DNA of 64,000 nt, taken from NCBI GenBank assembly GCA_026389335.1, contig JAPLIB010000099.1, positions 1 through 64,000 on the forward strand, written 5' to 3'. The translations under genes were made by a program, and so were the position numbers. Positions 1 through 64,000 of the stretch are shown here, one piece after another. The DNA comes from Cyanobacteriota bacterium. Lineage in GTDB: Bacteria > Cyanobacteriota > Cyanobacteriia > PCC-6307 > Cyanobiaceae. Below the pieces are notes generated by a model, which was not told the DNA's origin, did not search any database, and saw only the letters and a list, made by a program, of their open reading frames with translations. Each line of letters opens with the position of its first letter. Position 1 is the first letter of the stretch.

Positions 1-1
1 G

Positions 2-322
2 GCCCAGACCGTGCGCACCTGCCAGCAACTCCTACTGCGCAAAGAAGCCCTGTGGACCTTCCTGGAGGTCCACGGCATCGAACCGACCAACAACGCTGCC
101 GAGCGAGCCCTGCGCCAGTCGGTGATTCAGCGCAAAATCAGGGATATGCCGAGCAACAGCCATGGCGTCCAGTCCGCCAGCGGTGCTATCTGCCGTAGCC
201 GCCTGCTCACGGTCACCACCACCTTGCGGCAACAGGAGCGGGATATCTGGCAGTTCCTGGAGCAGGCCTGGATCGCCCATCACCGGCGTGGGGTGATGCC
301 CTCCTTGCTGCCGGTTCCCTGA
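2..322 (+). CDS. IS66-family transposase, C-terminal fragment (5' end outside window)
   Basis: The reading frame is already open at the left edge and ends at a TGA at 320-322, so only about the last 106 residues are visible. The segment 'EPTNNAAERALR' followed by 'LTVTTTLRQQ' is the hallmark of the C-terminal end of the IS66 transposase DDE domain; the Glu of 'NNAAE' is the expected third acidic catalytic residue of that family. No IS66 accessory genes (tnpB, tnpC) or clear terminal inverted repeat can be recognised in the visible part, so whether the element is intact cannot be judged. It sits just upstream of the ammonium transporter gene in the same orientation. Confidence 0.85.
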   Translation, partial: AQTVRTCQQLLLRKEALWTFLEVHGIEPTNNAAERALRQSVIQRKIRDMPSNSHGVQSASGAICRSRLLTVTTTLRQQERDIWQFLEQAWIAHHRRGVMPSLLPVP

Positions 323-693
323 GCTCGCTAGCACAAACCACTGATCAGATCTCCCTCACGAGGAGGAGTACTCCGCGGAGCAATGGCTTGGTTGATCGTC
401 TCAACCCCTGAACGGGTACGATCTGGCAATGGTGCCGCCGCAGCTGCTGCAGCTGCGGGATGGTGGGCCTGGCTCAGCTTTGAAGACCTTGGCTTCCAGC
501 CAGATCTGGATCCACTGCCCATCTTGTTCACCCTGCCGCTGCGACCCGAGGTCGAGCGGGGCCCCGGCACCAAGCGGATCCTCGGCGCCGATGGGCGCGA
601 GCTGGCCCGTGCCATCGGCAGCGATTCCCGGCTTTCGTTGCGCGTGCAGCCTGCGGCCACTTTGTATCAGTTGAGACGGAAATGCTCGACTTG
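323..693. other. Non-coding stretch between IS66 remnant and amt
   Basis: No recognisable protein family in any frame. A frame of 140 codons runs through it on the plus strand but its translation begins with a run of alanines and resembles nothing known to me. The region probably contains the end of the insertion element and the distal part of the amt promoter region. Confidence 0.4.
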
Positions 694-707
694 GTATCTG
701 TTGCTAC
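694..707 (+). promoter_or_regulatory. NtcA-like binding box (GTA-N8-TAC) upstream of amt
   Basis: The 14-mer GTATCTGTTGCTAC matches the cyanobacterial NtcA consensus GTAN8TAC exactly. Its centre is about 58 bases before the ATG at 759. NtcA-activated promoters place the box near -41.5, which would put the transcript start near 742 and leave a short leader before that ATG. I do not see a good TAN3T -10 element at the expected place, so the site is plausible rather than proven. The match supports the ATG at 759 over the upstream ATG at 735. Confidence 0.5.
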
Positions 708-758
708 TGGGACTGCCTCCACTGGCCCAGCAGGGTGCCGGTGCTTTTCGAGGCCCGG

Positions 759-2031
759 ATGCCGATCGTTCTGGTGGTCGAACCTGCCCTGCGCAGTGCA
801 AATAACGGGTTTGTGTTAATCAGTGCCGCCCTGGTGTTGATGATGACGCCGGCCCTGGCCCTGTTTTATGCGGGCTTTGTGCGCAGTCGCAATGTGCTCA
901 ACACCATGGTGATGAGCTTCTCTGCCATGGCTCTGGTCAGTGTGCTGTGGGTGCTGTTCGGCTACAGCCTGGCGTTTTCCCCGGGTCACGGCTCCCTGGC
1001 TCCGTTCATCGGGGGGCTGCAGTGGGCCGGTCTGAGCAATTGGTCGGCTCCCTACGGCAATGGCAGCCTCAGCCACGGGGCCAATGCGCTGTTCCAGACG
1101 AGTTTCGCCATCATCACGCCAGCCCTGATCTCCGGAGCTGTGGTGGAACGGATGCACTTCCGCGCCTGGATGCTGTTCCTGTTGCTTTGGAGCACCTTCA
1201 TTTATATCCCCCTGGTGCACATGGTCTGGGGGCCGGGTGGTTTCCTCGGCGCTGATGGTCTGGGCGCCATGGATTTTGCCGGCGGTCTGGTGGTCGAGCT
1301 GGCCTCTGGGGTGGGGGCAGCCGTGGCGGCCCTTCTGGGTGGGCCGGCGCCGCAGCCTGAAGACGGGCCAGGCCGCTCCTCCCCACAATGTGTCGTTCAT
1401 TTTGTTGGGGGCCGGTCTGCTCTGGTTTGGCTGGTTTGGCTTCAATGGTGGTAGTGGTCTGGTGGCGGGTAATCTCGCCTCCCTGGCTTGCCTCACCACC
1501 AACACCGCTGGTGCGTCGGCGGCCCTGGGCTGGATGCTGTTGGAAACCTGGCAGAGGGGCAATCCCACGGCGGTGGGTGTCGCCACTGGTGCCGTGGCCG
1601 GACTCGTGGCGATCACTCCGGCTGCCGGCTACGTGAGCCCCCTGGCGGCTGTGCTGATCGGCTTTGCGGCCGCCATTGTCTGCAGCTCTGCCCTCCAGCT
1701 CAAGAACCACTGGCGTCTGGATGACAGCCTTGATGTGCTGCCGGTCCACGGCGTGGCGGGGCTGCTGGGGACGCTGCTCACAGGCGTGTTTGCCCTGAAA
1801 AGTCTCAACCCTGCTGGTGCCGACGGCCTGCTGGCCGGTCAACCTGGCCAGCTCTGGATTCAGCTCAAAGCAGCTGGTTTCACGATTCTGTTTGTGGCCG
1901 TCGGCACAACAGTCATCCTTCAGTTGATCCGACTGGTGATGCCATTGCGCGTCAATGACATTCAGGAACAGCAGGGTCTGGACATCAATGCCCACGGCGA
2001 AGAGGCCTACAACACCGAATTCACGGGCTGA
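759..2031 (+). pseudogene. amt: Ammonium transporter (Amt family), interrupted by a single-base frameshift
   Basis: The N-terminal half, from the ATG at 759, matches Amt proteins ('LMMTPALALFYAGFVRSRNV', then 'FAIITPALISGAVVER'). Around 1335-1343, in 'ctgggtggg', one extra base shifts the frame; the C-terminal half continues one frame over ('LLGAGLLWFGWFGFN', 'VLPVHGVAGLLG') to the stop at 2029-2031. Removing one G restores a continuous protein of about 420 residues, the normal size. In the restored protein the first residue of the conserved twin-His pore motif is Glu (GAG at 1296-1298, 'FAGGLVVE'), while the second His ('PVHG') is kept. The shift could be real or a sequencing error in a G-rich run. 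Expected role: ammonium/ammonia uptake across the plasma membrane, under nitrogen control. Confidence 0.85.
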
Positions 2032-2048
2032 AGTTCACCTGCGCCCAA

Positions 2049-2561
2049 TCAAGGCTCGGGGATAAAGGCCAGGGCCACGCCGTTGTTGCAGTAGCGCTTA
2101 CCGGTGGGTCGGGGCCCGTCGTCGAACACGTGTCCCTGGTGGCCGCCGCAGCGGCGGCAATGGTATTCGGTGCGCGGCAGGATCAATTTGAAATCTTTCT
2201 GGCTCACCACGGCCTTAGCCAGGGGTTGCCAGAAGCTGGGCCAACCAGTGCCGCTGTCGAATTTGGCCTTGGAGCTGAACAGGGGCAGCCGGCAGCCGGC
2301 GCAGACGAACGTGCCTGGGCGATGTTCCTGGTTGAGGGGACTGGAGAAGGGGCGTTCGGTGCCTTCACGGCGCAACACGGAGAAGGCGGCAGGGCTGAGA
2401 CGCTTCTTCCATGCGGCTTCACTGAGATCCCAGGCCGGGTCTGAGGCCTTGGCGGCGGCCGCTGCCCGCTCGGCCGTGAGAAACGGAATCAGACTCAGCA
2501 CGGGCGCGCTGAGACGTTGAAGCAACTGGCCGATCACGGCGCGTCTGGAATGGAGCGACAT
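2049..2561 (-). CDS. msrB: Peptide-methionine (R)-S-oxide reductase MsrB, probably Tat-exported
   Basis: The protein of 170 residues has the MsrB fold signature: two zinc-binding CxxC pairs ('CAGC' and 'CRRC'), 'FDSGTGWPSFW', and the catalytic Cys in 'RYCNNGVAL' near the C-terminus. It reduces methionine-R-sulfoxide in proteins with a thiol donor. The N-terminus carries 'SRRAVIG' at residues 5-11 followed by a hydrophobic stretch, which resembles a twin-arginine export signal, so the enzyme probably works in the periplasm or thylakoid lumen. It is convergent with amt, with only 17 bases between the stop codons, and lies just downstream of secG on the same strand. An exported MsrA is encoded at 40.2 kb. 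Confidence 0.9.
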   Translation of the reverse strand: MSLHSRRAVIGQLLQRLSAPVLSLIPFLTAERAAAAAKASDPAWDLSEAAWKKRLSPAAFSVLRREGTERPFSSPLNQEHRPGTFVCAGCRLPLFSSKAKFDSGTGWPSFWQPLAKAVVSQKDFKLILPRTEYHCRRCGGHQGHVFDDGPRPTGKRYCNNGVALAFIPEP

Positions 2562-2568
2562 CGCGCTT

Positions 2569-2799
2569 TCAGTTCAGCCAGCCGGCGCTGAGCACCACGG
2601 CCAGACCCATGAAAATGGCCAGCAAGGTCCAGCTGACCCGGTTGAGCGTGTTCTCGGCGCTGCGGGCACTGGTGAACATGGAACCGCCGCTGGCGGCCAG
2701 GCCGCCCATGCCATCGCCTTTGGGGCTGTGCAGCAGCACACTGATGATCATCAGGATGCCGCTGAGCATCCAGAACCAGGTGGCTGCAGTGCGAAGCAT
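2569..2799 (-). CDS. secG: Preprotein translocase subunit SecG
   Basis: Small protein of 76 residues with two hydrophobic helices (about residues 5-22 and 52-72) flanking the conserved 'LLHSPKGDGMGGL' loop and a Gly/Ser-rich 'ASGGSMFTSA' segment. This is the standard SecG layout. SecG assists SecYE in moving proteins across the plasma or thylakoid membrane. The ATG at 2799 was chosen because it gives the normal family length; the frame is open further upstream but that part is not SecG-like. It lies between gpmI and msrB on the same strand, 7 bases from msrB, so cotranscription with msrB is likely. Confidence 0.88.
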   Translation of the reverse strand: MLRTAATWFWMLSGILMIISVLLHSPKGDGMGGLAASGGSMFTSARSAENTLNRVSWTLLAIFMGLAVVLSAGWLN

Positions 2800-2964
2800 G
2801 GTGGCCGTGACAACGAGCTGGAAGAACCTTAAGCGGCCCGCCGAATCCCTGGGAGCGATCCAGCTGGTGGCGCGGCCACGGCAATGGCCGGCTCGGCAGC
2901 ACTCATACCTGCTGGCAGGGATGAAGGCCCCGTAGTCCAAGGCGCCAGGGGGAATGGCTGCTTG

Positions 2965-4674
2965 TTAGGGGACGGCCACGGCTCCTGCCAGCTCTGCCAG
3001 CTGAGTGCTGTGGACGGCTTCGCTGCTCACTGGCGCCACCAGGGAGATGCCGCGCATGCGGGCGGGCTTGGGCAGATCAAGCAGTTCGAGCAGGGTGGGG
3101 GCGACGTCGGCCAGGCCACCGCCTTCACGCAACAGCACATTGGTGCCGTGGCCCGGCAGTTTGCGCTTTTCACCCTCTACCAGAATCACCGGCACCGGGT
3201 TGGTGGTGTGGGCTGTCCAGGGGCGGCCGTCGGGGCCTTGCATCAGTTCGGCGTTGCCATGATCGGCCGTGATCAACAGCGTGCCGCCCATGCGATTGGT
3301 GGCTTCCATCAGGCGGCCCACACAACGATCCACCATGGTGATGGCTGCAGTGGTGGGGCCCATCTGGCCGGTGTGCCCCACCATGTCGGGATTGGCGTAG
3401 TTGATCACCACCAGGGAATAGACGCCTTTGTTGATGGCGGCGATACAGCTTTCGGTGAGCTGAGCGGCTGACATCTCCGGGGCTTGGTCATAGGTGGCAA
3501 CCCGGGGAGATGGCACAAGATGGCGATCTTCGCCAGGGAAGGCCTGCTCGATGCCACCATTCATGAAATAGGTGACATGGGGATATTTTTCGGTTTCGGC
3601 CGTGCGGAACTGGCGCAGCCCGTGTTGGGACACCACCTGGCCCAGCAGGCCATCGAGCGATTCGGGCGGGAAGGCCACCTGCACCGGTAGGCCCTGCTCG
3701 TACTGGGTGAAGGTCACCACATGCAGGGGGGCGATCAGGGTGCGCTCGAAGTTCTCGAACTGGGGCAGGACCAGAGCTCGGATCAGTTGCCGCACCCGAT
3801 CGGGGCGGAAGTTGAAGCAAATCAGCCCATCGCCAGCCTGCAGCTGTCCTGGGGTCAGTCGCACCGGTTCCAGGAACTCGTCGGTGATGCCCTCCGCATA
3901 GGACGCAACCAGCACTTCGGCCGGAGTGGCGCTGCTGGTGATCGCATCCTCGGTGAGCAGGCGGTAGGCCTTTTCGGTCCGTTCCCAGCGGTTGTCCCGG
4001 TCCATGGCCCAGTAGCGGCCGCAGAGGGTGGCGATGCGGCCGACGCCGGCTTCGGCCATCGCCTGTTCGATGCGCTCCAGAAACACCTGGGCGCAGTTGG
4101 GGGCGGTGTCGCGGCCGTCGGTGATCACGTGGATGGCCACATCACTCAGCCCGCGGCCTGCGGCCCAGCGCAACAAGCCGGCGAGGTGGTCCACATGGCT
4201 GTGAACGCCACCGTCCGAGCAGAGGCCGATCAGGTGCAGGGTGCCGCCAGCGGCCACCAGGGTGTCGGCCAGTCCATTGAGGGCGCCATTTTCGGCCAGG
4301 CTGCCATCGCGCACGGCCTGGCCGATGCGCACCAGCTCCTGGCGAATGATGCGGCCCGAACCAATCGTGAGGTGGCCCACCTCCGAGTTGCCCATCTGGT
4401 TATCGGGCAGGCCCACGGCAGCGCCGCTTGCCTCGATCAGGGTGTGGGGATAGGCATGCCAGAGGGCATCCATCACCGGGGTGTCGGCCGAGCGAATGGC
4501 ATTGTGATCGGCGTCGTGGCGGTAACCCCAGCCATCGAGGATCGCCAGTACGACTGGAGCGACCGGGCCCAATGCCTCAAAGGGGGACGCTGGGCTGCTG
4601 GTACCGAGATCCCCTTTCGCCTTGGCGCTGCCGGGGCCCGTGGAGACGTGCTGGGAGGAGGAAATGGCAGTCAC
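2965..4674 (-). CDS. gpmI: 2,3-bisphosphoglycerate-independent phosphoglycerate mutase
   Basis: The enzyme interconverts 3- and 2-phosphoglycerate in glycolysis/gluconeogenesis using two Mn ions and a Ser nucleophile. Visible motifs are 'LAILDGWG' with the metal Asp, '[13 protein letters not shown]' with the active-site Ser, 'HSHVDHL', 'ITDGRDT' and '[10 protein letters not shown]' with the C-terminal metal ligands. At 569 residues it is slightly longer than usual because about 38 Ser/Ala/Gly-rich residues precede the first conserved strand; no better ATG lies between, so the start at 4674 is kept with some doubt. The secG-msrB pair follows downstream on the same strand. Confidence 0.95.
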
Positions 4675-5399
4675 CCGATTGGCCGGATGTCGTAAGAACG
4701 ACGTCTTTATGACTCAACTTACAGCGCTTTGTGTCTCTGACCCCCCAGAGGCTGGGGTGGCGTCAGGCTTTGGCGACACTGTTTCAGGCTGACTCTGCCG
4801 GACGATCTGAGCCGTCTCAATATCCCAGAGCGGCCAAGTTGCCTGGCCAAGCGATAAGGGGCGATCCGCTCGCCTCAGCCGGTGCCTGGCAGGCCAGGGC
4901 ACGTCCGAGGGCCACCACCGGGGGCGGTCTTCAGGGTTGCCAGCCTGAGGGAACCTGGGCCATGGCGCTGGAGACTCTCTGCATACGGTGTCTTCAGTTG
5001 TGCGGGATCGGCTGCTCTTCTGGGAGTTGCTTGCCCTTCGATTCCCGAACAGACAGCGGCGCCGTCGGCGCTGCCGAGGCGATTCCATCTGGCATCGGGC
5101 CGAGACGGCCGTGAATGAATCTCAACATGCCGGCTCCAGCAGGTCCGCTGCCCAGCCATCGATCTCGAACGCCAGACAACCCTGAGCTGCGGTCCAGGTG
5201 AGATCAGTCGCAGACCACAGGGGGCGGCGGTGGCTGTCTGCAGCCTGGGCGTGCATTGCGATCAGAACCGGCTAGGGGCAGCACACGCCGGGACGACAGT
5301 CGGGAGGCGCGGGCTGTCTTGGCGAGGCCCTGCCGGGTGAGGGCCTGGAAGCCTCTCTAGGTTTGGGGGCATCAGGATCAAGCCCGTTCCACCCGCGCC
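4675..5399. other. Intergenic region between gpmI and pyrR, no gene recognised
   Basis: About 725 bases separating two divergently oriented genes. Several short frames are open on both strands, but none has a recognisable family, a convincing start or cyanobacterial-looking composition; those that look longest are rich in Arg, Ser and Pro, as expected for random frames in GC-rich DNA. I see no tRNA, tmRNA, RNase P or SRP RNA signature. It must hold the gpmI and pyrR promoters. Confidence 0.4.
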
Positions 5400-6041
5400 A
5401 TGGCCAGCCCCAGCGACGCTTTGCCGGCCGACGTTCCCCCGGCGGACGCGGATTCAGGTCGGACTGGGCCTGGCGGCTCTGGGGCAGCAGCGGCAGCTGG
5501 CGACGCGGCGGTGGCGCGGCTGGAGCTGCTCAGCGCCGAGGATCTGGGTCGCACCTGCGATCGCCTGGCCTCCCAGGTGCTGGAGCGGGTGGCGGACAGT
5601 CAGCAGCTGGTGCTGCTTGGCATCCCCACCCGGGGGGTGGACCTGGCCCGGGTGCTGGCGGCCCGGTTGGCAGCGATCTGCGGCCATCCGATCGCCCACG
5701 GCAGCCTCGATCCCACCTTTCATCGCGACGATCTCGAGCGGATCGGCACCCGCCTGGTGGAGGCCACCCAGTTGCCAGGCAGCCTCGATGGGCGTCAGGT
5801 GGTGCTGGTGGATGACGTGATCTTCACCGGCCGTACGGTGCGGGCGGCCCTGGAAGCTCTGCAGGCCTGGGGCCGGCCGCGCCGGGTGCTGCTGCTGGTG
5901 ATGGTCGATCGCGGCCATCGGGAGCTCCCGATCCAGCCTGATTTCTGCGGTCGGGTGGTGCCCACCGCCCGTCAGGAGTCGATTGAACTGTGCCTCCAGG
6001 CCATCGATGGCGAGGAGGGGATCTATCTGCGCCGGGCCTGA
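5400..6041 (+). CDS. pyrR: PyrR, pyrimidine operon regulator / uracil phosphoribosyltransferase family
   Basis: The 213-residue protein has the PyrR type I phosphoribosyltransferase fold, with the PRPP loop 'VVLVDDVIFTGRTVRAAL' near residues 134-151 and 'LVMVDRGHRELPI' after it, both typical of PyrR rather than of Upp. In Gram-positive bacteria PyrR binds pyr mRNA to cause attenuation and has weak uracil phosphoribosyltransferase activity; in cyanobacteria the regulatory role is less clear. About 35 Ala/Pro/Gly-rich residues precede the conserved core, so the true start may lie downstream of the ATG at 5400. No pyrimidine biosynthesis gene is adjacent; pyrF is 56 kb away. Confidence 0.9.
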   Translation: MASPSDALPADVPPADADSGRTGPGGSGAAAAAGDAAVARLELLSAEDLGRTCDRLASQVLERVADSQQLVLLGIPTRGVDLARVLAARLAAICGHPIAHGSLDPTFHRDDLERIGTRLVEATQLPGSLDGRQVVLVDDVIFTGRTVRAALEALQAWGRPRRVLLLVMVDRGHRELPIQPDFCGRVVPTARQESIELCLQAIDGEEGIYLRRA

Positions 6042-6408
6042 GCCCCAGGCGATCCAGTCCGCCAGGGCCGCGCTGTGCGGTGGGCTGATTTTGGCTGGAC
6101 AGGTTGGGCCGGAGAGTGCTGAACAACCGCTCTGGACCAAGGTTGCCCACTTTTTCGGCAACGGGGTGAGTAAGCAGCGGCTGTTGACGCGACCGGCCGA
6201 ACGCTGGTTCGATGCTGTACAGGGGTTTTCAGCAATCTCTTGGCGCTGCACACCTCGGGTCTTCAGTTGCTCAGCCCCCACGGCAGAGATCCGTGATTCG
6301 GGGCGAAGCTCCAGGGCCTGGGTGCAGGCAGGTAGTCGCTTGCCTCACTGCAGGCATTGGCTGAATCAGCCGAGCCGCTCCGCATCGCCTCCCGGTCGTG
6401 GGCCCCGC
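6042..6408. other. Intergenic region between convergent pyrR and ftrV
   Basis: About 370 bases between two stop codons. Short open frames exist on both strands but none is convincing, and I see no RNA gene or strong intrinsic terminator. Confidence 0.35.
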
Positions 6409-6663
6409 TCAAACGGCGCTGAGCTCCTCGGAGCGAAAGTGAGCGCGGTATTTGCCGAAGGCCACCACCACCGGCAGGGTCGGGCTGATCGGCCGGCCCT
6501 TCCAGTCGTCGAGCAGTTGGTGCACCAGGCCCTGCTGGCCCTCGAGATCGAAGGCCTCACCGCGATGTTCGGGGTGGTTGTAGACCACCACGCTCTGGCA
6601 CACCTTCACCTGATCGCCTGGCTGCATGGGCACCGGGTCTGACTTTGGTCGCAATCCTGTCAT
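6409..6663 (-). CDS. ftrV: Ferredoxin-thioredoxin reductase, variable (alpha) chain
   Basis: The core 'PGDQVKVCQSVVVYNHPEHR' followed by 'VVAFGKYRAHFRSEEL' is the SH3-like variable chain of ferredoxin-thioredoxin reductase. It forms a thin disc with the catalytic [4Fe-4S] FtrC chain, which is not in this window, and passes photosynthetic electrons from ferredoxin to thioredoxin. The start at 6663 gives 84 residues; an internal ATG at 6627 gives 72, and both are within family range. The frame is open further upstream but that extension is not FTR-like. It is convergent with pyrR. Confidence 0.9.
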   Translation of the reverse strand: MTGLRPKSDPVPMQPGDQVKVCQSVVVYNHPEHRGEAFDLEGQQGLVHQLLDDWKGRPISPTLPVVVAFGKYRAHFRSEELSAV

Positions 6664-6710
6664 GGGCTCGGCACCCCGGGGGCTGTCGCTCGGCAGGGCG
6701 CGCTGGCCTC

Positions 6711-7538
6711 TCAAGGCTGGCAGGTGGTTTCCGGCCCCGACTCCACCACCCGACCCCCTAGCTGCTTGCAGCCGGCCTCGAAGGCTTTCCACTCGTCCAT
6801 GCCGGCGGCGACGTGTTGTTGCACGATCCGGTCGAGCTTCTGGGGATCAACACCATGGGGAAGTTCCCCATGGCTCTCGTGTTCCCGCTCCGCCCCCTTG
6901 AGGGAGCTCATGCCCTGTTCGAGCCGCTGCCGCACGGCGCTGCTGCGGCGTTGCCACCAGGGGTGATCGATGCGGTTGAGGGCATCGAGGGCCTCCCACC
7001 AGCGGGCCTGGGCGGTGAGCTGCTCCGCTCGCTGCAGTTGCACCCGGTTGCGGTTCCAGTTCTCAGTGAGTTCATCCCCGAGGGTGTTGCCATCGCCGCG
7101 GGGCTCCTCGCCGATCGGCTTCAGGGCCGCCAGGGCCGCGTTGAGATCGCCGGCCTGGAACTGCGCCATGGCCTTTCGGCGCAGGGAGTCCTGCCAGAGG
7201 CTCAAGCGGCGGCGATCGCCCTCAACGCCGGCGCTGGAATGGACCAGTCGGCGCTGCAGGGTCAGGGCCTGGTCCCAGTGCTGCGCCCGCCAGAGCTGCT
7301 CAGCCCGCAGGCGCTGGCAGCGGGCCTGTTCCTGGGTTGATCCCCCCGGCCGCCAGCTCAGGGCCGCCAGCTGTTCACCGAAACGCAGGCAATCATCCAG
7401 CTGGCCCGTTGCCGCCGCCCGTTCGATCCGGCTCGGCAACTGCCGTTCCCACCAGTAGACGCCACCGACGGCGACGACGACCGAACCCAGGGTGATGGCC
7501 AGCCAGAAACGGGGAAGCCTGTGCTGGCGGAGGGCCAA
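6711..7538 (-). CDS. Conserved cyanobacterial membrane-anchored hypothetical protein, TPR-like
   Basis: 275 residues. One N-terminal membrane helix at about residues 12-30 ('FWLAITLGSVVVAVGGVYWW') is followed by a long, alpha-helical, Arg/Gln/Ala/Leu-rich part with regularly spaced 'AxxAL' and 'ALxxL' elements that resemble tetratricopeptide repeats, and a C-terminal conserved segment 'WKAFEAGCKQLGGRVVESG'. I recognise it only as the type of conserved protein often found beside a DnaK-like gene in picocyanobacteria. It follows the Hsp70-like gene by 72 bases on the same strand, which suggests a shared operon and possibly a partner role. No enzymatic motif is visible. Confidence 0.7.
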   Translation of the reverse strand: MALRQHRLPRFWLAITLGSVVVAVGGVYWWERQLPSRIERAAATGQLDDCLRFGEQLAALSWRPGGSTQEQARCQRLRAEQLWRAQHWDQALTLQRRLVHSSAGVEGDRRRLSLWQDSLRRKAMAQFQAGDLNAALAALKPIGEEPRGDGNTLGDELTENWNRNRVQLQRAEQLTAQARWWEALDALNRIDHPWWQRRSSAVRQRLEQGMSSLKGAEREHESHGELPHGVDPQKLDRIVQQHVAAGMDEWKAFEAGCKQLGGRVVESGPETTCQP

Positions 7539-7610
7539 GGTGGGGAGCCGGGGAGAGCGCTACACCCGTTGTATGCAGCCAAGGGCCTCAGCGCCCCTGG
7601 CGGCGGACGC

Positions 7611-9218
7611 TCAGCGCACCGGTCCCAGGGGTAGGGGCCCAAGGCGCTGTCCGTTGAGCAGATCCTCGCTCTCCATCATCAGGATTCCCTCGCCATTGAT
7701 GCTGAAGCGCAGGCGCAGTCGATCGACACCCCTGGAGCCCGGGGTGGCCAGGGGAAGGGCTGGCGGTGCCAGCGGCCAGGGCTCCACCCGGGCGGCACCG
7801 GCGGGTCGGCGCCGCAGCAGCGGCAGGCCTGCCTCGAAGATCACTTCGCCCCGCTCCTCCGGCAGCGGTTCGCCCAGCCGCAGCTCCAGGTCCGGTTGGT
7901 CGTCGCGGCTGCAGGCCAGCACCAGCTCCAGGGGCGCCTCGGTGGGCCAGCTCTGGCCCGCCACGAACAGGGGATGCCAGTGATGGCAGTCGCTGCGCCG
8001 ATCCCAGCAGCGCAGGGATACCCCCCGGGCCAGCACGTCTCGGACGCGGACGCCGGGGGTCAGGGCCAGGGCCCCCAGGGCAACGGCCTCCACCGGGCGT
8101 TCACCCCGCAGCGGCACGCCGGTGCAGCGCTCCTGCAGCCAGTGGCGGATCAAGGGCATGCGGCTGCTGCCCCCCACCGGCAACACGGCGTCGATCGCCT
8201 CCAGGGCCAGCCCCTCGCGGCGGGCGCCGGCCAGCACGCTCTCCAGCAGGGCCTCGAGCTGCTCCACCAGGCCATGGCTGCGCAGCAGGGCCTCCAGCTG
8301 ACGGCGGTTGAGCCGCAGCTCCCGGGTGTGTTGCTCGCGGTCTGTCCAGAGCTGGAGGGCTTCGTCGCGCTCGTCACCGGTGGCGCTCAGGTCCCATTTC
8401 AACCGTTCGGCCGCCTGTAACAAAGCGCCGCTGGGGGGCTGGTCCGGCACCAGGTGGGCGGCGATCCAGCGATCGATGTCGCGGCCGCCGAGGGCCAGGC
8501 CGGCCTTGGCGATCACGCGGGCGGTGCGCAGGGCCTGGCCGCTGCGTTCGAGGTCGCGGCCGGCGAAGCGCAGCAGCTGGGCGATCGGGGCGGCCCGGCC
8601 TTCGCCCCCTTCCAGCGCCACCAGGGAGAGGTCGATGGTGCCGCCGCCCAGGTCCACCACCAGCACGCGACTGCCCGCCGGCAGGCCGGCGCCGATGGCG
8701 GCGGCGGTGGGTTCATCCACCAGGGCCACGTCGGCCACCGGCAGATCGCGGCTCACCTGCTGCAGCCAGGCCCGGTAGCCCCGGTAGGTCTCGATCGGGG
8801 CGGTGAGCACCAGACGCTCGGGCTGCAGGGCCGTGGGCAGCGCTTGCCAGAGGCGTTGCAGCAGCAGGGCTCCCGCCGCCTCTGGGCCGAGCCAGCCAGC
8901 GGCCCCGCCCGGTGCCTGAGCCGCTGCGGCCTCCGCAGGAGTCGCCGGCGCTCCGTTCGGCGGGCCGGCGCCGATCAGGCGTTTGAAATCGCGGCAGAGC
9001 GCTGGCCCCTGCTGATCGGCCAGGCCGGCCTCGAGCACCTGGCGGCCGATCAGGGGCCAGCGATCACCCGGGGAGCTGAGCCACAGCAGGCTGGGCACGA
9101 CGCAGGGCTCGGCGACGCTGTAGGGGGGCAGATCCAGCAATTGGGCCGCTTCACTGCCGCTCTGCCAGGCCACCACGGTGGTGCTGCTGCCCAGGTCGAT
9201 GGCGAGGGTGCCGGGCAT
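7611..9218 (-). CDS. Hsp70/DnaK-like protein, shortened relative to DnaK
   Basis: 535 residues with the Hsp70/actin-type ATPase: 'AIDLGSSTTVVAW' (phosphate 1) at the N-terminus, 'LVDEPTAAAIGAG', 'VVDLGGGTIDLSLV' (phosphate 2) and 'PVGGSSRMPLI' (adenosine motif). The part after the ATPase domain, about 160 residues, resembles a reduced substrate-binding beta domain, and the helical lid and the usual acidic C-terminal tail of DnaK are missing. It is therefore a DnaK-related protein rather than the housekeeping DnaK. It could act as a specialised chaperone. It is divergent from rpoZ, with about 80 bases between them, and is followed by a membrane-anchored helical protein on the same strand. Confidence 0.85.
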   Translation of the reverse strand: MPGTLAIDLGSSTTVVAWQSGSEAAQLLDLPPYSVAEPCVVPSLLWLSSPGDRWPLIGRQVLEAGLADQQGPALCRDFKRLIGAGPPNGAPATPAEAAAAQAPGGAAGWLGPEAAGALLLQRLWQALPTALQPERLVLTAPIETYRGYRAWLQQVSRDLPVADVALVDEPTAAAIGAGLPAGSRVLVVDLGGGTIDLSLVALEGGEGRAAPIAQLLRFAGRDLERSGQALRTARVIAKAGLALGGRDIDRWIAAHLVPDQPPSGALLQAAERLKWDLSATGDERDEALQLWTDREQHTRELRLNRRQLEALLRSHGLVEQLEALLESVLAGARREGLALEAIDAVLPVGGSSRMPLIRHWLQERCTGVPLRGERPVEAVALGALALTPGVRVRDVLARGVSLRCWDRRSDCHHWHPLFVAGQSWPTEAPLELVLACSRDDQPDLELRLGEPLPEERGEVIFEAGLPLLRRRPAGAARVEPWPLAPPALPLATPGSRGVDRLRLRFSINGEGILMMESEDLLNGQRLGPLPLGPVR

Positions 9219-9300
9219 GGGGCTCTGACGGTCTGGCCCTTTCTAGGGAGGCCCCTGGCTTAGGGTGATGAATCGAGGTCCGTGGAATCTTCCGAGCAGC

Positions 9301-9531
9301 ATGCAGAGCAGCGCCGATCTCAGTCCCAAGGAACTCGCCCAGCGTGCCGAGAGCCTGATTCGCCATTCCAGCAATCGCTACCTCACCACGGTGCGGATTG
9401 CTTACCGGGCCAAGCAGCGCCGCTTCGATGATTTTGATGGTCTGCTCGAAGACGGCATGATCAAGCCGGTGCAGCGGGCGATTGTCGAGCTCAGCGACGA
9501 GCAGGATCAGCCCGACCTCCTGCCCGGCTGA
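9301..9531 (+). CDS. rpoZ: DNA-directed RNA polymerase subunit omega
   Basis: 76 residues from the ATG at 9301. The sequence '[20 protein letters not shown]' with the downstream '[15 protein letters not shown]' is the cyanobacterial omega subunit, which helps assemble beta-prime into the core enzyme. The frame is open a little upstream (TTG/ATG near 9265), but the 9301 start gives the usual length and begins right before the conserved helix. It is followed immediately by the DUF1818 gene, the usual neighbour in this group. Confidence 0.92.
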
Positions 9532-9544
9532 GCACTTCAGGGCG

Positions 9545-9952
9545 GTGAAAGTCTGTGAAGGGGAGGGATGGCGGCTGGTGATCGACCCGGCCCGTCATCC
9601 CTTCGCTGTTTTGATCGGTGGCCAGGGCTGGGCTGCGGAACTGACTCGCGATGAGTTGCTGGTGTTGGGACGGGCGGTCGCCCGTCTGCGTCATCAGCAT
9701 GCCGAGCTGGTGGCCCAGCTGATGCTGGAGGAGAGTCTCGAGCTGGAGCTGGAGCTGCCGCTGCTGGCTGCTGGCGAGCCGGGCAGCCTCTGGATGGCCC
9801 TGGAGGGGGATCGCCAGGACTGGACCCTGCGCTTCGTGCTCAGTCCTGGCCCCGGTGGCCGGGCTTTTGAGGGGGCCTGGAGCGCCGCCGCCAGTGGGTC
9901 TTTTGTTGCCGCTCTCGAGGGGATCGAGGCGCGCCTGGGGCTGGCGGAGTGA
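9545..9952 (+). CDS. DUF1818 family protein
   Basis: 135 residues from a GTG at 9545. The start 'VKVCEGEGWRLVIDPARHPF' and the alternation of beta strands with acidic helices ('LMLEESLELELELPLL') match the cyanobacterial DUF1818 family, a small alpha/beta protein of unknown function that normally follows rpoZ. The GTG was chosen because it begins right at the conserved part and leaves 13 bases after the rpoZ stop; the frame continues upstream across rpoZ only as an overlap. No catalytic motif is evident. Confidence 0.82.
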   Translation: MKVCEGEGWRLVIDPARHPFAVLIGGQGWAAELTRDELLVLGRAVARLRHQHAELVAQLMLEESLELELELPLLAAGEPGSLWMALEGDRQDWTLRFVLSPGPGGRAFEGAWSAAASGSFVAALEGIEARLGLAE

Positions 9953-10101
9953 GGTTGAGGTACAGGACTCCGGCCAGCCGCACCAACACGGCAACAGGGC
10001 GAGCTGCCGCGGCCCGGTCCGGTTTCGAGCCGGCGCACCATCATTCCGGTCATTTTGATCAGACCGAACAGACAGAACAGGCAGATAATTCTCATCATTT
10101 T

Positions 10102-10137
10102 ATCAGGCCGATCAGGCCGATCAGCCCGATCAGGCCG
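10102..10137 (+). repeat. Four tandem copies of a 9-bp unit (ATCAGGCCG)
   Basis: Units at 10102, 10111, 10120 (one base different: ATCAGCCCG) and 10129. The array lies in the 434-base region between the convergent DUF1818 and EVE genes (9953-10386), which otherwise shows no gene. A related, looser repetition of CAGA/CAGGCAG motifs precedes it at about 10056-10085. The units contain GATC and could form small hairpins, but no U-run follows, so it is not an obvious terminator. Confidence 0.85.
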
Positions 10138-10386
10138 GGATCGGCTGAGGTCCCGCAGGCTGAGGTCACGAAGTCAGTGCCTACCTGGCCGCAGTCCCCC
10201 GGTTCGGCTGTCGACGGCTCTGCCGCGGCGGACTATTCGGTGCCTTCAAGTTGGCGCGTCCGTTTTCCGGTTGCTGCCGCTCCGGCCCGTTCCCCGGCCC
10301 TGGGGTATCCGGTCAGCGGATGCTTCGGATCGATTCCCACCGGCACCGGCACCGGCAACCCCCGCTGGTGCGTCTCGATGGGTTCC

Positions 10387-10848
10387 TCAGGCTGGTTCTC
10401 CCAGCAGCTCCAGGAGGCGCCTGGCGCTCGCCTCACTCACCGGCAGGATCGACAGCCGGTTGCCGCGGCGCACCACGGCGAGCTCCTCGACGCTGAACTG
10501 TTCGCGCAGCTGATCGAGGCTCAGCAGGGTGGAAAAGCTGCGGCCGTAGCGCAGCCGGGCGCAATCCCAGCGCGGTGATTCGGGCTTGGATGCCGGGTCG
10601 AAGTACTTGTTCTCGGGATCGAATTGGCTCGGATCGACGATGCCGGTTTCGATCACCTCCATCAGCCCGACGATGCCGGGGGGCTTGGTGTTGGAGTGGT
10701 AGAAGAAAACCTGATCGCCGGGGGCCATCGTGCGCATGAAGTTGCGCGCCTGATAGTTGCGGATGCCATCCCACAGGGTGGTGCCTTCCGCTTCCAGATG
10801 CTGGATGCCGTAGACCTCCGGCTCGCTTTTCATTAACCACCAGGCCAT
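10387..10848 (-). CDS. EVE domain protein
   Basis: 153 residues beginning 'MAWWLMKSEPEVYGI' and containing 'LWDGIRNYQARNFMR', 'GDQVFFYHSN' and 'GIVGLMEV', which is the EVE (PUA-like) fold. EVE proteins bind modified bases, chiefly modified nucleobases in DNA or RNA, and the Trp and 'HSN' residues that line the pocket are present. Function in cyanobacteria is unknown; roles in RNA modification recognition or defence are possible. The ATG at 10848 gives the normal length; the open frame further upstream is not EVE-like. It follows murD on the same strand. Confidence 0.9.
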   Translation of the reverse strand: MAWWLMKSEPEVYGIQHLEAEGTTLWDGIRNYQARNFMRTMAPGDQVFFYHSNTKPPGIVGLMEVIETGIVDPSQFDPENKYFDPASKPESPRWDCARLRYGRSFSTLLSLDQLREQFSVEELAVVRRGNRLSILPVSEASARRLLELLGEPA

Positions 10849-10894
10849 GGCTTCCGTTCCCCAGATCCGCCTGGGGCGAGTGTAGGCAGGCTGT

Positions 10895-12358
10895 TCAGGC
10901 CTGCAGCTCCGGCAGGGCCTCCACCAGCTGGCGGAAATGGTCGCCGCGGGCCTCGAAATCGCGGTATTGATCGAAGCTGGCGCAGGCCGGCGAGAGCAGC
11001 ACGCTGCGGCAACCAAGGGCAGGCGCCAGCTCGGCGGCGAGGGGCACCGCCTCGGCCAGCCCTTCTACCGCCACCACTATGCCTGCGTAACCGCTGCCCG
11101 CCAGCAGGGCGGTGAACTCCTGGCGGGCAGCGCCATAGAGCACCACCGCTGCCGCCTGGCGCTGCACCTGGTGCAGCCAGCCCCTGGCATCCCCCTGCTT
11201 GGCTTCGCCGCCGGCCAGCAGCACCAGGGGTCCGTCCAGGGCCTTGAGGGCCACCTCGGCGGCGTCGTAGTTGGTGGCCTTGCTGTCGTTGAACCAGCGG
11301 CTGCCGGCCCGTTCACGCAGGCGTTCAAGCCGGTGGGGCACCCCCGGGAAGCAGCGACAGGCGGCCGCGATCACGGCCGGCTCCAGGCCCGCCTCCAGGG
11401 CGACGGCGGTGGCCAGCAGCAGGTTCTGGCGATTGTGCTCGCCCGGCATCGCCAGGCAGTCCGCCGCGAACAGGGGCCCCCGGGCATGCATCACCAGACC
11501 GTTCTCGATCCAGAGCAGCGGCTTGATCGTTGGCGGCAGGTTCTGACGCGGGCCGGCGGTGATCCACTGGGCCGTGTCCCAGCTGGCGGCGTGGGCCCGC
11601 AGGTCGGGGTCGTCGGCGTTGAGCAGGCGCAGGGCGGAGTTTTCCAGCAGCTGGCGCTTGATCGCCCGGTAGGCCTCCAGGGTGCCGTGGCGCTCGAGAT
11701 GGTCCGGGGTGAGGGTGGTCCAGAGGCCGATGGCCGGGGCCAGCTCCGGGGTGGCCTCGATCTGATAACTGCTCAGCTCCACCACCAGCCAGTCGGGGCA
11801 CTGCTGGCCGGGCTGTAGCCGTTCCAGGGCCAGTTCTGCCGCCGAGAATCCGACATTGCCGCACAGGGGTGCATCCAGGCCGCCCTGGCTGAGCAGATGG
11901 TGCACCAGATAGGTGACGGTGGTCTTGCCGTTGGTGCCGGTGATGCCGATCCAGGGCACAGCGCGGCTGGCCTGCCAGGCGATCAGCATTTCCCCCTGCA
12001 CAGGGATGCCCTGGCCCCGCAGCTGCTGCAGCACCGGGTGATCCCAGCGGATGCCGGGGCTCACCACCACGGCTGCCGGCGGTAGCGCCAGGGCCTCGAA
12101 GCTGGCCAGGGCCAGGGGCGTGCCCAGCTGGACGGCGATGCCCTCGGCCCGAAGCTGCTCGGCCTGGGCCTGCAGCTCGGCGGTGTTGCGGCTTTCCAGC
12201 AGCAGCACCGGCCGCCGCTGATGGTGCAGTAGCCGTGCAGCGCCGATGCCGGAACGGCCCAACCCGAGGATCACCGAGGGACCCTGCGCCGACGGGGGCG
12301 GTTCGGCGTGGTCAGTAGAGGTGGGCGAAGCGGCCTGGAGGGGCGTCGGATCGCTCAA
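10895..12358 (-). CDS. murD: UDP-N-acetylmuramoyl-L-alanine--D-glutamate ligase
   Basis: The enzyme adds D-glutamate to UDP-MurNAc-L-Ala in the cytoplasm during peptidoglycan synthesis. 'VILGLGRSGIGAARLL' is the N-terminal nucleotide-fold loop, 'GITGTNGKTTVTYL' the ATP P-loop, and 'HRLERLRERAGSRWFNDSKATN' the region linking to the C-terminal domain. The start is uncertain: the conserved part begins about 30 residues after a TTG at 12358, and the open frame further upstream runs into the tRNA-Val gene, so it cannot be coding there. With TTG the product is 487 residues, slightly longer than the family norm. Confidence 0.92.
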   Translation of the reverse strand: MSDPTPLQAASPTSTDHAEPPPSAQGPSVILGLGRSGIGAARLLHHQRRPVLLLESRNTAELQAQAEQLRAEGIAVQLGTPLALASFEALALPPAAVVVSPGIRWDHPVLQQLRGQGIPVQGEMLIAWQASRAVPWIGITGTNGKTTVTYLVHHLLSQGGLDAPLCGNVGFSAAELALERLQPGQQCPDWLVVELSSYQIEATPELAPAIGLWTTLTPDHLERHGTLEAYRAIKRQLLENSALRLLNADDPDLRAHAASWDTAQWITAGPRQNLPPTIKPLLWIENGLVMHARGPLFAADCLAMPGEHNRQNLLLATAVALEAGLEPAVIAAACRCFPGVPHRLERLRERAGSRWFNDSKATNYDAAEVALKALDGPLVLLAGGEAKQGDARGWLHQVQRQAAAVVLYGAARQEFTALLAGSGYAGIVVAVEGLAEAVPLAAELAPALGCRSVLLSPACASFDQYRDFEARGDHFRQLVEALPELQA

Positions 12359-12381
12359 GGGCTGGCGGCTGATAAAACAAG

Positions 12382-12453
12382 TGGGCGATACTGGAATCGA
12401 ACCAGTGACTCCTACCGTGTCAAGGTAGTGCTCTACCTCTGAGCTAATCGCCC
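12382..12453 (-). tRNA. tRNA-Val (anticodon GAC)
   Basis: Read on the minus strand: acceptor 5' GGGCGAT pairs with 3' ATCGCCC plus discriminator A; D-arm 'AGCTCAGAGGTAGAGC'; anticodon arm CTACC-TTGACAC-GGTAG giving anticodon GAC; T-arm with GGTTCGATTCC. Length is 72 without CCA, and CCA is not encoded. It lies 23 bases upstream of the murD start proposed here. Confidence 0.95.
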
Positions 12454-12766
12454 CAGGGGACTGGTCCCTCGGGCAAAAGCACGACCATTCCCACGGACTG
12501 GAGCCGTTGGATTGAATCTGGGCTTTCGAGGCCACAACTTAGCAGTCGGCTTCCAGGACCCCAGGGCACCGTTCCCTCGGACTTGGCCGCGCCAGGCTGG
12601 ATGGCGACGCACCAGGTTCAGCGGCTCTTGCGATCGCCACTGGCTGGAGCTCTGCGCGCGGGCTCTCGCTCCAGGGGATTGGGCTGGGATTGCTATCGCT
12701 GCTGGGATCCCGGCTTGCCTCGGTCTGGCTGCAGGGTCCAGAGGCTCCCGGTTGCGATCCGGGCGT
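12454..12766. other. Intergenic region between the S4 gene and tRNA-Val
   Basis: About 310 bases, all genes around it on the minus strand. It presumably contains the tRNA-Val promoter. No coding frame or other RNA gene is convincing. Confidence 0.35.
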
Positions 12767-13552
12767 TCAGCGCTTGCGCAAGGTGATCCGCCAGCGGCCG
12801 CGCTGGGTGGGTTCGGCCGCTTCCACCAGCAGTTCACCCCGGCCTTCGAGCTGCACCCTCTGGCCCGGGGCCAGTTCCCGGCTGGGGCTGGTCACCGGCT
12901 GCCAGTCGATGCGCACCTCGCCGCGGCGGATCCGTGCCACCAGGCGACTGCGGGAGAGGCCGAAGCCGGCCGAACCCACGGCATCGAGGCGCAGGGAGGC
13001 CTCCACTGTCGTCAACGTGCGCTCAAGCCGCGCCGCCGGCAGCTGCAGCTCGGCGATCGGTCGCGCTTCGAAGCGCACCTCCACGCTGCGCACCCGGCCG
13101 AGCAGGCCATCGAGCCGCTGGGCCAGCTCGGCCGAGACGATCGCCTGGGCGCCCCGATCGCCGCGGATCCAGAGGTCACCCAGGTCGCCCGGGTAGGCGC
13201 CCGCGGCCCGCAAGCCGGCGCGCAGATCTTCGGCTTCGGCCGGATCAAACAGGAAATTGCCGCTGATCTCCAGGCCGGATAAGCCCGCATCCAGGCTCTC
13301 CACGGGCTGGGCCAGTTCGGTTCGCTGCAGCAGCAGCCGGCGGCGCTCCGCCCCCGGAAAGCCGCCGCAGCTGGCCAGGCTCAGATCGCTGAGGGCGCTG
13401 AACCGTTGCTCGGCCTCCTCCCGCAGCGCCGCCGCCAGCAGGGGCGTCCAGGTGGGCTCCCAGGTGCGCAGCGCCGCATCGGCGGCCGCCAGTAGCGGCA
13501 GCAGCTCCTGGCGCCGGCTGGATCCCTGCAGCAGTGACTCTCCGGGCCGCAC
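12767..13552 (-). CDS. Photosystem II S4-domain protein (YlmH-like RNA-binding protein)
   Basis: 261 residues. The middle contains 'LGDLWIRGDRGAQAIV', and the C-terminal part 'GFGLSRSRLVARIRRGEVRIDWQ' is an S4 RNA-binding motif. This order, an N-terminal helical region, a YlmH-like ferredoxin-type domain and a C-terminal S4 domain, fits the cyanobacterial/plastid family named photosystem II S4 domain protein. The biochemical role is not known; RNA binding, perhaps on ribosomes, is expected from the S4 domain. It ends upstream of tRNA-Val and lies four bases after the next gene on the same strand, so they are likely cotranscribed. Confidence 0.85.
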   Translation of the reverse strand: MRPGESLLQGSSRRQELLPLLAAADAALRTWEPTWTPLLAAALREEAEQRFSALSDLSLASCGGFPGAERRRLLLQRTELAQPVESLDAGLSGLEISGNFLFDPAEAEDLRAGLRAAGAYPGDLGDLWIRGDRGAQAIVSAELAQRLDGLLGRVRSVEVRFEARPIAELQLPAARLERTLTTVEASLRLDAVGSAGFGLSRSRLVARIRRGEVRIDWQPVTSPSRELAPGQRVQLEGRGELLVEAAEPTQRGRWRITLRKR

Positions 13553-13556
13553 GGCT

Positions 13557-14060
13557 TCAGTCCTCCCCGAGGCGAATCACCGCCTTGGGGCGGGCCTGTT
13601 GCACCAGGGTCCAGGGCACCTCCTGGCCGCTGGCCTGCTCCAGTAGCAGCAGCCAGTTGCCCTCCTCCAGTCGGTTGCGCAGGATCCGCAGCCGGTCCTC
13701 TTCCTCAGACACCACGCTCGCCGCCGCCGCAAAGCTGCCCATCAGCCCCGAGCCCATGCCGAGCAGGCCACCGATCACCGGTTCGCCCCAGGGGCCGAAC
13801 AGATCGAACGTGTGCAGATCGGTGATCTGGGTGAAGGTCAGCCCCGCCAGGAAGCCGAAGGGCATCAGCCAGCGGGCCATGAGGCGCTGGCGCTGGCGCC
13901 GGGCCGTGGCCGGATTGAGTCGGTCCACCGAGAGCATGGCCGTTTCGCCGTTGCCGATCGCCACCAGCTGGGTCGGCGCCGGTTGCTGGGCCGCGAGCTG
14001 CTGGCGCAGTTGTTCCAGGCGTTTGTGGTCATCCAGCACCACCACCACACACAGCGTCAC
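13557..14060 (-). CDS. Conserved cyanobacterial hypothetical protein with hydrophobic helices
   Basis: 167 residues starting 'MTLCVVVVLDDHKRLEQL'. The N-terminal third looks soluble and alpha/beta; two hydrophobic, Gly-rich segments follow at about residues 66-80 ('MPFGFLAGLTFTQI') and 95-117 ('IGGLLGMGSGLMGSFAAAAS'), then a soluble tail. I do not recognise a named family; the layout resembles small membrane-associated proteins conserved in Synechococcus. It shares a strand with the S4 gene (4-base gap) and is divergent from serA (111-base gap). Confidence 0.65.
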   Translation of the reverse strand: MTLCVVVVLDDHKRLEQLRQQLAAQQPAPTQLVAIGNGETAMLSVDRLNPATARRQRQRLMARWLMPFGFLAGLTFTQITDLHTFDLFGPWGEPVIGGLLGMGSGLMGSFAAAASVVSEEEDRLRILRNRLEEGNWLLLLEQASGQEVPWTLVQQARPKAVIRLGED

Positions 14061-14171
14061 CTTCTGCCTCCGGATTGGCCAAGACGTCGCTCTCTACACT
14101 GCACCTCCGGCCAGCCCTTCGGGGCGGTGCTGCTCACTGCGCCGTTGCGGCGCTACCTCACACGCCGGGTC

Positions 14172-15758
14172 ATGACGAAGGTTCTGGTTTCCGATCCCAT
14201 TGATCAAACGGGGATCGACATCCTCGCCCAGGTGGCCCAGGTGGATGTGCGCACCGGACTGCCGCCCGAGGAGCTCAAGGCAATCATCGGCGACTACGAC
14301 GGCCTGATGATCCGCTCCGGCACCCAGGTGACAGCCGCTGTGATCGAGGCTGCCACCAAGTTGCGCATCATTGGCCGGGCCGGGGTCGGGGTCGACAACG
14401 TCGATGTGCCCGCCGCCACCCGCCGCGGCGTGATCGTGGTGAACTCGCCTGAGGGCAACACGATCGCGGCGGCCGAGCAAGCCCTGGCGCTGATGCTGGC
14501 GCTCTCGCGCCATGTACCCCACGCCCATGCCAGCACCATGGCCGGCGGCTGGGACCGCAAGACCTACGTGGGCAACGAGCTCTACAAAAAGGTGCTCGGC
14601 GTGGTGGGGCTCGGCAAGATCGGTTCCCATGTGGCCCGCGTCGCCCGGGCCATGGGCATGGATGTGGCCGCCTACGACCCGTTCGTGTCGCCGGAGCGGG
14701 CCCAGCAGATGCAGGTGCGGTTGCTGCCCCTGCCCCAGCTGTTCGCCGAAGCCGACTACATCACCTTGCACCTGCCGCGCACGCCGGACACCGAGAACCT
14801 GGTGAACGCCGAGCTGTTGCGCACGATGAAGCCCACAGCGCGCCTGGTGAACTGCGCCCGCGGCGGCATCGTCGATGAGGCGGCCCTGGCCGAAGCGGTG
14901 GAGAGCGGCGTGATCGCCGGCGCCGCCCTTGATGTGTTTGCCAAGGAACCGTTGGCGGCCGATTCGCCCCTGCGGGCCGTTAAGGAACGCCTAATTCTCA
15001 CCCCCCATCTGGGCGCCTCCACCGAAGAGGCCCAGGAGAACGTGGCGATTGATGTGGCCGAGCAGATCCGCGATGTGCTGCTGGGCCTCCCGGCCCGCAG
15101 TGCCGTCAACATCCCCGGCCTTAACGCCGAGCTGATGGAGCAGCTCAAGCCCCATCTGCAGCTGGCCGAAACCCTGGGTCAGCTGCTCAGCCAGCTGGCG
15201 GGTGGTCAGATCAGCGAACTGGAGGTGCGGCTGCAGGGCGAGTTCGCCACCCTCCCGGCCCAGCCCTTGGTGGTGGCCTCGCTCAAGGGCATCCTCTCGA
15301 CGGCCCTCGGCGACAGCATCAACTACGTCAATGCCGGCCTGGAGGCCAAGGAGCGCGGCATCCACGTGCTCGAGGTGAAGGACGAGGCCAGTCGCGATTT
15401 CGCCGGCGGTTCCCTGCAGCTCAGCTGCCGCGGCAGCAAGGGCAGCCACAGCGTCACCGGGGCAGTGTTCACCGACGGCGAACTGCGGGTCACCACCATC
15501 GACGAGTTCCCGGTGAATGTGGCCCCCAGCCGCCACATGCTGTTCACCCGCCATCGGGACATGCCCGGCATCATCGGCCAGCTGGGTTCAGTGCTCGGCG
15601 AGCACAACGTCAACATCGCCTCGATGCAGGTGGGCCGCCGCATCGTGCGCGGCGATGCCGTGATGGTGCTGAGCCTCGACGATCCGATTCCTCCCAGCCT
15701 CCTGGCCACAATCCACCAGATCAACGGCATCCAGGAAGCCCATCCGGTCACGCTCTGA
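14172..15758 (+). CDS. serA: D-3-phosphoglycerate dehydrogenase
   Basis: 528 residues from the ATG at 14172. SerA oxidises 3-phosphoglycerate with NAD, the first step of serine synthesis. The Rossmann motif 'GVVGLGKIGSHVARVARAMG', 'NCARGGIVDEAALAEAV' and 'ILTPHLGASTEEAQ' (with the catalytic His) are all present. The length indicates the long form with an intervening ASB domain and a C-terminal ACT domain ('HRDMPGIIGQLGSVLGEHNV'), which in other bacteria gives serine feedback. Its stop overlaps the prmA start by one base (TGATG), so the two are cotranscribed. Confidence 0.97.
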   Translation: MTKVLVSDPIDQTGIDILAQVAQVDVRTGLPPEELKAIIGDYDGLMIRSGTQVTAAVIEAATKLRIIGRAGVGVDNVDVPAATRRGVIVVNSPEGNTIAAAEQALALMLALSRHVPHAHASTMAGGWDRKTYVGNELYKKVLGVVGLGKIGSHVARVARAMGMDVAAYDPFVSPERAQQMQVRLLPLPQLFAEADYITLHLPRTPDTENLVNAELLRTMKPTARLVNCARGGIVDEAALAEAVESGVIAGAALDVFAKEPLAADSPLRAVKERLILTPHLGASTEEAQENVAIDVAEQIRDVLLGLPARSAVNIPGLNAELMEQLKPHLQLAETLGQLLSQLAGGQISELEVRLQGEFATLPAQPLVVASLKGILSTALGDSINYVNAGLEAKERGIHVLEVKDEASRDFAGGSLQLSCRGSKGSHSVTGAVFTDGELRVTTIDEFPVNVAPSRHMLFTRHRDMPGIIGQLGSVLGEHNVNIASMQVGRRIVRGDAVMVLSLDDPIPPSLLATIHQINGIQEAHPVTL

Positions 15759-16738
15759 TGGGGGCCTCCCCTGGCCCTGGGGCCGTTCCAGCACCCGCAG
15801 CCACGCCGCCCGCAAGCGCGGCTGCGGGCCCGGGCTGGTGGCGGCTGGAGATGGCTTGCCCGCCGGAGCTGGAGGAATCGCTGCTCTGGAAGCTCCAGAG
15901 CCTCGGCATCTCCCGGGTGGCCCTGCGCCATCACCCCGAGACGCCCCGGCAACGGCAGTTGCTCGCCTGGCTGCCGGAGATCGACTGGCCCGATCTCCAG
16001 CGGCTGGCCCTGGCGACGGCCCTGGCCCCCCTCGGTGAACCGTTTGCTCTGGCCCTGCCACCGCTGCTCTGGCAGCAGCAGAGCGACGAGGACTGGAGCC
16101 TGAGCTGGAAACAGCACTGGCAAGCCGATCCGGTGGGTGAGCGTTTGCTGATCCTGCCCGCCTGGTTGGAACTCCCGGCGGAGTACGCCGAGCGGCTGGT
16201 GATCCGCATGGATCCAGGCAGTGCCTTCGGCACCGGCAGCCATCCCACCACCCGCCTCTGCCTGGAGGCCCTCGAGGACCTGGCCGCCACCGGTTCGGGG
16301 CTGGCGGGGCTGCGGGTGGCTGATCTGGGCAGCGGCAGCGGCGTGCTGGGCCTGGCCGCCCTGCGGCTGGGGGCGGCCTCGGTGGCGGCCACCGACCTCG
16401 ATTCGCTGGCGGTGCTGGCCACGGGCGACAACGCCCGCCTCAATGGGCTGGGGCTGACGGTGGCCCAGGGCTCGGTGGAGGCCCTGGCCGAGTTGCTGGC
16501 CGAGCGACCTGCGGATCTGCTGCTTTGCAACATCCTGGCGCCGGTGATCGAGGCGCTGGCACCGGCTTTCGAGACGGTGCTGGCGGCGGATGGCCTGGGG
16601 CTGCTGAGCGGCCTGCTGGTGGATCAGGCGCCGGCTCTGATCCAGGCGCTGGCGGCGGTTGGCTGGCACGCCGAGTTGACGGCACGACAGCAGCCCTGGG
16701 GGCTGATGACGATCCGGCGGATCGGGGCTGTTGCATAA
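15758..16738 (+). CDS. prmA: Ribosomal protein L11 methyltransferase
   Basis: 326 residues. The SAM-dependent methyltransferase core shows 'GSAFGTGSHPTTRLCLEAL', the glycine loop 'VADLGSGSGVLGLAALRLGA', 'ATDLDSLAV' and the 'LLLCNILAPVIEAL' motif IV, which identify PrmA. It trimethylates lysines and the N-terminus of ribosomal protein L11 in the cytoplasm. The first 25 residues are Pro/Ala-rich and poorly conserved, so a later start is possible, but the ATG overlapping the serA stop is the natural coupled start. Confidence 0.93.
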   Translation: MGASPGPGAVPAPAATPPASAAAGPGWWRLEMACPPELEESLLWKLQSLGISRVALRHHPETPRQRQLLAWLPEIDWPDLQRLALATALAPLGEPFALALPPLLWQQQSDEDWSLSWKQHWQADPVGERLLILPAWLELPAEYAERLVIRMDPGSAFGTGSHPTTRLCLEALEDLAATGSGLAGLRVADLGSGSGVLGLAALRLGAASVAATDLDSLAVLATGDNARLNGLGLTVAQGSVEALAELLAERPADLLLCNILAPVIEALAPAFETVLAADGLGLLSGLLVDQAPALIQALAAVGWHAELTARQQPWGLMTIRRIGAVA

Positions 16739-16881
16739 GACACGCTGATCAGTGCCCTGCGTTTGATTGGCCTTCCCGGCCTGCGGGCCCCAGATCGCCG
16801 GGAATGCCCCCTGTCGGATGTAGGAAGGGCGGGTCCTACAGGTCCCTGGCCACCGGGTCCCTGTGAGCCCCAATCTCTTCC

Positions 16882-17181
16882 ATGGCTTCCTATAAGGTCA
16901 CCCTCGTCAATGAGAGCGAAGGCCTCAACAAGACGATCGAGGTTCCTGATGACCAGTACATCCTCGACGCTGCCGAGGAGCAGGGCATTGATCTGCCCTA
17001 CTCCTGCCGTGCCGGTGCCTGCAGCACCTGCGCTGGCAAGCTGACCTCTGGCACAGTTGATCAGTCGGATCAGAGCTTCCTCGACGACGACCAGATCGAG
17101 GCCGGTTTCGTGCTCACCTGCGTGGCCTACCCCACCTCCGACGTGACCATCAAGACCCACGCCGAAGAAGAGCTCTACTGA
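16882..17181 (+). CDS. petF: [2Fe-2S] ferredoxin I, photosynthetic type
   Basis: 99 residues, the standard size. The four cluster ligands are Cys42, Cys47, Cys50 ('[10 protein letters not shown]') and Cys80 ('FVLTC'). It carries electrons from photosystem I to FNR, ferredoxin-thioredoxin reductase (variable chain at 6.4 kb) and other acceptors. The N-terminal Met-Ala-Ser-Tyr start and acidic surface match cyanobacterial PetF. The 143 bases upstream would hold its own promoter; a palindromic terminator-like hairpin follows 84 bases downstream. Confidence 0.97.
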
Positions 17182-17265
17182 GTCCGGCCACCCCAGGCCG
17201 ATCCCCGGGCCGATGGTTCCTGCCCCAGTGGCATGCAGCCTCGACCCGGCTCAGCCTTGCTGACG

Positions 17266-17285
17266 GACCGCTGCAGCGGCTTTTT
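17266..17285 (+). terminator. Likely intrinsic terminator of petF
   Basis: A perfect 12-base palindrome CCGCTGCAGCGG (17268-17279), extendable by an A-C/G-C edge, followed by CTTTTT. It sits 84 bases after the petF stop codon on the plus strand. Confidence 0.6.
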
Positions 17286-17324
17286 CGTCGCCGTGGTCTT
17301 AATCGGCATCCTTTGTCGCCAGCC

Positions 17325-17408
17325 ACCCTTGTATTCCGCAAGGGTTTGGTTGCTTCAGCAACTTGCCTTCATTGGTTCTCTCTGCCACCCTGCGGGGTGG
17401 CTTTTTTT
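17325..17408 (+). ncRNA. Candidate structured leader or small RNA: three hairpins ending in a terminator
   Basis: Three consecutive stem-loops are visible: ACCCTTG/CAAGGGT with a 7-base loop (17325-17345), GTTGC/GCAAC with loop TTCA (17349-17362), and GCCACCC/GGGTGGC with loop TGCG (17384-17401) followed at once by seven T. The last is a textbook intrinsic terminator, yet its T-run ends directly at the ATG of the next gene (17409). Either a small RNA is made here after the petF terminator, or this is an attenuating leader of the downstream gene. I see no match to known Yfr RNA motifs. Confidence 0.35.
17384..17408 (+). terminator. Intrinsic terminator abutting a start codon
   Basis: Seven-base-pair stem GCCACCC/GGGTGGC with a TGCG loop and a run of seven T. 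The downstream ATG begins at 17409, so a transcript passing through it would have the start codon directly at the base of the terminator. Confidence 0.8.
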
Positions 17409-17780
17409 ATGGCCATCCAGGTGAACTTGGTGCTGGTGTCCGGCAGCGAACATGTCAGTCCCGGCGGGCAGTACAGCTATCGCGTGCTTGGACCCTGCTG
17501 TCGCCTGTTTGATCGGGAGGAGCTGCCCTGGCCCTGCTGTCGCCTGGCCTGGCGCAGCAAGGAGCCCAGCTGGCGTCGGGTGGGCCGCCGTTTCGTCGCC
17601 GATCTGGCGGCCCGCCGTTGCCCTTCCTATGCCGTCGAGTTGCTCCAACCGGGAGCCCGGCCTACCGGTACGGTGATCACCCTGTTCCCCCAGCGATTGG
17701 CGCCGGCCCTGCAGGAGTGGTGGTACAGCAAGCAGCCGGCCTCGATGATGCCCTCCAATCAGCTGCCGACCCTCCAGTAA
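17409..17780 (+). CDS. Hypothetical protein of 123 residues
   Basis: The ATG at 17409 starts 'MAIQVNLVLVSGSEHVSPGG'. The protein has a Cys- and Trp-containing middle ('GPCCRLFDREELPWPCCRLAW') with two vicinal Cys pairs, and a basic region after it. I do not recognise the family. It is on the same strand as petF but separated by at least one terminator. No Shine-Dalgarno is possible apart from the terminator stem itself, which contains GGGGTGG about 12 bases before the ATG. It could be a real small protein or a chance frame; the clear, non-low-complexity sequence favours real. Confidence 0.5.
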   Translation: MAIQVNLVLVSGSEHVSPGGQYSYRVLGPCCRLFDREELPWPCCRLAWRSKEPSWRRVGRRFVADLAARRCPSYAVELLQPGARPTGTVITLFPQRLAPALQEWWYSKQPASMMPSNQLPTLQ

Positions 17781-17945
17781 ACAGGCGTCCAGCCCCGCCA
17801 CAGACCGTCCGCCTTTCAAAGCAGGCTGACGATCCAGTTGCTCCCGGCTGACCCAGCGCTGCGCAGGTTGCCCTGGGCCTGGCCGTGCAGCTCCACCGAC
17901 AGGCAGCAACCGCTGAGGCCCATGCGCCCGCCGGGATGTAGAGGC

Positions 17946-17971
17946 AAAAAAAACGACCCCCCAAGGGAGGG
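17946..17971 (-). terminator. Probable intrinsic terminator downstream of psbV
   Basis: On the minus strand the sequence CCCTCC-CTT-GGGGGG (one G-T pair) is followed by TCG and a run of eight T, about 115 bases after the psbV stop. The remaining non-coding bases around it (17781-18085) show nothing else. Confidence 0.5.
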
Positions 17972-18085
17972 CCGGAGCGGAGCGGGATTGGTCCTGCGGA
18001 CCGGGGGCGGCCCTGATGGCCTATTGCCCAGCCCTGGTTGTGCCAGTTGGATCGGAACGCTCAGAACTCAGTCGGAATGCTCAGA

Positions 18086-18598
18086 TCAGAAGTAGATCTT
18101 GCCGCCGCCCCACTGCAGGCCCTGCACCTTGGGCGCCACCAGGATGTAGCCGGCGATCAGGCGGAGATCGTCGTCGTCGAGGTTGCGCATCTGCACGAAC
18201 ACATCGCTGCTGCGCAGGCTGGGGTGCACGTCGGAGATGCTGTACTCACCGTCATAGGAGGTGGGGTCCTTGAGGTAGTCGACCAGGGAATCGACCGAAT
18301 CCCGCGGCGGCGTGGCCAGGGCCAGGGTTTCGGGGTCTAGGCCCACGTTCTGGTTGGTCTTGGTGATGCCGCCGGCGTGGCAGGTGCCGCAGCTGGTGTT
18401 GAACAGTTTGCGACCGGCTTTGACGTCCTTTTCGCTGAGGGTGACGAGGGTGCCATCGACGGTGGATGGCACGGTTAGCTGCTCGCTGCTCCACTGGGCG
18501 GCGTTGGCAGGGCCAGCGAAACAGACCAGCAACGCCAGGGGCAGAATCAGCAGGATCCGGGCTGCGGCTCGAAGGGCGGAGCGAAGGAAGGGGGCCAT
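18086..18598 (-). CDS. psbV: Cytochrome c-550, photosystem II extrinsic subunit
   Basis: 170 residues. A signal peptide with a hydrophobic core at about residues 14-30 ends in 'ANAA', giving a mature start near residue 34-35 ('AQWSSEQLTVPST'). The heme is attached at Cys70-Cys73-His74 ('CGTCHAGG'), and His125 in 'DVHPSLRS' is the second axial ligand expected for bis-His PsbV. The C-terminus 'WGGGKIYF' is the family ending. PsbV sits on the lumenal side of photosystem II and stabilises the Mn4CaO5 cluster. The ATG at 18598 gives the usual signal peptide length. It lies downstream of rnz on the same strand. Confidence 0.96.
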   Translation of the reverse strand: MAPFLRSALRAAARILLILPLALLVCFAGPANAAQWSSEQLTVPSTVDGTLVTLSEKDVKAGRKLFNTSCGTCHAGGITKTNQNVGLDPETLALATPPRDSVDSLVDYLKDPTSYDGEYSISDVHPSLRSSDVFVQMRNLDDDDLRLIAGYILVAPKVQGLQWGGGKIYF

Positions 18599-18694
18599 GG
18601 AAGAAGCCGGTGAAATGGCGGTGAGACCGCGACTGAGACCTTGTATCACGGCCGATGGGTCCCCCGCTGGGGAATCACAGGAACTGTTGCAGGC

Positions 18695-19681
18695 TCAGCC
18701 CGGCTCCAGCTCCGCCGCCGCGACCACATCGATGCTGAGGAAATCCTTCGCCACCTGGGTCTCGGGAAAGATCGCCCGCGCTTCGGCCACCAGGTCGTCG
18801 GGGGTCACGGCATTGCCGCTGATGTAGCGCGGGCTGAGATGGGTGAGCACCAGGCGCTTGACTCCGGCTTCCAGGGCCGTCTGGGCGGCCATCGTGCTGG
18901 TGGAGTGCTGGCGCGCGATCGCCAGCTCCGCTTCGGCGTGGCAGAAGGTGGATTCGTGGATCAGCAGGTCGGCGCCGCGGGCCAGCTCCACGGCCGCTTC
19001 AGAGAACACGGTGTCGGTGCAATACACGATGCTGCAGCCCGGCCTGGGCGGGCCGCAGAGGGCCTCACCCCGGATCACCCGGCCGTCGTCGAGGGTGACC
19101 GTGCGGCCGGCCTTGAGTTCGGCATAGATCGGTCCGGGCGGGATCTCCAGCTGCTTGGCCATGGCGATGTCGAAGCGCCCCGGCCGGGGCTTCTGATCCA
19201 CCCGGTAGGCGTAGGCCGGCACCCGGTGATTCAGCGGTGTGCAGCGCACGGTCAGGTCGTCGTCATCGAGCACCAGGGCGCCGCTGTGGGCCGCCTCCCG
19301 CACCCGATGGGTGCGCAAGGGGTAACCGATGCGGGTGGAGGAGGTGCGCAGGGCCCCATCGAGGTACTCGCGCAGGGGGTCGGGGCCATAGAGATCCACC
19401 CCCTTGCTCACCCCCGCCAGCCCCAGGCTGGCCAGGAGGCCGGGCAGGCCGAAGACATGGTCGCCATGCATGTGGGTGACGAAGATGCGCCGCAGCTGGG
19501 AGACCCGCAGATCGCTGCGCAGGAACTGGTGCTGGGTGCCCTCACCGCAGTCGAACAGCCACAGCTCGGCCCGTTGTGGCAGCCGCAGGGCGACGGCAGA
19601 GACATTGCGAGCGCGGGTGGGAACGCCCGAGCTCGTGCCCAGAAAGGTGACCTGCACGGCCCGCTGCTTGCTGAGCCGCAT
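18695..19681 (-). CDS. rnz: Ribonuclease Z
   Basis: 328 residues starting '[20 protein letters not shown]'. The metallo-beta-lactamase zinc motif '[16 protein letters not shown]' and the later 'LTHLSPRY' and 'LIHESTF' motifs identify the bacterial tRNase Z, which matures the 3' end of tRNA precursors that lack encoded CCA (as the tRNA-Val here does). The frame is open upstream to 19945, but that part overlaps the divergent SpoIID-like gene and is low complexity, so the ATG at 19681 is chosen. Confidence 0.95.
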
Positions 19682-19803
19682 GTTGTCACGTCGGCTGGGC
19701 GGCGGGGCGCGGGCCCAGGTCTGTGCGGTGGGCGGCGCTGGAGGCTGGTCAGAGCCCGCCGCTGCAGTCACAATGGCGGGCCGTGCCGCACCCGCCGGTT
19801 CTG

Positions 19804-21567
19804 ATGCCCCTTTTCGGCTCCCGGTGCCAGGGTCTGCCCCTGGTCTTGCATCGCCTGCGGACGACTGGTAACGGGCCTGGCTCGGTGGGCCTGGTCCTGC
19901 TGGCGGTGGCTCTGGTGGCGGCTGCCGCCCTAACGCGGCTGGCACCCCGGGTGCTGGCGGCGTCCGGCTCGACGCTCAGGCCGGAGCCGGCCGCCTCAGC
20001 CCAGGCCACGCCGGCCGCCGAGGCGCCGCCCCTGGTGCGGGTGCTGATTCGTCAGCAGACCAGCCTGGCTGTGGCGGCGGCGGCTTCGCCGTTGCGACTG
20101 GCCGATGGCCAGGGGCGATCGCTGGGGGAGATCGCTGCCGAGCAGCCCTTCGAGCTGCGTCAGGACCAGACCGGCCTTGTAGTCGTGATGGCAGGTGCTG
20201 ATGGCCGGGCCGTGACCCTGGGGCCCCTTGCCGGCGAGCTCTGGATCGTGCCGTTACCGGCTGCGGGACGCTCAGCCTTGGTGACGGTGGAGGGTCAGCT
20301 CTATCGCGGCCGGCTGCAGGTCAGGCCCGGGAACGACGGCCGCTTGCTGGTGATCAACCAGTTGCCGCTGGAGCGCTATCTGCCCAGCGTCGTCGGTAGT
20401 GAAATGCCGGCGTCCTGGCCCCAGGCGGCGCTGCGGGCTCAGGCGGTCGCCGCCCGCACTTATGCCCTCAGTCAGCTGAAACCGAGCGCCCTGTTCGATC
20501 TCAAGGCCACCGTGGACAGCCAGATGTACCGAGGTGTGGCCTCGGAAACGGATTCCACCCGGGATGCGGTGGTGAGCACCCGCTCCCAGGTGCTGATGCA
20601 GGGCCGTTCCCTGATCAATGCCGTGTTCCATAGCAGCAGCGGCGGCAGCACCGAGAACAGTGGTGAGGTGTGGAGCCGGCAGCTGCCCTATCTGGTGAGT
20701 GTGCCTGATTTCGATGAGCGTTCACCGGTGCGTCAGTGGCAGCAACGCATTGAGCCCGAGCAGCTGCGTCGAGTCTTCCGGGAGACCGCTGGGGTGAGCC
20801 GCATCGATGTGCTGGCGGTCAGTCGCACCGGGCGCATCCGGCGGGCCCGGGTGAGTGGGCCGGCCGGCAGCCTGGAGCTCAGTGGCGCCGAGTTGCGCCA
20901 GCGCCTGGGCCTGCGCAGCACCCTGGTGAAGGGGTTCCGGCTGGTGCCGGTGGCCGGCAGCAGCGGGGCCAGCCCTGCCAGCCCTGGAGGCGGTGCCATC
21001 GCCCAGGCGCTGGTGCTGCTGCAACCAGCGGCGGGGCCAGGGCGGGCCCCAGGCGCAAAACCGGTGGCTGTCCCAACGAATGTCGGGCCGGTTGCGACGC
21101 CAGCGAGGCCAGGGGTGGAGACGGAGGAGCCGCTGTCGCCGGCGGTTCTGTTGGATTCGGCCACTGGGGCGATCCTCAGCCTGCTGGCACCCGCGCCATC
21201 CGCGCAGGGTGCCACTGCTGCCATTAAAACTGGTGCCATTAAAAATGCTGCCACTAAAACTGCTGCCGTTGAAACTGCTGCCGTAGAAACCGCTGCAGTC
21301 CCAAATGCCGCGGTCCCCGCAGAGGCCGTCCCCGCCGAGGCCGTCCCAGCGGCCGCCCGCCAAGTTGGACTGGATCGCTCCACCCCGTCCGCGGCAACGC
21401 CTCCCCAGCCGGCCCTGGAGCTGGTGGTGGAGGGACGCGGTTTCGGCCATGGTGTCGGCATGAGCCAGTGGGGTGCCTATGCCATGGCCCTGCAGGGCCG
21501 CTCCTATGACCAGATCCTGCGGCACTATTACCGCGGGGTGGACCTGAAGCCCTACGTCACCCCTTGA
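19804..21567 (+). CDS. SpoIID/LytB-domain protein with a long low-complexity insertion
   Basis: 587 residues. A membrane helix or signal near residues 26-45 is followed by the SpoIID core: '[16 protein letters not shown]', '[17 protein letters not shown]' and the closing '[20 protein letters not shown]'. SpoIID-type enzymes are lytic transglycosylases acting on denuded peptidoglycan glycan strands, and cyanobacteria carry periplasmic homologues. Between the last core strands there is an insertion of about 150 residues (nucleotides 20960-21410) rich in Ala, Pro and Val that includes nine 15-bp repeats. The start is uncertain; the ATG at 19804 was preferred because upstream codons overlap the rnz promoter. 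Confidence 0.85.
21217..21351 (+). repeat. Nine tandem 15-bp units inside the SpoIID-like gene
   Basis: Units follow the pattern GCTGCCATTAAAACT, becoming more diverged towards the 3' end (for example GAGGCCGTCCCCGCC). Because 15 is divisible by three, the frame is kept and the units encode five-residue repeats such as A-A-I-K-T and A-A-V-E-T. The array falls in the loop insertion just before the conserved C-terminal strand. Confidence 0.88.
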
Positions 21568-22355
21568 ACCAGGAACCGATCCACGGCAGCGCATCTCCCG
21601 GTCTTGAGCTGATCGCGTTGAGCGATCCAAGTGGCGTCGCCGAGCATGTGGCGGCCCTGTTGCTGAATGAGCGGCGGCGGCGTCCGCAGCTTCCCCTGGG
21701 CCTGGCCACCGGCCGCACCATGGATCCGATCTACCGGGCTCTGGCGCTGCAGCTCAGCCAGCTGCCCTTTGCCGAAGGCGAGCGCCTGCGGGAGCGTTGG
21801 CTGAGTTTCAATCTCGATGACTATGTGGGCCTTGGCCCCGACGACCCCCGTTCCTTCCGTGCGGCGATGCGGGCCCGGCTGGTGCTGCCCCTGGGGCTCG
21901 ATTGCGAGCGGGTGCGCCTGCCTGAGGGCAGTGCCGCCGACCCCGACGCCGAAGCCAGGCGCTATGGACAGGAGCTGGAAGCTGCGGGTGGCGTCGGGTT
22001 GCAGCTGCTGGGCCTGGGGCTCAACGGTCATGTGGGCTTCAACGAGCCGCCCTGCGCTGCCGATGTCCGCTGCCGTTGCGTCTGCCTCTCGGCTTCGACG
22101 CGGGCCGCCAATGCCGCGGAGTTCGGGGGCAATCCGGAAGCGGTGCCGGCGCGGGCCATCACCCTGGGGTTGCGGGAGATCCTGGCCGCCCGCAGCATCT
22201 TGCTGGTGGTGACGGGAGCGGCCAAGGCGGGCATGCTGCGCTGGATCCTGCAGGGGCCTCCCACGCCGGAGCTGCCGGCCAGCTGGCTGCATCGCCATCC
22301 GCGGGTCATGGTGGTGGCCGACGATGCCGCCCTGGGCCGCGGAGAGCACGGCTGA
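21564..22355 (+). CDS. nagB: Glucosamine-6-phosphate deaminase (NagB family)
   Basis: 263 residues. 'LGLATGRTMDPIYRAL', 'SFNLDDYVGL' with the catalytic Asp, and 'LGLGLNGHVGFNEP' with the catalytic His are the NagB motifs; the second distinguishes it from 6-phosphogluconolactonase. The enzyme converts glucosamine-6-phosphate to fructose-6-phosphate and ammonia. The start is a TTG overlapping the stop of the SpoIID-like gene (TTGA at 21564-21567), so the two are translationally coupled, which fits a shared role in cell wall amino-sugar turnover. An ATG further in would cut conserved sequence. Confidence 0.9.
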   Translation: MNQEPIHGSASPGLELIALSDPSGVAEHVAALLLNERRRRPQLPLGLATGRTMDPIYRALALQLSQLPFAEGERLRERWLSFNLDDYVGLGPDDPRSFRAAMRARLVLPLGLDCERVRLPEGSAADPDAEARRYGQELEAAGGVGLQLLGLGLNGHVGFNEPPCAADVRCRCVCLSASTRAANAAEFGGNPEAVPARAITLGLREILAARSILLVVTGAAKAGMLRWILQGPPTPELPASWLHRHPRVMVVADDAALGRGEHG

Positions 22356-22377
22356 GTGACGGCGCCCCGAGCCGGAT

Positions 22378-23163
22378 TCAGCCCTGGGGATGGCCCAGAA
22401 CGGCCTCCAGCAGTGTTTCTTCGGCCTCCAGATTGGCGGTGACGCTGCGCACGTCTTCAAGCTCCTCCAGCACATCGAGCAGGCGCAGGCAGGCCCGCAG
22501 GCTTGCGGGATCGTCGATCCAGCAGCTGCTGCCGGCTACCCAGCGATGCTCCCAGCTCTCGACATCCAGGCCCTGCTGGCGCAGACCATCCTGCAGGGCC
22601 TCCAGATCGGCGAAGGCGCCCTGCACCTCAAGGCAGTCGGCGTCGAGGCTGTAGCTCAACACGGCAGGCCCCCCGGTTTCCTCCAGGGCCAGCAGCCGTT
22701 CCAGCAGCAGCTCCTCGTCCAGCGCCTGGGGCCGTAAGCGCACGACGGAGCGTTGCTCAAACAGATAGCTGACGCAGCCAATCTCGCCGAGATTGCCGCC
22801 GTTCTTGCCAAAGGCCAGGCGCAGTTCGGCGGCGGTGCGGTTGCGGTTGTCGGTGAAGGCTTCCACCAGCACTGCCACGCCGCCGGCGCCATAGCCCTCG
22901 TAGCGCACCGCCTCGAAACGATCCGCTTCGCTGCCGGCCTGGCCCGAACCCTTGCTGATCGCCCGCTCAATGTTGGCGTTGGGCACGCCGGCCGCCTTGG
23001 CTTTTTCAATGGCGGTGCGCAGCTGGAAGTTGCCGGCTGGATCCGCCCCGGCCCTGGCGGCCACCATGATCTCGCGGCCGAGGCGGGTGAACACCGCACC
23101 CCGGCGGGCATCCACCACGGCCTTGGTGCGTTTGATCTGGGCCCATTTGCTGTGGCCGGCCAT
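22378..23163 (-). CDS. yebC: YebC/PmpR family protein
   Basis: 261 residues beginning '[20 protein letters not shown]', the invariant family start, with '[19 protein letters not shown]' following. YebC proteins are DNA-binding regulators in some bacteria and ribosome-associated factors that help translation of proline stretches in others. Which role applies here cannot be told from sequence. At 261 residues it is near the usual 245-250. It is convergent with nagB, 22 bases between stop codons, and lies downstream of truB. Confidence 0.95.
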
Positions 23164-23357
23164 CGTGGTCTGGGAGAGGCGGGGAAACGGGGAGGCGGGG
23201 CGGCCCTGGAACTCTGGGCCGGGGGAGCGGGCTTTGGCCCGGTGGTGGACCCGGCTGTGCGCTGGGGGAATTCAGCCATTGTGGAAGGCCGCCGGCTGGT
23301 TCAGCAGCTGCCGCAACGGAGCCTGCCTCAACGGAGCTTCACAGAGCTGCGCCGGCG

Positions 23358-24317
23358 TCAGCCGGCTGCGGCAAAGACCAGCTTCGGCTGCAGGCGGCCG
23401 CTGCCATCGGCGCGGGCGATGCCGGCCAGCTGGCCATCGGCGCCCACCACGGCGACGGCCGTATCGGCAGGCCGCAGCTCGCTGTCCACCAGGGCCCGGC
23501 CGCAGCGCCAGGGAACCAGTTCGAGCTCGCTGAGGGCGTGGCGGCCCAGGTGCTGCAGGGCTGTGAGCGGATCCAGCAGGGGCGGCGGCGGCGCCAGCTC
23601 CAGGCGTTCCAGGGGGACGGCCGCGGCCAGGTCAAAGCCCAGGGCGGCGGTGCGTCGCAGCCGCGCCAGGGTGCCGCCGCAGCCGAGCTGTGCGCCCAGG
23701 TCCCGGGCCAGGGAGCGGATGTAGGTGCCCGCCGAGCAGTCCACGGCCAGCTCCAGTTCGCTGCGTTCGGGATCCCAGGCCAGGAGCGCCAGCCTGTGGA
23801 GGTTGACAGGCCGCAGCGCTAGCTCCATCACTTCGCCGCGGCGGGCACGCACGTAGGCCCGTTCACCGTCCACATGCACCGCCGACACCTGGGGCGGGCG
23901 CTGCAGGATCGCTCCGCGGAAGTGGGCCAGGGCCTGCTCGATCGCCGGGAGATCCAGCGGCGGTACCGGGCACTGGCGCAGCAGTTCACCCTCCAGGTCG
24001 TCGCTGCTGGTGGTCAGCCCCAGGCGCACCACCCCGCGGTAGCTCTTGCCGTCGTTGAGGTAGGGCAACAGGCGGGTGGCTGGTCCGATGGCGATCGGCA
24101 GCAGACCGGTGACGGCGGGGTCGAGGGTGCCGCCATGGCCGACCCGCTTGAGGCCATAACAGCGCCTCACCTTGGCGACACAGGCGTGGGAGGTGAGCCC
24201 TGCCGGTTTGTCAAGCAGTAAAAAACCGCAGAGCCCCTGGGGGCCTGCGGCAGCATCGGTGGTGGCCTGGGCCGTCAGGGCTGGATCAGCCTGGCGGGCC
24301 GAGACGGGAGAACACAT
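23358..24317 (-). CDS. truB: tRNA pseudouridine-55 synthase
   Basis: 319 residues. 'GFLLLDKPAGLTSHACV' and 'RVGHGGTLDPAVTGLLPIAIG', the latter with the catalytic Asp, are the TruB signature; 'VDCSAGTYIRSLARDLG' is the second core motif. It modifies U55 in the T-loop of tRNAs. About 27 variable residues precede the core. It is 28 bases after rpmA on the same strand, in the order rplU, rpmA, truB that is common in picocyanobacteria. Confidence 0.95.
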   Translation of the reverse strand: MCSPVSARQADPALTAQATTDAAAGPQGLCGFLLLDKPAGLTSHACVAKVRRCYGLKRVGHGGTLDPAVTGLLPIAIGPATRLLPYLNDGKSYRGVVRLGLTTSSDDLEGELLRQCPVPPLDLPAIEQALAHFRGAILQRPPQVSAVHVDGERAYVRARRGEVMELALRPVNLHRLALLAWDPERSELELAVDCSAGTYIRSLARDLGAQLGCGGTLARLRRTAALGFDLAAAVPLERLELAPPPPLLDPLTALQHLGRHALSELELVPWRCGRALVDSELRPADTAVAVVGADGQLAGIARADGSGRLQPKLVFAAAG

Positions 24318-24345
24318 GTACGGCGCCTACTGGCCGGGATGGGTC

Positions 24346-24609
24346 TCAAGCGGCGGCAACGTGGATGCGTTTGCGGTTGCGCAGACCGCGCTTGATGCTC
24401 TCGAAGTTCACCACCCCAGCGGTGAGGGCGAAGAGGGTGTCGTCCGAGCCTCTGCCCACGTTGTTGCCGGGCAGCACGGAGGTGCCGCGCTGGCGGATCA
24501 GGATCGCGCCGGCAGTGACGGTCTCACCACCGAAGGTCTTGACGCCGAGGCGCTTGGAGTTGGAGTCGCGGCCGTTGCGTGTGGAGCCTGTGCCTTTCTT
24601 GTGGGCCAT
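24346..24609 (-). CDS. rpmA: 50S ribosomal protein L27
   Basis: 87 residues starting '[20 protein letters not shown]', the standard L27 N-terminus whose first residues reach the peptidyl-transferase centre. '[15 protein letters not shown]' and 'VNFE' are also family features. It follows rplU by 71 bases. Confidence 0.97.
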
Positions 24610-24680
24610 GGGGAGGAGAAGGAAGGGGTGGGGTGGACCGCCCAGAGGCGGATTGGCAGACCAAGGGAGCTGGGGCCCGC

Positions 24681-25109
24681 TCAGCTGATGGGCTTGCCGC
24701 CGACGGTGATCGACTGGACCATCACCCGGGTGAGCTCCTGGCGATGGCCGTTCTTGCGGCGGGTTTTCTTCTTGGGGCGCATTTTGTAGATGATGATCTT
24801 GGGCCCACGGCGGTGCGCCATCACCTTCAGTTCCACCGTGGCACCGGTGATGTAGGGCTGGCCCACCGTGGTGCCGGAGGCGGTTTTCACCAGCAAAACG
24901 TTGTCCAGCACAACCGTCTCGCCCTCAGCGGCGGCGATGCGGTCGAGATCGAGGTAGCGGTCGCTCTGGAGCCAGAACTGCTGGCCGGAGGCCTCGACGA
25001 TGGCGTAGGCGCCCGTGGTGCTGGCTGCGGCGGCACTGGCTGCGGCGACGCTGGCTGCGGCGACGCTGGAATCGGTGACGGTTGGGGTGGTGGCTGGGGA
25101 CTCGCTCAT
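24681..25109 (-). CDS. rplU: 50S ribosomal protein L21 with an alanine-rich N-terminal extension
   Basis: 142 residues; the L21 core begins at '[15 protein letters not shown]' near residue 34 and contains '[17 protein letters not shown]', the RNA-binding loop. Typical L21 is about 105 residues, so roughly 30 residues are extra. They include a repeated S-V-A-A-A / A-S-V-A-A-A pattern encoded by short direct repeats near 25020-25070. No ATG lies at the core start, so the extension appears real. It is divergent from kaiA with 184 bases between, which must contain both promoters. Confidence 0.95.
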
Positions 25110-25293
25110 GGGCGTGGGGGCGTGGCCAGGCTGGCGAACGGCTCAGGATGATCCGTAGATCTCCGGCCGGTTGCCATTGAGCCTGGACTCACAGCGATCA
25201 GAAAACAAACAAAGAGTTTGCCTTCCCGGGCCGGCCTAAGTCAACATTCAGCCTTCCACGCTCCCACTCCCGCAGCGGCCCCCGACCAGATCC

Positions 25294-26202
25294 ATGCCCG
25301 AACCGGCTCTCACCATTGCCTGCCTGATCCGTGATCCCACCCTGGCGGAGGTCTGTGGTCAGTGGCTCAGCGGCAGCCGCTATCAGGTGGAACGCTTTGA
25401 TCCCGTGGCCGATCCGGTGGTGATCCTGGATCGTCGCCGGGAGGATTTCGATGCGGTTCTGCTGGAACGGGGTGCCTTGGCGGGTGATACCACCCGCACG
25501 CTCCATGCCCTGGGGCTGCTGTTGCCGGCGGTGGTGATCGGTGCCGTGACCGGCCAGGTGGAGTACCACGACGCCGAGGTGCATCTGCCTCCGGATCAGC
25601 TGGAGCAGCTCGGCTACAGCCTCGATGCGGCGCTTTCGCGTTTCGTGCGCCGGAGCCTGCTCAGTGCCGGCAGCCTCGCGCCTGGTGGCGAGCAGGACAC
25701 CGCTGATCGCTGGAAGCTGGCCAATCGGCTCAAAGGCCGGCTGAGTTATCTGGGGGTGTACTACAAGCGTGATCCGGACCGCTTTCTACGCCGTTTGCCC
25801 GCCGCTGAGCGCGAGGAGCTGCTGCGATCACTGACTCGCACCTACCGTGATCTTCTGCTCAGCTACTTCCGCGATCCGGCCGCCGCCAACCAGGCACTGG
25901 AGAGTTACGTGAATACGGCCTTCTTCATTGATCTGCCGATCACGCAAACCGTCGAGATCCACATGAACCTGATCGAAGGTTTCTGGAAGCAGCTTAGGCT
26001 GGAGGGACACAAGCAAGATTTTCTCCAGGATTACCGGTTGGCCCTGCTGGATGTGATGGCCCATCTCTGTGAAATGTATCGACATTCCATCCCCCATGAT
26101 GCACCCTTAGCTTTGACCTCCGCCAGCTCCGAACCCCAGCGCCCATCCACCCCGTCACGGATCGGTGACGCCCCTGCGAACCACCGAACGGCATGGACAT
26201 GA
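25294..26202 (+). CDS. kaiA: Circadian clock protein KaiA, full-length form
   Basis: 302 residues. An N-terminal pseudo-receiver-like domain (about 1-130) lacks a phosphorylatable Asp in the usual setting, and the C-terminal helical domain ('[16 protein letters not shown]', '[20 protein letters not shown]') is the KaiC-stimulating dimer. KaiA promotes KaiC autophosphorylation by holding its A-loop exposed. Many Prochlorococcus have lost kaiA, so its presence argues for a Synechococcus/Cyanobium type. A Ser/Pro-rich tail of about 30 residues extends past the core, and its stop overlaps the kaiB ATG (ATGA), so kaiA and kaiB are one transcript. Confidence 0.97.
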
Positions 26203-26591
26203 CTTCCCGCAAGACCTACATTCTCAAGCTTTACGTTGCAGGCAACACGCCCAACTCAATGCGGGCCCTCAAGACCTTGCGTAACATTCTTGAGACCGAA
26301 TTCCGAGGCGTCTATGCGCTCAAGGTGATCGACGTTCTCAAGAATCCGCAACTGGCCGAGGAGGACAAGATTCTTGCCACCCCAACCCTGGCCAAGATTC
26401 TGCCGCCGCCCGTTCGGCGCATCATCGGCGATCTCTCCGACCGGGAACGGGTGCTGATTGGTCTCGACCTGCTCTATGAGGAGCTGTTTGAGGATGGTTA
26501 TGGCGAGCAGGACGAAGGGGACTTCATCTCTTCCCCTGACGTGCTCAATGACCAGGAGGCGGATAGGGCTCCGGCTCCGGAAGTTACCTGA
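26199..26591 (+). CDS. kaiB: Circadian clock protein KaiB with an acidic C-terminal tail
   Basis: 130 residues from the ATG at 26199 (an in-frame ATG at 26193 adds two). The core '[20 protein letters not shown]' to '[15 protein letters not shown]' is almost identical to Synechococcus elongatus KaiB, the thioredoxin-like fold-switching protein that binds phosphorylated KaiC and sequesters KaiA. The family standard is about 102 residues; here about 30 acidic residues follow, including 'EQDEGDF', as in some marine picocyanobacteria. The 4-base overlap with kaiA indicates translational coupling. Confidence 0.97.
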
Positions 26592-26653
26592 AACCCCGGC
26601 TTCCAGCCTTTCCCAGCCCACTCTTTTCCTTTTACTTTTCAGCCACTCCTTAA

Positions 26654-28192
26654 ATGCAGGATCCCACTCTCACCAGCACACCACCGATGCAGGTGCAGAA
26701 GCTTCCAACGGGCATGGAGGGGTTTGACGACATCCTCCATGGGGGGCTGCCGATAGCGCGATCGACCTTGATCAGCGGCACTTCGGGAACCGGTAAGACC
26801 GTGTTCTCGCTGAATTTTCTCTATAATGGAATTCGCGATTTTAACGAGCCCGGCATCTTCGTGACTTTTGAGGAGTCGCCGCTCGACATCCTCCGCAATG
26901 CCGCCAGCTTCGGCTGGAATCTGCAGGAGATGGTGGAGCAGGACAAACTCTTCATCCTTGATGCTTCGCCGGATCCCGATGGCCAGGATGTGGCAGGTAG
27001 TTTTGATCTCTCGGGTTTGATCGAACGCATCAACTACGCCATCCGCAAATACAAGGCCCGTCGTGTGGCGATCGATTCAATCACGGCCGTCTTCCAGCAA
27101 TACGATGCCGTGTCGGTGGTGCGGCGAGAGATTTTCCGGCTGATTGCCAGGCTTAAGGAGATCGGGGTCACCACGGTGATGACCACCGAGCGCATCGATG
27201 AGTACGGCCCGATTGCTCGCTACGGCGTTGAGGAGTTCGTTTCCGACAACGTGGTGATTCTGCGCAATGTGCTGGAAGGTGAGCGACGGCGACGCACGGT
27301 GGAGATTCTCAAACTGCGTGGCACCACCCACATGAAGGGGGAATTTCCTTTCACGATGGGTGCCCATGGGGTGAGCATCTTTCCGCTGGGGGCGATGCGC
27401 CTCACCCAGCGCTCGTCCAACGTGCGGATCAGTTCCGGTGTGCCGCGTCTCGATGAGATGTGCGGCGGTGGTTTCTTCAAGGATTCGATCATCCTGGCGA
27501 CTGGGGCCACCGGCACCGGCAAAACTCTGCTGGTGTCCAAGTTTGTGGAAGATGCCTGTCGCAACCGGGAGCGGGCCATTCTGTTTGCCTACGAGGAATC
27601 CCGCTCCCAGCTGCTGCGCAATGCCACCAGCTGGGGCATGGACTTCGAGCAGATGGAACAGGACGGCCTGCTGAAGATCATCTGTGCCTATCCCGAATCC
27701 ACGGGCCTTGAAGATCATCTGCAGATCATCAAAACTGAGATCAGCCAGTTCAAGCCGTCCCGGATGGCGATTGATTCCCTCAGCGCCCTAGCCCGCGGGG
27801 TGAGCCACAACGCCTTCCGCCAGTTCGTGATCGGTGTCACGGGCTATGCCAAGCAGGAGGAGATTGCCGGCTTCTTCACGAACACCTCCGAGGAGTTCAT
27901 GGGTAGCCATTCGATCACCGACTCCCATATCTCCACCATCACCGATACCATCCTGTTGCTCCAGTATGTGGAGATTCGCGGTGAGATGGCCCGGGCCCTG
28001 AACGTGTTCAAAATGCGCGGTTCCTGGCACGACAAGGGCATCCGCGAGTTCGTGATCACAGGCAACGGCCCCGAGATCAAGGATTCCTTCTCCAACTTCG
28101 AGCGCATCATCAGTGGCGTGCCGCACCGGATCACCACCGATGAACGGGCCGATCTCGCCCGGATTGTGCGCAGTGTCGAGAGTGAGAACTGA
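26654..28192 (+). CDS. kaiC: Circadian clock protein KaiC
   Basis: 512 residues with duplicated RecA-like domains. CI has P-loop 42-49 ('GTSGTGKT') and catalytic Glu73-Glu74; CII has P-loop 284-291 ('GATGTGKT'). The autophosphorylation pair is Ser427-Thr428 in 'DSHISTITDT', and the C-terminal 'IISGVPHRITTDERADL' is the A-loop bound by KaiA. KaiC is the clock's ATPase, kinase and phosphatase. It starts 62 bases after kaiB and no strong terminator is visible between them, so a kaiABC operon is likely. It is convergent with nblS. Confidence 0.98.
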   Translation: MQDPTLTSTPPMQVQKLPTGMEGFDDILHGGLPIARSTLISGTSGTGKTVFSLNFLYNGIRDFNEPGIFVTFEESPLDILRNAASFGWNLQEMVEQDKLFILDASPDPDGQDVAGSFDLSGLIERINYAIRKYKARRVAIDSITAVFQQYDAVSVVRREIFRLIARLKEIGVTTVMTTERIDEYGPIARYGVEEFVSDNVVILRNVLEGERRRRTVEILKLRGTTHMKGEFPFTMGAHGVSIFPLGAMRLTQRSSNVRISSGVPRLDEMCGGGFFKDSIILATGATGTGKTLLVSKFVEDACRNRERAILFAYEESRSQLLRNATSWGMDFEQMEQDGLLKIICAYPESTGLEDHLQIIKTEISQFKPSRMAIDSLSALARGVSHNAFRQFVIGVTGYAKQEEIAGFFTNTSEEFMGSHSITDSHISTITDTILLLQYVEIRGEMARALNVFKMRGSWHDKGIREFVITGNGPEIKDSFSNFERIISGVPHRITTDERADLARIVRSVESEN

Positions 28193-28226
28193 GCTGGGCC
28201 TCGTCGCGCTGCCTTCGTCGCGCTGC

Positions 28227-30278
28227 CTAGGGGCTGACCAGCTCCTGGAGGTTGTAGTCGCGCCGTTCGGCCTGGACGGCCAGCTCGTCGATGTCGGAAT
28301 ACTCCAGGGGTAAATCAAACCAGAAAGTGGTGCCAACCCCTGGCTCACTGGCCATGCGCACGCGGGTGCCGTGCTTCTCCAGGATGCCTCGCACGATGGA
28401 GAGGCCGAGGCCCGTGCCCGCCTCGGTGTGCACGGCGTTTTCCACCCGGAAGAAACGCTCGAAAATGCGCTCCTGGTCGGCGGGGGAGATGCCGTAGCCC
28501 GTATCGCTGATTTCGATGCGCAGTCTCGGCAGCGGTGAGGTGAGGGCACAGTTGGGATTGTCACCAGGGCCGGTGCTGGGATCGAAAGGGCACTGGTCAG
28601 GCCAGGGGTAGGCCCGCAGCATCAGGGCGCCACCGGGGGGGGTGAACTTGAGGGCGTTACCCACCAGATTGTCGAACACCTGCAACAGCAGATCCCAGCT
28701 GCCCAGCACCCTCGGCAGCTGATCCTGGGCCTTGAAGTGAAGTGATACACCCTTATCTTCGGCGTTGAGTCGGTAGGTGCGCAGGGTTTGTTCTATGGCC
28801 GGAGTGATGGCTATCGGCTCCAGTTCCCACACCCGTTCGGCCTCCAGTCGCGAGAGGTCGAGCACATCGTTGACCAGGCGGGTGAGGCGATCGGTTTCGG
28901 CGTTGGCGATACCGAGGAACTCCTTGGTTTCCTCCGGGCTCAGCTGGTCGCCGAGATCGTAGAGCGTTTCGACATAGCTTTTGATGTTGAACAGCGGTGT
29001 GCGCAACTCATGGGAGACGTTGTTGATGAAACGGCTCTGGGCGGCGTTTAGTTCCACCTCTCTGGTCAGATCCTGGATCGTCATCGCGATGCCTTTGAGG
29101 CTTTCGCCGCTGGCATCCCGCACCGATTGCAGCACGATCCTCAGGGTGCGAGCCGGTTCGCCGAAGCTGCAGCGCACATCGGTGGTGTCCCGTTCATTGG
29201 CGATCAGGGCCAGCAGCGGCGTATGCAGCTCCATCGCCAGGCGGTCGGGCATTTCCGCCATCAATTCATTGCCTTCGAGATTGCGGCCTTCCCAGCGGAA
29301 CAGGCGCCGGGCGGTGGGATTCACCAGCACGATGCGGCCATCGGCGTCCAACAGGACGGCCCCATCGGCCATGGTGGCGATCAGCGATTGCTGCTTCACC
29401 TGGGCCGCCGTGAGTTCTTCAATGTTGGCAGCTTTGTAGACCTCCAGCTGGGAGGCCATGGTGTTGAAGCCCTCCAGCAACTCCCCCAGTTCGCCGCCCA
29501 CCGGCAGGGCAATGCGGGTGGCGAAGTTGCCGCCTGCCACCTGGCGCACCCCGCGCAGCAGCTCCTTCACCGGCCGGATGATCGTGAGGGCGTTGAACAC
29601 CGAGCCCAGAATCACCAGCACCCAGATCGAGATGAACACGGCCGTGGTCACCTCCCGGGTGAGGGCGGCGCTGGCGATCACGGTTTCGTTGGGATTGATG
29701 CCCAGGGCCACCACGCCCAGATAGCGATCGGCGAACACGATCGGCACGAACACATCCGTGACCAGACCATCGGGGGTGAGGTGCTGGCGGATCAGGGGGT
29801 TGTCGGGGCGGCGTTGCAGATCGGCCGGCAACTCGAGCCTGCGGCTGAGCAGTTCTTCGCCGCTGGCGCTGCTGCTCGTGCCGTTTCCCATCGGGATGCC
29901 GAGGTAAATCACCCCTTGGGCATCGGCGAAGACGATGTAACGCAGGCTGCGACTCGATCGCCAGAAGCGTTCGGCCACCGAGGCCAGCTCCCGGTCATTG
30001 CCCTCCGCTACCAGGGGGGTCACGTTGGCCGAGAGCAGCAGGCCGAGATCACGGGCGTAGCGGGTGTCGCTCATCTGGGCATCGCGCTGAATGCCGTTGA
30101 GCGCGAAGAAGGTGATGCCGGTCATCAGCAGGGTCACCACCAGGGTGGCCACCGCCAGCAGCTTGGTCTGCAGGCTGAATTCAGCCCACCAACGCTGCAG
30201 TTTCAGCAGCCAGTCGCTGCCCTGCCCCTGTGGTTTGGCCGGTGCTGGCTTGCGTGGCAGAGCTGGGGCCGGGCTCAT
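28227..30278 (-). CDS. nblS: Sensor histidine kinase NblS (Hik33/DspA type)
   Basis: 683 residues. Order: membrane helix (about 36-62), extracytoplasmic sensing region, second membrane helix (about 212-235), HAMP ('RPVKELLRGVRQVAGGNF'), PAS ('MADGAVLLDADGRIVLVNPT'), coiled dimerisation with phospho-acceptor His in 'FINNVSHELRTPLFNIKSYV', and the ATPase domain ('NLVGNALKFTPPGG', 'ISDTGYGISPADQERIFERFFR', 'GTGLGLSIV'). This is the conserved cyanobacterial kinase controlling high-light, nutrient and phycobilisome responses. An inserted loop with Pro/Asp residues sits between the N and G1 boxes. Its ATG overlaps the stop codon of purD only if read on the minus strand as purD downstream: purD ends at 30275, four bases inside the nblS start. 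Confidence 0.95.
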   Translation of the reverse strand: MSPAPALPRKPAPAKPQGQGSDWLLKLQRWWAEFSLQTKLLAVATLVVTLLMTGITFFALNGIQRDAQMSDTRYARDLGLLLSANVTPLVAEGNDRELASVAERFWRSSRSLRYIVFADAQGVIYLGIPMGNGTSSSASGEELLSRRLELPADLQRRPDNPLIRQHLTPDGLVTDVFVPIVFADRYLGVVALGINPNETVIASAALTREVTTAVFISIWVLVILGSVFNALTIIRPVKELLRGVRQVAGGNFATRIALPVGGELGELLEGFNTMASQLEVYKAANIEELTAAQVKQQSLIATMADGAVLLDADGRIVLVNPTARRLFRWEGRNLEGNELMAEMPDRLAMELHTPLLALIANERDTTDVRCSFGEPARTLRIVLQSVRDASGESLKGIAMTIQDLTREVELNAAQSRFINNVSHELRTPLFNIKSYVETLYDLGDQLSPEETKEFLGIANAETDRLTRLVNDVLDLSRLEAERVWELEPIAITPAIEQTLRTYRLNAEDKGVSLHFKAQDQLPRVLGSWDLLLQVFDNLVGNALKFTPPGGALMLRAYPWPDQCPFDPSTGPGDNPNCALTSPLPRLRIEISDTGYGISPADQERIFERFFRVENAVHTEAGTGLGLSIVRGILEKHGTRVRMASEPGVGTTFWFDLPLEYSDIDELAVQAERRDYNLQELVSP

Positions 30279-31669
30279 GGCTGGGCGGGGCCGGGGGCCG
30301 CGACGGGGGCTGCGACGACCCGTGCGCCATGCCGCACCTGGTGGCCGATGTCGCGCCGGTAGGTGATGCCCTCAAAGTGCACCTGGGCCAGTCCCTCGTA
30401 GGCGCGGGCAAAGGCGGTGTCGAAGTCGTCGGCCTGGGCCACCAGCGCCAGCACCCGGCCGCCGGCGGTGAGGCAGCGACCCTGGTCGTCGCGGCGGCTG
30501 CCGGCATGGAACAGCTGGCGATCTTCGCTGGCTTCCAGGGCGCTGCTGATCACATCGCCGCTGCGCGCCGCGGTGGGGTAGCCCTCGGCCGCCGCGATCA
30601 CACAGGCGCTGCAGCCGGGCAGGATCGATAGCGGTGGGGCCTGGTCCAGCCGGCCGACGGCGCAGGCCAGCAGCACCTGGGCCAGCTCGGGGCCCAACAG
30701 GGGCATCAGCGTTTCGCATTCGGGATCGCCGAAGCGGCAGTTGAACTCGATCACGCGCAGGCCGTCGGCGGTGAGCATCAGGCCGGCGTAGATCACGCCC
30801 CGGTAGTCGATGCCCCGGGCCCGCAATGCCTGGAGGGTGGGTTCCAGCACCAGGCGCCGGGTCTGCTCCAGGCCAGCCGCATCCAGCAAGGGAGCCGGGG
30901 CATAGGCGCCCATGCCGCCGGTGTTGGGTCCGGTGTCGCCTTCGCCGATGCGCTTGTGATCCTGGGCCGGCGGCAGCAGCACCATGCGCTGGCCGTCGGT
31001 GAGGGCGAACACCGACACCTCCGGACCGTGCAGGGTTTCCTCCAGCACCAGGGAGCTGCCGGCCTGGCCGAAGCGACCTGCAAACACGTCCTCAATCGCC
31101 GCCCGGGCTTCGTCCAGGGTCGCGGCCACGGTGACCCCCTTGCCGGCGGCCAGGCCATCGGCCTTGACCACCAGCGGCCGGCCATGGGCTTCGAGGGCCT
31201 CCAGGGCGGTTTCCAGGCTGTCGGCGGGCCAGTGGCGGGCTGTGGGCACGCCGGCCTCCACCATCAGCGCCTTGGCCCACTGCTTGCTGGCCTCCAGCTG
31301 GGCCCCGGCGGCTCCTGGTCCGAAGACCGGGAGCCCCGCCTCGCGCAGGCGATCGGCCAGTCCTGCCGCCAGGGGGGCCTCCGGCCCGATCACCGCCAGC
31401 TCAATCGCCAGCTCTTGGCAGGCCGCCAGCAATCCGGGCCCGTCGTTTTCGGCCACGGCCAAGGGGTGGCAGCCGGCGATGCCAGCGGAGCCGCCATTGC
31501 CCGGTGCCAGCCAGACCCCTTCCACCCCCGGGCAGCGGGCCAGGGCCCAGGCCAGGGCGTTCTCGCGGCCGCCGCCGCCCACCACCAGGATGCGGGCCGG
31601 CGTGGGGGCTGAGCGATCGGCGGCGGCGTTGCTGGCCGTGGGGTTGGTGGTGGTGCTGAACGGGCTCAT
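30275..31669 (-). CDS. purD: Phosphoribosylamine--glycine ligase
   Basis: 464 residues from the ATG at 31669. 'RILVVGGGGRENALAWALA' is the N-terminal nucleotide-fold loop, 'VVKADGLAAGKGVTVA' the ATP-grasp loop and 'RVIEFNCRFGDPECETLMPLL' the Mg-binding end. It makes glycinamide ribonucleotide in purine synthesis. About 25 Ser/Thr/Ala residues precede the core. The frame is open further upstream but that part overlaps the divergent gene at 31721. Its stop overlaps the start of nblS (TCAT on the plus strand at 30275-30278), so purD and nblS are translationally coupled, an odd metabolic/regulatory pairing that is however conserved in picocyanobacteria to my knowledge. Confidence 0.95.
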   Translation of the reverse strand: MSPFSTTTNPTASNAAADRSAPTPARILVVGGGGRENALAWALARCPGVEGVWLAPGNGGSAGIAGCHPLAVAENDGPGLLAACQELAIELAVIGPEAPLAAGLADRLREAGLPVFGPGAAGAQLEASKQWAKALMVEAGVPTARHWPADSLETALEALEAHGRPLVVKADGLAAGKGVTVAATLDEARAAIEDVFAGRFGQAGSSLVLEETLHGPEVSVFALTDGQRMVLLPPAQDHKRIGEGDTGPNTGGMGAYAPAPLLDAAGLEQTRRLVLEPTLQALRARGIDYRGVIYAGLMLTADGLRVIEFNCRFGDPECETLMPLLGPELAQVLLACAVGRLDQAPPLSILPGCSACVIAAAEGYPTAARSGDVISSALEASEDRQLFHAGSRRDDQGRCLTAGGRVLALVAQADDFDTAFARAYEGLAQVHFEGITYRRDIGHQVRHGARVVAAPVAAPGPAQP

Positions 31670-31720
31670 GGAGGGGAACTCACCACGGGGAATGGGCCGG
31701 CTGGTGGGGCCGCCGGTAAG

Positions 31721-33271
31721 TTGAGCGGCGTGCCATCGACTCCGCCATTGTCCGTGACCGGCACCGCCGCTGTGGCCCGGCGCCGCCGCCGGCCTGCCGA
31801 GGGGCTGAGCGCCCTGCTTCTCGTGCTCTTGCTGCCGGCCCTGGCCCAGTCCCCGCAGGTCGCCAGGGCTCATCTAGCCGCCGCCGCTGCCGCGCCGCCA
31901 GGTTCCCAGCTGCGGGCCGATGCGCAGCAGCGTTCCGGTGGCCTTGTCATGGCCGGTGCGCTTGCTGCGAAGGGCGCGAGCTGGCGATCCAGTGCGAACG
32001 CCCTGGCCGCTGGGAATGGCTGGTCCGGCTCGAAGCTGGCGGCTGGTCTGTCCCTTCAGGCCCCTGCCCAGGCTGGCCCCGTTTCGCGTGCTCTGGCTCC
32101 CGGCCTGGCCCCGCATCTCTGGCTGGCTCAGGCCAGATCCCCGGCTGCGGTTAGCCCCGTCGATCAGCCCAGCCCCACGGCTGCGCCTGGCCCCACGGCT
32201 GCGCCTGGGCCAATGGCCGCGCCTGGGCAAATAGTTGGGCCCAGCCCCCGGGCCCAGCCCCCAGCTCCAGTCGGATCGGCGTCCAGCCCGCCGGCGGCGG
32301 CGATCGTCAGTCCGGTTGGCCTGGCGCCTGCGGCGCCGACCCCGGTGCTCAGCGAGGCGGCTTTCGCCAAGCTGATCGCCACCGCCAGCCTCGAGACCCT
32401 GGAGCCGCTCTGCCGCCAGCTGGTTGAAGCGGAGGCCAGCACCCGCTTGCGGCTGGTGCGAGAGCGCCTGCTGGCCCTGCATCCGGCCCCCCAGCCATTG
32501 GCGGTGGTGCTGGCCAATGCCGATGTGTTGCTCAGCTGCCAGGCGCCCGCTGGGGCGCTCACCGTGCTCGATCGCTACGGCCCGGCCCCCGGTGCCGAGC
32601 AAGTTCAGTGGCTCACGCTGCAATGGCGCGCCGCCAATGCCGCCCTCGACCATGCCCGGGCGGCCCTGGCCCTGGAGCGTCTCGCCGCTGAGCGCTATGG
32701 CCAGCTGGAGTCCCTGGCTCTGCCGATTCAGCGGCGCCAGGACGGCAGCGTGATCACCCGGTCTGCCCTGGAAGTGATGGCGGACCATCTGGAGGCCCTG
32801 GGCCAGCGCCGCACCGCTGGCCAGCTGCTGCTGCTCAGCCGCCAGAGCGATGCCGGCGCCACTGGGCGGCTGCAGCAGGCGATCCGGCTGCTGGCGGATC
32901 TGCCGCCCCAGGAGCTGGATGTTTTGCTTGAGCGTGCCCTGGAGCAGGCGGCGGCGGCCGGTGCCTGGAGTGTGGTGAGTGAGTTGCTCACCACCCAGGC
33001 AGCCCTGCCCGCTTCCGTGAGCGGTTCGCAGCGGGCGATCGAACGGCAGCTGCGTCTGACGCGCCGGCTCGACGATGCCTACGGCGAATGGCGGCTGCGA
33101 CGCCAGGATCCGGCCGCCGCCGCCCGTAGCCTCGAGCTCAAGCAGCAGCTGCGCTCGCCCCGCGCCCCCGGGGGCCACGCCGCCGACCTGCCCGCGCCCT
33201 TCTCAGCTCCGGCGGCTTCGCCCTCCCCTGAGCCAGCGCCAGTTCCTTCCCCCGCCCTTTCGTCACCATGA
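31721..33271 (+). CDS. Secreted hypothetical protein with Ala/Pro-rich linker and helical C-terminal domain
   Basis: About 516 residues from a TTG at 31721; a GTG nine bases on is equally possible. A cluster of five Arg followed by '[18 protein letters not shown]' is a signal peptide or anchor. Residues about 55-205 are low-complexity Ala/Pro/Gly with short repeats of A-A-P-G-P. The rest (about 210-470) is alpha-helical with Leu/Ala periodicity and resembles repeat-type helical scaffolds, and the tail is Pro-rich. I know no named family. It opens the purC-Omp85-lpx run, overlapping purC by four bases (ATGA), so an envelope role is plausible. The antisense frame of similar length is judged a shadow. 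Confidence 0.65.
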
Positions 33272-34023
33272 CCGCCGCCGCGATCGGAGCCCTTCTTTAC
33301 GAGGGCAAGGCCAAACGGGTCTATGCCACCGATCAGCCAGATCTGGTGGCGGTGGAATACAAGGACGACGCCACGGCCTTCAATGCCCTCAAGAAGGCCC
33401 AGCTCAGCGGCAAGGGGGCACTCAACTGCCGCATCTCGGCCCTGCTGTTCGAGCATCTTGAACGCCTTGGCATACCCACCCATTACCTGGGCGTGCGCGA
33501 CACCCTCTGGATGATGGTGCGGCCGGTGCGGGTGATTCCGGTGGAGGTGGTGGTGCGCAACATCGCCGCCGGCTCCCTTTGCCGCCAGATGCCGATCGCC
33601 CCCGGCAGCCTCCTTGAGCCGCCCCTGATCGATCTTTATTACAAGGACGACGCCTTGGGTGACCCGCTGTTGTCCGAGGAGCGCCTGGAGCGACTGGCCC
33701 TCGTTAGCCCTGAGGAGCTGCGTGCCATCCGGGAGCTGGCCCTGCGGGTCAATGCCGTGCTGGGTGAGCTGTTTGCTGAGGTGGGGCTCGAGCTGGTGGA
33801 TTTCAAGATTGAATTGGGCTTCACCACCACGGGGGATCTGGTGGTGGCGGATGAGATCAGTCCCGACACCTGCCGCCTCTGGGACAGGGCCATCAGCGAC
33901 AGCCAGAGACGAATTCTGGACAAGGATCGCTTCCGCCAGGATCTCGGCGGCGTGGTCGAGGCCTACGGGGAGGTCCTCAAACGGGTCCAAGGGGTATGTC
34001 CCGAACCGCGTGTCTACGGGTAA
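33268..34023 (+). CDS. purC: Phosphoribosylaminoimidazole-succinocarboxamide synthase
   Basis: 251 residues. '[19 protein letters not shown]', '[16 protein letters not shown]', '[32 protein letters not shown]' segments are the SAICAR synthetase signatures, with the lysine-containing 'EGKAK' loop binding ATP. It joins CAIR and aspartate in purine synthesis. It overlaps the upstream secreted protein gene by four bases and precedes the Omp85 gene by 43. Confidence 0.97.
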
Positions 34024-34066
34024 GGTCGGCAAAATTTGCGGCCTGGCCGCTCCGCCCCCGATCCCC

Positions 34067-36691
34067 ATGCCAGGCCTTCGCCTCCGCAGGTCGCTTCTCT
34101 CCCCCGGCGTCGCCCTGCCGCTGCTTGCCGGAGCGATGCCCCTGGCGGTGCTGGTGCTGCTGGCACCCGAGCGGGCCAGCGCAGCCCAGGAGGCTGCGGA
34201 GAACGTGGTGCTCCAGAGCCAACCCCCCGCCCAGACAGGGGTTGACGTCCAATCGGCGGTTGGCGTCCAATCGACTCTCGCGTTGTCAGCGCAGGCGGGT
34301 TCCCAGCCAGGGGCTGCTGTGCTGTCCGCACTGCCCGTTCAGGCCGCCCTGTCGTTGCCGCCGGCGACTCGCCCCCAGGGGCTGAATCCAGCTGCCGCTT
34401 CATCTCGGCCGGCACCCATCCCTGAGCCCCCCAGTGGCGTGGCCCCCAGTGCGCTGCTGGCCCAGGCCGACGCGGCTGTCCCAGCCCCGACACCGGTTTC
34501 CACGCCAGCAGCCACGCCAGCGGCACCGGCAGCGTCTCCAGAGGCGCCCGCGGCCACGCCAGTGGAGCCGGCGGCCGATCCTTTCGGCGCTCCGGGCCTG
34601 GGAGGCCCCCCGGCCAGCCCGTTCAATGCCGAGCCTGCTCCTGCGGCTCCGGCGCCCTCGCCCCAGGCCAGCCAGGAGTCGCGGGTGTTGGTCAGTGAGG
34701 TGGTGATCGAGGGTCTGGATGGCCATCCCGAACGGGAGCGGCTGGAGCTGGCGGCCTACGGGGCGATGAATGTCACCCCTGGCACCGAGATCACCCGCAG
34801 CGAACTGCGCAACGATCTTGCTGCGATCTATGCCACCGGCTGGTTTGCCGATGTGCGCATCGAGCCCGTCGACGGTCCCCTGGGGGTGCGGCTCAAGGTG
34901 CAGGTGGTTCCCAACCCCGTGCTCACCAAGATCAGCCTCGATCCCGCCGATGCTGAGGTGCCCAAGCAGGTGGTGCAGGACACCTTCGCCGCCGATCTGG
35001 GCCGCACCCTCAATCTCAACACCCTGCAGACCCGCATGCAGGAACTGCAGAAGTGGTACGGAGACCAGGGCTATTCCCTGGCCCGGGTGACCGGCCCCAG
35101 CCGCATCAGCCCCGATGGCGATGTGCAACTGGTGATCCGTCAGGGGATCGTGGAGGGGGTGGAAGTGCAGTTCATCAACAAGGAGGCCTCAGCAACCAAT
35201 GACAAGGGCCAGCCGATCCGCGGCAAGACCAAGCCCTGGGTGATCACCCGGGAGATCTCGCTCAAGGCCGGCCAGGTGTTCAACCGCCGCAACCTGGAGG
35301 AAGATCTCAAGCGCCTCTATGGCACCGGTCTGTTCAGTGACGTCAAGGTCACCTTGCGGCCCGTGCCGGACAATCCGGGGCGGATCACGATTGTGCTGGG
35401 CATTGTGGAACAGTCCACCGGCTCCCTCTCCGGCGGTCTGGGCTACAGCCAGAGCCAGGGGGTGTTTGGTCAGGTACAGATTCAGGACAGCAACCTGTTG
35501 GGCCGCGCCTGGGATCTGTCCACCAGCTTCACCTACGGCCAATTCGGCGGCTTGGTGGATCTCACGTTCACGGATCCCTGGATTAAGGGGGATCGGTATC
35601 GCACGGCCTTCCGCGCCAAGGCATTTATCAGCCGCGATGTTCCCCAGATCTTCCAGAGTCAGGACAATGGCAATATCCTGACGGCCGGCAACTTCTACGA
35701 ACCGCCTGGCACGACGCTGGCTTATAATATCAATAGCGACAATAACCCCTTAGGTAAGACCTTTAATTCGATTGAACAGGCCATTGATAGTAACAATGAT
35801 CTGAGCTGGTTCGATTACGTCGGTAACTCGGTAGTGATTCAGCGGGTTGGCGGCAACCTTCAGTTTGTACGACCGCTCAACGGCGGCAATCCGTTCAAGC
35901 GCGCCCCCTGGAGTCTGGTGCTGGGCCTGAGTGGCCAGGAGGCCACGCCGATGGATTTCGCTGGCACCTCAAGTCGCTATGGCGTCTCCAGCAATGATTT
36001 CAATAATGATGGCAGTCAGGTACCGACTGATTCGGTAATCTGTCTTGCCTACAACTGTGCCACCCATAACCAGTTGTTTGGCGTGCGGATTGCCGCCACG
36101 ATGAACAATCTCAACGACCCACGTAATCCCACCAAAGGCAACTTCCTCAGCCTTGGCACCGAACAGTTCATCTCGGTGGGTCCCGATTCGCCCACCTTCA
36201 ACCGGCTGCGTGCCAGTTACACCCATTACATCCCGGTCAACTGGCTGAAGCTCTACAAGGGTTGCAAGCCCAAGGCCGGCGAAGCCGCTGATTGCAAGCA
36301 GGCCCTGGCCTTTCAGGTGTCAGCCGGCAGTGTGGTCGGCGATCTGCCCCCGTATGAGGCCTTCTGTCTGGGGGGCGGCAACTCCGTGCGCGGCTATTAC
36401 GACTGCGATCTGGGCGTGGGCCGCAACTTCGGCGAGGCCACGATTGAGTACCGCTTCCCGATCTTCAGCATGATCAGTGGCGAGCTGTTCCTGGATGGTG
36501 GCACCACCTTCGGTAGCCAGGCCAACGTGCCCGGCAATCCCGGTGGCCTGCTCGGTAAACCCGGCGCGGGCTTCTCGGTGGGAACGGGCCTGATCGTCAC
36601 CACCCCGGTGGGGCCGCTGCGCCTGGAGGTGGCCAGTCAGGATCTCACCGGCAACTGGCGCTTCAACCTCGGCGTCGGCTGGAAGTTCTGA
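34067..36691 (+). CDS. bamA: Omp85/BamA family outer-membrane assembly factor
   Basis: 874 residues from the ATG at 34067. A signal peptide (hydrophobic core near 'LPLLAGAMPLAVLVLLAP') is followed by about 150 Ala/Pro-rich residues, then three POTRA domains: one starting 'VLVSEVVIEGLDGHPER', a second around 'VLTKISLDPADAEVPKQVV', and a third ending 'GRITIVLGIVEQ'. The barrel contains the signature 'LGGGNSVRGYYDCDLGVG' and ends in a beta-strand with a terminal Phe (KF). The three-POTRA, Pro-rich layout is cyanobacterial Omp85. It folds beta-barrel proteins into the outer membrane. Its stop overlaps the lpxC start (TGATG). Confidence 0.95.
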   Translation: MPGLRLRRSLLSPGVALPLLAGAMPLAVLVLLAPERASAAQEAAENVVLQSQPPAQTGVDVQSAVGVQSTLALSAQAGSQPGAAVLSALPVQAALSLPPATRPQGLNPAAASSRPAPIPEPPSGVAPSALLAQADAAVPAPTPVSTPAATPAAPAASPEAPAATPVEPAADPFGAPGLGGPPASPFNAEPAPAAPAPSPQASQESRVLVSEVVIEGLDGHPERERLELAAYGAMNVTPGTEITRSELRNDLAAIYATGWFADVRIEPVDGPLGVRLKVQVVPNPVLTKISLDPADAEVPKQVVQDTFAADLGRTLNLNTLQTRMQELQKWYGDQGYSLARVTGPSRISPDGDVQLVIRQGIVEGVEVQFINKEASATNDKGQPIRGKTKPWVITREISLKAGQVFNRRNLEEDLKRLYGTGLFSDVKVTLRPVPDNPGRITIVLGIVEQSTGSLSGGLGYSQSQGVFGQVQIQDSNLLGRAWDLSTSFTYGQFGGLVDLTFTDPWIKGDRYRTAFRAKAFISRDVPQIFQSQDNGNILTAGNFYEPPGTTLAYNINSDNNPLGKTFNSIEQAIDSNNDLSWFDYVGNSVVIQRVGGNLQFVRPLNGGNPFKRAPWSLVLGLSGQEATPMDFAGTSSRYGVSSNDFNNDGSQVPTDSVICLAYNCATHNQLFGVRIAATMNNLNDPRNPTKGNFLSLGTEQFISVGPDSPTFNRLRASYTHYIPVNWLKLYKGCKPKAGEAADCKQALAFQVSAGSVVGDLPPYEAFCLGGGNSVRGYYDCDLGVGRNFGEATIEYRFPIFSMISGELFLDGGTTFGSQANVPGNPGGLLGKPGAGFSVGTGLIVTTPVGPLRLEVASQDLTGNWRFNLGVGWKF

Positions 36692-37557
36692 TGCACCCGT
36701 GGCCAATTGATTACCGCCAGGCCTGGACGCTGGCCAGCGCCGTCGAGCGCGAAGGTGTTGGACTGCATGGTGGTGAGCACACCCAGGTGCGGCTTCAGGC
36801 CAGCCAGGTGCCTGGCTACTGGGTCGGCTGGCTGGATTGTCCCCAGCTGCCGCTGCTGCGGCTGGAGCCCGGCCAGGTGAGCGACACCCAGCTGTGCACA
36901 GCCCTGCGGCTTGGTCAGCGGCGTCTGGCCACGGTCGAACATCTGCTGGCGGCCCTGGCCGGCTGCGGGGTCAGCCAGGCCCAGATCCTGGTGCAGGGCG
37001 AGGAGATTCCCCTGCTCGATGGTTCGGGGTTGCCCTGGGTGGAGGCGATCGCCGAGGCGGGTCTGCGCTGCCTTGGGCCCCGCCATTTACCACCGCCGCT
37101 GGCCGAACCGATCGTGCTGCGCCAGGGGTTGAGTTTCATCACGGCCCTGCCCGCCGAGGCCCTGCTGCTGGGCGCCGCCATCGAGTTTCCCCAGGCGGCG
37201 ATCGGCCGTCAGCTCTATTCCCTGGCGTTGACGCCCGAGAGCTTCGTGCGCGAGATCGCCCCCGCTCGCACCTTCGGCTTCCGCGACCAGGTGGAGGCCC
37301 TGCGGGCCGCTGGCCTGATCCGGGGCGGCGGCCTCGACAATGCGCTGGTCTGTGATGGGGAGCGCTGGCTCAACCCGCCCCTGCGCTTCGCCGATGAACC
37401 GGTCCGCCATAAGCTCTTGGACTTGTTGGGAGATCTGGCCCTGGCGGGTCTGCCGCTGGCCCAGGTCTTCGCCTATCGCGGCTCCCACGGCCTGCACACC
37501 GCCCTGGCTGCGGCCCTGGGTTCCACTCCCGACCGAGTTCTACCTGAGCCTGTCTGA
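36691..37557 (+). CDS. lpxC: UDP-3-O-acyl-N-acetylglucosamine deacetylase
   Basis: 288 residues. '[16 protein letters not shown]' opens the family; zinc ligands are His in '[10 protein letters not shown]' and His/Asp in '[16 protein letters not shown]', and the general acid/base His is in 'GSHGLHTAL'. It carries out the committed deacetylation step of lipid A synthesis in the cytoplasm. Its start overlaps the Omp85 stop by one base and fabZ begins seven bases after its stop. Confidence 0.96.
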
Positions 37558-37564
37558 AATCCTC

Positions 37565-38152
37565 TTGACCGCCACCACCGCCACCACCGCTCCCGCCGGT
37601 TCCGAAGCTGCCGACGCTCCTGCCGCCGAGGGGCCCGCACTCGCTGCCCCAGCCGCACCGGGCACTGCCGCCAGCATCGATCCGTTCTCCCTGGCTGCCG
37701 CAGGCCCCGCCGCTGAGCCGGTGGTGCTGGCCTGTGAGCAGATCCTCAATCTGCTGCCCCATCGCTATCCCTTCGCCCTGGTGGATCGGGTGGTGGCCTA
37801 TGAGCCCGGCCGCCTGGCGGTGGCCATCAAGAACGTCAGTGTCAATGAGCCCCAGTTTCAGGGCCATTTCCCCGGACGCCCCCTGATGCCTGGGGTGTTG
37901 ATTGTCGAAGCGATGGCCCAGGTGGGGGGCCTGATCGTCACCCAGATGCCGGATCTGCCCAAGGGTTTGTTCGTGTTCGCCGGCATTGATGGCGTGCGTT
38001 TCCGCCGGCCGGTGGTGCCCGGCGACCAGCTGCGCATCACCTGTGAGCTGCTGAGCCTCAAGCGCAAACGCTTCGGCAAGGTGCGCGCCCAGGCCACCGT
38101 GGCCGGGGAGCTCGTCTGTTCCGGCGAGCTGTTGTTCTCATTGGTGGACTGA
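37565..38152 (+). CDS. fabZ: 3-hydroxyacyl-ACP dehydratase FabZ
   Basis: The hot-dog-fold core runs from '[18 protein letters not shown]' to the end, with catalytic His in 'LPHRYPF' and catalytic Glu in '[12 protein letters not shown]'. FabZ dehydrates hydroxyacyl-ACPs in fatty acid synthesis, and its gene commonly sits with lpxC and lpxA because both use hydroxyacyl-ACP. The start is inferred: a TTG at 37565, seven bases after lpxC, gives 195 residues with about 50 Ala/Thr/Pro-rich residues before the core. A GTG near 37719 would give a more typical length of about 143. Confidence 0.93.
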
Positions 38153-38156
38153 ACCG

Positions 38157-38978
38157 ATGACGAGTGCAGCCATGGCCCCCTCGGTGCATCCCACGGCGGT
38201 GGTCGACCCCCGCTCCCGCATCGGCAGTGGTGTCGAAATCGGCCCCTATGCCGTCATCGGCGCCGACGTGGAGATCGGTGCTGGCAGCCGCATCGGGCCC
38301 CATGTGGTGATCGACGGGCGGGTGAGGATGGGAACAGGCAATCGCATCTTCCCTGGGGCCTGCATCGGCCTCGAGCCCCAGGATCTCAAGTACGGCGGCG
38401 CTCCCACCGAGGTGGTGATCGGCGACGACAACACGATTCGCGAGTGCGTCACCATCAATCGGGCTACCCATGAGGGCGAACAGACACGGCTGGGCAGCGG
38501 CAATCTGCTGATGGCCTACTGCCACATCGGTCATAACTGCGACTTGGGGGATCGCATTGTCATCGCCAATGGGGTGGCGGTGGCCGGCCATGTGGTGATC
38601 GGCGATCGCGCCGTGATCGGTGGGGTGCTGGGCATCCATCAATTCGTGCACATCGGCACCCTGGCGATGGTGGGTGGCATGAGTCGCATCGATCGCGACG
38701 TGCCCCCTTTCGCCATGATCGAGGGCCATCCCGGCCGCATTCGCGGTCTCAACCGCATCGGTCTGCGCCGCAGCGGCATGGCCGATCAGGACGCTGGTGC
38801 CCAGTTGCGCCAGCTCCAGGAGGTGTGGACCCTCCTCTATCGCAGTGAGCTGGTGCTGGCCGATGCCCTGCGCTCCGCCCGCCAGATGCCCCTGCTGCCC
38901 GCCGCCGACGAGCTCTGCCGGTTCCTCGAGGCTTCCGTCGGACCGGGACGCCGGGGTCCGCTGCCGGCCCAGCGCTGA
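38157..38978 (+). CDS. lpxA: UDP-N-acetylglucosamine O-acyltransferase
   Basis: 273 residues of left-handed beta-helix hexapeptide repeats ('[20 protein letters not shown]', '[14 protein letters not shown]'). The family motifs '[19 protein letters not shown]' and '[13 protein letters not shown]' are present, and the catalytic His is in 'YCHIGHNC'. It adds a 3-hydroxyacyl chain to UDP-GlcNAc, the first step of lipid A synthesis. It begins four bases after fabZ and overlaps lpxB by one base. Confidence 0.96.
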
Positions 38979-40192
38979 TGGTGCGCCTGCTGGTGAGCAC
39001 CGGTGAGGTGTCCGGGGATCTGCAGGGGGCCCTGCTGATCCGTGCCCTGCATGCGGAGGCGGCTGAGCGCCAACTGGCGCTAGAGGTGGTGGCCCTGGGT
39101 GGGGAGCGCATGCGTCAGGCCGGCGCCGAGCTGCTGGCCGACACCGTGAGCATGGGAGCGATCGGCCTGCTCGAGGCCCTGCCCCTGGTGCTCCCCACCC
39201 TGAAACTGCAGGCCAGATTGCGGCGCTGGCTGGAGAGCCATCCCCCAGATGGGGCGGTGCTGATCGACTACATGGGGGCCAATGTGAATCTGGGCCTGCG
39301 CTTGCGGCGGCGCTATCCGCAGCTGCCGATCATCTATTACATCGCTCCCCAGGAGTGGGCCTGGCGCCTGGGCGATGGCGGCACCACCCGGCTGATCGGC
39401 TTCACCGATCGCATCTTGGCGATCTTTCCGGAGGAGGCCCGCTTCTACGGATCCCATGGTGCCGCCGTCACCTGGGTGGGCCATCCCCTGATCGACACCC
39501 TCGGCGAGATGCCCTCGCGCCAGGAGGCCCGCGCCCAGTTGAATCTGGCCCAGGATCAGCCGGTGCTGCTGCTGCTGCCCGCCTCCCGGCGCCAGGAATT
39601 GCGCTATCTGTTGCCACCGATGGCGGCGGCGGCGGCCCAGTTGCAACGGCGCCATCCGGGCTTGCAGGTGCTGGTGCCGGCAGGGCAGGCCGGCTTCGAG
39701 CCGCTGCTGGAGGCCGGCTTGCGGCGGGCCGGGGTGCGGGCCCGGGTAATCGCTGACGCGGCTGCGGATGGCCAGTGGCCCCAGCTGTGCGCGGCGGCCG
39801 ATGTGGCGCTCACCAAGTCCGGCACGGCCAATCTGCAGCTGGCCCTGCGGGGTGTGCCCCAGGTCACCGGCTACCGGGTCAGCCGACCCACGGCTTTCGT
39901 GGCCCGCCGCCTGCTGCGGTTCAACGTGGCCCATATCTCGCCGGTCAACCTGATCCTGGAGGAGCGCCTGGTGCCGGAACTGCTCCAGGACCGGCTCACC
40001 CCCGCCGCGATCGTCGCAGCGGTCGAGCCCCTGCTGGCCGCCGATGGTGCGGCAGTTCGTACGATGTTGGAGGGTTACGGTCGACTGCGCCTCAGGCTCG
40101 GGGAACCCGGCGTCACCCGACGTGCGGCAGCCGCGATTCTGGATCAGGTGCAGGCGGCAACCGTGGCTCTCCCTGCCGCTTCGTGCGTCTGA
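38978..40192 (+). CDS. lpxB: Lipid-A-disaccharide synthase
   Basis: 404 residues. '[17 protein letters not shown]', '[15 protein letters not shown]', '[11 protein letters not shown]' and '[18 protein letters not shown]' are the LpxB signatures of this GT-B glycosyltransferase, which joins two acylated glucosamine units at the membrane. The conserved 'SGT' near the C-terminus binds the UDP-sugar. It is coupled to lpxA at its start and to msrA at its end (TGATG at 40190). Confidence 0.96.
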
Positions 40193-40818
40193 TGCGTCTG
40201 ATCGCCTTGCTGCTGAGCCTGCTGCTGATGCTGGCGGGGCCGCTGGCCCCTGCCCAGGCCGCCACCGACGAGGCTGTGCTCGCCGGTGGCTGCTTCTGGT
40301 GTCTGGAGCACGATCTGGAGGGGCTGGCCGGGGTGCTGGATGTGGAGAGCGGCTACAGCGGCGGCAAGCTCGCCAATCCCAGTTACCGCCAGGTGTCGTC
40401 CGAAACCACCGGCCATCAGGAATCGGTGCGGGTGCGCTTTGACAACACCCGCATCCGCTACGACGCGTTGCTGCGGGCTTACTGGCGCAACATCGATCCC
40501 TTCGATGGCAAGGGCCAGTTCTGCGACAAGGGTGATTCCTATCGCCCGGTGATTTTCACCAGCAATGCCACCCAGGCGGTGGAGGCCCGCAACAGCCTGC
40601 TGGCCGCGGCGCGGGAGCTGGGCCAGCCGGCCTCGTCGATCAAGGTGTCGATCAAGCCCCTCACCCGCTTCTGGCCCGCCGAGCAGTACCACCAGAACTA
40701 CGCCAGGCGCAATGGTCTGCGCTACAGCTATTACCGCTTCGCCTGTGGTCGTGATCGGCGCCTCGATGCTGTCTGGGGCGGCAAAGCCCGCAGCTCGGAA
40801 CGCTGGAAAGGCAGCTGA
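40192..40818 (+). CDS. msrA: Peptide-methionine (S)-S-oxide reductase MsrA, exported
   Basis: 208 residues. The first about 22 residues ('[20 protein letters not shown]' then AQA-A) form a Sec signal peptide. 'LAGGCFWCLEHDLE' holds the catalytic Cys of MsrA, and 'GYSGGKLANPSY', 'TGHQESVRV' and 'QYHQNYARRN' are family motifs. It reduces methionine-S-sulfoxide. Its place at the end of the lpx/Omp85 run and its export signal suggest repair of oxidised periplasmic proteins. Together with the exported MsrB at 2.0 kb both stereoisomers would be covered outside the cytoplasm. Confidence 0.93.
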   Translation: MRLIALLLSLLLMLAGPLAPAQAATDEAVLAGGCFWCLEHDLEGLAGVLDVESGYSGGKLANPSYRQVSSETTGHQESVRVRFDNTRIRYDALLRAYWRNIDPFDGKGQFCDKGDSYRPVIFTSNATQAVEARNSLLAAARELGQPASSIKVSIKPLTRFWPAEQYHQNYARRNGLRYSYYRFACGRDRRLDAVWGGKARSSERWKGS

Positions 40819-41234
40819 AGGCCAGCCCCTTGGTTCGCGCCGGGGTTGGTGGACCAGGGCCGGAGCAGGGATCACCGTGGTTGGCGGCAGATCACCAGCC
40901 ACCCGCAGGCATCGATCCTCTGGGCGGGCTGTTCAACAGGCTGCAGCACGCAACGATCATTGGGGCCCGAGAGCAGTAGGAAGATCCGGCGGTATGGGGA
41001 TGGGGCCTGGGCTGGTGCCACCGGGCAAGAACGGGCTTGCCGGCCCGGCAACGCCAGCGAGGTCCTGGAGGCGCTGGCAGCCGCGAGGCCGCCCAGCTCG
41101 CGCTCAAATCTGCGGAAATTATGAAGGGAGTCAGCGCTGAAATGTCCGGGAATCCTTGCAGGAAGCGATCAGTCGCCCTGGCGGCTCCCGAAGGCCTCCC
41201 CTACATTCGTCCCCTCCAGATGGCAGGGTTGTGT
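40819..41234. other. Intergenic region after msrA, no gene recognised
   Basis: About 415 bases with only short, unconvincing frames and no RNA gene signature. It should include the end of the long upstream transcript and the promoter of the small gene at 41235. Confidence 0.35.
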
Positions 41235-41426
41235 ATGTATCTGCTGACCATCCGTGACGGCCTCCAGACCCGTCACATCGGTCCCTATGGGAGTCCTGCC
41301 CAGGCGGCCGAAGACCTTGATGCGCTGCTGGCCCAGTGCGGTGAACGGGCCCATTGGCAGATCCACGAACTCGAAGCCCCTGGTCGCCTTGTCGACGATC
41401 GCCAGGCTCTGGTGGCTGCGGCCTGA
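41235..41426 (+). CDS. Small conserved hypothetical protein, 63 residues
   Basis: Starts 'MYLLTIRDGLQTRHIGPYGS' at the ATG at 41235. The content is well-mixed, with a beta-hairpin-like N-terminal part and an Ala/Asp/Leu helix ('AAEDLDALLAQCG'), then 'HWQIHELEAPG'. It resembles small proteins conserved in marine Synechococcus, but I know no function. It is convergent with the small membrane protein gene. Confidence 0.6.
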   Translation: MYLLTIRDGLQTRHIGPYGSPAQAAEDLDALLAQCGERAHWQIHELEAPGRLVDDRQALVAAA

Positions 41427-41461
41427 GCCGTGACGATCTGGCGTGGTGATCCGGGTGGCAA

Positions 41462-41734
41462 TCAGGGGCGGCCGGTCTTCGGGTAGCCCCGCAGCAGACC
41501 GCTTTCGATCATCAGCCCCACCCCGGCCGTGATCAGGATCAGGCCCAGGCAGCCGTACCAGAACCAGGGACCAGCCTGGGGCACGGCCTGGCCGGCGTAG
41601 CTGCTGGCAGCCAGCTGCGACCAGGTCTGCACGCCTTTGCGGATCACCGCCTCGCCGAACACGCACAGGCCGGCCGGCAGGAGCAGAACTCCCAACTGGG
41701 CTTTGACATACCAGCGGATCTTCTGGACGGCCAT
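41462..41734 (-). CDS. Small conserved membrane protein, 90 residues
   Basis: From the ATG at 41734 ('MAVQKIRWYVKAQLGVLLLP'). Two membrane helices, about residues 10-25 and 57-77 ('WFWYGCLGLILITAGVGLMI'), with a short loop containing 'GEAVIRKGVQTW' between them and a polar tail 'RGYPKTGRP'. A conserved cyanobacterial type of unknown function. It lies 26 bases downstream of pepA on the same strand. Confidence 0.65.
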   Translation of the reverse strand: MAVQKIRWYVKAQLGVLLLPAGLCVFGEAVIRKGVQTWSQLAASSYAGQAVPQAGPWFWYGCLGLILITAGVGLMIESGLLRGYPKTGRP

Positions 41735-41760
41735 GACTCCGTTGGTCGCTGCGGCCAAAC

Positions 41761-43251
41761 CTAGGCCGGGGCCCCACCGCAGATCCAGTTCACCAGGGTC
41801 TGGACCCCGAAGCCGGTGGCGCCTGCCGGATCCTGGCCCCGCGCCTTCTCGCTCCAGACGGTGCCGGCGATGTCGAGGTGGGCCCAGGGGATCCCCTGGG
41901 TCACGAAATCCTGCAGGAAAAGGGCCGCGGTGATGGAGCCGCCCGGACGGGGGCCGGTGTTTTTCATGTCGGCCAGGGTGCTCTTCAGACCCGAGCGGTA
42001 GCTGGCCTGCAGTGGCATCCTCCAGAGGGCTTCGCCACCCATGCGGGCCCCGGAGAGCAGGCCGTCGGCGAGCACGTCGCTGGTGCTCCAGAGGCCGGCG
42101 ATCTCTTCGCCCAGGGCGATCACGCAGGCGCCGGTGAGGGTCGCCAGGTCGACGATCGCGTCTGGTTCCAGCTGGCAGGCATACACCAGGGCATCGGCCA
42201 GGGTGAGCCGGCCTTCGGCATCGGTGTTGTTGATTTCGATCGTGGTGCCGTTGGAGGCGGTGAGGATGTCGCCCGGGTGCACCGCAGCGCCACTGATCAT
42301 GTTTTCGCAGCTGGCCACGATCACGTGCACCTCCACCCCTTCGGGTTTGCGCTGGCCGATGGCCCGCGCCGCCCCCAGCACGGCGGCGCTGCCGCCCATG
42401 TCGTACTTCATCATTTCGATCTGGCCGCCGGCCGTCTTGAGGTTGTAGCCGCCGGAGTCGAAGGTGAGTCCCTTGCCGACCAGCACCACCCGCCGCTTCA
42501 CCTCACCGGCGGGGCGGTAGGTGAGGTGGATGAACTTGGGATCCAGATCGGAGCCCTGGGCCACGGCCAAGTAAGCCCCCATGCCGAGGGCCTCGCAGTC
42601 GGCGCGCTCCAGCACCTTCAGCTCCAGGCCAAAGCCCTGGGCAATGGCCGCGGCGATCTCGGCCAGGGCGGCCGGTGTGGCCACATTCGGCGGGGCGGCC
42701 ACCAGCTGCCGGGCCAGCTCGACACCGCCGCAGATGGCATCCAGGTGCGCCAATCCTTCCCAGCCCTCGGCTCCCAGGCCCAGCAGGGCCACCTCCTCGG
42801 GCAGGTTCTGGGGCTCGGCTTCACTCTTGAAGCGCTGGTCCACGTACAGCCCGAGGCGGGTGGCTTCGGCCATGGCGGCGGCGGCGGCGGCGGTGCCGAA
42901 GCTTTCCACCGGCATCAGCAGCCCTAGCTGACGGGTTCCCAGCTTGGCGCTGCTGCGGGCGGCGTTGGCGCAGGCCTGGCGCAGGCCGGTGAGGTGGAAG
43001 GCGGCGGCTTCGCCCAGGCCCACCAGGATCAGATTCGCCGGGGACTGCCCCAGCCGTTCGATGCAGAGCAGTTCTCCCGGTTTGGCCTTGAAGCGCCGCT
43101 GCTCGAGCAGGGCCGGCAGGGCGGCACCGAACAGCGCCGCAAGTTGCTGGCGCTCGGGATGGTCGACATCGCTGAACAGGCCCATCGCCAGGCTGTCGCC
43201 GCTCCAGTTCTCAAGGGGATGGCCGCCGGGGGCCACACAGCGGAAATCCAT
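41761..43251 (-). CDS. pepA: Leucyl aminopeptidase (M17 family)
   Basis: 496 residues. The M17 signature 'NTDAEGRLTLADAL' with metal-binding Asp and Glu, the catalytic-lysine motif 'VLVGKGLTFDSGGYNLK', and 'YDMGGSAAVLG' are all present. It is a cytoplasmic hexameric zinc/manganese enzyme that removes N-terminal residues from peptides. The N-terminal non-catalytic domain (about 1-165) is typical in length. Confidence 0.95.
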   Translation of the reverse strand: MDFRCVAPGGHPLENWSGDSLAMGLFSDVDHPERQQLAALFGAALPALLEQRRFKAKPGELLCIERLGQSPANLILVGLGEAAAFHLTGLRQACANAARSSAKLGTRQLGLLMPVESFGTAAAAAAMAEATRLGLYVDQRFKSEAEPQNLPEEVALLGLGAEGWEGLAHLDAICGGVELARQLVAAPPNVATPAALAEIAAAIAQGFGLELKVLERADCEALGMGAYLAVAQGSDLDPKFIHLTYRPAGEVKRRVVLVGKGLTFDSGGYNLKTAGGQIEMMKYDMGGSAAVLGAARAIGQRKPEGVEVHVIVASCENMISGAAVHPGDILTASNGTTIEINNTDAEGRLTLADALVYACQLEPDAIVDLATLTGACVIALGEEIAGLWSTSDVLADGLLSGARMGGEALWRMPLQASYRSGLKSTLADMKNTGPRPGGSITAALFLQDFVTQGIPWAHLDIAGTVWSEKARGQDPAGATGFGVQTLVNWICGGAPA

Positions 43252-43315
43252 GGATCCTGAACGGGCTGAGGAGGGATCGTAGCGATGCCGGCCCGAGCTC
43301 CCCGCCGCGGCCGCT

Positions 43316-43972
43316 TCAGCTGGGGTCGGCAGTGAACGGGGTGGCCCAGCGCTCCCGGGTTTCCTTGTTGAAGGGCGGCAGCCAGCGGCGGATCAGGGTC
43401 TGCTCGAGGCGGCGACGGTCGCGGCCATCGCTGGGCACATCGCACCAGAAGCGGATGCTCAGGCTGGTGCTCAGTTCGGCCTGGCCGAGGGCTTCGCTGT
43501 AGGCCGCCAGATAGCGCTTGCAGTCGTGATCCCCCTTCCAGCGGCGGTCGGCACAGCCGGTCTCCCCCACGTAGAGCAGCAGGGGAGAGGGGCCAGCGGC
43601 GGGGCGATCCAGCACCAGGTAGATCGCGGCGCCCTGCTGCGGCGCACGGGGCCAACGCCAGAAGGCCAGGCTCTGGGCCTGCAGCGTCAGCGGGTTGAGG
43701 CTGGTGGCCTGGTCGGTGCCGAGGGTGCCACCGGCGGGGCTGGTGCTCGCGGGTGCTGCGAACAGCAGCCCCTGGCTCGTGCCCATGGCCAGGGCGGCCG
43801 CGGGCCCGGCAGCCGCCCCGGCGAACAGCGGGGCCTGGTGGGCGAGCAGGCGCTCCTGCCAGTCGAGCAGGTGCTGCCGCAGCAAGGGCGGTGGCAAGGG
43901 GGCGGGGCTGGCGCCAGCGGTGGGGCTGGCGGCTGCGAACAGATCGCCCTGGCGCCCCAGGGGGCCTGTCAT
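43316..43972 (-). CDS. GIY-YIG-type nuclease domain protein
   Basis: 218 residues. The N-terminal half is Ala/Pro-rich and low complexity. The C-terminal half reads 'AAIYLVLDR', 'LLLYVGETGCADRRWKGDH' and ends 'LIRRWLPPFNKETRERW', which corresponds to the GIY-YIG fold: the paired strands, an Arg in the following helix, and the Asn-containing end with a preceding helix Glu ('RRRLEQTLI'). Proteins like this are often uncharacterised repair- or mobile-element-related nucleases. Its ATG overlaps the stop of the helix-hairpin-helix gene (ATGA), implying they work together. Confidence 0.7.
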   Translation of the reverse strand: MTGPLGRQGDLFAAASPTAGASPAPLPPPLLRQHLLDWQERLLAHQAPLFAGAAAGPAAALAMGTSQGLLFAAPASTSPAGGTLGTDQATSLNPLTLQAQSLAFWRWPRAPQQGAAIYLVLDRPAAGPSPLLLYVGETGCADRRWKGDHDCKRYLAAYSEALGQAELSTSLSIRFWCDVPSDGRDRRRLEQTLIRRWLPPFNKETRERWATPFTADPS

Positions 43973-44709
43973 GGGCTCGGGCGGTTGGCCGCGGGCAGCA
44001 CCGGGCCGGCCGGAGCCGGCTGGAAGGTGACCCGGCCGATCCAGGCCTCCACCACTGCCGCGCTGAGCTGCAGGCGCTGCTGCAGATCAGCCAGGTCTGT
44101 GAAGGGGCGGCGAGCCCTGTCGCGCAGCAGCCGGCTCACCAACTCCGGATCGATGGCGGGCAGGCGTTCCAGGTCGCTGGCAGCAGCCTGATTGACGGCG
44201 ATCGGCTCGCAGCGGCTGGCGGCAGGTGGGGCCGTTCCGTACCAGCGAAACTCCAGCAGCGGTTGCCAGCTGTTCAGCTCGGCCTCGCTCAGCCCGAGCA
44301 GGCGCTGCAGATCCTCCAGGCCGCTCAGCTGCACCCCGCCGGCCTGGAGCCGCAGCAGCAGATCCACCTGTTCGGGGCGGCAGCCGGGCAGGCGCAGCCA
44401 GTCGGCGGCGGTGGCCCGGTTCACATCCAGGCGCCAGCCGAGGGCGGCGGCATGGCGCACCTCCTCGGCGTTGCTGAGGCGACGGCCCGGCTCGCGGGCC
44501 AGTTTCAGGGCCAGCAGATCCCGTTCGATCGCATCGGCGCCATCCCTGGCGCTGGCCGCCTGGTTGGCGGCGCGGTCCTCCCCGGGGCTTGGGTTGGCCG
44601 CTGGGCGGCCAGCAGCCGGCCGCTGGACCCGGGGCAGCTGGCCACTGGCGATCAGCAGCTGACGGGCGAGGGGATCCAGCCAGTGCTGCTGGGCCATGCT
44701 GGCTGGCAT
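43969..44709 (-). CDS. Helix-hairpin-helix (ComEA-like) protein
   Basis: About 246 residues from ATG 44709 (a second ATG at 44697 gives 242). Several HhH-like units are visible: 'DVNRATAADWLRLPGCRPEQ', 'QLSGLEDLQRLLGLSEAEL', 'VNQAAASDLERLPAIDPELV' and 'PFTDLADLQQRLQLSAAV'. These are DNA-binding elements as in ComEA, but there is no signal peptide or anchor, and the N-terminal part looks cytoplasmic. Coupling to the GIY-YIG gene suggests a DNA-processing pair. The frame is open further upstream, overlapping the DUF1825 promoter, and not included. Confidence 0.65.
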   Translation of the reverse strand: MPASMAQQHWLDPLARQLLIASGQLPRVQRPAAGRPAANPSPGEDRAANQAASARDGADAIERDLLALKLAREPGRRLSNAEEVRHAAALGWRLDVNRATAADWLRLPGCRPEQVDLLLRLQAGGVQLSGLEDLQRLLGLSEAELNSWQPLLEFRWYGTAPPAASRCEPIAVNQAAASDLERLPAIDPELVSRLLRDRARRPFTDLADLQQRLQLSAAVVEAWIGRVTFQPAPAGPVLPAANRPSP

Positions 44710-44879
44710 CGCATCGAGAACGGATCTGAACGTAGCGGTGTTCTCCGGTCTTGGGCCAGTCGCCCAGCCCGAGCCTGAGGCCGAGCATGGCGGCATGCGT
44801 GGATCCGAACTCCCCAGGAGCGGTGCCGCTGAGCAGAATTGCCCACACATCCCCCTATCCCCCAAGCGGCGCCGCGGCC

Positions 44880-45203
44880 ATGGCTTTCTTCGAATCCGAG
44901 ATTGTTCAGGACGAAGCCAAGCGGCTGTTCAGCGATTACCAGGGGCTGATGCAGCTCGGCAGTGAGTACGGCAAGTTTGATCGAGAGGGAAAGAAGCTCT
45001 ATATCGAACGCATGGAAGAAATGATGGATCGCTATCGCGTGTTCATGAAACGCTTCGAGCTTTCCGAGGACTTCCAGGCCAAGCTCACCGTGGAGCAGCT
45101 GCGCACCCAGCTGGGGCAGTTCGGCTTGACGCCTGAGCAGATGTTCGCGCAGATGAACCAGACGCTTGAGCGGATGAAGGACGAGCTGCAGAAGCAGGCC
45201 TGA
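44880..45203 (+). CDS. DUF1825 family protein
   Basis: 107 residues from the ATG at 44880. 'MAFFESEIVQDEAKRLFSDY' and 'FDREGKKLYIERMEEMMDRY' are the DUF1825 start, and the entire protein is predicted alpha-helical with Met/Glu/Leu heptads. It is a cyanobacteria-restricted family of unknown function. It is divergent from the helix-hairpin-helix gene. Confidence 0.88.
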   Translation: MAFFESEIVQDEAKRLFSDYQGLMQLGSEYGKFDREGKKLYIERMEEMMDRYRVFMKRFELSEDFQAKLTVEQLRTQLGQFGLTPEQMFAQMNQTLERMKDELQKQA

Positions 45204-45396
45204 AGCTTGTTGCCGGGGGACAATTCGACGCGTCCACGTCGCCGGGGCCGGCAAGCCGATCGACAGACTCAGGCCGTCCTGTCCCGCCTGGGCCAGGCCT
45301 GCTTCCGGCCGGACCATGGCGACGGATGGAACCTCGGAGCCGCCATCTCCAGCATCGGAGTCCATCGTCGCCACGGGCTGCGGCGATGCCGCTGCC

Positions 45397-46554
45397 TCAG
45401 GGGCCCCAGCGCTGGGCGCCCAGGAAGGTGAGGTCGACGAAGTCGCTGGCCTGGTGATCGCGCGGGCCCAGGGAGAGCTTGTAGCCGCCCAGATCCAGCT
45501 TGTGCATGCTCTCGAACGCGATCACCAGCGCCTGGCGGCTCGGGTTCGCCCCCGCCCTCTGTAATCCCTCCGTCATCAGGCGGGCCGCCAGGAATCCCTC
45601 CAGGCTGGTGAAGCCATAGCGGGCCGTGCGCTGCTGCCGGCGCATCAGGCGCAGATACTCCGCCACCACCGGCACCTGCCGGTTCCAGGGGAAGGGCACC
45701 ACCTGGCTCACGCCGATGCCGCTGGCCATGCCCCCCGGCAGGGAGTCCTGCAGGCCGCCGGTGCCCACGAAGGAGACGTTCATCAGCTGGGCCGTGCTGC
45801 CGAGGCGGTGCAGGCTGCGGCTGAAGGCTGCGGAACTCGGATAGGCGCTGATGATCACCACGGCGCTGGGATCACGCTGATGCACCTGCTGTGCGGCCCC
45901 GTCGGTGGTGGTGGAGTTGCGTTTCACCCCGGCGATTGCCACCGGCTGCAGGCCGTGGCGGGCCAGGGCGCTGCGGGTGGCGCGCAGGCCATCCTCACCG
46001 AAGGCATCCTCCTGGTGGAGCACGGCTATGCGGTGGCGGCCGGCCCGAACCAGATCGTCGACGATCCGGTCGATTTCCGCCTGGTAGCTGGCCCTCAGGT
46101 TGAACACCATCGGCCGGAACGGTTCCCGCAGCAGGCGTGCGCCGGTGAGCGGCGCCACCAGTGGGATCTGCGCCTGCTCCACCAGCGGCAGGATTGCCTT
46201 CACCGTCGGGGTGCCCACGTAGCCGAACAGGGCGAAGGCCCGCTCCTTCTCGATCAGCCGGCGCGTGTTGCGCAGGGTTAGGGCCGGTTCGTAGCGATCG
46301 TCGAGGCTCACCAGCCGCAGCTTGCGGCCGTGAATGCCGCCGCGCCGGTTCACCTCGTCGAACCAGGCCAGCGCCCCTTCGCGGTAGTCGCGGCCGAGCT
46401 GGGCCGAGGGTCCGCTCAAAGGCGCCGACTGGCCGAGCACGAGTTCGGTGCGGCTCGCGGCTGTCGTCGCCTGCGGGCCTGGGGCGGCCGCCGGGGCTGA
46501 GGCCGGCATCAGCGCGGCGAGCAGTGGGATCAACAGGGGAAGGCCCCCCCGCAC
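45397..46554 (-). CDS. Orphan periplasmic binding protein, branched-chain amino acid (LivJ/Peripla_BP_6) type
   Basis: 385 residues from a GTG at 46554; an in-frame ATG at 46623 adds 23 but would overlap the divergent channel gene. A signal peptide ('LPLLIPLLAALMPASAPAAA') is followed by the two-lobed type I fold: 'LGQSAPLSGPSAQLGRDYR', 'LRLVSLDDRYEPALT', 'FALFGYVGTPTV' and 'IAVLHQEDAFGEDGL'. Such proteins bind amino acids or amides in the periplasm. No ABC permease or ATPase gene is in the window, and the neighbour is a divergent pentameric channel homologue 34 bases away. The binding protein may therefore serve sensing or channel gating rather than transport; this is inference from position. 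Confidence 0.85.
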   Translation of the reverse strand: MRGGLPLLIPLLAALMPASAPAAAPGPQATTAASRTELVLGQSAPLSGPSAQLGRDYREGALAWFDEVNRRGGIHGRKLRLVSLDDRYEPALTLRNTRRLIEKERAFALFGYVGTPTVKAILPLVEQAQIPLVAPLTGARLLREPFRPMVFNLRASYQAEIDRIVDDLVRAGRHRIAVLHQEDAFGEDGLRATRSALARHGLQPVAIAGVKRNSTTTDGAAQQVHQRDPSAVVIISAYPSSAAFSRSLHRLGSTAQLMNVSFVGTGGLQDSLPGGMASGIGVSQVVPFPWNRQVPVVAEYLRLMRRQQRTARYGFTSLEGFLAARLMTEGLQRAGANPSRQALVIAFESMHKLDLGGYKLSLGPRDHQASDFVDLTFLGAQRWGP

Positions 46555-46588
46555 CCTTAACGTCGGGCCGACATTCAGCAACCTGCCG

Positions 46589-47812
46589 GTGCGGAAGCAG
46601 AAGCGCTGGAACCTCGTTGCCATCGGCTCTGTGCTGCTGGCGACGATTCTGGCCATGATGGCCATCGCCCGGATTGATGTCACGCAGGTTCGCAGTCGCG
46701 ACGCCCTGCGCCTGTCGTCCTCGGCCCGCGCCCTGATCATCGACCCGCGCCAGCGCCCCCCCAGCGGCTGGAGCACCCTGCGGGGCGATGTGCTCACCGA
46801 CGGCGAGGCCCACATCGACCAGGACGAGCTGGAACGGGCCACCCATCACGTCCAGGTGGGGGTGTACGCCAACACCGCTTCGGAACTCGATCTCAGTGTT
46901 CCCAGCTATTCCTCCAGCGGTTATGTCTGGCTGACCTGGGATGAGCCTCTGCAGCGCTATCTGCAGGCCAATGGCGCCACGATCGATCAGCGCTTCGGTC
47001 TGCTCAACACCCTGATCACCGATGCGCCGCCCCAGCTGCAGCCGGTGGGGCAGGCACCCGTGAAACTTGCCAATGGCAACTATTACCAGCTGTTCACCTT
47101 TCGGGGCCGCTATTACCTCGATCAGGCCAGCTTTCGTCATTACCCGTTCATGAGTGTCAGCCTGCCCATTGCGATCGAGGTCGACGATGTCGACGGCGGG
47201 CTCACCTACCGGCAGCTGCGGCTTGAGCCCGACATCCGCAACAGCGGAATGGGCCTATATGCGCGCATCATCGGTTGGCTCAACCAGGGCTGGTCGATCG
47301 CCGAATACCGCCACCACTACGCCAGTAACTTCGGCCTGGGTGGGGCGGAGAGCGATTACAGCCTGATCCTGTTCGAGATCTCCTTCGGCACCTCGTCCTG
47401 GGCTTCCTTCTGGCGGCTGCTGCTGCCCCTGGCGGTGCTGATGGCAATGGTGCTGCTGGTGTTCAAGGTGCGCCCCGATGAGCAGGATGCCCGCGCCAGC
47501 ATCCCGGTCACGGTGCTGCTCACCCTGGTGTTCCTGCAGCAGACCTACCGCGACAACCTGCCCGACCTGCCCTTCCTCACCTTCCTGGATCAGGTGTATG
47601 TGGTGGCCTACGTGGTGACGCTGGTGGCCTTCGTGCTGGTGATCTGGATCGGACGCCGTTATGCCGAAATGGAGGCGCTGGAGGAAGGCCCCGTCCGAAC
47701 CAAGCTGCAGCAACGGCTCGAAGACCTCGACAACAGCTGGCCCTTGGTGGTGGTGGCCTTCAGTGGCACGGCCATCGCCATCTCCTGGATGCTGATCCCT
47801 GCCGGGACCTGA
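46589..47812 (+). CDS. Pentameric ligand-gated ion channel homologue, copy 1
   Basis: 407 residues from a GTG at 46589. An N-terminal hydrophobic helix (about 9-26), a linker, then a beta-rich ectodomain: beta1 'VQVGVYANTASELDLS' (88-103), 'YVWLTWDE' (112-119) and the Pro-loop 'FRHYPF' (182-187) without the eukaryotic Cys pair. Four membrane helices follow: M1 (about 272-293), M2 (302-320), M3 (about 330-355), M4 (about 384-404). M2 has Asp300 at -2', Arg302 at 0', Ser304 at 2', Thr308 at 6' and Leu311 at 9', the cation-channel pattern, and 'DNLPDLPFLTF' equals the GLIC M2-M3 loop 'TNLPKTPYMTY'. Identification is by eye against remembered GLIC. High-GC codon use matches the chromosome. Confidence 0.82.
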   Translation: MRKQKRWNLVAIGSVLLATILAMMAIARIDVTQVRSRDALRLSSSARALIIDPRQRPPSGWSTLRGDVLTDGEAHIDQDELERATHHVQVGVYANTASELDLSVPSYSSSGYVWLTWDEPLQRYLQANGATIDQRFGLLNTLITDAPPQLQPVGQAPVKLANGNYYQLFTFRGRYYLDQASFRHYPFMSVSLPIAIEVDDVDGGLTYRQLRLEPDIRNSGMGLYARIIGWLNQGWSIAEYRHHYASNFGLGGAESDYSLILFEISFGTSSWASFWRLLLPLAVLMAMVLLVFKVRPDEQDARASIPVTVLLTLVFLQQTYRDNLPDLPFLTFLDQVYVVAYVVTLVAFVLVIWIGRRYAEMEALEEGPVRTKLQQRLEDLDNSWPLVVVAFSGTAIAISWMLIPAGT

Positions 47813-47892
47813 CCCGGCTCAGTGGTTCCCTTGGCAACGGCGTTCTGCCATCTCCGTTGTCCGGCTCCAGGTCCGTCCCGATGGCTGGCTGA

Positions 47893-48117
47893 GGCGCACT
47901 GGAGGCGGCCCGCCTCGCTGAGATCGAGGTTGCCGGAAGACCCTGGCGGCTCAGGCTGGGCATCGATCCCAGCGGCTCTGACCTCCACCTGGGGCATGCG
48001 ATCGGCACCCGGATCTTGGTCCTGCTGCTCCAGCCGCTGGCTGCCCACCAGCGGCAGAATGGGCCGACAGGGAAGATGCCGACCACGTTGAAGAGCCCGT
48101 TGGAGGCGCACTGCTGA
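47893..48117 (+). pseudogene. Decayed tyrosyl-tRNA synthetase fragment (N-terminal catalytic part)
   Basis: Between stops at 47890-47892 and 48115-48117, one frame reads 'ARLAEIEVAGRPWRLRLGID' then 'PSGSDLHLGHAIGTRIL', which aligns with the intact TyrS at 54.5 kb ('[20 protein letters not shown]', '[17 protein letters not shown]'), including the class I signature 'HLGH'. A collapsed 'GPTGK' follows, corresponding to 'GDPTGK' of TyrS. Everything else of the enzyme is missing. The two copies differ at many positions, so the fragment is either old or derived from a different tyrS. It lies 80 bases after the first channel gene. Confidence 0.65.
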
Positions 48118-48520
48118 AGGGTTTCAGCTCTTAAAGTTCAAGGCAGCGGTCTTCTGGTGATTCGTACCGGGGACGAGTCCTGCGGTCGGGGATGCCAGAT
48201 GCTGAGAGTGGTCCGCAGGGGATCACGGTCAGATTTTCGAATCCCGGATACGCCCTGCGGCCTCTGTGGGATTGACAGGACGGCGGAGCCGACCATGGCC
48301 TTGCTATAAGCGATGCTGAAAGCCGTGGCTCACGCCGCCTGCAGCCGTCGAAGGGTGAGCTTGGGGCGCCATCGTTTCAAGCGCAATGGCGGTGGATCAG
48401 TTGGCGACAGCACTAAGCTTCAATCGATGTGTTGGAACTCAGTGATTCTTTAAGGTGATTCGGAAGAGCTAGTTATTATTGATAGTTTATTTTGCCCTAT
48501 CCTGCCTTGATTCTCTGCCC
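48118..48520. other. Upstream region of the AT-richer gene set
   Basis: About 400 bases with no recognisable gene. Base composition drops from GC-rich at the left to AT-rich close to 48470, where 'gttattattgatagtttatttt' precedes the decarboxylase ATG. This is probably its promoter region. Confidence 0.4.
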
Positions 48521-49771
48521 ATGGAATTCCCGGGAATGCATTACGATCCCTGGTCGCCCAATGAACAGCGATATCCCCCTGGAGAAGAACAGGCGCGGTT
48601 GGGCGAGCTTCATGACCGTTTTCTGGAGCGCTCGTCCCATTACATCGGCTTCCCAAATAGCAGAATCCTGGATTTCAGTTCACTGGCGCCTTTTCTGAAA
48701 TTTAATATTAATAATATTGGCGACCCCTACCATCCGAATGATGGCATTAACACCTGCGAATTTGAGCGGGAGCTGCTGGACTTCTTCTCTGAGATTTTTC
48801 ATCTTGATTTGGGCCAGGGCTGGGGTTATCTCACTAACGGTGGTACTGAAGGTAATATGTATGGCATTGTGCGGGGCCGTGATGCTTACCCTGATGCCCG
48901 GCTGATCTTCTCGGAGGAATCTCACTACTGCTTCAAGAAGATTGCCCATCTCTTGCGCATGCCTTACAGCGTTGTTCCTTGTCACGCTGACGGCCGTCTT
49001 GATCTTGAAGCTTTTGCTGCGATCATTGATGCTCTCAAAGGCCAACCCTGTGTGATTAATCTCAACCTGGGAACCACCTTCCATGGGGCGATTGAATCAC
49101 CAACAGAGGTGCTCAACATTCTTGATCGCCACGGCTGCCACGAATATTACCTCCATATTGATGCGGCACTCTATGGTCCGATGTTGCCGTTCATTCCAGG
49201 GGCTCCTGTTTTTGACTTTCGTCTTCCAATCCATAGTCTTTCCTTTTCCGGTCATAAGTTTTTGGGAACGCCAATTCCCTGTGGCATGGTGCTCTGCAGT
49301 CTCAGGCAGCCTTCAGGTTTTGGCGGCAGCGCCGAGTATGTGGGCTCTGTGGACACCACACTTTCGGGATCCAGAGATGGTCTTTCCACCTTGATCTTGT
49401 GGAGTCTGATCAGCCGATTGAAACGGGCTGGCCTGGCCGAATTGGCCCAGGAATCATTGATGTTGGCAGAGGATGCCGTCAGCAGGCTCAAGCAAGCGGG
49501 CCTCGCCAACATTCGCCATGACTATGGCAACATTATTGTATTCCGAAGGCCCGGAGAAGATCTGGCCAGGCGTTGGCAACTGGCCACTCGCGGCGATTTT
49601 GCCCATATCGTGACAGTTCCTGGTGTTACTGGGGAAATGCTGAAAAGATTCGTCTCTGAATTGGTGCAGGACTTCGAAAATGACCAAGATCATCACCTAG
49701 ATTCCCATGGACTCCAAGCTTGTTCCGTATCGCCTTGTCTTATCAAGATCCCTCAAGTCGACCTTGGTTAA
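48521..49771 (+). CDS. PLP-dependent amino acid decarboxylase, histidine decarboxylase family
   Basis: 416 residues from the ATG at 48521. The order of motifs matches bacterial PLP-type histidine decarboxylase: 'FNINNIGDPYHPND' (61-74), 'GYLTNGGTEGNMYGI' (102-116), 'SEESHYCFKKIAHLLRM' with His135 stacking on PLP, 'NLGTTFHGAIE' (182-192), Asp214 in 'LHIDAAL', and Schiff-base Lys246 in 'FSGHKFLGTPIPCG'. The closest enzymes by memory make histamine from histidine; plant serine decarboxylases (ethanolamine) share these motifs, so the substrate is not settled. It begins a same-strand set with a Cache sensor, an MFS transporter and a pentameric channel. Codon use is visibly AT-richer than the surrounding genes. 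Confidence 0.85.
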   Translation: MEFPGMHYDPWSPNEQRYPPGEEQARLGELHDRFLERSSHYIGFPNSRILDFSSLAPFLKFNINNIGDPYHPNDGINTCEFERELLDFFSEIFHLDLGQGWGYLTNGGTEGNMYGIVRGRDAYPDARLIFSEESHYCFKKIAHLLRMPYSVVPCHADGRLDLEAFAAIIDALKGQPCVINLNLGTTFHGAIESPTEVLNILDRHGCHEYYLHIDAALYGPMLPFIPGAPVFDFRLPIHSLSFSGHKFLGTPIPCGMVLCSLRQPSGFGGSAEYVGSVDTTLSGSRDGLSTLILWSLISRLKRAGLAELAQESLMLAEDAVSRLKQAGLANIRHDYGNIIVFRRPGEDLARRWQLATRGDFAHIVTVPGVTGEMLKRFVSELVQDFENDQDHHLDSHGLQACSVSPCLIKIPQVDLG

Positions 49772-49816
49772 GCTAGGTTCATTCAACTCAACCACAAATT
49801 GTCAGGAATTTGCTTG

Positions 49817-51658
49817 ATGGAATTATCGCGTACATGGCTTCGGCGCTTCAAGAGCCCTGCAGCCCAGGGAGTGTTGTTCGCGGTTCTATGGCTCGCTGTT
49901 ACAAATGTAACTATCTACTTCATTTATCTCCGTGCTGTTGATGCGGTCAAGGAGGAAATTCGGGAGGGCTTGCTGCGAAATGTCAATGCCGCAGCAACGA
50001 TCATTGATGGCGACCAGCACAAGCAGTTCAAGTCCAAAGCTTCAAAGACTGACCCTGGCTATATTTATCTGACCCGGAGGCTTGAGACCCTGCGCAAGGC
50101 GTCCAAGGATGTTCGGTATCTCTATACAAATATAATCGATTCTGGGAAAGTTTATTTCGTTGTTAATGGTAGCCCTCAGAACGATAACGACAAGGATGGC
50201 CGCCCTGACGAGGCCCCTCAGCTGATGGATTCTTATCCGGATGCTGGCAAAGCTCTGTTGGAGGCCTTGACAAAACACAAGGCGACGGTTGATCGGGAAC
50301 CCTATACTGATGTGTGGGGTACTTTCTATAGCGCCTATGCCCCATTTTATGACTCTAAGGGCCGTTTTGTCGGAACTCTGGGCATGGATCTGGAGCTGGT
50401 GGCGTTGCAGGCTCGCCTGGTCCCGATCGGGGTTGCTGCTCAACGGGCTGCTTTCACCTCTGGAATCCTGGCGGTGCTGTTTGGTACCAGTGTCTGGTAC
50501 TTTCGCCGTACAAATAAAAGTCTGCTGCAAGGTCGCCGACAGGCTGAATCCGAACTCGGCCTCGTCTCCTCTGGTCGCAGCCAGGATCGCAGGGCTGCCG
50601 CCCTGCAATTGGCTGCCGTTGCCCAAAGGCTGGCCGAGCCAGGCTCCGGGGCCAAGGAGGGCGGAAGCTCAGCAGAAGCCGCCTCCGGATATGGACAGGC
50701 ACTACAGCAATACGCAAAGGCCAGGCTCAGGCAAGCACCCGTTGAGATGGCCAACTTTGAACTTGCATCGGTGCTTCAGGCCGCATTCCAAGATGACTCC
50801 GCCCATCCGATCCAGGTGAAGATCAACCGAAACGTGCCCAAGCTCTTGTGTGGTTCAGCTGATCATCTCCGCGACAACCTGAAGATCTTGGCTACCCATC
50901 CCTTTGCTAAGGCTAATCTGGGCAAGTTGGATGCTGTTGATGTTGATCTTGAACGCGAATCTTTGAACGCTCTGGATCTTCTGATCACACTTGGTTATCA
51001 AGCACAGCAGGATACCCGGGCCCTGAGAATCAACAGTCCCACCGTCAACGAAGGCTCAACTTATGCCGTCTTCACGATCACTGGCATCGAGACCCTGGAT
51101 CTGAGCCTGGAGCTGGGTAATACGGTGGATGCCTCAGATAACGAGGCCACGATTACCGATTTCAGGCTTGAGTACTCCAGCGATGCTGGCAACCACTGGA
51201 CCCTTTATTCCTGGAATGGCAGCACGGGCAACCGACCCACGGTTCCGGCCGTAGGAAGCCTGCTGGTTCGCGTCGATATCTCCAGCGAGCAGGATGATGT
51301 TTTTGAAGAAGCAGAAACGTTCACACTCAAGGCCATCACGGATACGGGCGAGGCTGCCGTTGGCATCGCCACCATCAAGGATGACGGTACTGGCACCATG
51401 TTCAACGCTGACGGTACGGTCAACACCAGCGGCTTGAAGAAAGACGATCGCTCTGCTGATGCCAAGCGACCAGAGCTGGCAGCAATCGTTGAGGAGCCTG
51501 ATCTGGTCGATCATGTCAGTGATGAACAGCGGCTGACTTTCGCCGCAAGCTGCGAGCAGATCCGTGCCATTTCCGGCTCGATCCGATTCGAACATCCTGA
51601 GGATTTAAGGTACCAGTTAGTTGTAACAATTCCGTTCAGTAAGTACATCGAGAGCTGA
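49817..51658 (+). CDS. Cache-domain membrane sensor with degenerate, interrupted kinase-like region
   Basis: 613 residues from ATG 49817. Membrane helix 15-38; extracytoplasmic Cache domain about 40-205 ('KDVRYLYTNIIDSGKVYFVV', 'YTDVWGTFYSAYAPFYDSKG') carrying a loop with N-D-N-D-K-D-G (122-128) that resembles a Ca-binding DxDxDG loop; second helix 212-229. The cytoplasmic part has a HATPase_c-like start ('VPKLLCGSADHLRDNLKIL', 340-358) and end ('ASCEQIRAISGSI' to 'VVTIPFSKY', 577-610), but no phospho-acceptor His box and no good N box. Between them, about 400-555, sits a Calx-beta/adhesin-like beta domain ('VNEGSTYAVFTITG', 'EAETFTLKAITDTG', 'KDDGTGTMF'). Kinase activity is unlikely. Three bases separate it from the MFS gene. 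Confidence 0.75.
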   Translation: MELSRTWLRRFKSPAAQGVLFAVLWLAVTNVTIYFIYLRAVDAVKEEIREGLLRNVNAAATIIDGDQHKQFKSKASKTDPGYIYLTRRLETLRKASKDVRYLYTNIIDSGKVYFVVNGSPQNDNDKDGRPDEAPQLMDSYPDAGKALLEALTKHKATVDREPYTDVWGTFYSAYAPFYDSKGRFVGTLGMDLELVALQARLVPIGVAAQRAAFTSGILAVLFGTSVWYFRRTNKSLLQGRRQAESELGLVSSGRSQDRRAAALQLAAVAQRLAEPGSGAKEGGSSAEAASGYGQALQQYAKARLRQAPVEMANFELASVLQAAFQDDSAHPIQVKINRNVPKLLCGSADHLRDNLKILATHPFAKANLGKLDAVDVDLERESLNALDLLITLGYQAQQDTRALRINSPTVNEGSTYAVFTITGIETLDLSLELGNTVDASDNEATITDFRLEYSSDAGNHWTLYSWNGSTGNRPTVPAVGSLLVRVDISSEQDDVFEEAETFTLKAITDTGEAAVGIATIKDDGTGTMFNADGTVNTSGLKKDDRSADAKRPELAAIVEEPDLVDHVSDEQRLTFAASCEQIRAISGSIRFEHPEDLRYQLVVTIPFSKYIES

Positions 51659-51661
51659 TTC

Positions 51662-52822
51662 ATGAATCTTGCTAAAGCACAATCTCAGCGCTGGGTTCCT
51701 TTTGTGGTGATCGGCCTGATTATGGCCACTGCGGCTGTCCAGGCAGCTGTAGGTTTCAATACCGTATTGTTTCCTGTTCGGCTTGAGGATTATGGATTCA
51801 GTAAAAGTTTGATCGGTATTTGCCTCTCATTTGAGGTGGCGTCTGTCCTGGTCATTGTTGGCTCTATCAATGGCATCATCTCCCGACTTGGGTTGGTAGG
51901 CACCGTGGCGCTGGCCACTGGTGGGCGGCTGTTGATGTTGTTGATCCTGTCGCAGACCCGTAGTTTTCCGCTGTGGTGTTTCAGTATATTTGGGTTTGGA
52001 TTAACGACCTATCTGATCCTCATCGCCTTGCAGACCTGGATCAATGGTGTGCCGCTGCAGCGCTACCGGGGCCTGGTGATCGGTTGCTTCAGTTCAGCTC
52101 TATCCTTGGGCACAGCCAGTGGCCCCATTGTTCTCAATATGGTTGGTGTTGGTGGCGGTGCCAGGCCCTTTCAGGCCAGCATGGGTATCGTTGCTCTCAG
52201 CTTTCTGGTGGTGCTGCCGTTGCTTCGGTTTGCGCCTGTGATCAGCACGCAACCGCGCCTCAGGATTCGCTATGTGATCCGCATGGCCACGGTGCCGATG
52301 ATGTCGTCCTTGGTGGGAGGCGTAACCTTTTTCGGCTTGCCCGCCTTCCTGACGTTGTACGGGATGATGAATGGGCTGTCCGTGGATCGTGCAGCCCTGC
52401 TGCTCACGGCTTTTATGGTTGGTTCCGTCACCCTCGGGCTGCTGGTTTCCACTCTTTCTGACCACATGAACCGCACGCTGTTGATTGTGTCCTGTGTGCT
52501 GGTGGGAGTGGTTTGTGCGGTCTATCTACCCCTGGCTATTTATAACTATCCTGTTGCCTTGGGTCTTTTGTTCGTCTGGGGCGGAGCTGCTGGCGGTATT
52601 TATGCCACCGGGCTGGCCACGGTAGGTCATCTTTTTCGTCAGGAAGATCAGGTTTCTGCCAACGTAGCTTACTCGATTATGGATAATCTTGGTGGTGTCG
52701 TCGCTGTGATTTCGATTGGCTTTCTGATGGGTGCTGGTATCGCCGATGGCATTGTTTATGTTACCGTGTTGACAGCACTTACTTATTTTATCTATTGCTT
52801 GTCCCGGCTTCGTGCTGAGTAG
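51662..52822 (+). CDS. Major facilitator superfamily transporter
   Basis: 386 residues with about twelve hydrophobic helices in two halves of six. The loop between helices 2 and 3 and the long middle region fit a YcaD-like MFS layout, and 'LSDHMNRTLLIV' in the second half resembles the MFS G-X3-D-R motif. The substrate cannot be told from sequence; the setting beside an amino acid decarboxylase suggests amine or amino acid export or exchange. It lies three bases after the sensor stop and 39 before the channel gene, so an operon is very likely. Confidence 0.85.
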   Translation: MNLAKAQSQRWVPFVVIGLIMATAAVQAAVGFNTVLFPVRLEDYGFSKSLIGICLSFEVASVLVIVGSINGIISRLGLVGTVALATGGRLLMLLILSQTRSFPLWCFSIFGFGLTTYLILIALQTWINGVPLQRYRGLVIGCFSSALSLGTASGPIVLNMVGVGGGARPFQASMGIVALSFLVVLPLLRFAPVISTQPRLRIRYVIRMATVPMMSSLVGGVTFFGLPAFLTLYGMMNGLSVDRAALLLTAFMVGSVTLGLLVSTLSDHMNRTLLIVSCVLVGVVCAVYLPLAIYNYPVALGLLFVWGGAAGGIYATGLATVGHLFRQEDQVSANVAYSIMDNLGGVVAVISIGFLMGAGIADGIVYVTVLTALTYFIYCLSRLRAE

Positions 52823-52861
52823 GCGACGTATTGGTTCCATCCCCGCCGCTTCTCTTCTGCC

Positions 52862-54097
52862 ATGACCCAGCCAGGCGCTGACCGCAAACGTCTACGGCGG
52901 TCTTATCAGAAACCCTGGAACAGTGCCGCCTTGATCCTGGCTCTGTTGTCGATTCTTTTGCTGACTCTGGCCGTTTTTTCGGTTGACAATCGCGCCAAGG
53001 GAACGGGGGATTACCTGGAGCTCACATCTTCATCACCTTTGTCTCGCCAAACCCAGGGCGACTTGTTGAATCGTGGCAGGCTGCCGAAGAGGGAAGCACT
53101 GGAGCTAGATCGTCAACAGTTAAAGGATACGCAAATGAAGGTGTCTGTCGGCATCTATGCTATGAATAATTATGGTATTGATCCTCAGGTGCCCTCTTTT
53201 GACAGTACGGGGTATATGTGGTTCAAGTGGGGGGATGAACTGCAGCAGTATCTGGTAAAAACAGGCCTGGATATCTGGAAAGTGATGGCCCCTGTCAACT
53301 TGCTTGATATCCCCCAGTCCGCTGACACGGTGATGGTGCCTACCGGCACAGATAAGCCCATCAAAATGAAAGATGGAACCTGGTACCAAACCGTTGCTTA
53401 TAAGGGTAAATTCTTTATTGATCGCAAGGACTTTCGCCGGCATCCTTTTACGAGGCTAAGTCTGCCGATCATGATTGAGGCCGATGATATTTTGCTGAGC
53501 TACGGTAATCTGCGCATCGTTCCCGATCTGCAGGGAAGTGGTATTGGCCAGTATATTGATACCAATACTGGCTGGATCAACCTTGGATGGTCGATGGCCG
53601 AATACAAGCATCATTATGATACCGACTTTGGTTTTGGCGAGGGAGCGTCCGATTATAGTCAATTGGTCTTCGATGTTAGATATGCATCTGATCCCTGGTC
53701 GGCATTCTGGAAGATCTTGATCCCTCTGGCTACGGTGATGGCCATGGTGGTGGGTGCCACGAAAATGGATCCTGTCCAGTGGGAGGTGAGGTTGACCATG
53801 CCGGTCACCGTGCTGCTGACCCTGGTGTTCTTGCAGCAGTCCCAGGATTCGGGGATTCCCAAGCTTCCCTACCTGACATTCCTGGATGAGGTCTATGTTG
53901 TTTCCTATACGATTACACTTGGTTCGTTCCTGCTGATGTTGTGGGGTTGCAGGCGTTATTACAGCGCTTTGGCGCTTGAGGATCCCATATTGCAGCAACG
54001 GGAGCTCGCCCGTCTGGACCGTTCCGATGACTATTGGCCAGCTGCTGTGATCTTGGCTGGCATGATTTCTGTCACGATCTGCTGGTTTACGAATTAG
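52862..54097 (+). CDS. Pentameric ligand-gated ion channel homologue, copy 2
   Basis: 411 residues from the ATG at 52862. Basic N-terminus and anchor helix (21-41), ectodomain with beta1 'VSVGIYAMNNYGID' (94-107), 'YMWFKWGDE' and the Pro-loop 'FRRHPF' (191-196), then M1 (about 282-300), M2 (310-327), M3 (about 340-362) and M4 (about 391-410). M2 keeps Glu308 at -2', Arg310 at 0', Thr312 at 2', Thr316 at 6' and Leu319 at 9', followed by 'GIPKLPYLTF'. It is a clear paralogue of the channel at 46.6 kb, most alike in M1-M3. Adjacent aromatic residues in 'GWINLGWSMAEY' (237-248) might contribute to a ligand pocket. AT-richer codon use groups it with the decarboxylase set. Confidence 0.85.
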   Translation: MTQPGADRKRLRRSYQKPWNSAALILALLSILLLTLAVFSVDNRAKGTGDYLELTSSSPLSRQTQGDLLNRGRLPKREALELDRQQLKDTQMKVSVGIYAMNNYGIDPQVPSFDSTGYMWFKWGDELQQYLVKTGLDIWKVMAPVNLLDIPQSADTVMVPTGTDKPIKMKDGTWYQTVAYKGKFFIDRKDFRRHPFTRLSLPIMIEADDILLSYGNLRIVPDLQGSGIGQYIDTNTGWINLGWSMAEYKHHYDTDFGFGEGASDYSQLVFDVRYASDPWSAFWKILIPLATVMAMVVGATKMDPVQWEVRLTMPVTVLLTLVFLQQSQDSGIPKLPYLTFLDEVYVVSYTITLGSFLLMLWGCRRYYSALALEDPILQQRELARLDRSDDYWPAAVILAGMISVTICWFTN

Positions 54098-54491
54098 GCA
54101 AGCTCGAGACCATCCATGGAAGCGAGCCCATAGCTCTCCTGAGCAGCATATCCTTGGCATGATGGCCAATCTTCGCTGGGAAGTTATCCGGACTTTTCTC
54201 AGTATGGATTCTCAGGCTTTGCCGCTTGATTTTGTTTGTTTTGTCTGGATCGCTCCGATGGCCGATCTGATGTTCTCTGCTTGATCTGGGTCTTGGCCTT
54301 CTGCGGATTGTTGTCGCTGCTGCTTTGCTCAGATTGCCAATCCCGGTCGTGGCCCTTGTGGAATCCCCTCTGCCGTCTTTTGCCAGGGTCGCGGCCGTCC
54401 CCTGCCGGCTGCTCTTTTGGTCCGCAGTCGCCTGTGGTGACATCGCTGCGTACGATCCGCCGGTACGGCAGGCCAAGCCCCCACGACCCCA
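54098..54491. other. Intergenic region between the second channel gene and tyrS
   Basis: About 394 bases, AT-richer at the left and GC-rich near tyrS, which marks the right edge of the compositionally distinct segment. No gene, RNA or terminator is convincing. It should contain the tyrS promoter. Confidence 0.4.
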
Positions 54492-55781
54492 ATGGTTGAG
54501 CAGCCCAGCCCCGATCGGAACATGGCGGCCCTGCCGGACTGGTTGAGCCGCGGCCTGGCCGACCTCTTTCCTGCCGCCAGCGCTGCCGAGGCGTTGGCAG
54601 ATCCGGACCAGACGCTGGCAGCCCGCCTGGCCCAGGCCGATGCCGCCTCTCTGCCCCTACGGGTGAAGCTGGGCATCGATCCCACCGGCTCTGACATTCA
54701 CCTGGGGCATTCGATTCTGTTCCGCAAGCTGCGGGCCTTCCAGGACGCCGGCCACACTGCCGTGCTGATCATCGGTGACTTCACCGCCCGCATCGGCGAT
54801 CCGACCGGCAAGAGCGCCACCCGGGTGCAGCTGGGTGCCGCCGAGGTGGAGGCCAATGCCGAGACTTATCTGGTGCAGCTGGGGCTGGGCCAGGATCCGG
54901 CCAGGGCGTTGCTGGATTTCACCACCCCCGGTCGGTTGGAAGTGCGTCGCAACAGCGAATGGCTGGCGGCCATGGACCTGCCGGCGGTGATCGATCTCTT
55001 GGGCACCAGCACAGTGGGCCAGATGCTGGCCAAGGAGGACTTCGCCAATCGCTACGGCTCCGGCACGCCGATCTCGCTGCATGAGTTTCTCTATCCGCTG
55101 CTGCAGGGCTACGACTCGGTGGCGATCGAGGCCGATCTGGAACTGGGCGGCACCGATCAGAAGTTCAATGTGGCCATGGGCCGTGATCTGCAGCGTCACC
55201 ACGGCCAGCGGCCCCAGTTCGGCCTGCTGCTGCCGATCCTGCCGGGTCTGGATGGTGTGCAGAAGATGAGCAAGAGCCTGGGTAACACCGTGGGTCTCAG
55301 CGAGGCCCCCCTCTCGATGTATTCGAAGCTCGAGAAGGTGCCTGATGCGGTGCTGGAGGAGTACCTCACCCTGCTCACTGATCTCGCACTGGAGTCGCTA
55401 CCCACCAATCCGCGCGAGCGCCAGAAGGCGATGGCCCTGGAGGTGACGCGCCAGCGCCATGGGGCAGAGGCCGCCGCCGCGGCCCAGGCTGATGCGGCCA
55501 GGCTTGTGGCTGGCGCCAGCGGTAGCGCTGCCGCCGATGCCGAGGTGCCAGAGGCCTCGCTGGCAGGGGTGAACTTCCCGGCCAAGGCCTTTTACCTGCT
55601 CAGGGCCGTGGGCCTCTGCGCCAGCAGCAGCGAAGCCCGCCGCCAGATCCTGGGCGGCGGCGTCAAGCTTGATGGCGAGAAGCTGGTCGACCCCAACCAG
55701 GAGTTCGCTGACGCGGCCGCCCTGCAGGGCAAGGTGCTGCAGCTGGGCAAGAAAACCTTCCGGCGCCTGGTGGCGGTCTGA
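54492..55781 (+). CDS. tyrS: Tyrosyl-tRNA synthetase
   Basis: 429 residues. '[20 protein letters not shown]' contains the class I HIGH-type motif, '[19 protein letters not shown]' the conserved nucleotide-binding loop, '[10 protein letters not shown]' the KMSKS motif, and the C-terminus ('[20 protein letters not shown]') an S4 RNA-binding domain. It charges tRNA-Tyr in the cytoplasm. A decayed relative of its N-terminal part lies 6.4 kb upstream. Confidence 0.97.
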
Positions 55782-55966
55782 GCGAGGCCGGACTGCGGTG
55801 CTGGCAATGCCGGAGTAAGGCAGCCGTGCGGTAAGCCCACCCTGAATGGGAGCCCCTGGGCAAGCCATCAGCCCCGGGAGTGGCATCGGCCGATTGCCGG
55901 GCGATTGTCGAACCTGGCCCTGAATGCCCGGCAAATGGGTCTCTGTAGGCTCAGCAGCCCGCCGGG

Positions 55967-56461
55967 TTGCGATCGTTGATCATTCTCGGCATCGACCCCG
56001 GTCTGGCCCGGGTGGGCTACGGCGTGATTGAGGTAGAAGCGCAGCCGGCAGCCGGGGCTGTCGGCACCCAGCGCCTGCTTGATTGCGGCATGATTCGCAC
56101 CGATGCCGGCCGCAGTGAAGGCGATCGCATGGTGGAGATCGCCTCGGATCTGCGCCAGTTGATCCGCCGTTGGCGGCCCGATCTGGCATCGGTGGAAAAG
56201 TTTTTCTTCTATCGCTCCAGCAACACCATCGCTGTGGTGCAGGCTCGGGGCGTGCTGATCATGACCCTGGCCCGCTTCCGCATCCCGGTGGTGGAATACC
56301 CGCCGATGCAGATCAAGCTCGCCGTGGCTGGCCATGGCCATGCCGATAAGGAGGCGGTGCTCGAGGCCGTGATGCGCGAACTGAATCTCGACCATCCCCC
56401 CCGCCCCGACGACGCCGCCGATGCCCTGGCGGTGGCGCTCACCGGTTGGTTCCAGCGATGA
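55967..56461 (+). CDS. ruvC: Crossover junction endodeoxyribonuclease RuvC
   Basis: 164 residues from a TTG at 55967 (a TTG nine bases on would also serve). Catalytic acids are visible in '[16 protein letters not shown]', 'SVEKFFFY' and the C-terminal '[13 protein letters not shown]'. RuvC resolves Holliday junctions as a dimer with RuvAB, which are not in the window. Its stop overlaps the start of the next gene (ATGA at 56458-56461). Confidence 0.95.
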
Positions 56462-57582
56462 AGGTAAGCGCGGACAAAGCGGAGCTGCGGCGCCAGTTCC
56501 GCCGGCTGCGGCGCGCCAGCCTGGCGGACAGCCAGGCGTTGCTCCTGGCGGTGGCGCAGCGAGAGCTGCCGGCCTTGGTGCCAGAGGGTTTACGGCTGGG
56601 GATCTACTGGCCCCTGGCGGGCGAGGTGGATCTGCGCCCCCTGGCGGCCCTGGGCTTGCCCCTGGCGCTGCCCGTGGTCTGGGCCGAGCCGCCGATCGAG
56701 CCGCCGATCGGGTCGCCTGACGGGCTCCCCACGGCTGCGGTCTCCGCTGCTCTGCAGGGAAAGGCCGGGCCATCCGCTAGTGCTGGGTCCGCCTTTGCTG
56801 GGATAAGCGGTTCAGAGGCTGCCAGTTCAGGGGCGGCCAATCCGGGCACGGTCGAGCCTGGGATCGCCATCGCCGGCCGTGCCAATCCGTGGCCACCGGC
56901 CGCTGAGCGGGACCGTATGGCCCCCGACCAACTCGAAAGGGCGTCTGCGCCGCGGCTGCTCTATCGCGCCTGGCAGCCCGGTGAGCCCCTGGCCCCGGAT
57001 CACTGCGGCATTCCGGCACCCCTGGCCAGCCGCCGGCGAGCGGATCCCAGCCCAGCAGCGCTCGCTCCGTCCACGGCTCCTGCTCCCATGACGCAGATAC
57101 CCGCTGAGCCCATGCTGCGGCCTTCTGGCTATCCCCAATCGCCAGAACGGCCCTGGGCCGAACCGCCTGCGAGCCAACAGCCAGGGACTGAACAACAGCC
57201 AGAGGCTGACCAGCCAGCGGCAGCACTGCCCGCCACTGACCTAACCGTTACTGACCTACCCGCCAGGGCCCTGGCCCTGCTGCTGGTGCCCGCCCTGGCG
57301 ATCGATCCCCGCAGCGGTATTCGCCTCGGTTCCGGCGGTGGCTGGTACGACCGGCTGAGGGCCGATCCGGCCTGGCGCGCCGTGCCGGCTCTGGCGGTGC
57401 TGCCCGCCGCCGGCGTGGTGGAGGGATTGCCGCGGGATGGCTGGGATGTGCCCTTCGCCGGCTGGCTGGATGAAACCGGCCTGCACTGGATCGCCGCCGG
57501 CCCAGACATTGCGGCTTCGAACATTGCTGCAGCGAACATTGCTGCCTCGAACAGTGCTGCCTCGAACATTGCAGCCTTGTAA
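56458..57582 (+). CDS. 5-formyltetrahydrofolate cyclo-ligase with two low-complexity insertions
   Basis: 374 residues, against about 190 for the family. The core pieces are in order: '[20 protein letters not shown]' (start), '[20 protein letters not shown]', 'LALPVVW', '[20 protein letters not shown]' and '[20 protein letters not shown]' followed by 'GWYDRL'. Between the third and fourth pieces about 80 residues rich in Ala/Gly/Pro are inserted, and between the fourth and fifth about 75 rich in Pro/Gln. The C-terminus ends in a five-residue repeat array. The enzyme converts 5-formyl-THF to methenyl-THF in folate recycling. The ATG at 56458 couples it to ruvC. Confidence 0.88.
57508..57582 (+). 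repeat. Five tandem 15-bp units forming the 3' end of the cyclo-ligase gene, stop codon included
   Basis: Units follow ATTGCTGCCTCGAAC; the last, ATTGCAGCCTTGTAA, contains the TAA stop. They encode repeats of I-A-A-S-N at the C-terminus, so the array has set the position of the stop codon. Confidence 0.9.
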
Positions 57583-57638
57583 CAGTGACGCCCCTGGCTC
57601 TCCATCCTGAGCGCGATTTGCCAGGATCCGGTGCAGCA

Positions 57639-57893
57639 ATGCCCTGCCTCACCTTGGACCTGACCGTGCTGCAGAACCAGGCCTTGCTGCGGAGCGTGGA
57701 GCAAGCCCCCGCCAGCCTGGAGCGGCGCCAGCCCGTGAGCGGTGGCCGCGCCCGCACCGCCTCTGAGCGCATCCTGGCGGCCGAACTCCAGGCCCGCGGT
57801 GAAACCACCGATGCCCTTTTGATGATGGTCAGCTCCGTCGCCAGGATGGTGCAAGCGGGCAAAAGCAGCGATAGTCGTTGGAAAGCCTCCTGA
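57639..57893 (+). CDS. Small hypothetical protein, 84 residues
   Basis: Starts 'MPCLTLDLTVLQNQALLRSV' at 57639; a GTG at 57585 adds 18 residues. The C-terminal half 'TASERILAAELQARGETTDALLMM' is helical. I know no family. It lies between the cyclo-ligase and a periplasmic protein gene on the same strand; tight spacing (14 bases to the next ATG) favours a real gene, though it may be a chance frame. Confidence 0.4.
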   Translation: MPCLTLDLTVLQNQALLRSVEQAPASLERRQPVSGGRARTASERILAAELQARGETTDALLMMVSSVARMVQAGKSSDSRWKAS

Positions 57894-57907
57894 AGCCATC
57901 GTTCACC

Positions 57908-58366
57908 ATGACCCGTTCGCTCCTGCCCCTGCTGGCCGGCTCCATCGGTTTGCTGCTGCTGCCGATCGGCGCTCGGGCCCACGGCATCGAAACCAATCTG
58001 CAGCGCTTCGGCAACCTCAGCGCCGGCCTGCAGACCCACTACTCCAACGGCCTGCCGGCTGGTGATGCCAGCGTGCGCTTGCTGGTGCCGGGGGGTGAAG
58101 CGATCTCCCTGGGTCGCACCAACGCCGAGGGCAAGCTCAGCTTCCAGTTGCCGGCCCGCGCCAGCGCCGACTGGGAAATCCAGGTGGATGCCGGCCCCGG
58201 CCATAAGGACTATCTGGAACTGCCGCCGCGCCAGCCCCAGCTGGGCGCCGTCAGCAGCCACAGCGAAACGGGTCCCCTGCTGGCGATGCGCCATCTTGGC
58301 GGCCTCGGGCTGTTCGGCCTGCTGGGTGCCGCCGGTGGTCTGCTGTGGCGCCGCCAGCGACCCTGA
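57908..58366 (+). CDS. Periplasmic domain protein with C-terminal membrane anchor
   Basis: 152 residues. A Sec signal ('LLPLLAGSIGLLLLPIGARA') precedes a beta-sandwich-like part with 'GDASVRLLVPGGEAISLGRT' and 'GKLSFQLPARASADWEIQVD', typical of carboxypeptidase-regulatory or DUF4198-like domains, and the C-terminus is a membrane helix with Arg anchor ('GGLGLFGLLGAAGGLLWRRQ'). Similar layouts occur in accessory proteins of nickel/cobalt uptake systems; that role is only a suggestion because no transporter gene is adjacent. Confidence 0.65.
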   Translation: MTRSLLPLLAGSIGLLLLPIGARAHGIETNLQRFGNLSAGLQTHYSNGLPAGDASVRLLVPGGEAISLGRTNAEGKLSFQLPARASADWEIQVDAGPGHKDYLELPPRQPQLGAVSSHSETGPLLAMRHLGGLGLFGLLGAAGGLLWRRQRP

Positions 58367-58531
58367 CACCAGCGACCCAGAGATCAGCGTTGCTGCCGCC
58401 AGGCTCCCAGACGCCTGGGTCCTGAACCCCCCTGGGTTGTTAAGGCGTGGTTTCCTGACGGCGGAGTTTCGTCCACATCCTGTGGGCATGAGGCAGGTCT
58501 GGGATCTGAGTCCAGCCAAGCGCCTGCTTTT

Positions 58532-59026
58532 TTGAACGTTGTTCCTTCCCCGAGTGCCCCCCATAACCCTGTGACCACCGGCAGCGCCGCCCTCGATCGG
58601 ATCGTCGAGCGCCTCGGCAGCACCACCGATCCCAAACGCCGCTATGAGTACGTGCTCTGGCTGGCGAAAAAACTGGAACCGCTGCCCGAGGCCTTCCGGC
58701 AGGAGGCCTACAAGGTGCGGGGCTGTGTCTCCCAGGTGCATGTGGTGGGTCAACTGCAGGACGGCCGGCTCCATTGGCAGGGCGATTCCGATGCGGCGAT
58801 CACCAAGGGGCTGCTGGCGCTGCTGATGGAAGGCCTGGAGGGTTTGAGTCCCGCCGAGGTGGTGGCGATCGATCCGGCCTTCATCGCCAGCACGGGGCTG
58901 CAGGGCAGCCTCACGCCCTCACGCGCCAATGGTTTTCTCAATATCTTCAAGATGATGCAGGCCCAGGCCCGCAGCCTGCTGTCTGAGCCCAGCGACCCCA
59001 GCACCGCCACAGACGCAGACATCTGA
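58532..59026 (+). CDS. sufE: SufE family cysteine desulfurase partner
   Basis: 164 residues from a TTG at 58532; a GTG at 58571 gives 151. 'DRIVERLGSTTDPKRRYEYV', 'VRGCVSQVHVVGQL' with the sulfur-accepting Cys, and the C-terminal 'SLTPSRANGFLNIFKMM' match SufE. It accepts persulfide sulfur from SufS and passes it to the SufBCD scaffold for Fe-S cluster building, as needed for ferredoxin and photosystem I. Confidence 0.92.
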   Translation: MNVVPSPSAPHNPVTTGSAALDRIVERLGSTTDPKRRYEYVLWLAKKLEPLPEAFRQEAYKVRGCVSQVHVVGQLQDGRLHWQGDSDAAITKGLLALLMEGLEGLSPAEVVAIDPAFIASTGLQGSLTPSRANGFLNIFKMMQAQARSLLSEPSDPSTATDADI

Positions 59027-59129
59027 AGCGGGGCCTGGTTGCCAATTCCTGGCCTCGAAAGCCGGCGCACCAGTAGAGCTAAGGCGGCCAGTTGGTTTCT
59101 AGGATGGCTGGTTTGCAGGGTTGCGGCGC

Positions 59130-60500
59130 ATGACCATCGGCATCGGCTTGTTGGGGCTGGGCACGGTGGGAGCCGGCGTGGCGGCGATTCTGGCCAGCCC
59201 CGAGGGGCGCCATCCGCTGGTGGCAGAGCTGGAGCTGCGCCGGGTGGCCGTGCGTGATCTCAGCCGCCCCCGGCCTTTGCAACTGGCGGCCGAGCTGCTT
59301 AGCACCAGCCCTGAGGCGGTGGTGGACGATCCCGCCGTGGAGATCGTCGTGGAGGTGATGGGCGGCCTGGAACCGGCCCGCAGCCTGATCCTGCGCGCCA
59401 TCGCCGCCGGTAAGCCGGTGGTGACGGCCAACAAGGCGGTGATCGCCCGTTTTGGCGAGGAGATCGCCGCCGCCGCCGCCGCCAAGGGCGTCTATGTGCT
59501 GATCGAAGCCGCCGTCGGCGGCGGTATTCCGATCATCGAGCCGCTGAAGCAATCGCTGGGCGGCAATCGCATCCAGCGGGTGAGCGGCATCATCAATGGC
59601 ACCACCAACTACATCCTCAGCCGCATGGCCGATGAGGGGGCGGCCTATGCCGACGTGCTGGCCGACGCCCAGCGCCTGGGCTATGCCGAGGCCGATCCAG
59701 CCGCCGATGTGCAGGGGGGAGATGCCGCCGACAAGATCGCGATCCTGGCGGGCCTGGCCTATGGCGGGCCGGTGCCCAGGGCGGGCATCGCCACCGAAGG
59801 CATTGATCGTCTCGATGCCCGTGATGTGGCCTATGCGGCCCAGCTGGGCTTTGTGGTGAAGCTGGTGGCCACCGCCGAACGTCTCGGCTCCGGCGCTCCA
59901 GCGCCGGGCGAACCGATCTCGCTCGATGTGCGCGTCCATCCCACCCTGCTGCCGAAGCAACACCCGCTGGCGGGAGTGCATGGGGTGAACAACGCGATCC
60001 TGGTGGAAGGCGATCCGGTCGGCCAGGTGATGTTCTACGGCCCTGGGGCTGGTGCGGGCCCCACGGCCTCGGCGGTGGTGGCCGATATTCTCAACATCGC
60101 TGGCATTCGCCAGGTGGGTGGATCCGAAGCCGGCCTGGATCCCCTGCTGGCGGCCAGCAGCTGGCGCCAATGTGAGCTGGTGGATGGCTCCAGCTCGCGC
60201 CATCGCAACTACGTGCGCCTGCACACCCGCGATGAAGCCGGGGTGATCGGTCGCATCGGCAGCTGTTTCGGTGCGGCGGGGGTGTCGATTCAGTCGATCG
60301 TGCAGTTCGAAGCCCGCGATGGCGAGGCCGAGGCTGAGGCCAGCAGTGCTGAGGGCAGTGCCGAGGGCAGTGCGGGCGCCAAGGCTGAAATTGTCGTGAT
60401 CACCCACGAAGTGCAGGAAGATCAATTCCGCCAGGCCCTGGCGGCGATCGCAAATCTGAGCGATGTGACCAAGGTGGCGGCCTGTCTGCGCACCCTGTAG
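59130..60500 (+). CDS. hom: Homoserine dehydrogenase
   Basis: 456 residues from the ATG at 59130. 'IGIGLLGLGTVGAGVAAIL' binds NAD(P), 'GKPVVTANKAVIARFG' contains the conserved Lys, 'INGTTNYILSRM' and 'DAADKIAILAGLAYG' the catalytic core, and the C-terminal domain is ACT-like ('DEAGVIGRIGSCFGAAGVSI'). A Glu/Ala/Ser/Gly repeat of about 20 residues interrupts the ACT domain near 60320-60380. It reduces aspartate semialdehyde to homoserine for threonine and methionine. Confidence 0.96.
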   Translation: MTIGIGLLGLGTVGAGVAAILASPEGRHPLVAELELRRVAVRDLSRPRPLQLAAELLSTSPEAVVDDPAVEIVVEVMGGLEPARSLILRAIAAGKPVVTANKAVIARFGEEIAAAAAAKGVYVLIEAAVGGGIPIIEPLKQSLGGNRIQRVSGIINGTTNYILSRMADEGAAYADVLADAQRLGYAEADPAADVQGGDAADKIAILAGLAYGGPVPRAGIATEGIDRLDARDVAYAAQLGFVVKLVATAERLGSGAPAPGEPISLDVRVHPTLLPKQHPLAGVHGVNNAILVEGDPVGQVMFYGPGAGAGPTASAVVADILNIAGIRQVGGSEAGLDPLLAASSWRQCELVDGSSSRHRNYVRLHTRDEAGVIGRIGSCFGAAGVSIQSIVQFEARDGEAEAEASSAEGSAEGSAGAKAEIVVITHEVQEDQFRQALAAIANLSDVTKVAACLRTL

Positions 60501-60543
60501 GCGAGCGCCACACCGGGCTGAACGGCGGCACCCAAAGGCCATG

Positions 60544-60567
60544 AAAAAGCCCCACCAATGGCGGGGC
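60544..60567 (-). terminator. Intrinsic terminator, best read on the minus strand
   Basis: GCCCC/GGGGC stem with an inner complementary part (ACCAATGGC) at 60549-60567; on the minus strand it is followed by TTTTT. It would end the transcript of the exported protein gene at 60659-61435. It may also slow transcription from hom on the plus strand. Confidence 0.7.
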
Positions 60568-60658
60568 TTCAGAGCGAAGGACGGGAGGACTGAGAATCAA
60601 GTTCGGCGGCTTGCTGATGTGGGAGCCATGCCGCCGAACCCTCTCTCTCAGGCCTGAC

Positions 60659-61435
60659 TCAGACCTTGGCGCTGGCACTGGACTTGATGCGGCTCCTCAG
60701 CTTGCGGCTGAAGCCGAAGGCCATGCCGGCGCCCATGAGGGGTAGGGGGCCGGGGACTTCACTTCGTTGACGATATGAATCTTGGAAGTTATCCAAAGTT
60801 TCGCCTGGATCAATAGTATACGTATTGCGAACCCAGATCTGCTTTAATGGAGTAGTGATGGGGAATGGGCCGCCAAGGGGATTTGGGCCGGGTGGAACAG
60901 TCAAGTCTGCTACCAAGGTAGTAAATCCTGCATCTGCGTACACTTTTTTGGTAACATTGTAAAGCTGGGTTCCGGTGGCATCTAGCTGCACGTCCCGGAA
61001 AGTCCACGGGGAATCGGGGCTGATTCTCATTGTGTAATCAAAGCTTCCGGAAAGAGTCCCCGTGGCAACGGTTGCCACAATGGTCGGGTTAAAGTCTACG
61101 TCTACATCCCAAGTGTCGTCAGTGTAGCCATTGGGGGGGTCAATTTTTGTCCAGGACAGTTCAATGTCACCCGTCGCGCCTGCGTTGGGTAGTGCGAGGA
61201 ACTGGATTTCCTTGTCGCTGGCAGGATTGGATTGGTACCATTGATTTATTTGGCATGAAGGGTTTTGGCCACCAAAAGTACATGGGGTCGTCAATTGAGC
61301 GCGGGCAGCGCCACCAAGTAGCAGCAACGCACCCGAGCCCCCAACCATGGCGGCAGCCATCAAGACCTTGGGGATGGCCGAATGCAGAGCAAGGCCAGGC
61401 CTGAGGCCGGCTTTTTGCAGCAGCGAAGAGAACAT
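60659..61435 (-). CDS. Exported protein with PEP-CTERM-like C-terminal sorting signal
   Basis: 258 residues. A signal peptide (hydrophobic core about 24-43, 'VLMAAAMVGGSGALLLLGGA') ends in 'ARA'. The mature part is rich in Thr, Asp and Pro, with beta-strand character and one Cys pair near its start ('CTFGGQNPSC'). The C-terminus 'VPGPLPLMGAGMAFGFSRKL' followed by basic residues has the tripartite form of a cyanobacterial PEP-CTERM-type signal: short motif, hydrophobic helix, Arg/Lys tail. The expected fate is processing by an exosortase-like enzyme, which is not in this window. Codon use is visibly AT-richer in the middle than in neighbours. Function unknown. Confidence 0.75.
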   Translation of the reverse strand: MFSSLLQKAGLRPGLALHSAIPKVLMAAAMVGGSGALLLLGGAARAQLTTPCTFGGQNPSCQINQWYQSNPASDKEIQFLALPNAGATGDIELSWTKIDPPNGYTDDTWDVDVDFNPTIVATVATGTLSGSFDYTMRISPDSPWTFRDVQLDATGTQLYNVTKKVYADAGFTTLVADLTVPPGPNPLGGPFPITTPLKQIWVRNTYTIDPGETLDNFQDSYRQRSEVPGPLPLMGAGMAFGFSRKLRSRIKSSASAKV

Positions 61436-61706
61436 GGCGAAAAGTGATTCAACTCTGAAAGATTAAATCAAGCTTCCAGGCTAACTGTGCAGCATTCATT
61501 GGCTATTGCGCTTGTTGTGTGATGCTGATGTGCATCGCGCCCGTTGAAGTTGTGGCGACGGCTGCAAAAGAAGCTGGGGCACGGTGTGGCAGCGACCGGG
61601 CCCTGTGTCGCCGGGTGGCACCGCTGGGCCGCCGCCGCCACGAGGGCGTGGCTGCATCGGGAGTCTGTGACTGGCTTACGTTCGGGTCAACTTCTCCGCT
61701 GGCGCC

Positions 61707-62468
61707 GTGGCGATCCCTGTTCCTGTGGCGTCCACTCGCCCCGGCGCGGCGCTGGAACGACCAGCTGCCGATCGGTTGATCGTGGCCCTTGATGGCATGG
61801 GGCCCGAGCAGGCCCTGGCTTTTGTGGACACCCTGCCGGCGCTGCGCTGGGTGAAGGTGGGCCTGGAACTGTTTGTGGCCGGCGGCCCGGCGCTGGTGCA
61901 GCAGCTGCGGCAGCGGGGCCTGCGGCTGTTTCTCGATCTCAAGTTCCACGACATCCCCGCCACCATGGCCGGCGCCTGTCGCAGCGCCGGCCGCCTTGGC
62001 GCCGAGCTGATCACCGTGCATGGGGCGGCCGGCTCCGAGGCCCTGCGCGCCGCCCAGATCGGGGCCCTGGAGGGGGCTGCGGCCGCGGGGCAGCCGGCTC
62101 CCACCCTGCTGGCGGTCACCGTGCTCACCAGTTGGGAGCCGGCCCGTTTTGCCGCCGAACTGGCGATCGAGGAACCTTTGGCGGCCTACGTGCCCCGCCT
62201 GGCCCAGCTGGCGGTGGCGGCCGGCATCGGCGGCGCCGTCTGCTCGCCGCTGGAGGTGGCGGCCTTGCGGGCGATCCACCCCGATCCTTATGTCTTGGTC
62301 ACCCCGGGCATTCGCCCCGCCGGCTCCGAGCGGGGTGATCAGCAGCGGGTGATGACTCCAGCCGCCGCCATCGCCGCCGGGGCCAGCCGCCTGGTGATCG
62401 GCCGGCCGATCACGGCGGCCGCCGATCCGGCTGCAGCCTTTGCTGCCTGCTGTCAGGGGCTGGGCTGA
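61707..62468 (+). CDS. pyrF: Orotidine 5'-phosphate decarboxylase
   Basis: 253 residues from a GTG at 61707. '[10 protein letters not shown]', '[13 protein letters not shown]' and '[14 protein letters not shown]' with the catalytic Lys-Asp network, plus '[18 protein letters not shown]' at the phosphate-binding end, identify PyrF. It makes UMP, the last step of de novo pyrimidine synthesis. About 20 variable residues precede the core. GC-rich inverted and direct copies of GGCCAGGGC follow its stop (62491-62580) and may act in termination. Confidence 0.96.
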
Positions 62469-62646
62469 ACTTGGCGGTGGCGCGCCCGCCGGCCAGGGCT
62501 CGTCGAGCAGGGCCCTTCGGCCAGGGCCCACCGGCCAGGGCCGCTGGGCCCACGACCCTGGCTAACTGCTCAGGCCAGTGGCCCTGGGCGATACCGGGCC
62601 CAGCCGATGGGGCTTTATAAGCATGCGAAGTCTGCCAATGCTTTAG

Positions 62647-63630
62647 ATGGGCCCTTTGGATCGCCAGCGCCGGCCAGTGGCTCCCCTCTGCCCAGGGGGG
62701 CTTCGGGCTCGGCGCCTGGGTTTCGCTCCAGGATGCAGCCGCGCCGTTGGCGCCAGCCTCGCTGCTCTGCCCCTGTTGCTGGCGGGAGCGGCAGCGGCTG
62801 AGTTCCGAGCCGCCACTCCCAGCCCCGCTGGGGCGACACCTGCTGCGGCGACCCCCGCTGTTGCTGAGGCTGGCGCAGCTGCTGCCAGCGGAGCTGCCGC
62901 CAGCGGTGCAAGTGCCAGCGGCGCCGATCAACGCAGCGGCCCCTATCTGCGCTTCGGCGGTGGTCTCGATTGGTCCGATCCCACCAGCTTCCGCGACCAG
63001 TCCTGCACCAGCATCACGCCGCCGGCCCTGTTCGGTTGCGGCACCGGTCAGAACGGCCGCTCGCTGCAGGCGGTGGGCTCCTTCTCCCAGACCCCCGTGC
63101 TGGATGGTGCCCTCGGCTATCGCTTCACCTCCTGGTTGCGGGCTGAGGCGCTGCTGAGCTGGCGGCCCCAGCTGGCCTTCCGAGGCCAGAGCAACTTTCT
63201 CGGTGCCGGCCCGTCTCAGCCGGTGAACGGCGCGGTGGAATCGCTGGCGGCTTTTGGGGTGGCCTATGTGGATCTGCCCCGGATCGCCGGGGTGCGCCCC
63301 TTCCTCGGGGCCGGCATCGGCGCTGCCCACAACCAGCTGGATGGGGTCACCTATCGCTTCCCCTCGATTGCGGCCAACGCCACCACCACCACCGCCAGCG
63401 GCAGCAGCAGTGGCTTCGCCTACCTGCTCACGGCCGGTGTGGCGGTACCCCTGAGTGAGCGCCTCAGCCTTGATCTGGCCTACCGCTTCAGCGATCTCGG
63501 CCAGGTGCGCAGCCGCAGCGGCTCGGCCACCATCGTGCGGCCCCGCGGCACCCGCAGCCTCACGATCGCCGGCACCGAGGCCGCTCTCCAGACCCAGGGC
63601 CTGCAGGTGAGCCTGCGCTACGCCTTCTGA
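62647..63630 (+). CDS. Outer-membrane beta-barrel protein
   Basis: About 327 residues from the ATG at 62647; the true start may be later, since the signal-like stretch 'AVGASLAALPLLLAGAAAAE' begins near residue 33. A low-complexity Ala/Gly/Ser linker follows, then alternating beta strands: 'GPYLRFGGGLDWSDP', 'ALGYRFTSWLRAEALLSWRP', 'VRPFLGAGIGAAHNQLDG', 'LTAGVAVPLSERLSLDLAYR' and a terminal strand ending in 'SLRYAF'. The C-terminal Phe is the Bam recognition feature. This is an eight-stranded OmpA/OmpW-like porin type of unknown ligand. Omp85 at 34 kb would insert it. Confidence 0.78.
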   Translation: MGPLDRQRRPVAPLCPGGLRARRLGFAPGCSRAVGASLAALPLLLAGAAAAEFRAATPSPAGATPAAATPAVAEAGAAAASGAAASGASASGADQRSGPYLRFGGGLDWSDPTSFRDQSCTSITPPALFGCGTGQNGRSLQAVGSFSQTPVLDGALGYRFTSWLRAEALLSWRPQLAFRGQSNFLGAGPSQPVNGAVESLAAFGVAYVDLPRIAGVRPFLGAGIGAAHNQLDGVTYRFPSIAANATTTTASGSSSGFAYLLTAGVAVPLSERLSLDLAYRFSDLGQVRSRSGSATIVRPRGTRSLTIAGTEAALQTQGLQVSLRYAF

Positions 63631-63660
63631 TCACCCTCCCTGCCTCATCCCTTACCCCCC

Positions 63661-64000
63661 ATGTTTCTGCTCCACACCTCCGTGGGCCAGGCGCCGCTGC
63701 TGGCGGCGGCGGTGGTCAGCGCCTGTCGCCTCAGCGGCGGCTGGGCCGATCCGCTGCAGCCCCGGCTGCTGCGGGTGCTGTTCTCCCAACTGCTCGGTTG
63801 GCAGGGGGATCTGGAGGCCCAGCCCGCCATCACGCCGGAGGCGGTGGCTCTCGCCCTGCCGCTGCCCGCCCAGCGCCGTGAACTGATCGAGTTGATGGTG
63901 GCCCTGGAGATGGTCTGCCGGCCGATCCCGCCGCCATTGCAGGCCTCGGTGCAGCACTGGGCAGCCGTCCTGCAGGTGGATGGGCGCTCGCTGCGGCTGG
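63661..64000 (+). CDS. Hypothetical protein, N-terminal part (continues beyond window)
   Basis: The ATG at 63661 opens a frame with no stop before the window edge (113 codons visible): 'MFLLHTSVGQAPLLAAAVVS' and, later, 'RRELIELMVALEMVCRPIPP' and 'SVQHWAAVLQVDG'. It is helical and hydrophobic-rich with TerB-like character, but I do not recognise the family securely. It lies 30 bases after the beta-barrel gene. Confidence 0.6.
   Translation, partial: MFLLHTSVGQAPLLAAAVVSACRLSGGWADPLQPRLLRVLFSQLLGWQGDLEAQPAITPEAVALALPLPAQRRELIELMVALEMVCRPIPPPLQASVQHWAAVLQVDGRSLRL

Follow-up and report, generated by a model that had tools for sequence, protein, structure and literature searches.

The DNA analysed here, referred to as the window, is a stretch of 64,000 nucleotides from a cyanobacterium of the family Cyanobiaceae. 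At positions 48521-54097 it contains four intact, adjacent open reading frames (ORFs) on the same (+) strand, designated DEC, SENS, MFS and CH2, and collectively called the cassette. These genes and the features recognised within them are the following:

DEC, 48521..49771, + strand: predicted group II PLP decarboxylase of the histidine/serine decarboxylase superfamily, in a clade of its own
SENS, 49817..51658, + strand: predicted membrane sensor in which two transmembrane segments (TMs, read from the sequence), the first of them N-terminal, enclose a periplasmic Cache/PDC-like domain and are followed by a degenerate histidine-kinase module
SENS, Cache/PDC-like periplasmic domain, 49931..50431, + strand: residues ~39-205
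SENS, first part of the degenerate kinase module, 50507..51004, + strand: residues ~231-396, without the H-box and the ATP-site G1 and G2 patterns
SENS, inserted domain, 51005..51475, + strand: residues 397-553, found in 4 of 10 cassette sensors
SENS, remainder of the degenerate kinase module after the insert, 51476-51655, + strand
MFS, 51662..52822, + strand: major facilitator transporter
CH2, 52862..54097, + strand: homologue of pentameric ligand-gated ion channels (pLGICs) with an extra N-terminal hydrophobic helix
CH2, pore-lining stretch, 53783..53839, + strand: residues 308-326, with E308 (-2'), T312 (2'), T316 (6'), L319 (9') and F323 (13')

A preliminary description, made from the sequence alone, had reported four same-strand genes with short gaps; the coordinates and gaps were recomputed, and the values of 45 (DEC-SENS), 3 (SENS-MFS) and 39 bases (MFS-CH2) were confirmed. 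DEC possibly starts at Met6 (48536), which is the ORF start in three of six aligned relatives. Scans for promoters and terminators gave matches at chance level only. Directly upstream of the cassette lie a gene for a second pLGIC, CH1, and a binding-protein gene, which had escaped the first reading and constitute a separate, common module. CH1 and CH2 are two of the three channel matches (E 1e-10) in this genome of 171 contigs, the other being on contig 71.

The decarboxylase and the transporter

DEC matches PF00282 above the cut-off (E 8.2e-18), and the catalytic residues Lys246 and Asp214 as well as the loop residue Tyr273 are invariant in seven aligned enzymes and kept in all ten cassette enzymes. 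It thus shows every feature that defines group II PLP amino acid decarboxylases (PF00282, the Lys, the Asp and the loop Tyr), and is probably active as a decarboxylase. The earlier proposal that histamine could be its product did not hold. DEC passes the cut-off of the histidine decarboxylase model NF002748 (369.8 versus 305), and the scores of the reference enzymes are 462.9 for the serine decarboxylase of Arabidopsis and 577.6 for a bacterial histidine enzyme; since the serine decarboxylase scores above DEC, this model does not separate histidine from serine activities. Following this control histamine was dropped, and, as judged from these scores, "histidine decarboxylase" is for DEC a family label only. 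In a tree of 26 enzymes, which included one histidine reference (7erv) and in which long branches make the deeper order unsure, the ten cassette DECs formed their own clade (100/99), which has a long stem and is separate from the two reference groups, and DEC did not group with the characterised histidine decarboxylase.

The residue at the specificity position also argues against histamine. In the ten cassette enzymes this residue is Asn (N46), within the motif FPNSR, and it matches none of the reference histidine, plant serine and plant alanine enzymes. Substrate choice has been reported to depend on this residue, Tyr111 in AtSerDC and Phe106 in the tea enzyme, and the plant enzymes are reported to differ among themselves at this position (PMC11407765); neither Tyr nor Phe occurs there in any cassette enzyme. 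The solved chains nearest to DEC are 8jij and 8jik (E 2.5e-84) and 8jg7 (E 6.6e-81), followed by the bacterial histidine decarboxylase. All three are filed as serine decarboxylase; from the residue at the specificity position, we judge 8jij and 8jik to be the tea alanine decarboxylase (Phe) and 8jg7 to be AtSerDC (Tyr). The bacterial PLP histidine decarboxylase (7eru/7erv, presumably from Photobacterium phosphoreum) is akin to DEC with regard to NF002748, but it has Glu instead of Asn at position 46 and belongs to a separate clade. Likewise, the plant serine and alanine decarboxylases (PMC11407765) are the closest solved enzymes and share the catalytic loop Tyr with DEC, whereas their residue at the specificity position is Tyr or Phe and they, too, fall in a separate clade. 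From its sequence, no substrate can be named for DEC.

The product of the third gene matches MFS_1 in Pfam (E 2.2e-26). It has no sequence match in the PDB up to E 10, and the comparisons gave no hint of its substrate. The MFS is also the superfamily of the vesicular monoamine transporters. The cassette resembles decarboxylase-exchanger operons in that the enzyme adjoins a transporter; however, the known decarboxylase exchangers are amino acid/amine antiporters of the APC type, and the transporter found here is an MFS_1 protein instead of an APC-superfamily antiporter.

The sensor and the channel

SENS had been described as a Cache-domain membrane sensor, a label that fits a probable, divergent Cache-like domain with sub-threshold matches, but that was incomplete because the degenerate kinase module had been overlooked. 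The Pfam match of SENS to PF22673 (E 0.068) is below the cut-off. Related matches are dCache_1 in the G136 copy (E 0.14) and, in one of five related proteins scanned, the kinase L078, PF22673 (3.7e-4, below the cut-off). With a profile of 21 sequences, 19 PDB rows were retrieved at E 10 or lower: 13 chemoreceptor or CitA/DcuS-type sensor chains, the best of them at E 0.062, four phototropin chains, one hybrid kinase and one Mg transporter. With ~165 residues, the periplasmic domain looks like a single Cache; the described dCache_1AM, with its amine motif, is a double Cache (PMC10104139). The structure predicted for SENS is of low quality (mean pLDDT 58.3, with the Cache-like part mostly <50), and only its kinase-like part was used; this better-modelled part resembles kinase cores (GacS, E 2e-7 with Foldseek), in matches with high rmsd.

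The periplasmic part of SENS aligns with 18 longer proteins of the order, 15 of which were aligned with six cassette copies, and all five that were scanned with Pfam contain HisKA, HATPase_c and receiver domains. Pattern searches detected the H-box, G1 and G2 in each of these 18 full-length Cache-type kinases; in the ten cassette sensors the same searches revealed no H-box and no G2, and a G1-like pattern in four, inside the insert only. As far as these motifs indicate, SENS combines a divergent Cache-like domain with a histidine-kinase module that has degenerated and lost both its phospho-acceptor and its ATP motifs. The insert of 157 residues, present in the window, L139, L140 and G113, splits the degenerate ATP-site domain into two halves. 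Pfam yielded nothing significant for it, and its own genome contains no further copy (E 0.01); its relatives, with up to 49% identity, are stretches of long ORFs (722-2882 aa) from five other genomes of the order. In the two pairs compared, the Cache-like part is the slowest-evolving region of SENS (dN 0.05-0.06) and the insert the fastest (dN 0.15-0.29).

CH2 has no Pfam match, and NCBIfam channel models match it below their cut-offs; a search with PF02931 returned nothing in this genome nor in the controls, and is thus uninformative. Nevertheless, residues 92-380 of CH2 match ELIC in sequence (E 1.5e-10), and the predicted structure (mean pLDDT 75.9) has ELIC as its best Foldseek match among pLGICs (E 1e-16), and the best VIA match, GLIC, has a Z of 21.3 and an rmsd of 3.2 over 284 residues. 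The model contains a beta-sandwich ligand-binding domain and a four-helix membrane domain. In pLGICs the beta6-beta7 loop (Pro-loop) carries a conserved Pro at its tip (PMC4795631), and the corresponding residue, P195, is invariant in 18 of 18 aligned channels. The predicted fold clearly places CH2 among the pLGICs. The family labels given earlier to the decarboxylase, the transporter and the channel are therefore sustained by PF00282, by MFS_1, and by the ELIC match together with the predicted fold.

When the ELIC pocket residues (PMC3119659) are mapped onto CH2, Phe19, Tyr38, Glu131, Tyr174 and Phe187 correspond to Y99, Y118, E206, Y252 and Y265, respectively. The equivalent of Glu131 is Glu in all 18 aligned channels, and in the seven cassette channels aligned Y118 and Y252 are kept, position 265 is Tyr or, in two of them, Phe, and Asn103 of ELIC is replaced by T177. 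Opposite Glu77 of ELIC the cassette channels have non-acidic residues, within a loop A whose alignment is uncertain, and Phe133 has no clear counterpart in CH2, where the alignment of loop B is likewise uncertain. ELIC, from Erwinia (Dickeya) chrysanthemi (PMC3119659), is the closest solved sequence, alike in Glu131 and in having aromatic residues at the four positions Phe19, Tyr38, Tyr174 and Phe187; however, CH2 is ~18% identical to it over the aligned fold, has Thr in place of Asn103 and carries the added N-terminal hydrophobic helix. The conserved Glu and aromatic pocket positions are common to CH1-type channels that have no adjoining decarboxylase, and therefore the pocket does not single out an amine ligand; gating of CH2 by the operon's own amine is plausible. 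The pore of the cassette channels is acidic at -2' in six of seven (Asn in G156), polar at 2' and 6', and has Leu at 9', a pattern from which CH2 is predicted to be cation-selective.

Distribution and conservation of the cassette

Of the 299 genomes searched in the order, seven have an MFS match (E 1e-10). The same seven contain the DEC matches of at least 54% identity and the SENS matches of at least 53%; 22 other genomes gave weak DEC matches only, and 28 others match only the N-terminal part of SENS or its inserted domain. CH2-type matches of at least 57% occur in those seven genomes and in G185. Co-occurrence in relatives had been set beforehand as a check on the gene set, and it was borne out by the presence of DEC, SENS and MFS orthologues in the same genomes. 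The cassette is thus rare in the order (7/299). The four genes adjoin one another in an identical order in the stretches retrieved, the G298 copy being broken by contig ends inside MFS. A scan of named genomes with two peptide patterns, which more distant copies could escape, yielded eight loci with DEC relatives of at least 54% identity, one of them in a Lentisphaerae MAG (L144) and seven in cyanobacteria; five of the latter are genomes already counted (G113, G136, G143, G156 and G298), and L139 and L140 are new. In total there are nine cyanobacterial copies with a single gene order and one Lentisphaerae relative; this adjacency and order, kept in relatives, upholds the initial view of an operon-like set.

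The ten copies lie in six flanking contexts, five of them cyanobacterial, with no ORF match between contexts; the flanks compared were 1 to 8 kb per side (the G298 copy, split over two contigs, contributes a single side from each), and the comparison of called ORFs was rechecked with every ORF of at least 80 aa. One context is shared by the window, L139, L140 and G113, another by G143 and G136, and the flanks of G030, G156, G298 and L144 match those of no other copy (E 1e-10). Chance adjacency is excluded by the co-occurrence and the changing flanks. The dN/dS ratios (NG86) of the four genes range from 0.055 to 0.184 in four pairs, the ratios being rough in those pairs where dS is >1, and indicate purifying selection on all four genes. 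Unrooted trees built for DEC, SENS and MFS all recover one and the same major split and place the Lentisphaerae copy on the branch between two cyanobacterial groups; minor groupings differ between the trees, and some supports are low.

In a phylum sample of 292 genomes, DEC matches (E 1e-30) occur in seven, i.e., this genome, G030 and five with a distant enzyme of ~37-38% identity, which was viewed with 1.5-kb flanks only. Carriage by plasmids or viruses was considered and rejected: CH2 has no match in the plasmid collection, the 145 plasmid records that match DEC are all <60% identical (34.7-37.0% among the ten matches listed), and a pattern scan of viral contigs found no DEC.

In the Lentisphaerae MAG, the homologues of DEC (60%), SENS (46%) and MFS (63%) are followed by a protein of 518 aa in place of the channel, a substitution overlooked in the preliminary description. 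The N-terminal part of this protein is 49% identical to SENS residues 14-252, and its C-terminal part is a SpoIIE phosphatase domain (PF07228, E 1.8e-37); with a channel profile (E 0.001), no pLGIC was found in this 10.6-Mb genome. A gene 1.3 kb beyond the cassette has a counterpart with 68% identity in a second genome of this class; this is consistent with the contig being truly from Lentisphaerae and is no proof against misbinning. Among 197 genomes of this class, DEC matches (E 1e-20) occur in 15, one being the MAG itself; of the other 14, the neighbourhoods of seven were inspected, and none contained a match to SENS, MFS or a channel. The exchange of channel and phosphatase hints at a receptor slot of modular nature: judging from one genome only, the fourth position looks like an exchangeable place for a second receptor, either a channel or a Cache-SpoIIE phosphatase. 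Taken together, the co-occurrence, the single gene order, the varied flanks, the purifying selection and the three-gene core in Lentisphaerae support the view that DEC, SENS, MFS and CH2 form one functional unit.

Possible function of the cassette

The cassette is a real, conserved operon type, built of known families and undescribed as far as we searched. We recognised no paper on a decarboxylase-pLGIC operon in the open literature searched, subscription journals being mostly outside the search, in agreement with the earlier statement that no cyanobacterial system of this kind was known. By term search, neither "ligand-gated" nor "decarboxylase" occurs in the main texts of two picocyanobacterial papers and of the paper on the Vulcanococcus genome. 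Genes for pLGICs next to PBP-II genes and, in Rhodopseudomonas, next to a Cache gene were described by Tasneem et al. 2004 (PMC549065), who proposed the joint sensing of small molecules. In contrast with the systems presented there, an enzyme and a transporter belong to the conserved set reported here, and the Cache-like protein has a degenerate kinase; the terms "decarboxylase" and "amine" each count zero in the main text of that paper. A conserved operon that ties a pLGIC to an enzyme with a definable product provides a short, testable list of candidate ligands, and may show what bacterial pLGICs naturally respond to. It would also link the superfamily of nerve-signalling receptors to amine chemistry in bacteria. 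To our knowledge, few prokaryotic pLGICs have an established natural ligand. For ELIC, agonists were identified in a screen of a compound library (PMC3119659).

The best single account, which we put forward tentatively and with somewhat less than even confidence, is that of a self-contained operon for amine metabolism and sensing. DEC would convert an amino acid to an amine and CO2, and MFS would export the amine or exchange it for the amino acid. Both SENS and CH2 would face the periplasm as receptors for one and the same small molecule; SENS, as a Cache-like pseudokinase, would signal by contact instead of phosphorylation, and CH2 would open a cation pore, converting the ligand to an ion flux. 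In Lentisphaerae the Cache-SpoIIE phosphatase would take the place of CH2 as the second receptor. Against this operon reading stand the solitary channel of G185, the pocket shared with CH1, the lack of clear counterparts of Glu77 and Phe133 of ELIC, the sub-threshold Cache matches, the transporter without a substrate hint and the rarity of the cassette. A bacterial counterpart of an amine synapse, in which the cell's own amine would be exported by MFS and read by the pLGIC and the pseudokinase for autocrine or population signalling, with a modular receptor slot, seems to us rather doubtful.

It is unlikely, if readily conceivable, that the cassette serves for scavenging, with MFS importing an amino acid or a related amine, SENS and CH2 detecting it and DEC carrying out the first catabolic step, in which case the amine would be no signal. 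The direction of MFS is not fixed by its sequence, the CH2 pocket, with one Glu and several aromatics, suits many cationic or zwitterionic ligands, and Cache domains commonly bind amino acids, all of which would favour scavenging. Amino acid binding has been described for dCache domains (PMC10104139). However, the conserved set contains no enzyme for the amine product, and an ion channel is, in our judgement, an unusual part for nutrient uptake. A role in pH homeostasis, where decarboxylation would consume a proton, the transporter would swap product and substrate, and the channel would be gated by pH as are GLIC (protons) and sTeLIC (alkaline pH), appears quite unlikely. GLIC and sTeLIC are among the closest folds to the CH2 model, and the pairing of PLP decarboxylases with exchangers in acid-resistance systems also speaks for such a role; yet the exchangers of known decarboxylase systems are APC-type and not MFS, and the Cache-like pseudokinase, together with the Lentisphaerae Cache-SpoIIE phosphatase, points to ligand sensing.

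We consider it very improbable that DEC, SENS and MFS are the functional unit and that the channel is only a passenger, or serves as a separate sensor of solutes, located downstream by chance. The channel is indeed the one part absent from the Lentisphaerae copy, and G185 has an orthologous channel (~60%) without the other three genes. On the other hand, 24 of the 165 positions that are invariant in the nine cassette channels, including T177 and D253 near the ligand pocket, differ in this solitary channel, which, as the only comparison channel, gives weak evidence. Furthermore, dN/dS for CH2 is 0.055-0.105 in the four pairs compared, and the channel follows MFS in all nine cyanobacterial copies, across their five flanking contexts.

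The channel and binding-protein module

Upstream of the cassette, which encodes a decarboxylase, a membrane sensor, an MFS transporter and a pentameric ligand-gated channel (pLGIC), the window carries a divergent gene pair:

45397-46842 (-) and 46595-47812 (+), a second pLGIC (CH1) together with a gene for a Peripla_BP_6 binding protein (PBP)

A pLGIC with a binding protein is a common module in these picocyanobacteria. A CH1-type channel is present at 29 of the loci fetched, and 25 of these have a clear adjoining PBP gene, which is convergent with the channel in one case and divergent in the remainder; another locus showed a weak PBP match, and at 3/29 no PBP gene was found beside the channel.

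In contrast with the window, an uncultured cyanobacterium that carries the cassette (L140 / L182) has the PBP gene of this module and a partial channel match downstream of the cassette, indicating that the two channel modules adjoin in differing arrangements.

Sensor and decarboxylase variants

The degenerate ATP-site half of the cassette sensor is interrupted by an inserted domain (window 51005-51475), similar to parts of very long ORFs and confined to one lineage of the cassette out of two.

At the serine-decarboxylase specificity position, Tyr (YPY) occurs in four (L169-L172, family f7 genomes) of the five distant decarboxylases from cyanobacteria, a hint that these four enzymes may decarboxylate serine; however, in the alignment they lack the SGHK motif's His, which argues against this reading.

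Channel-like matches in long frames

Channel-like matches in G104, G107, G128, G165 and G279 lie within open frames of 801-897 aa; from this length, their pLGIC domains may be joined to other domains.
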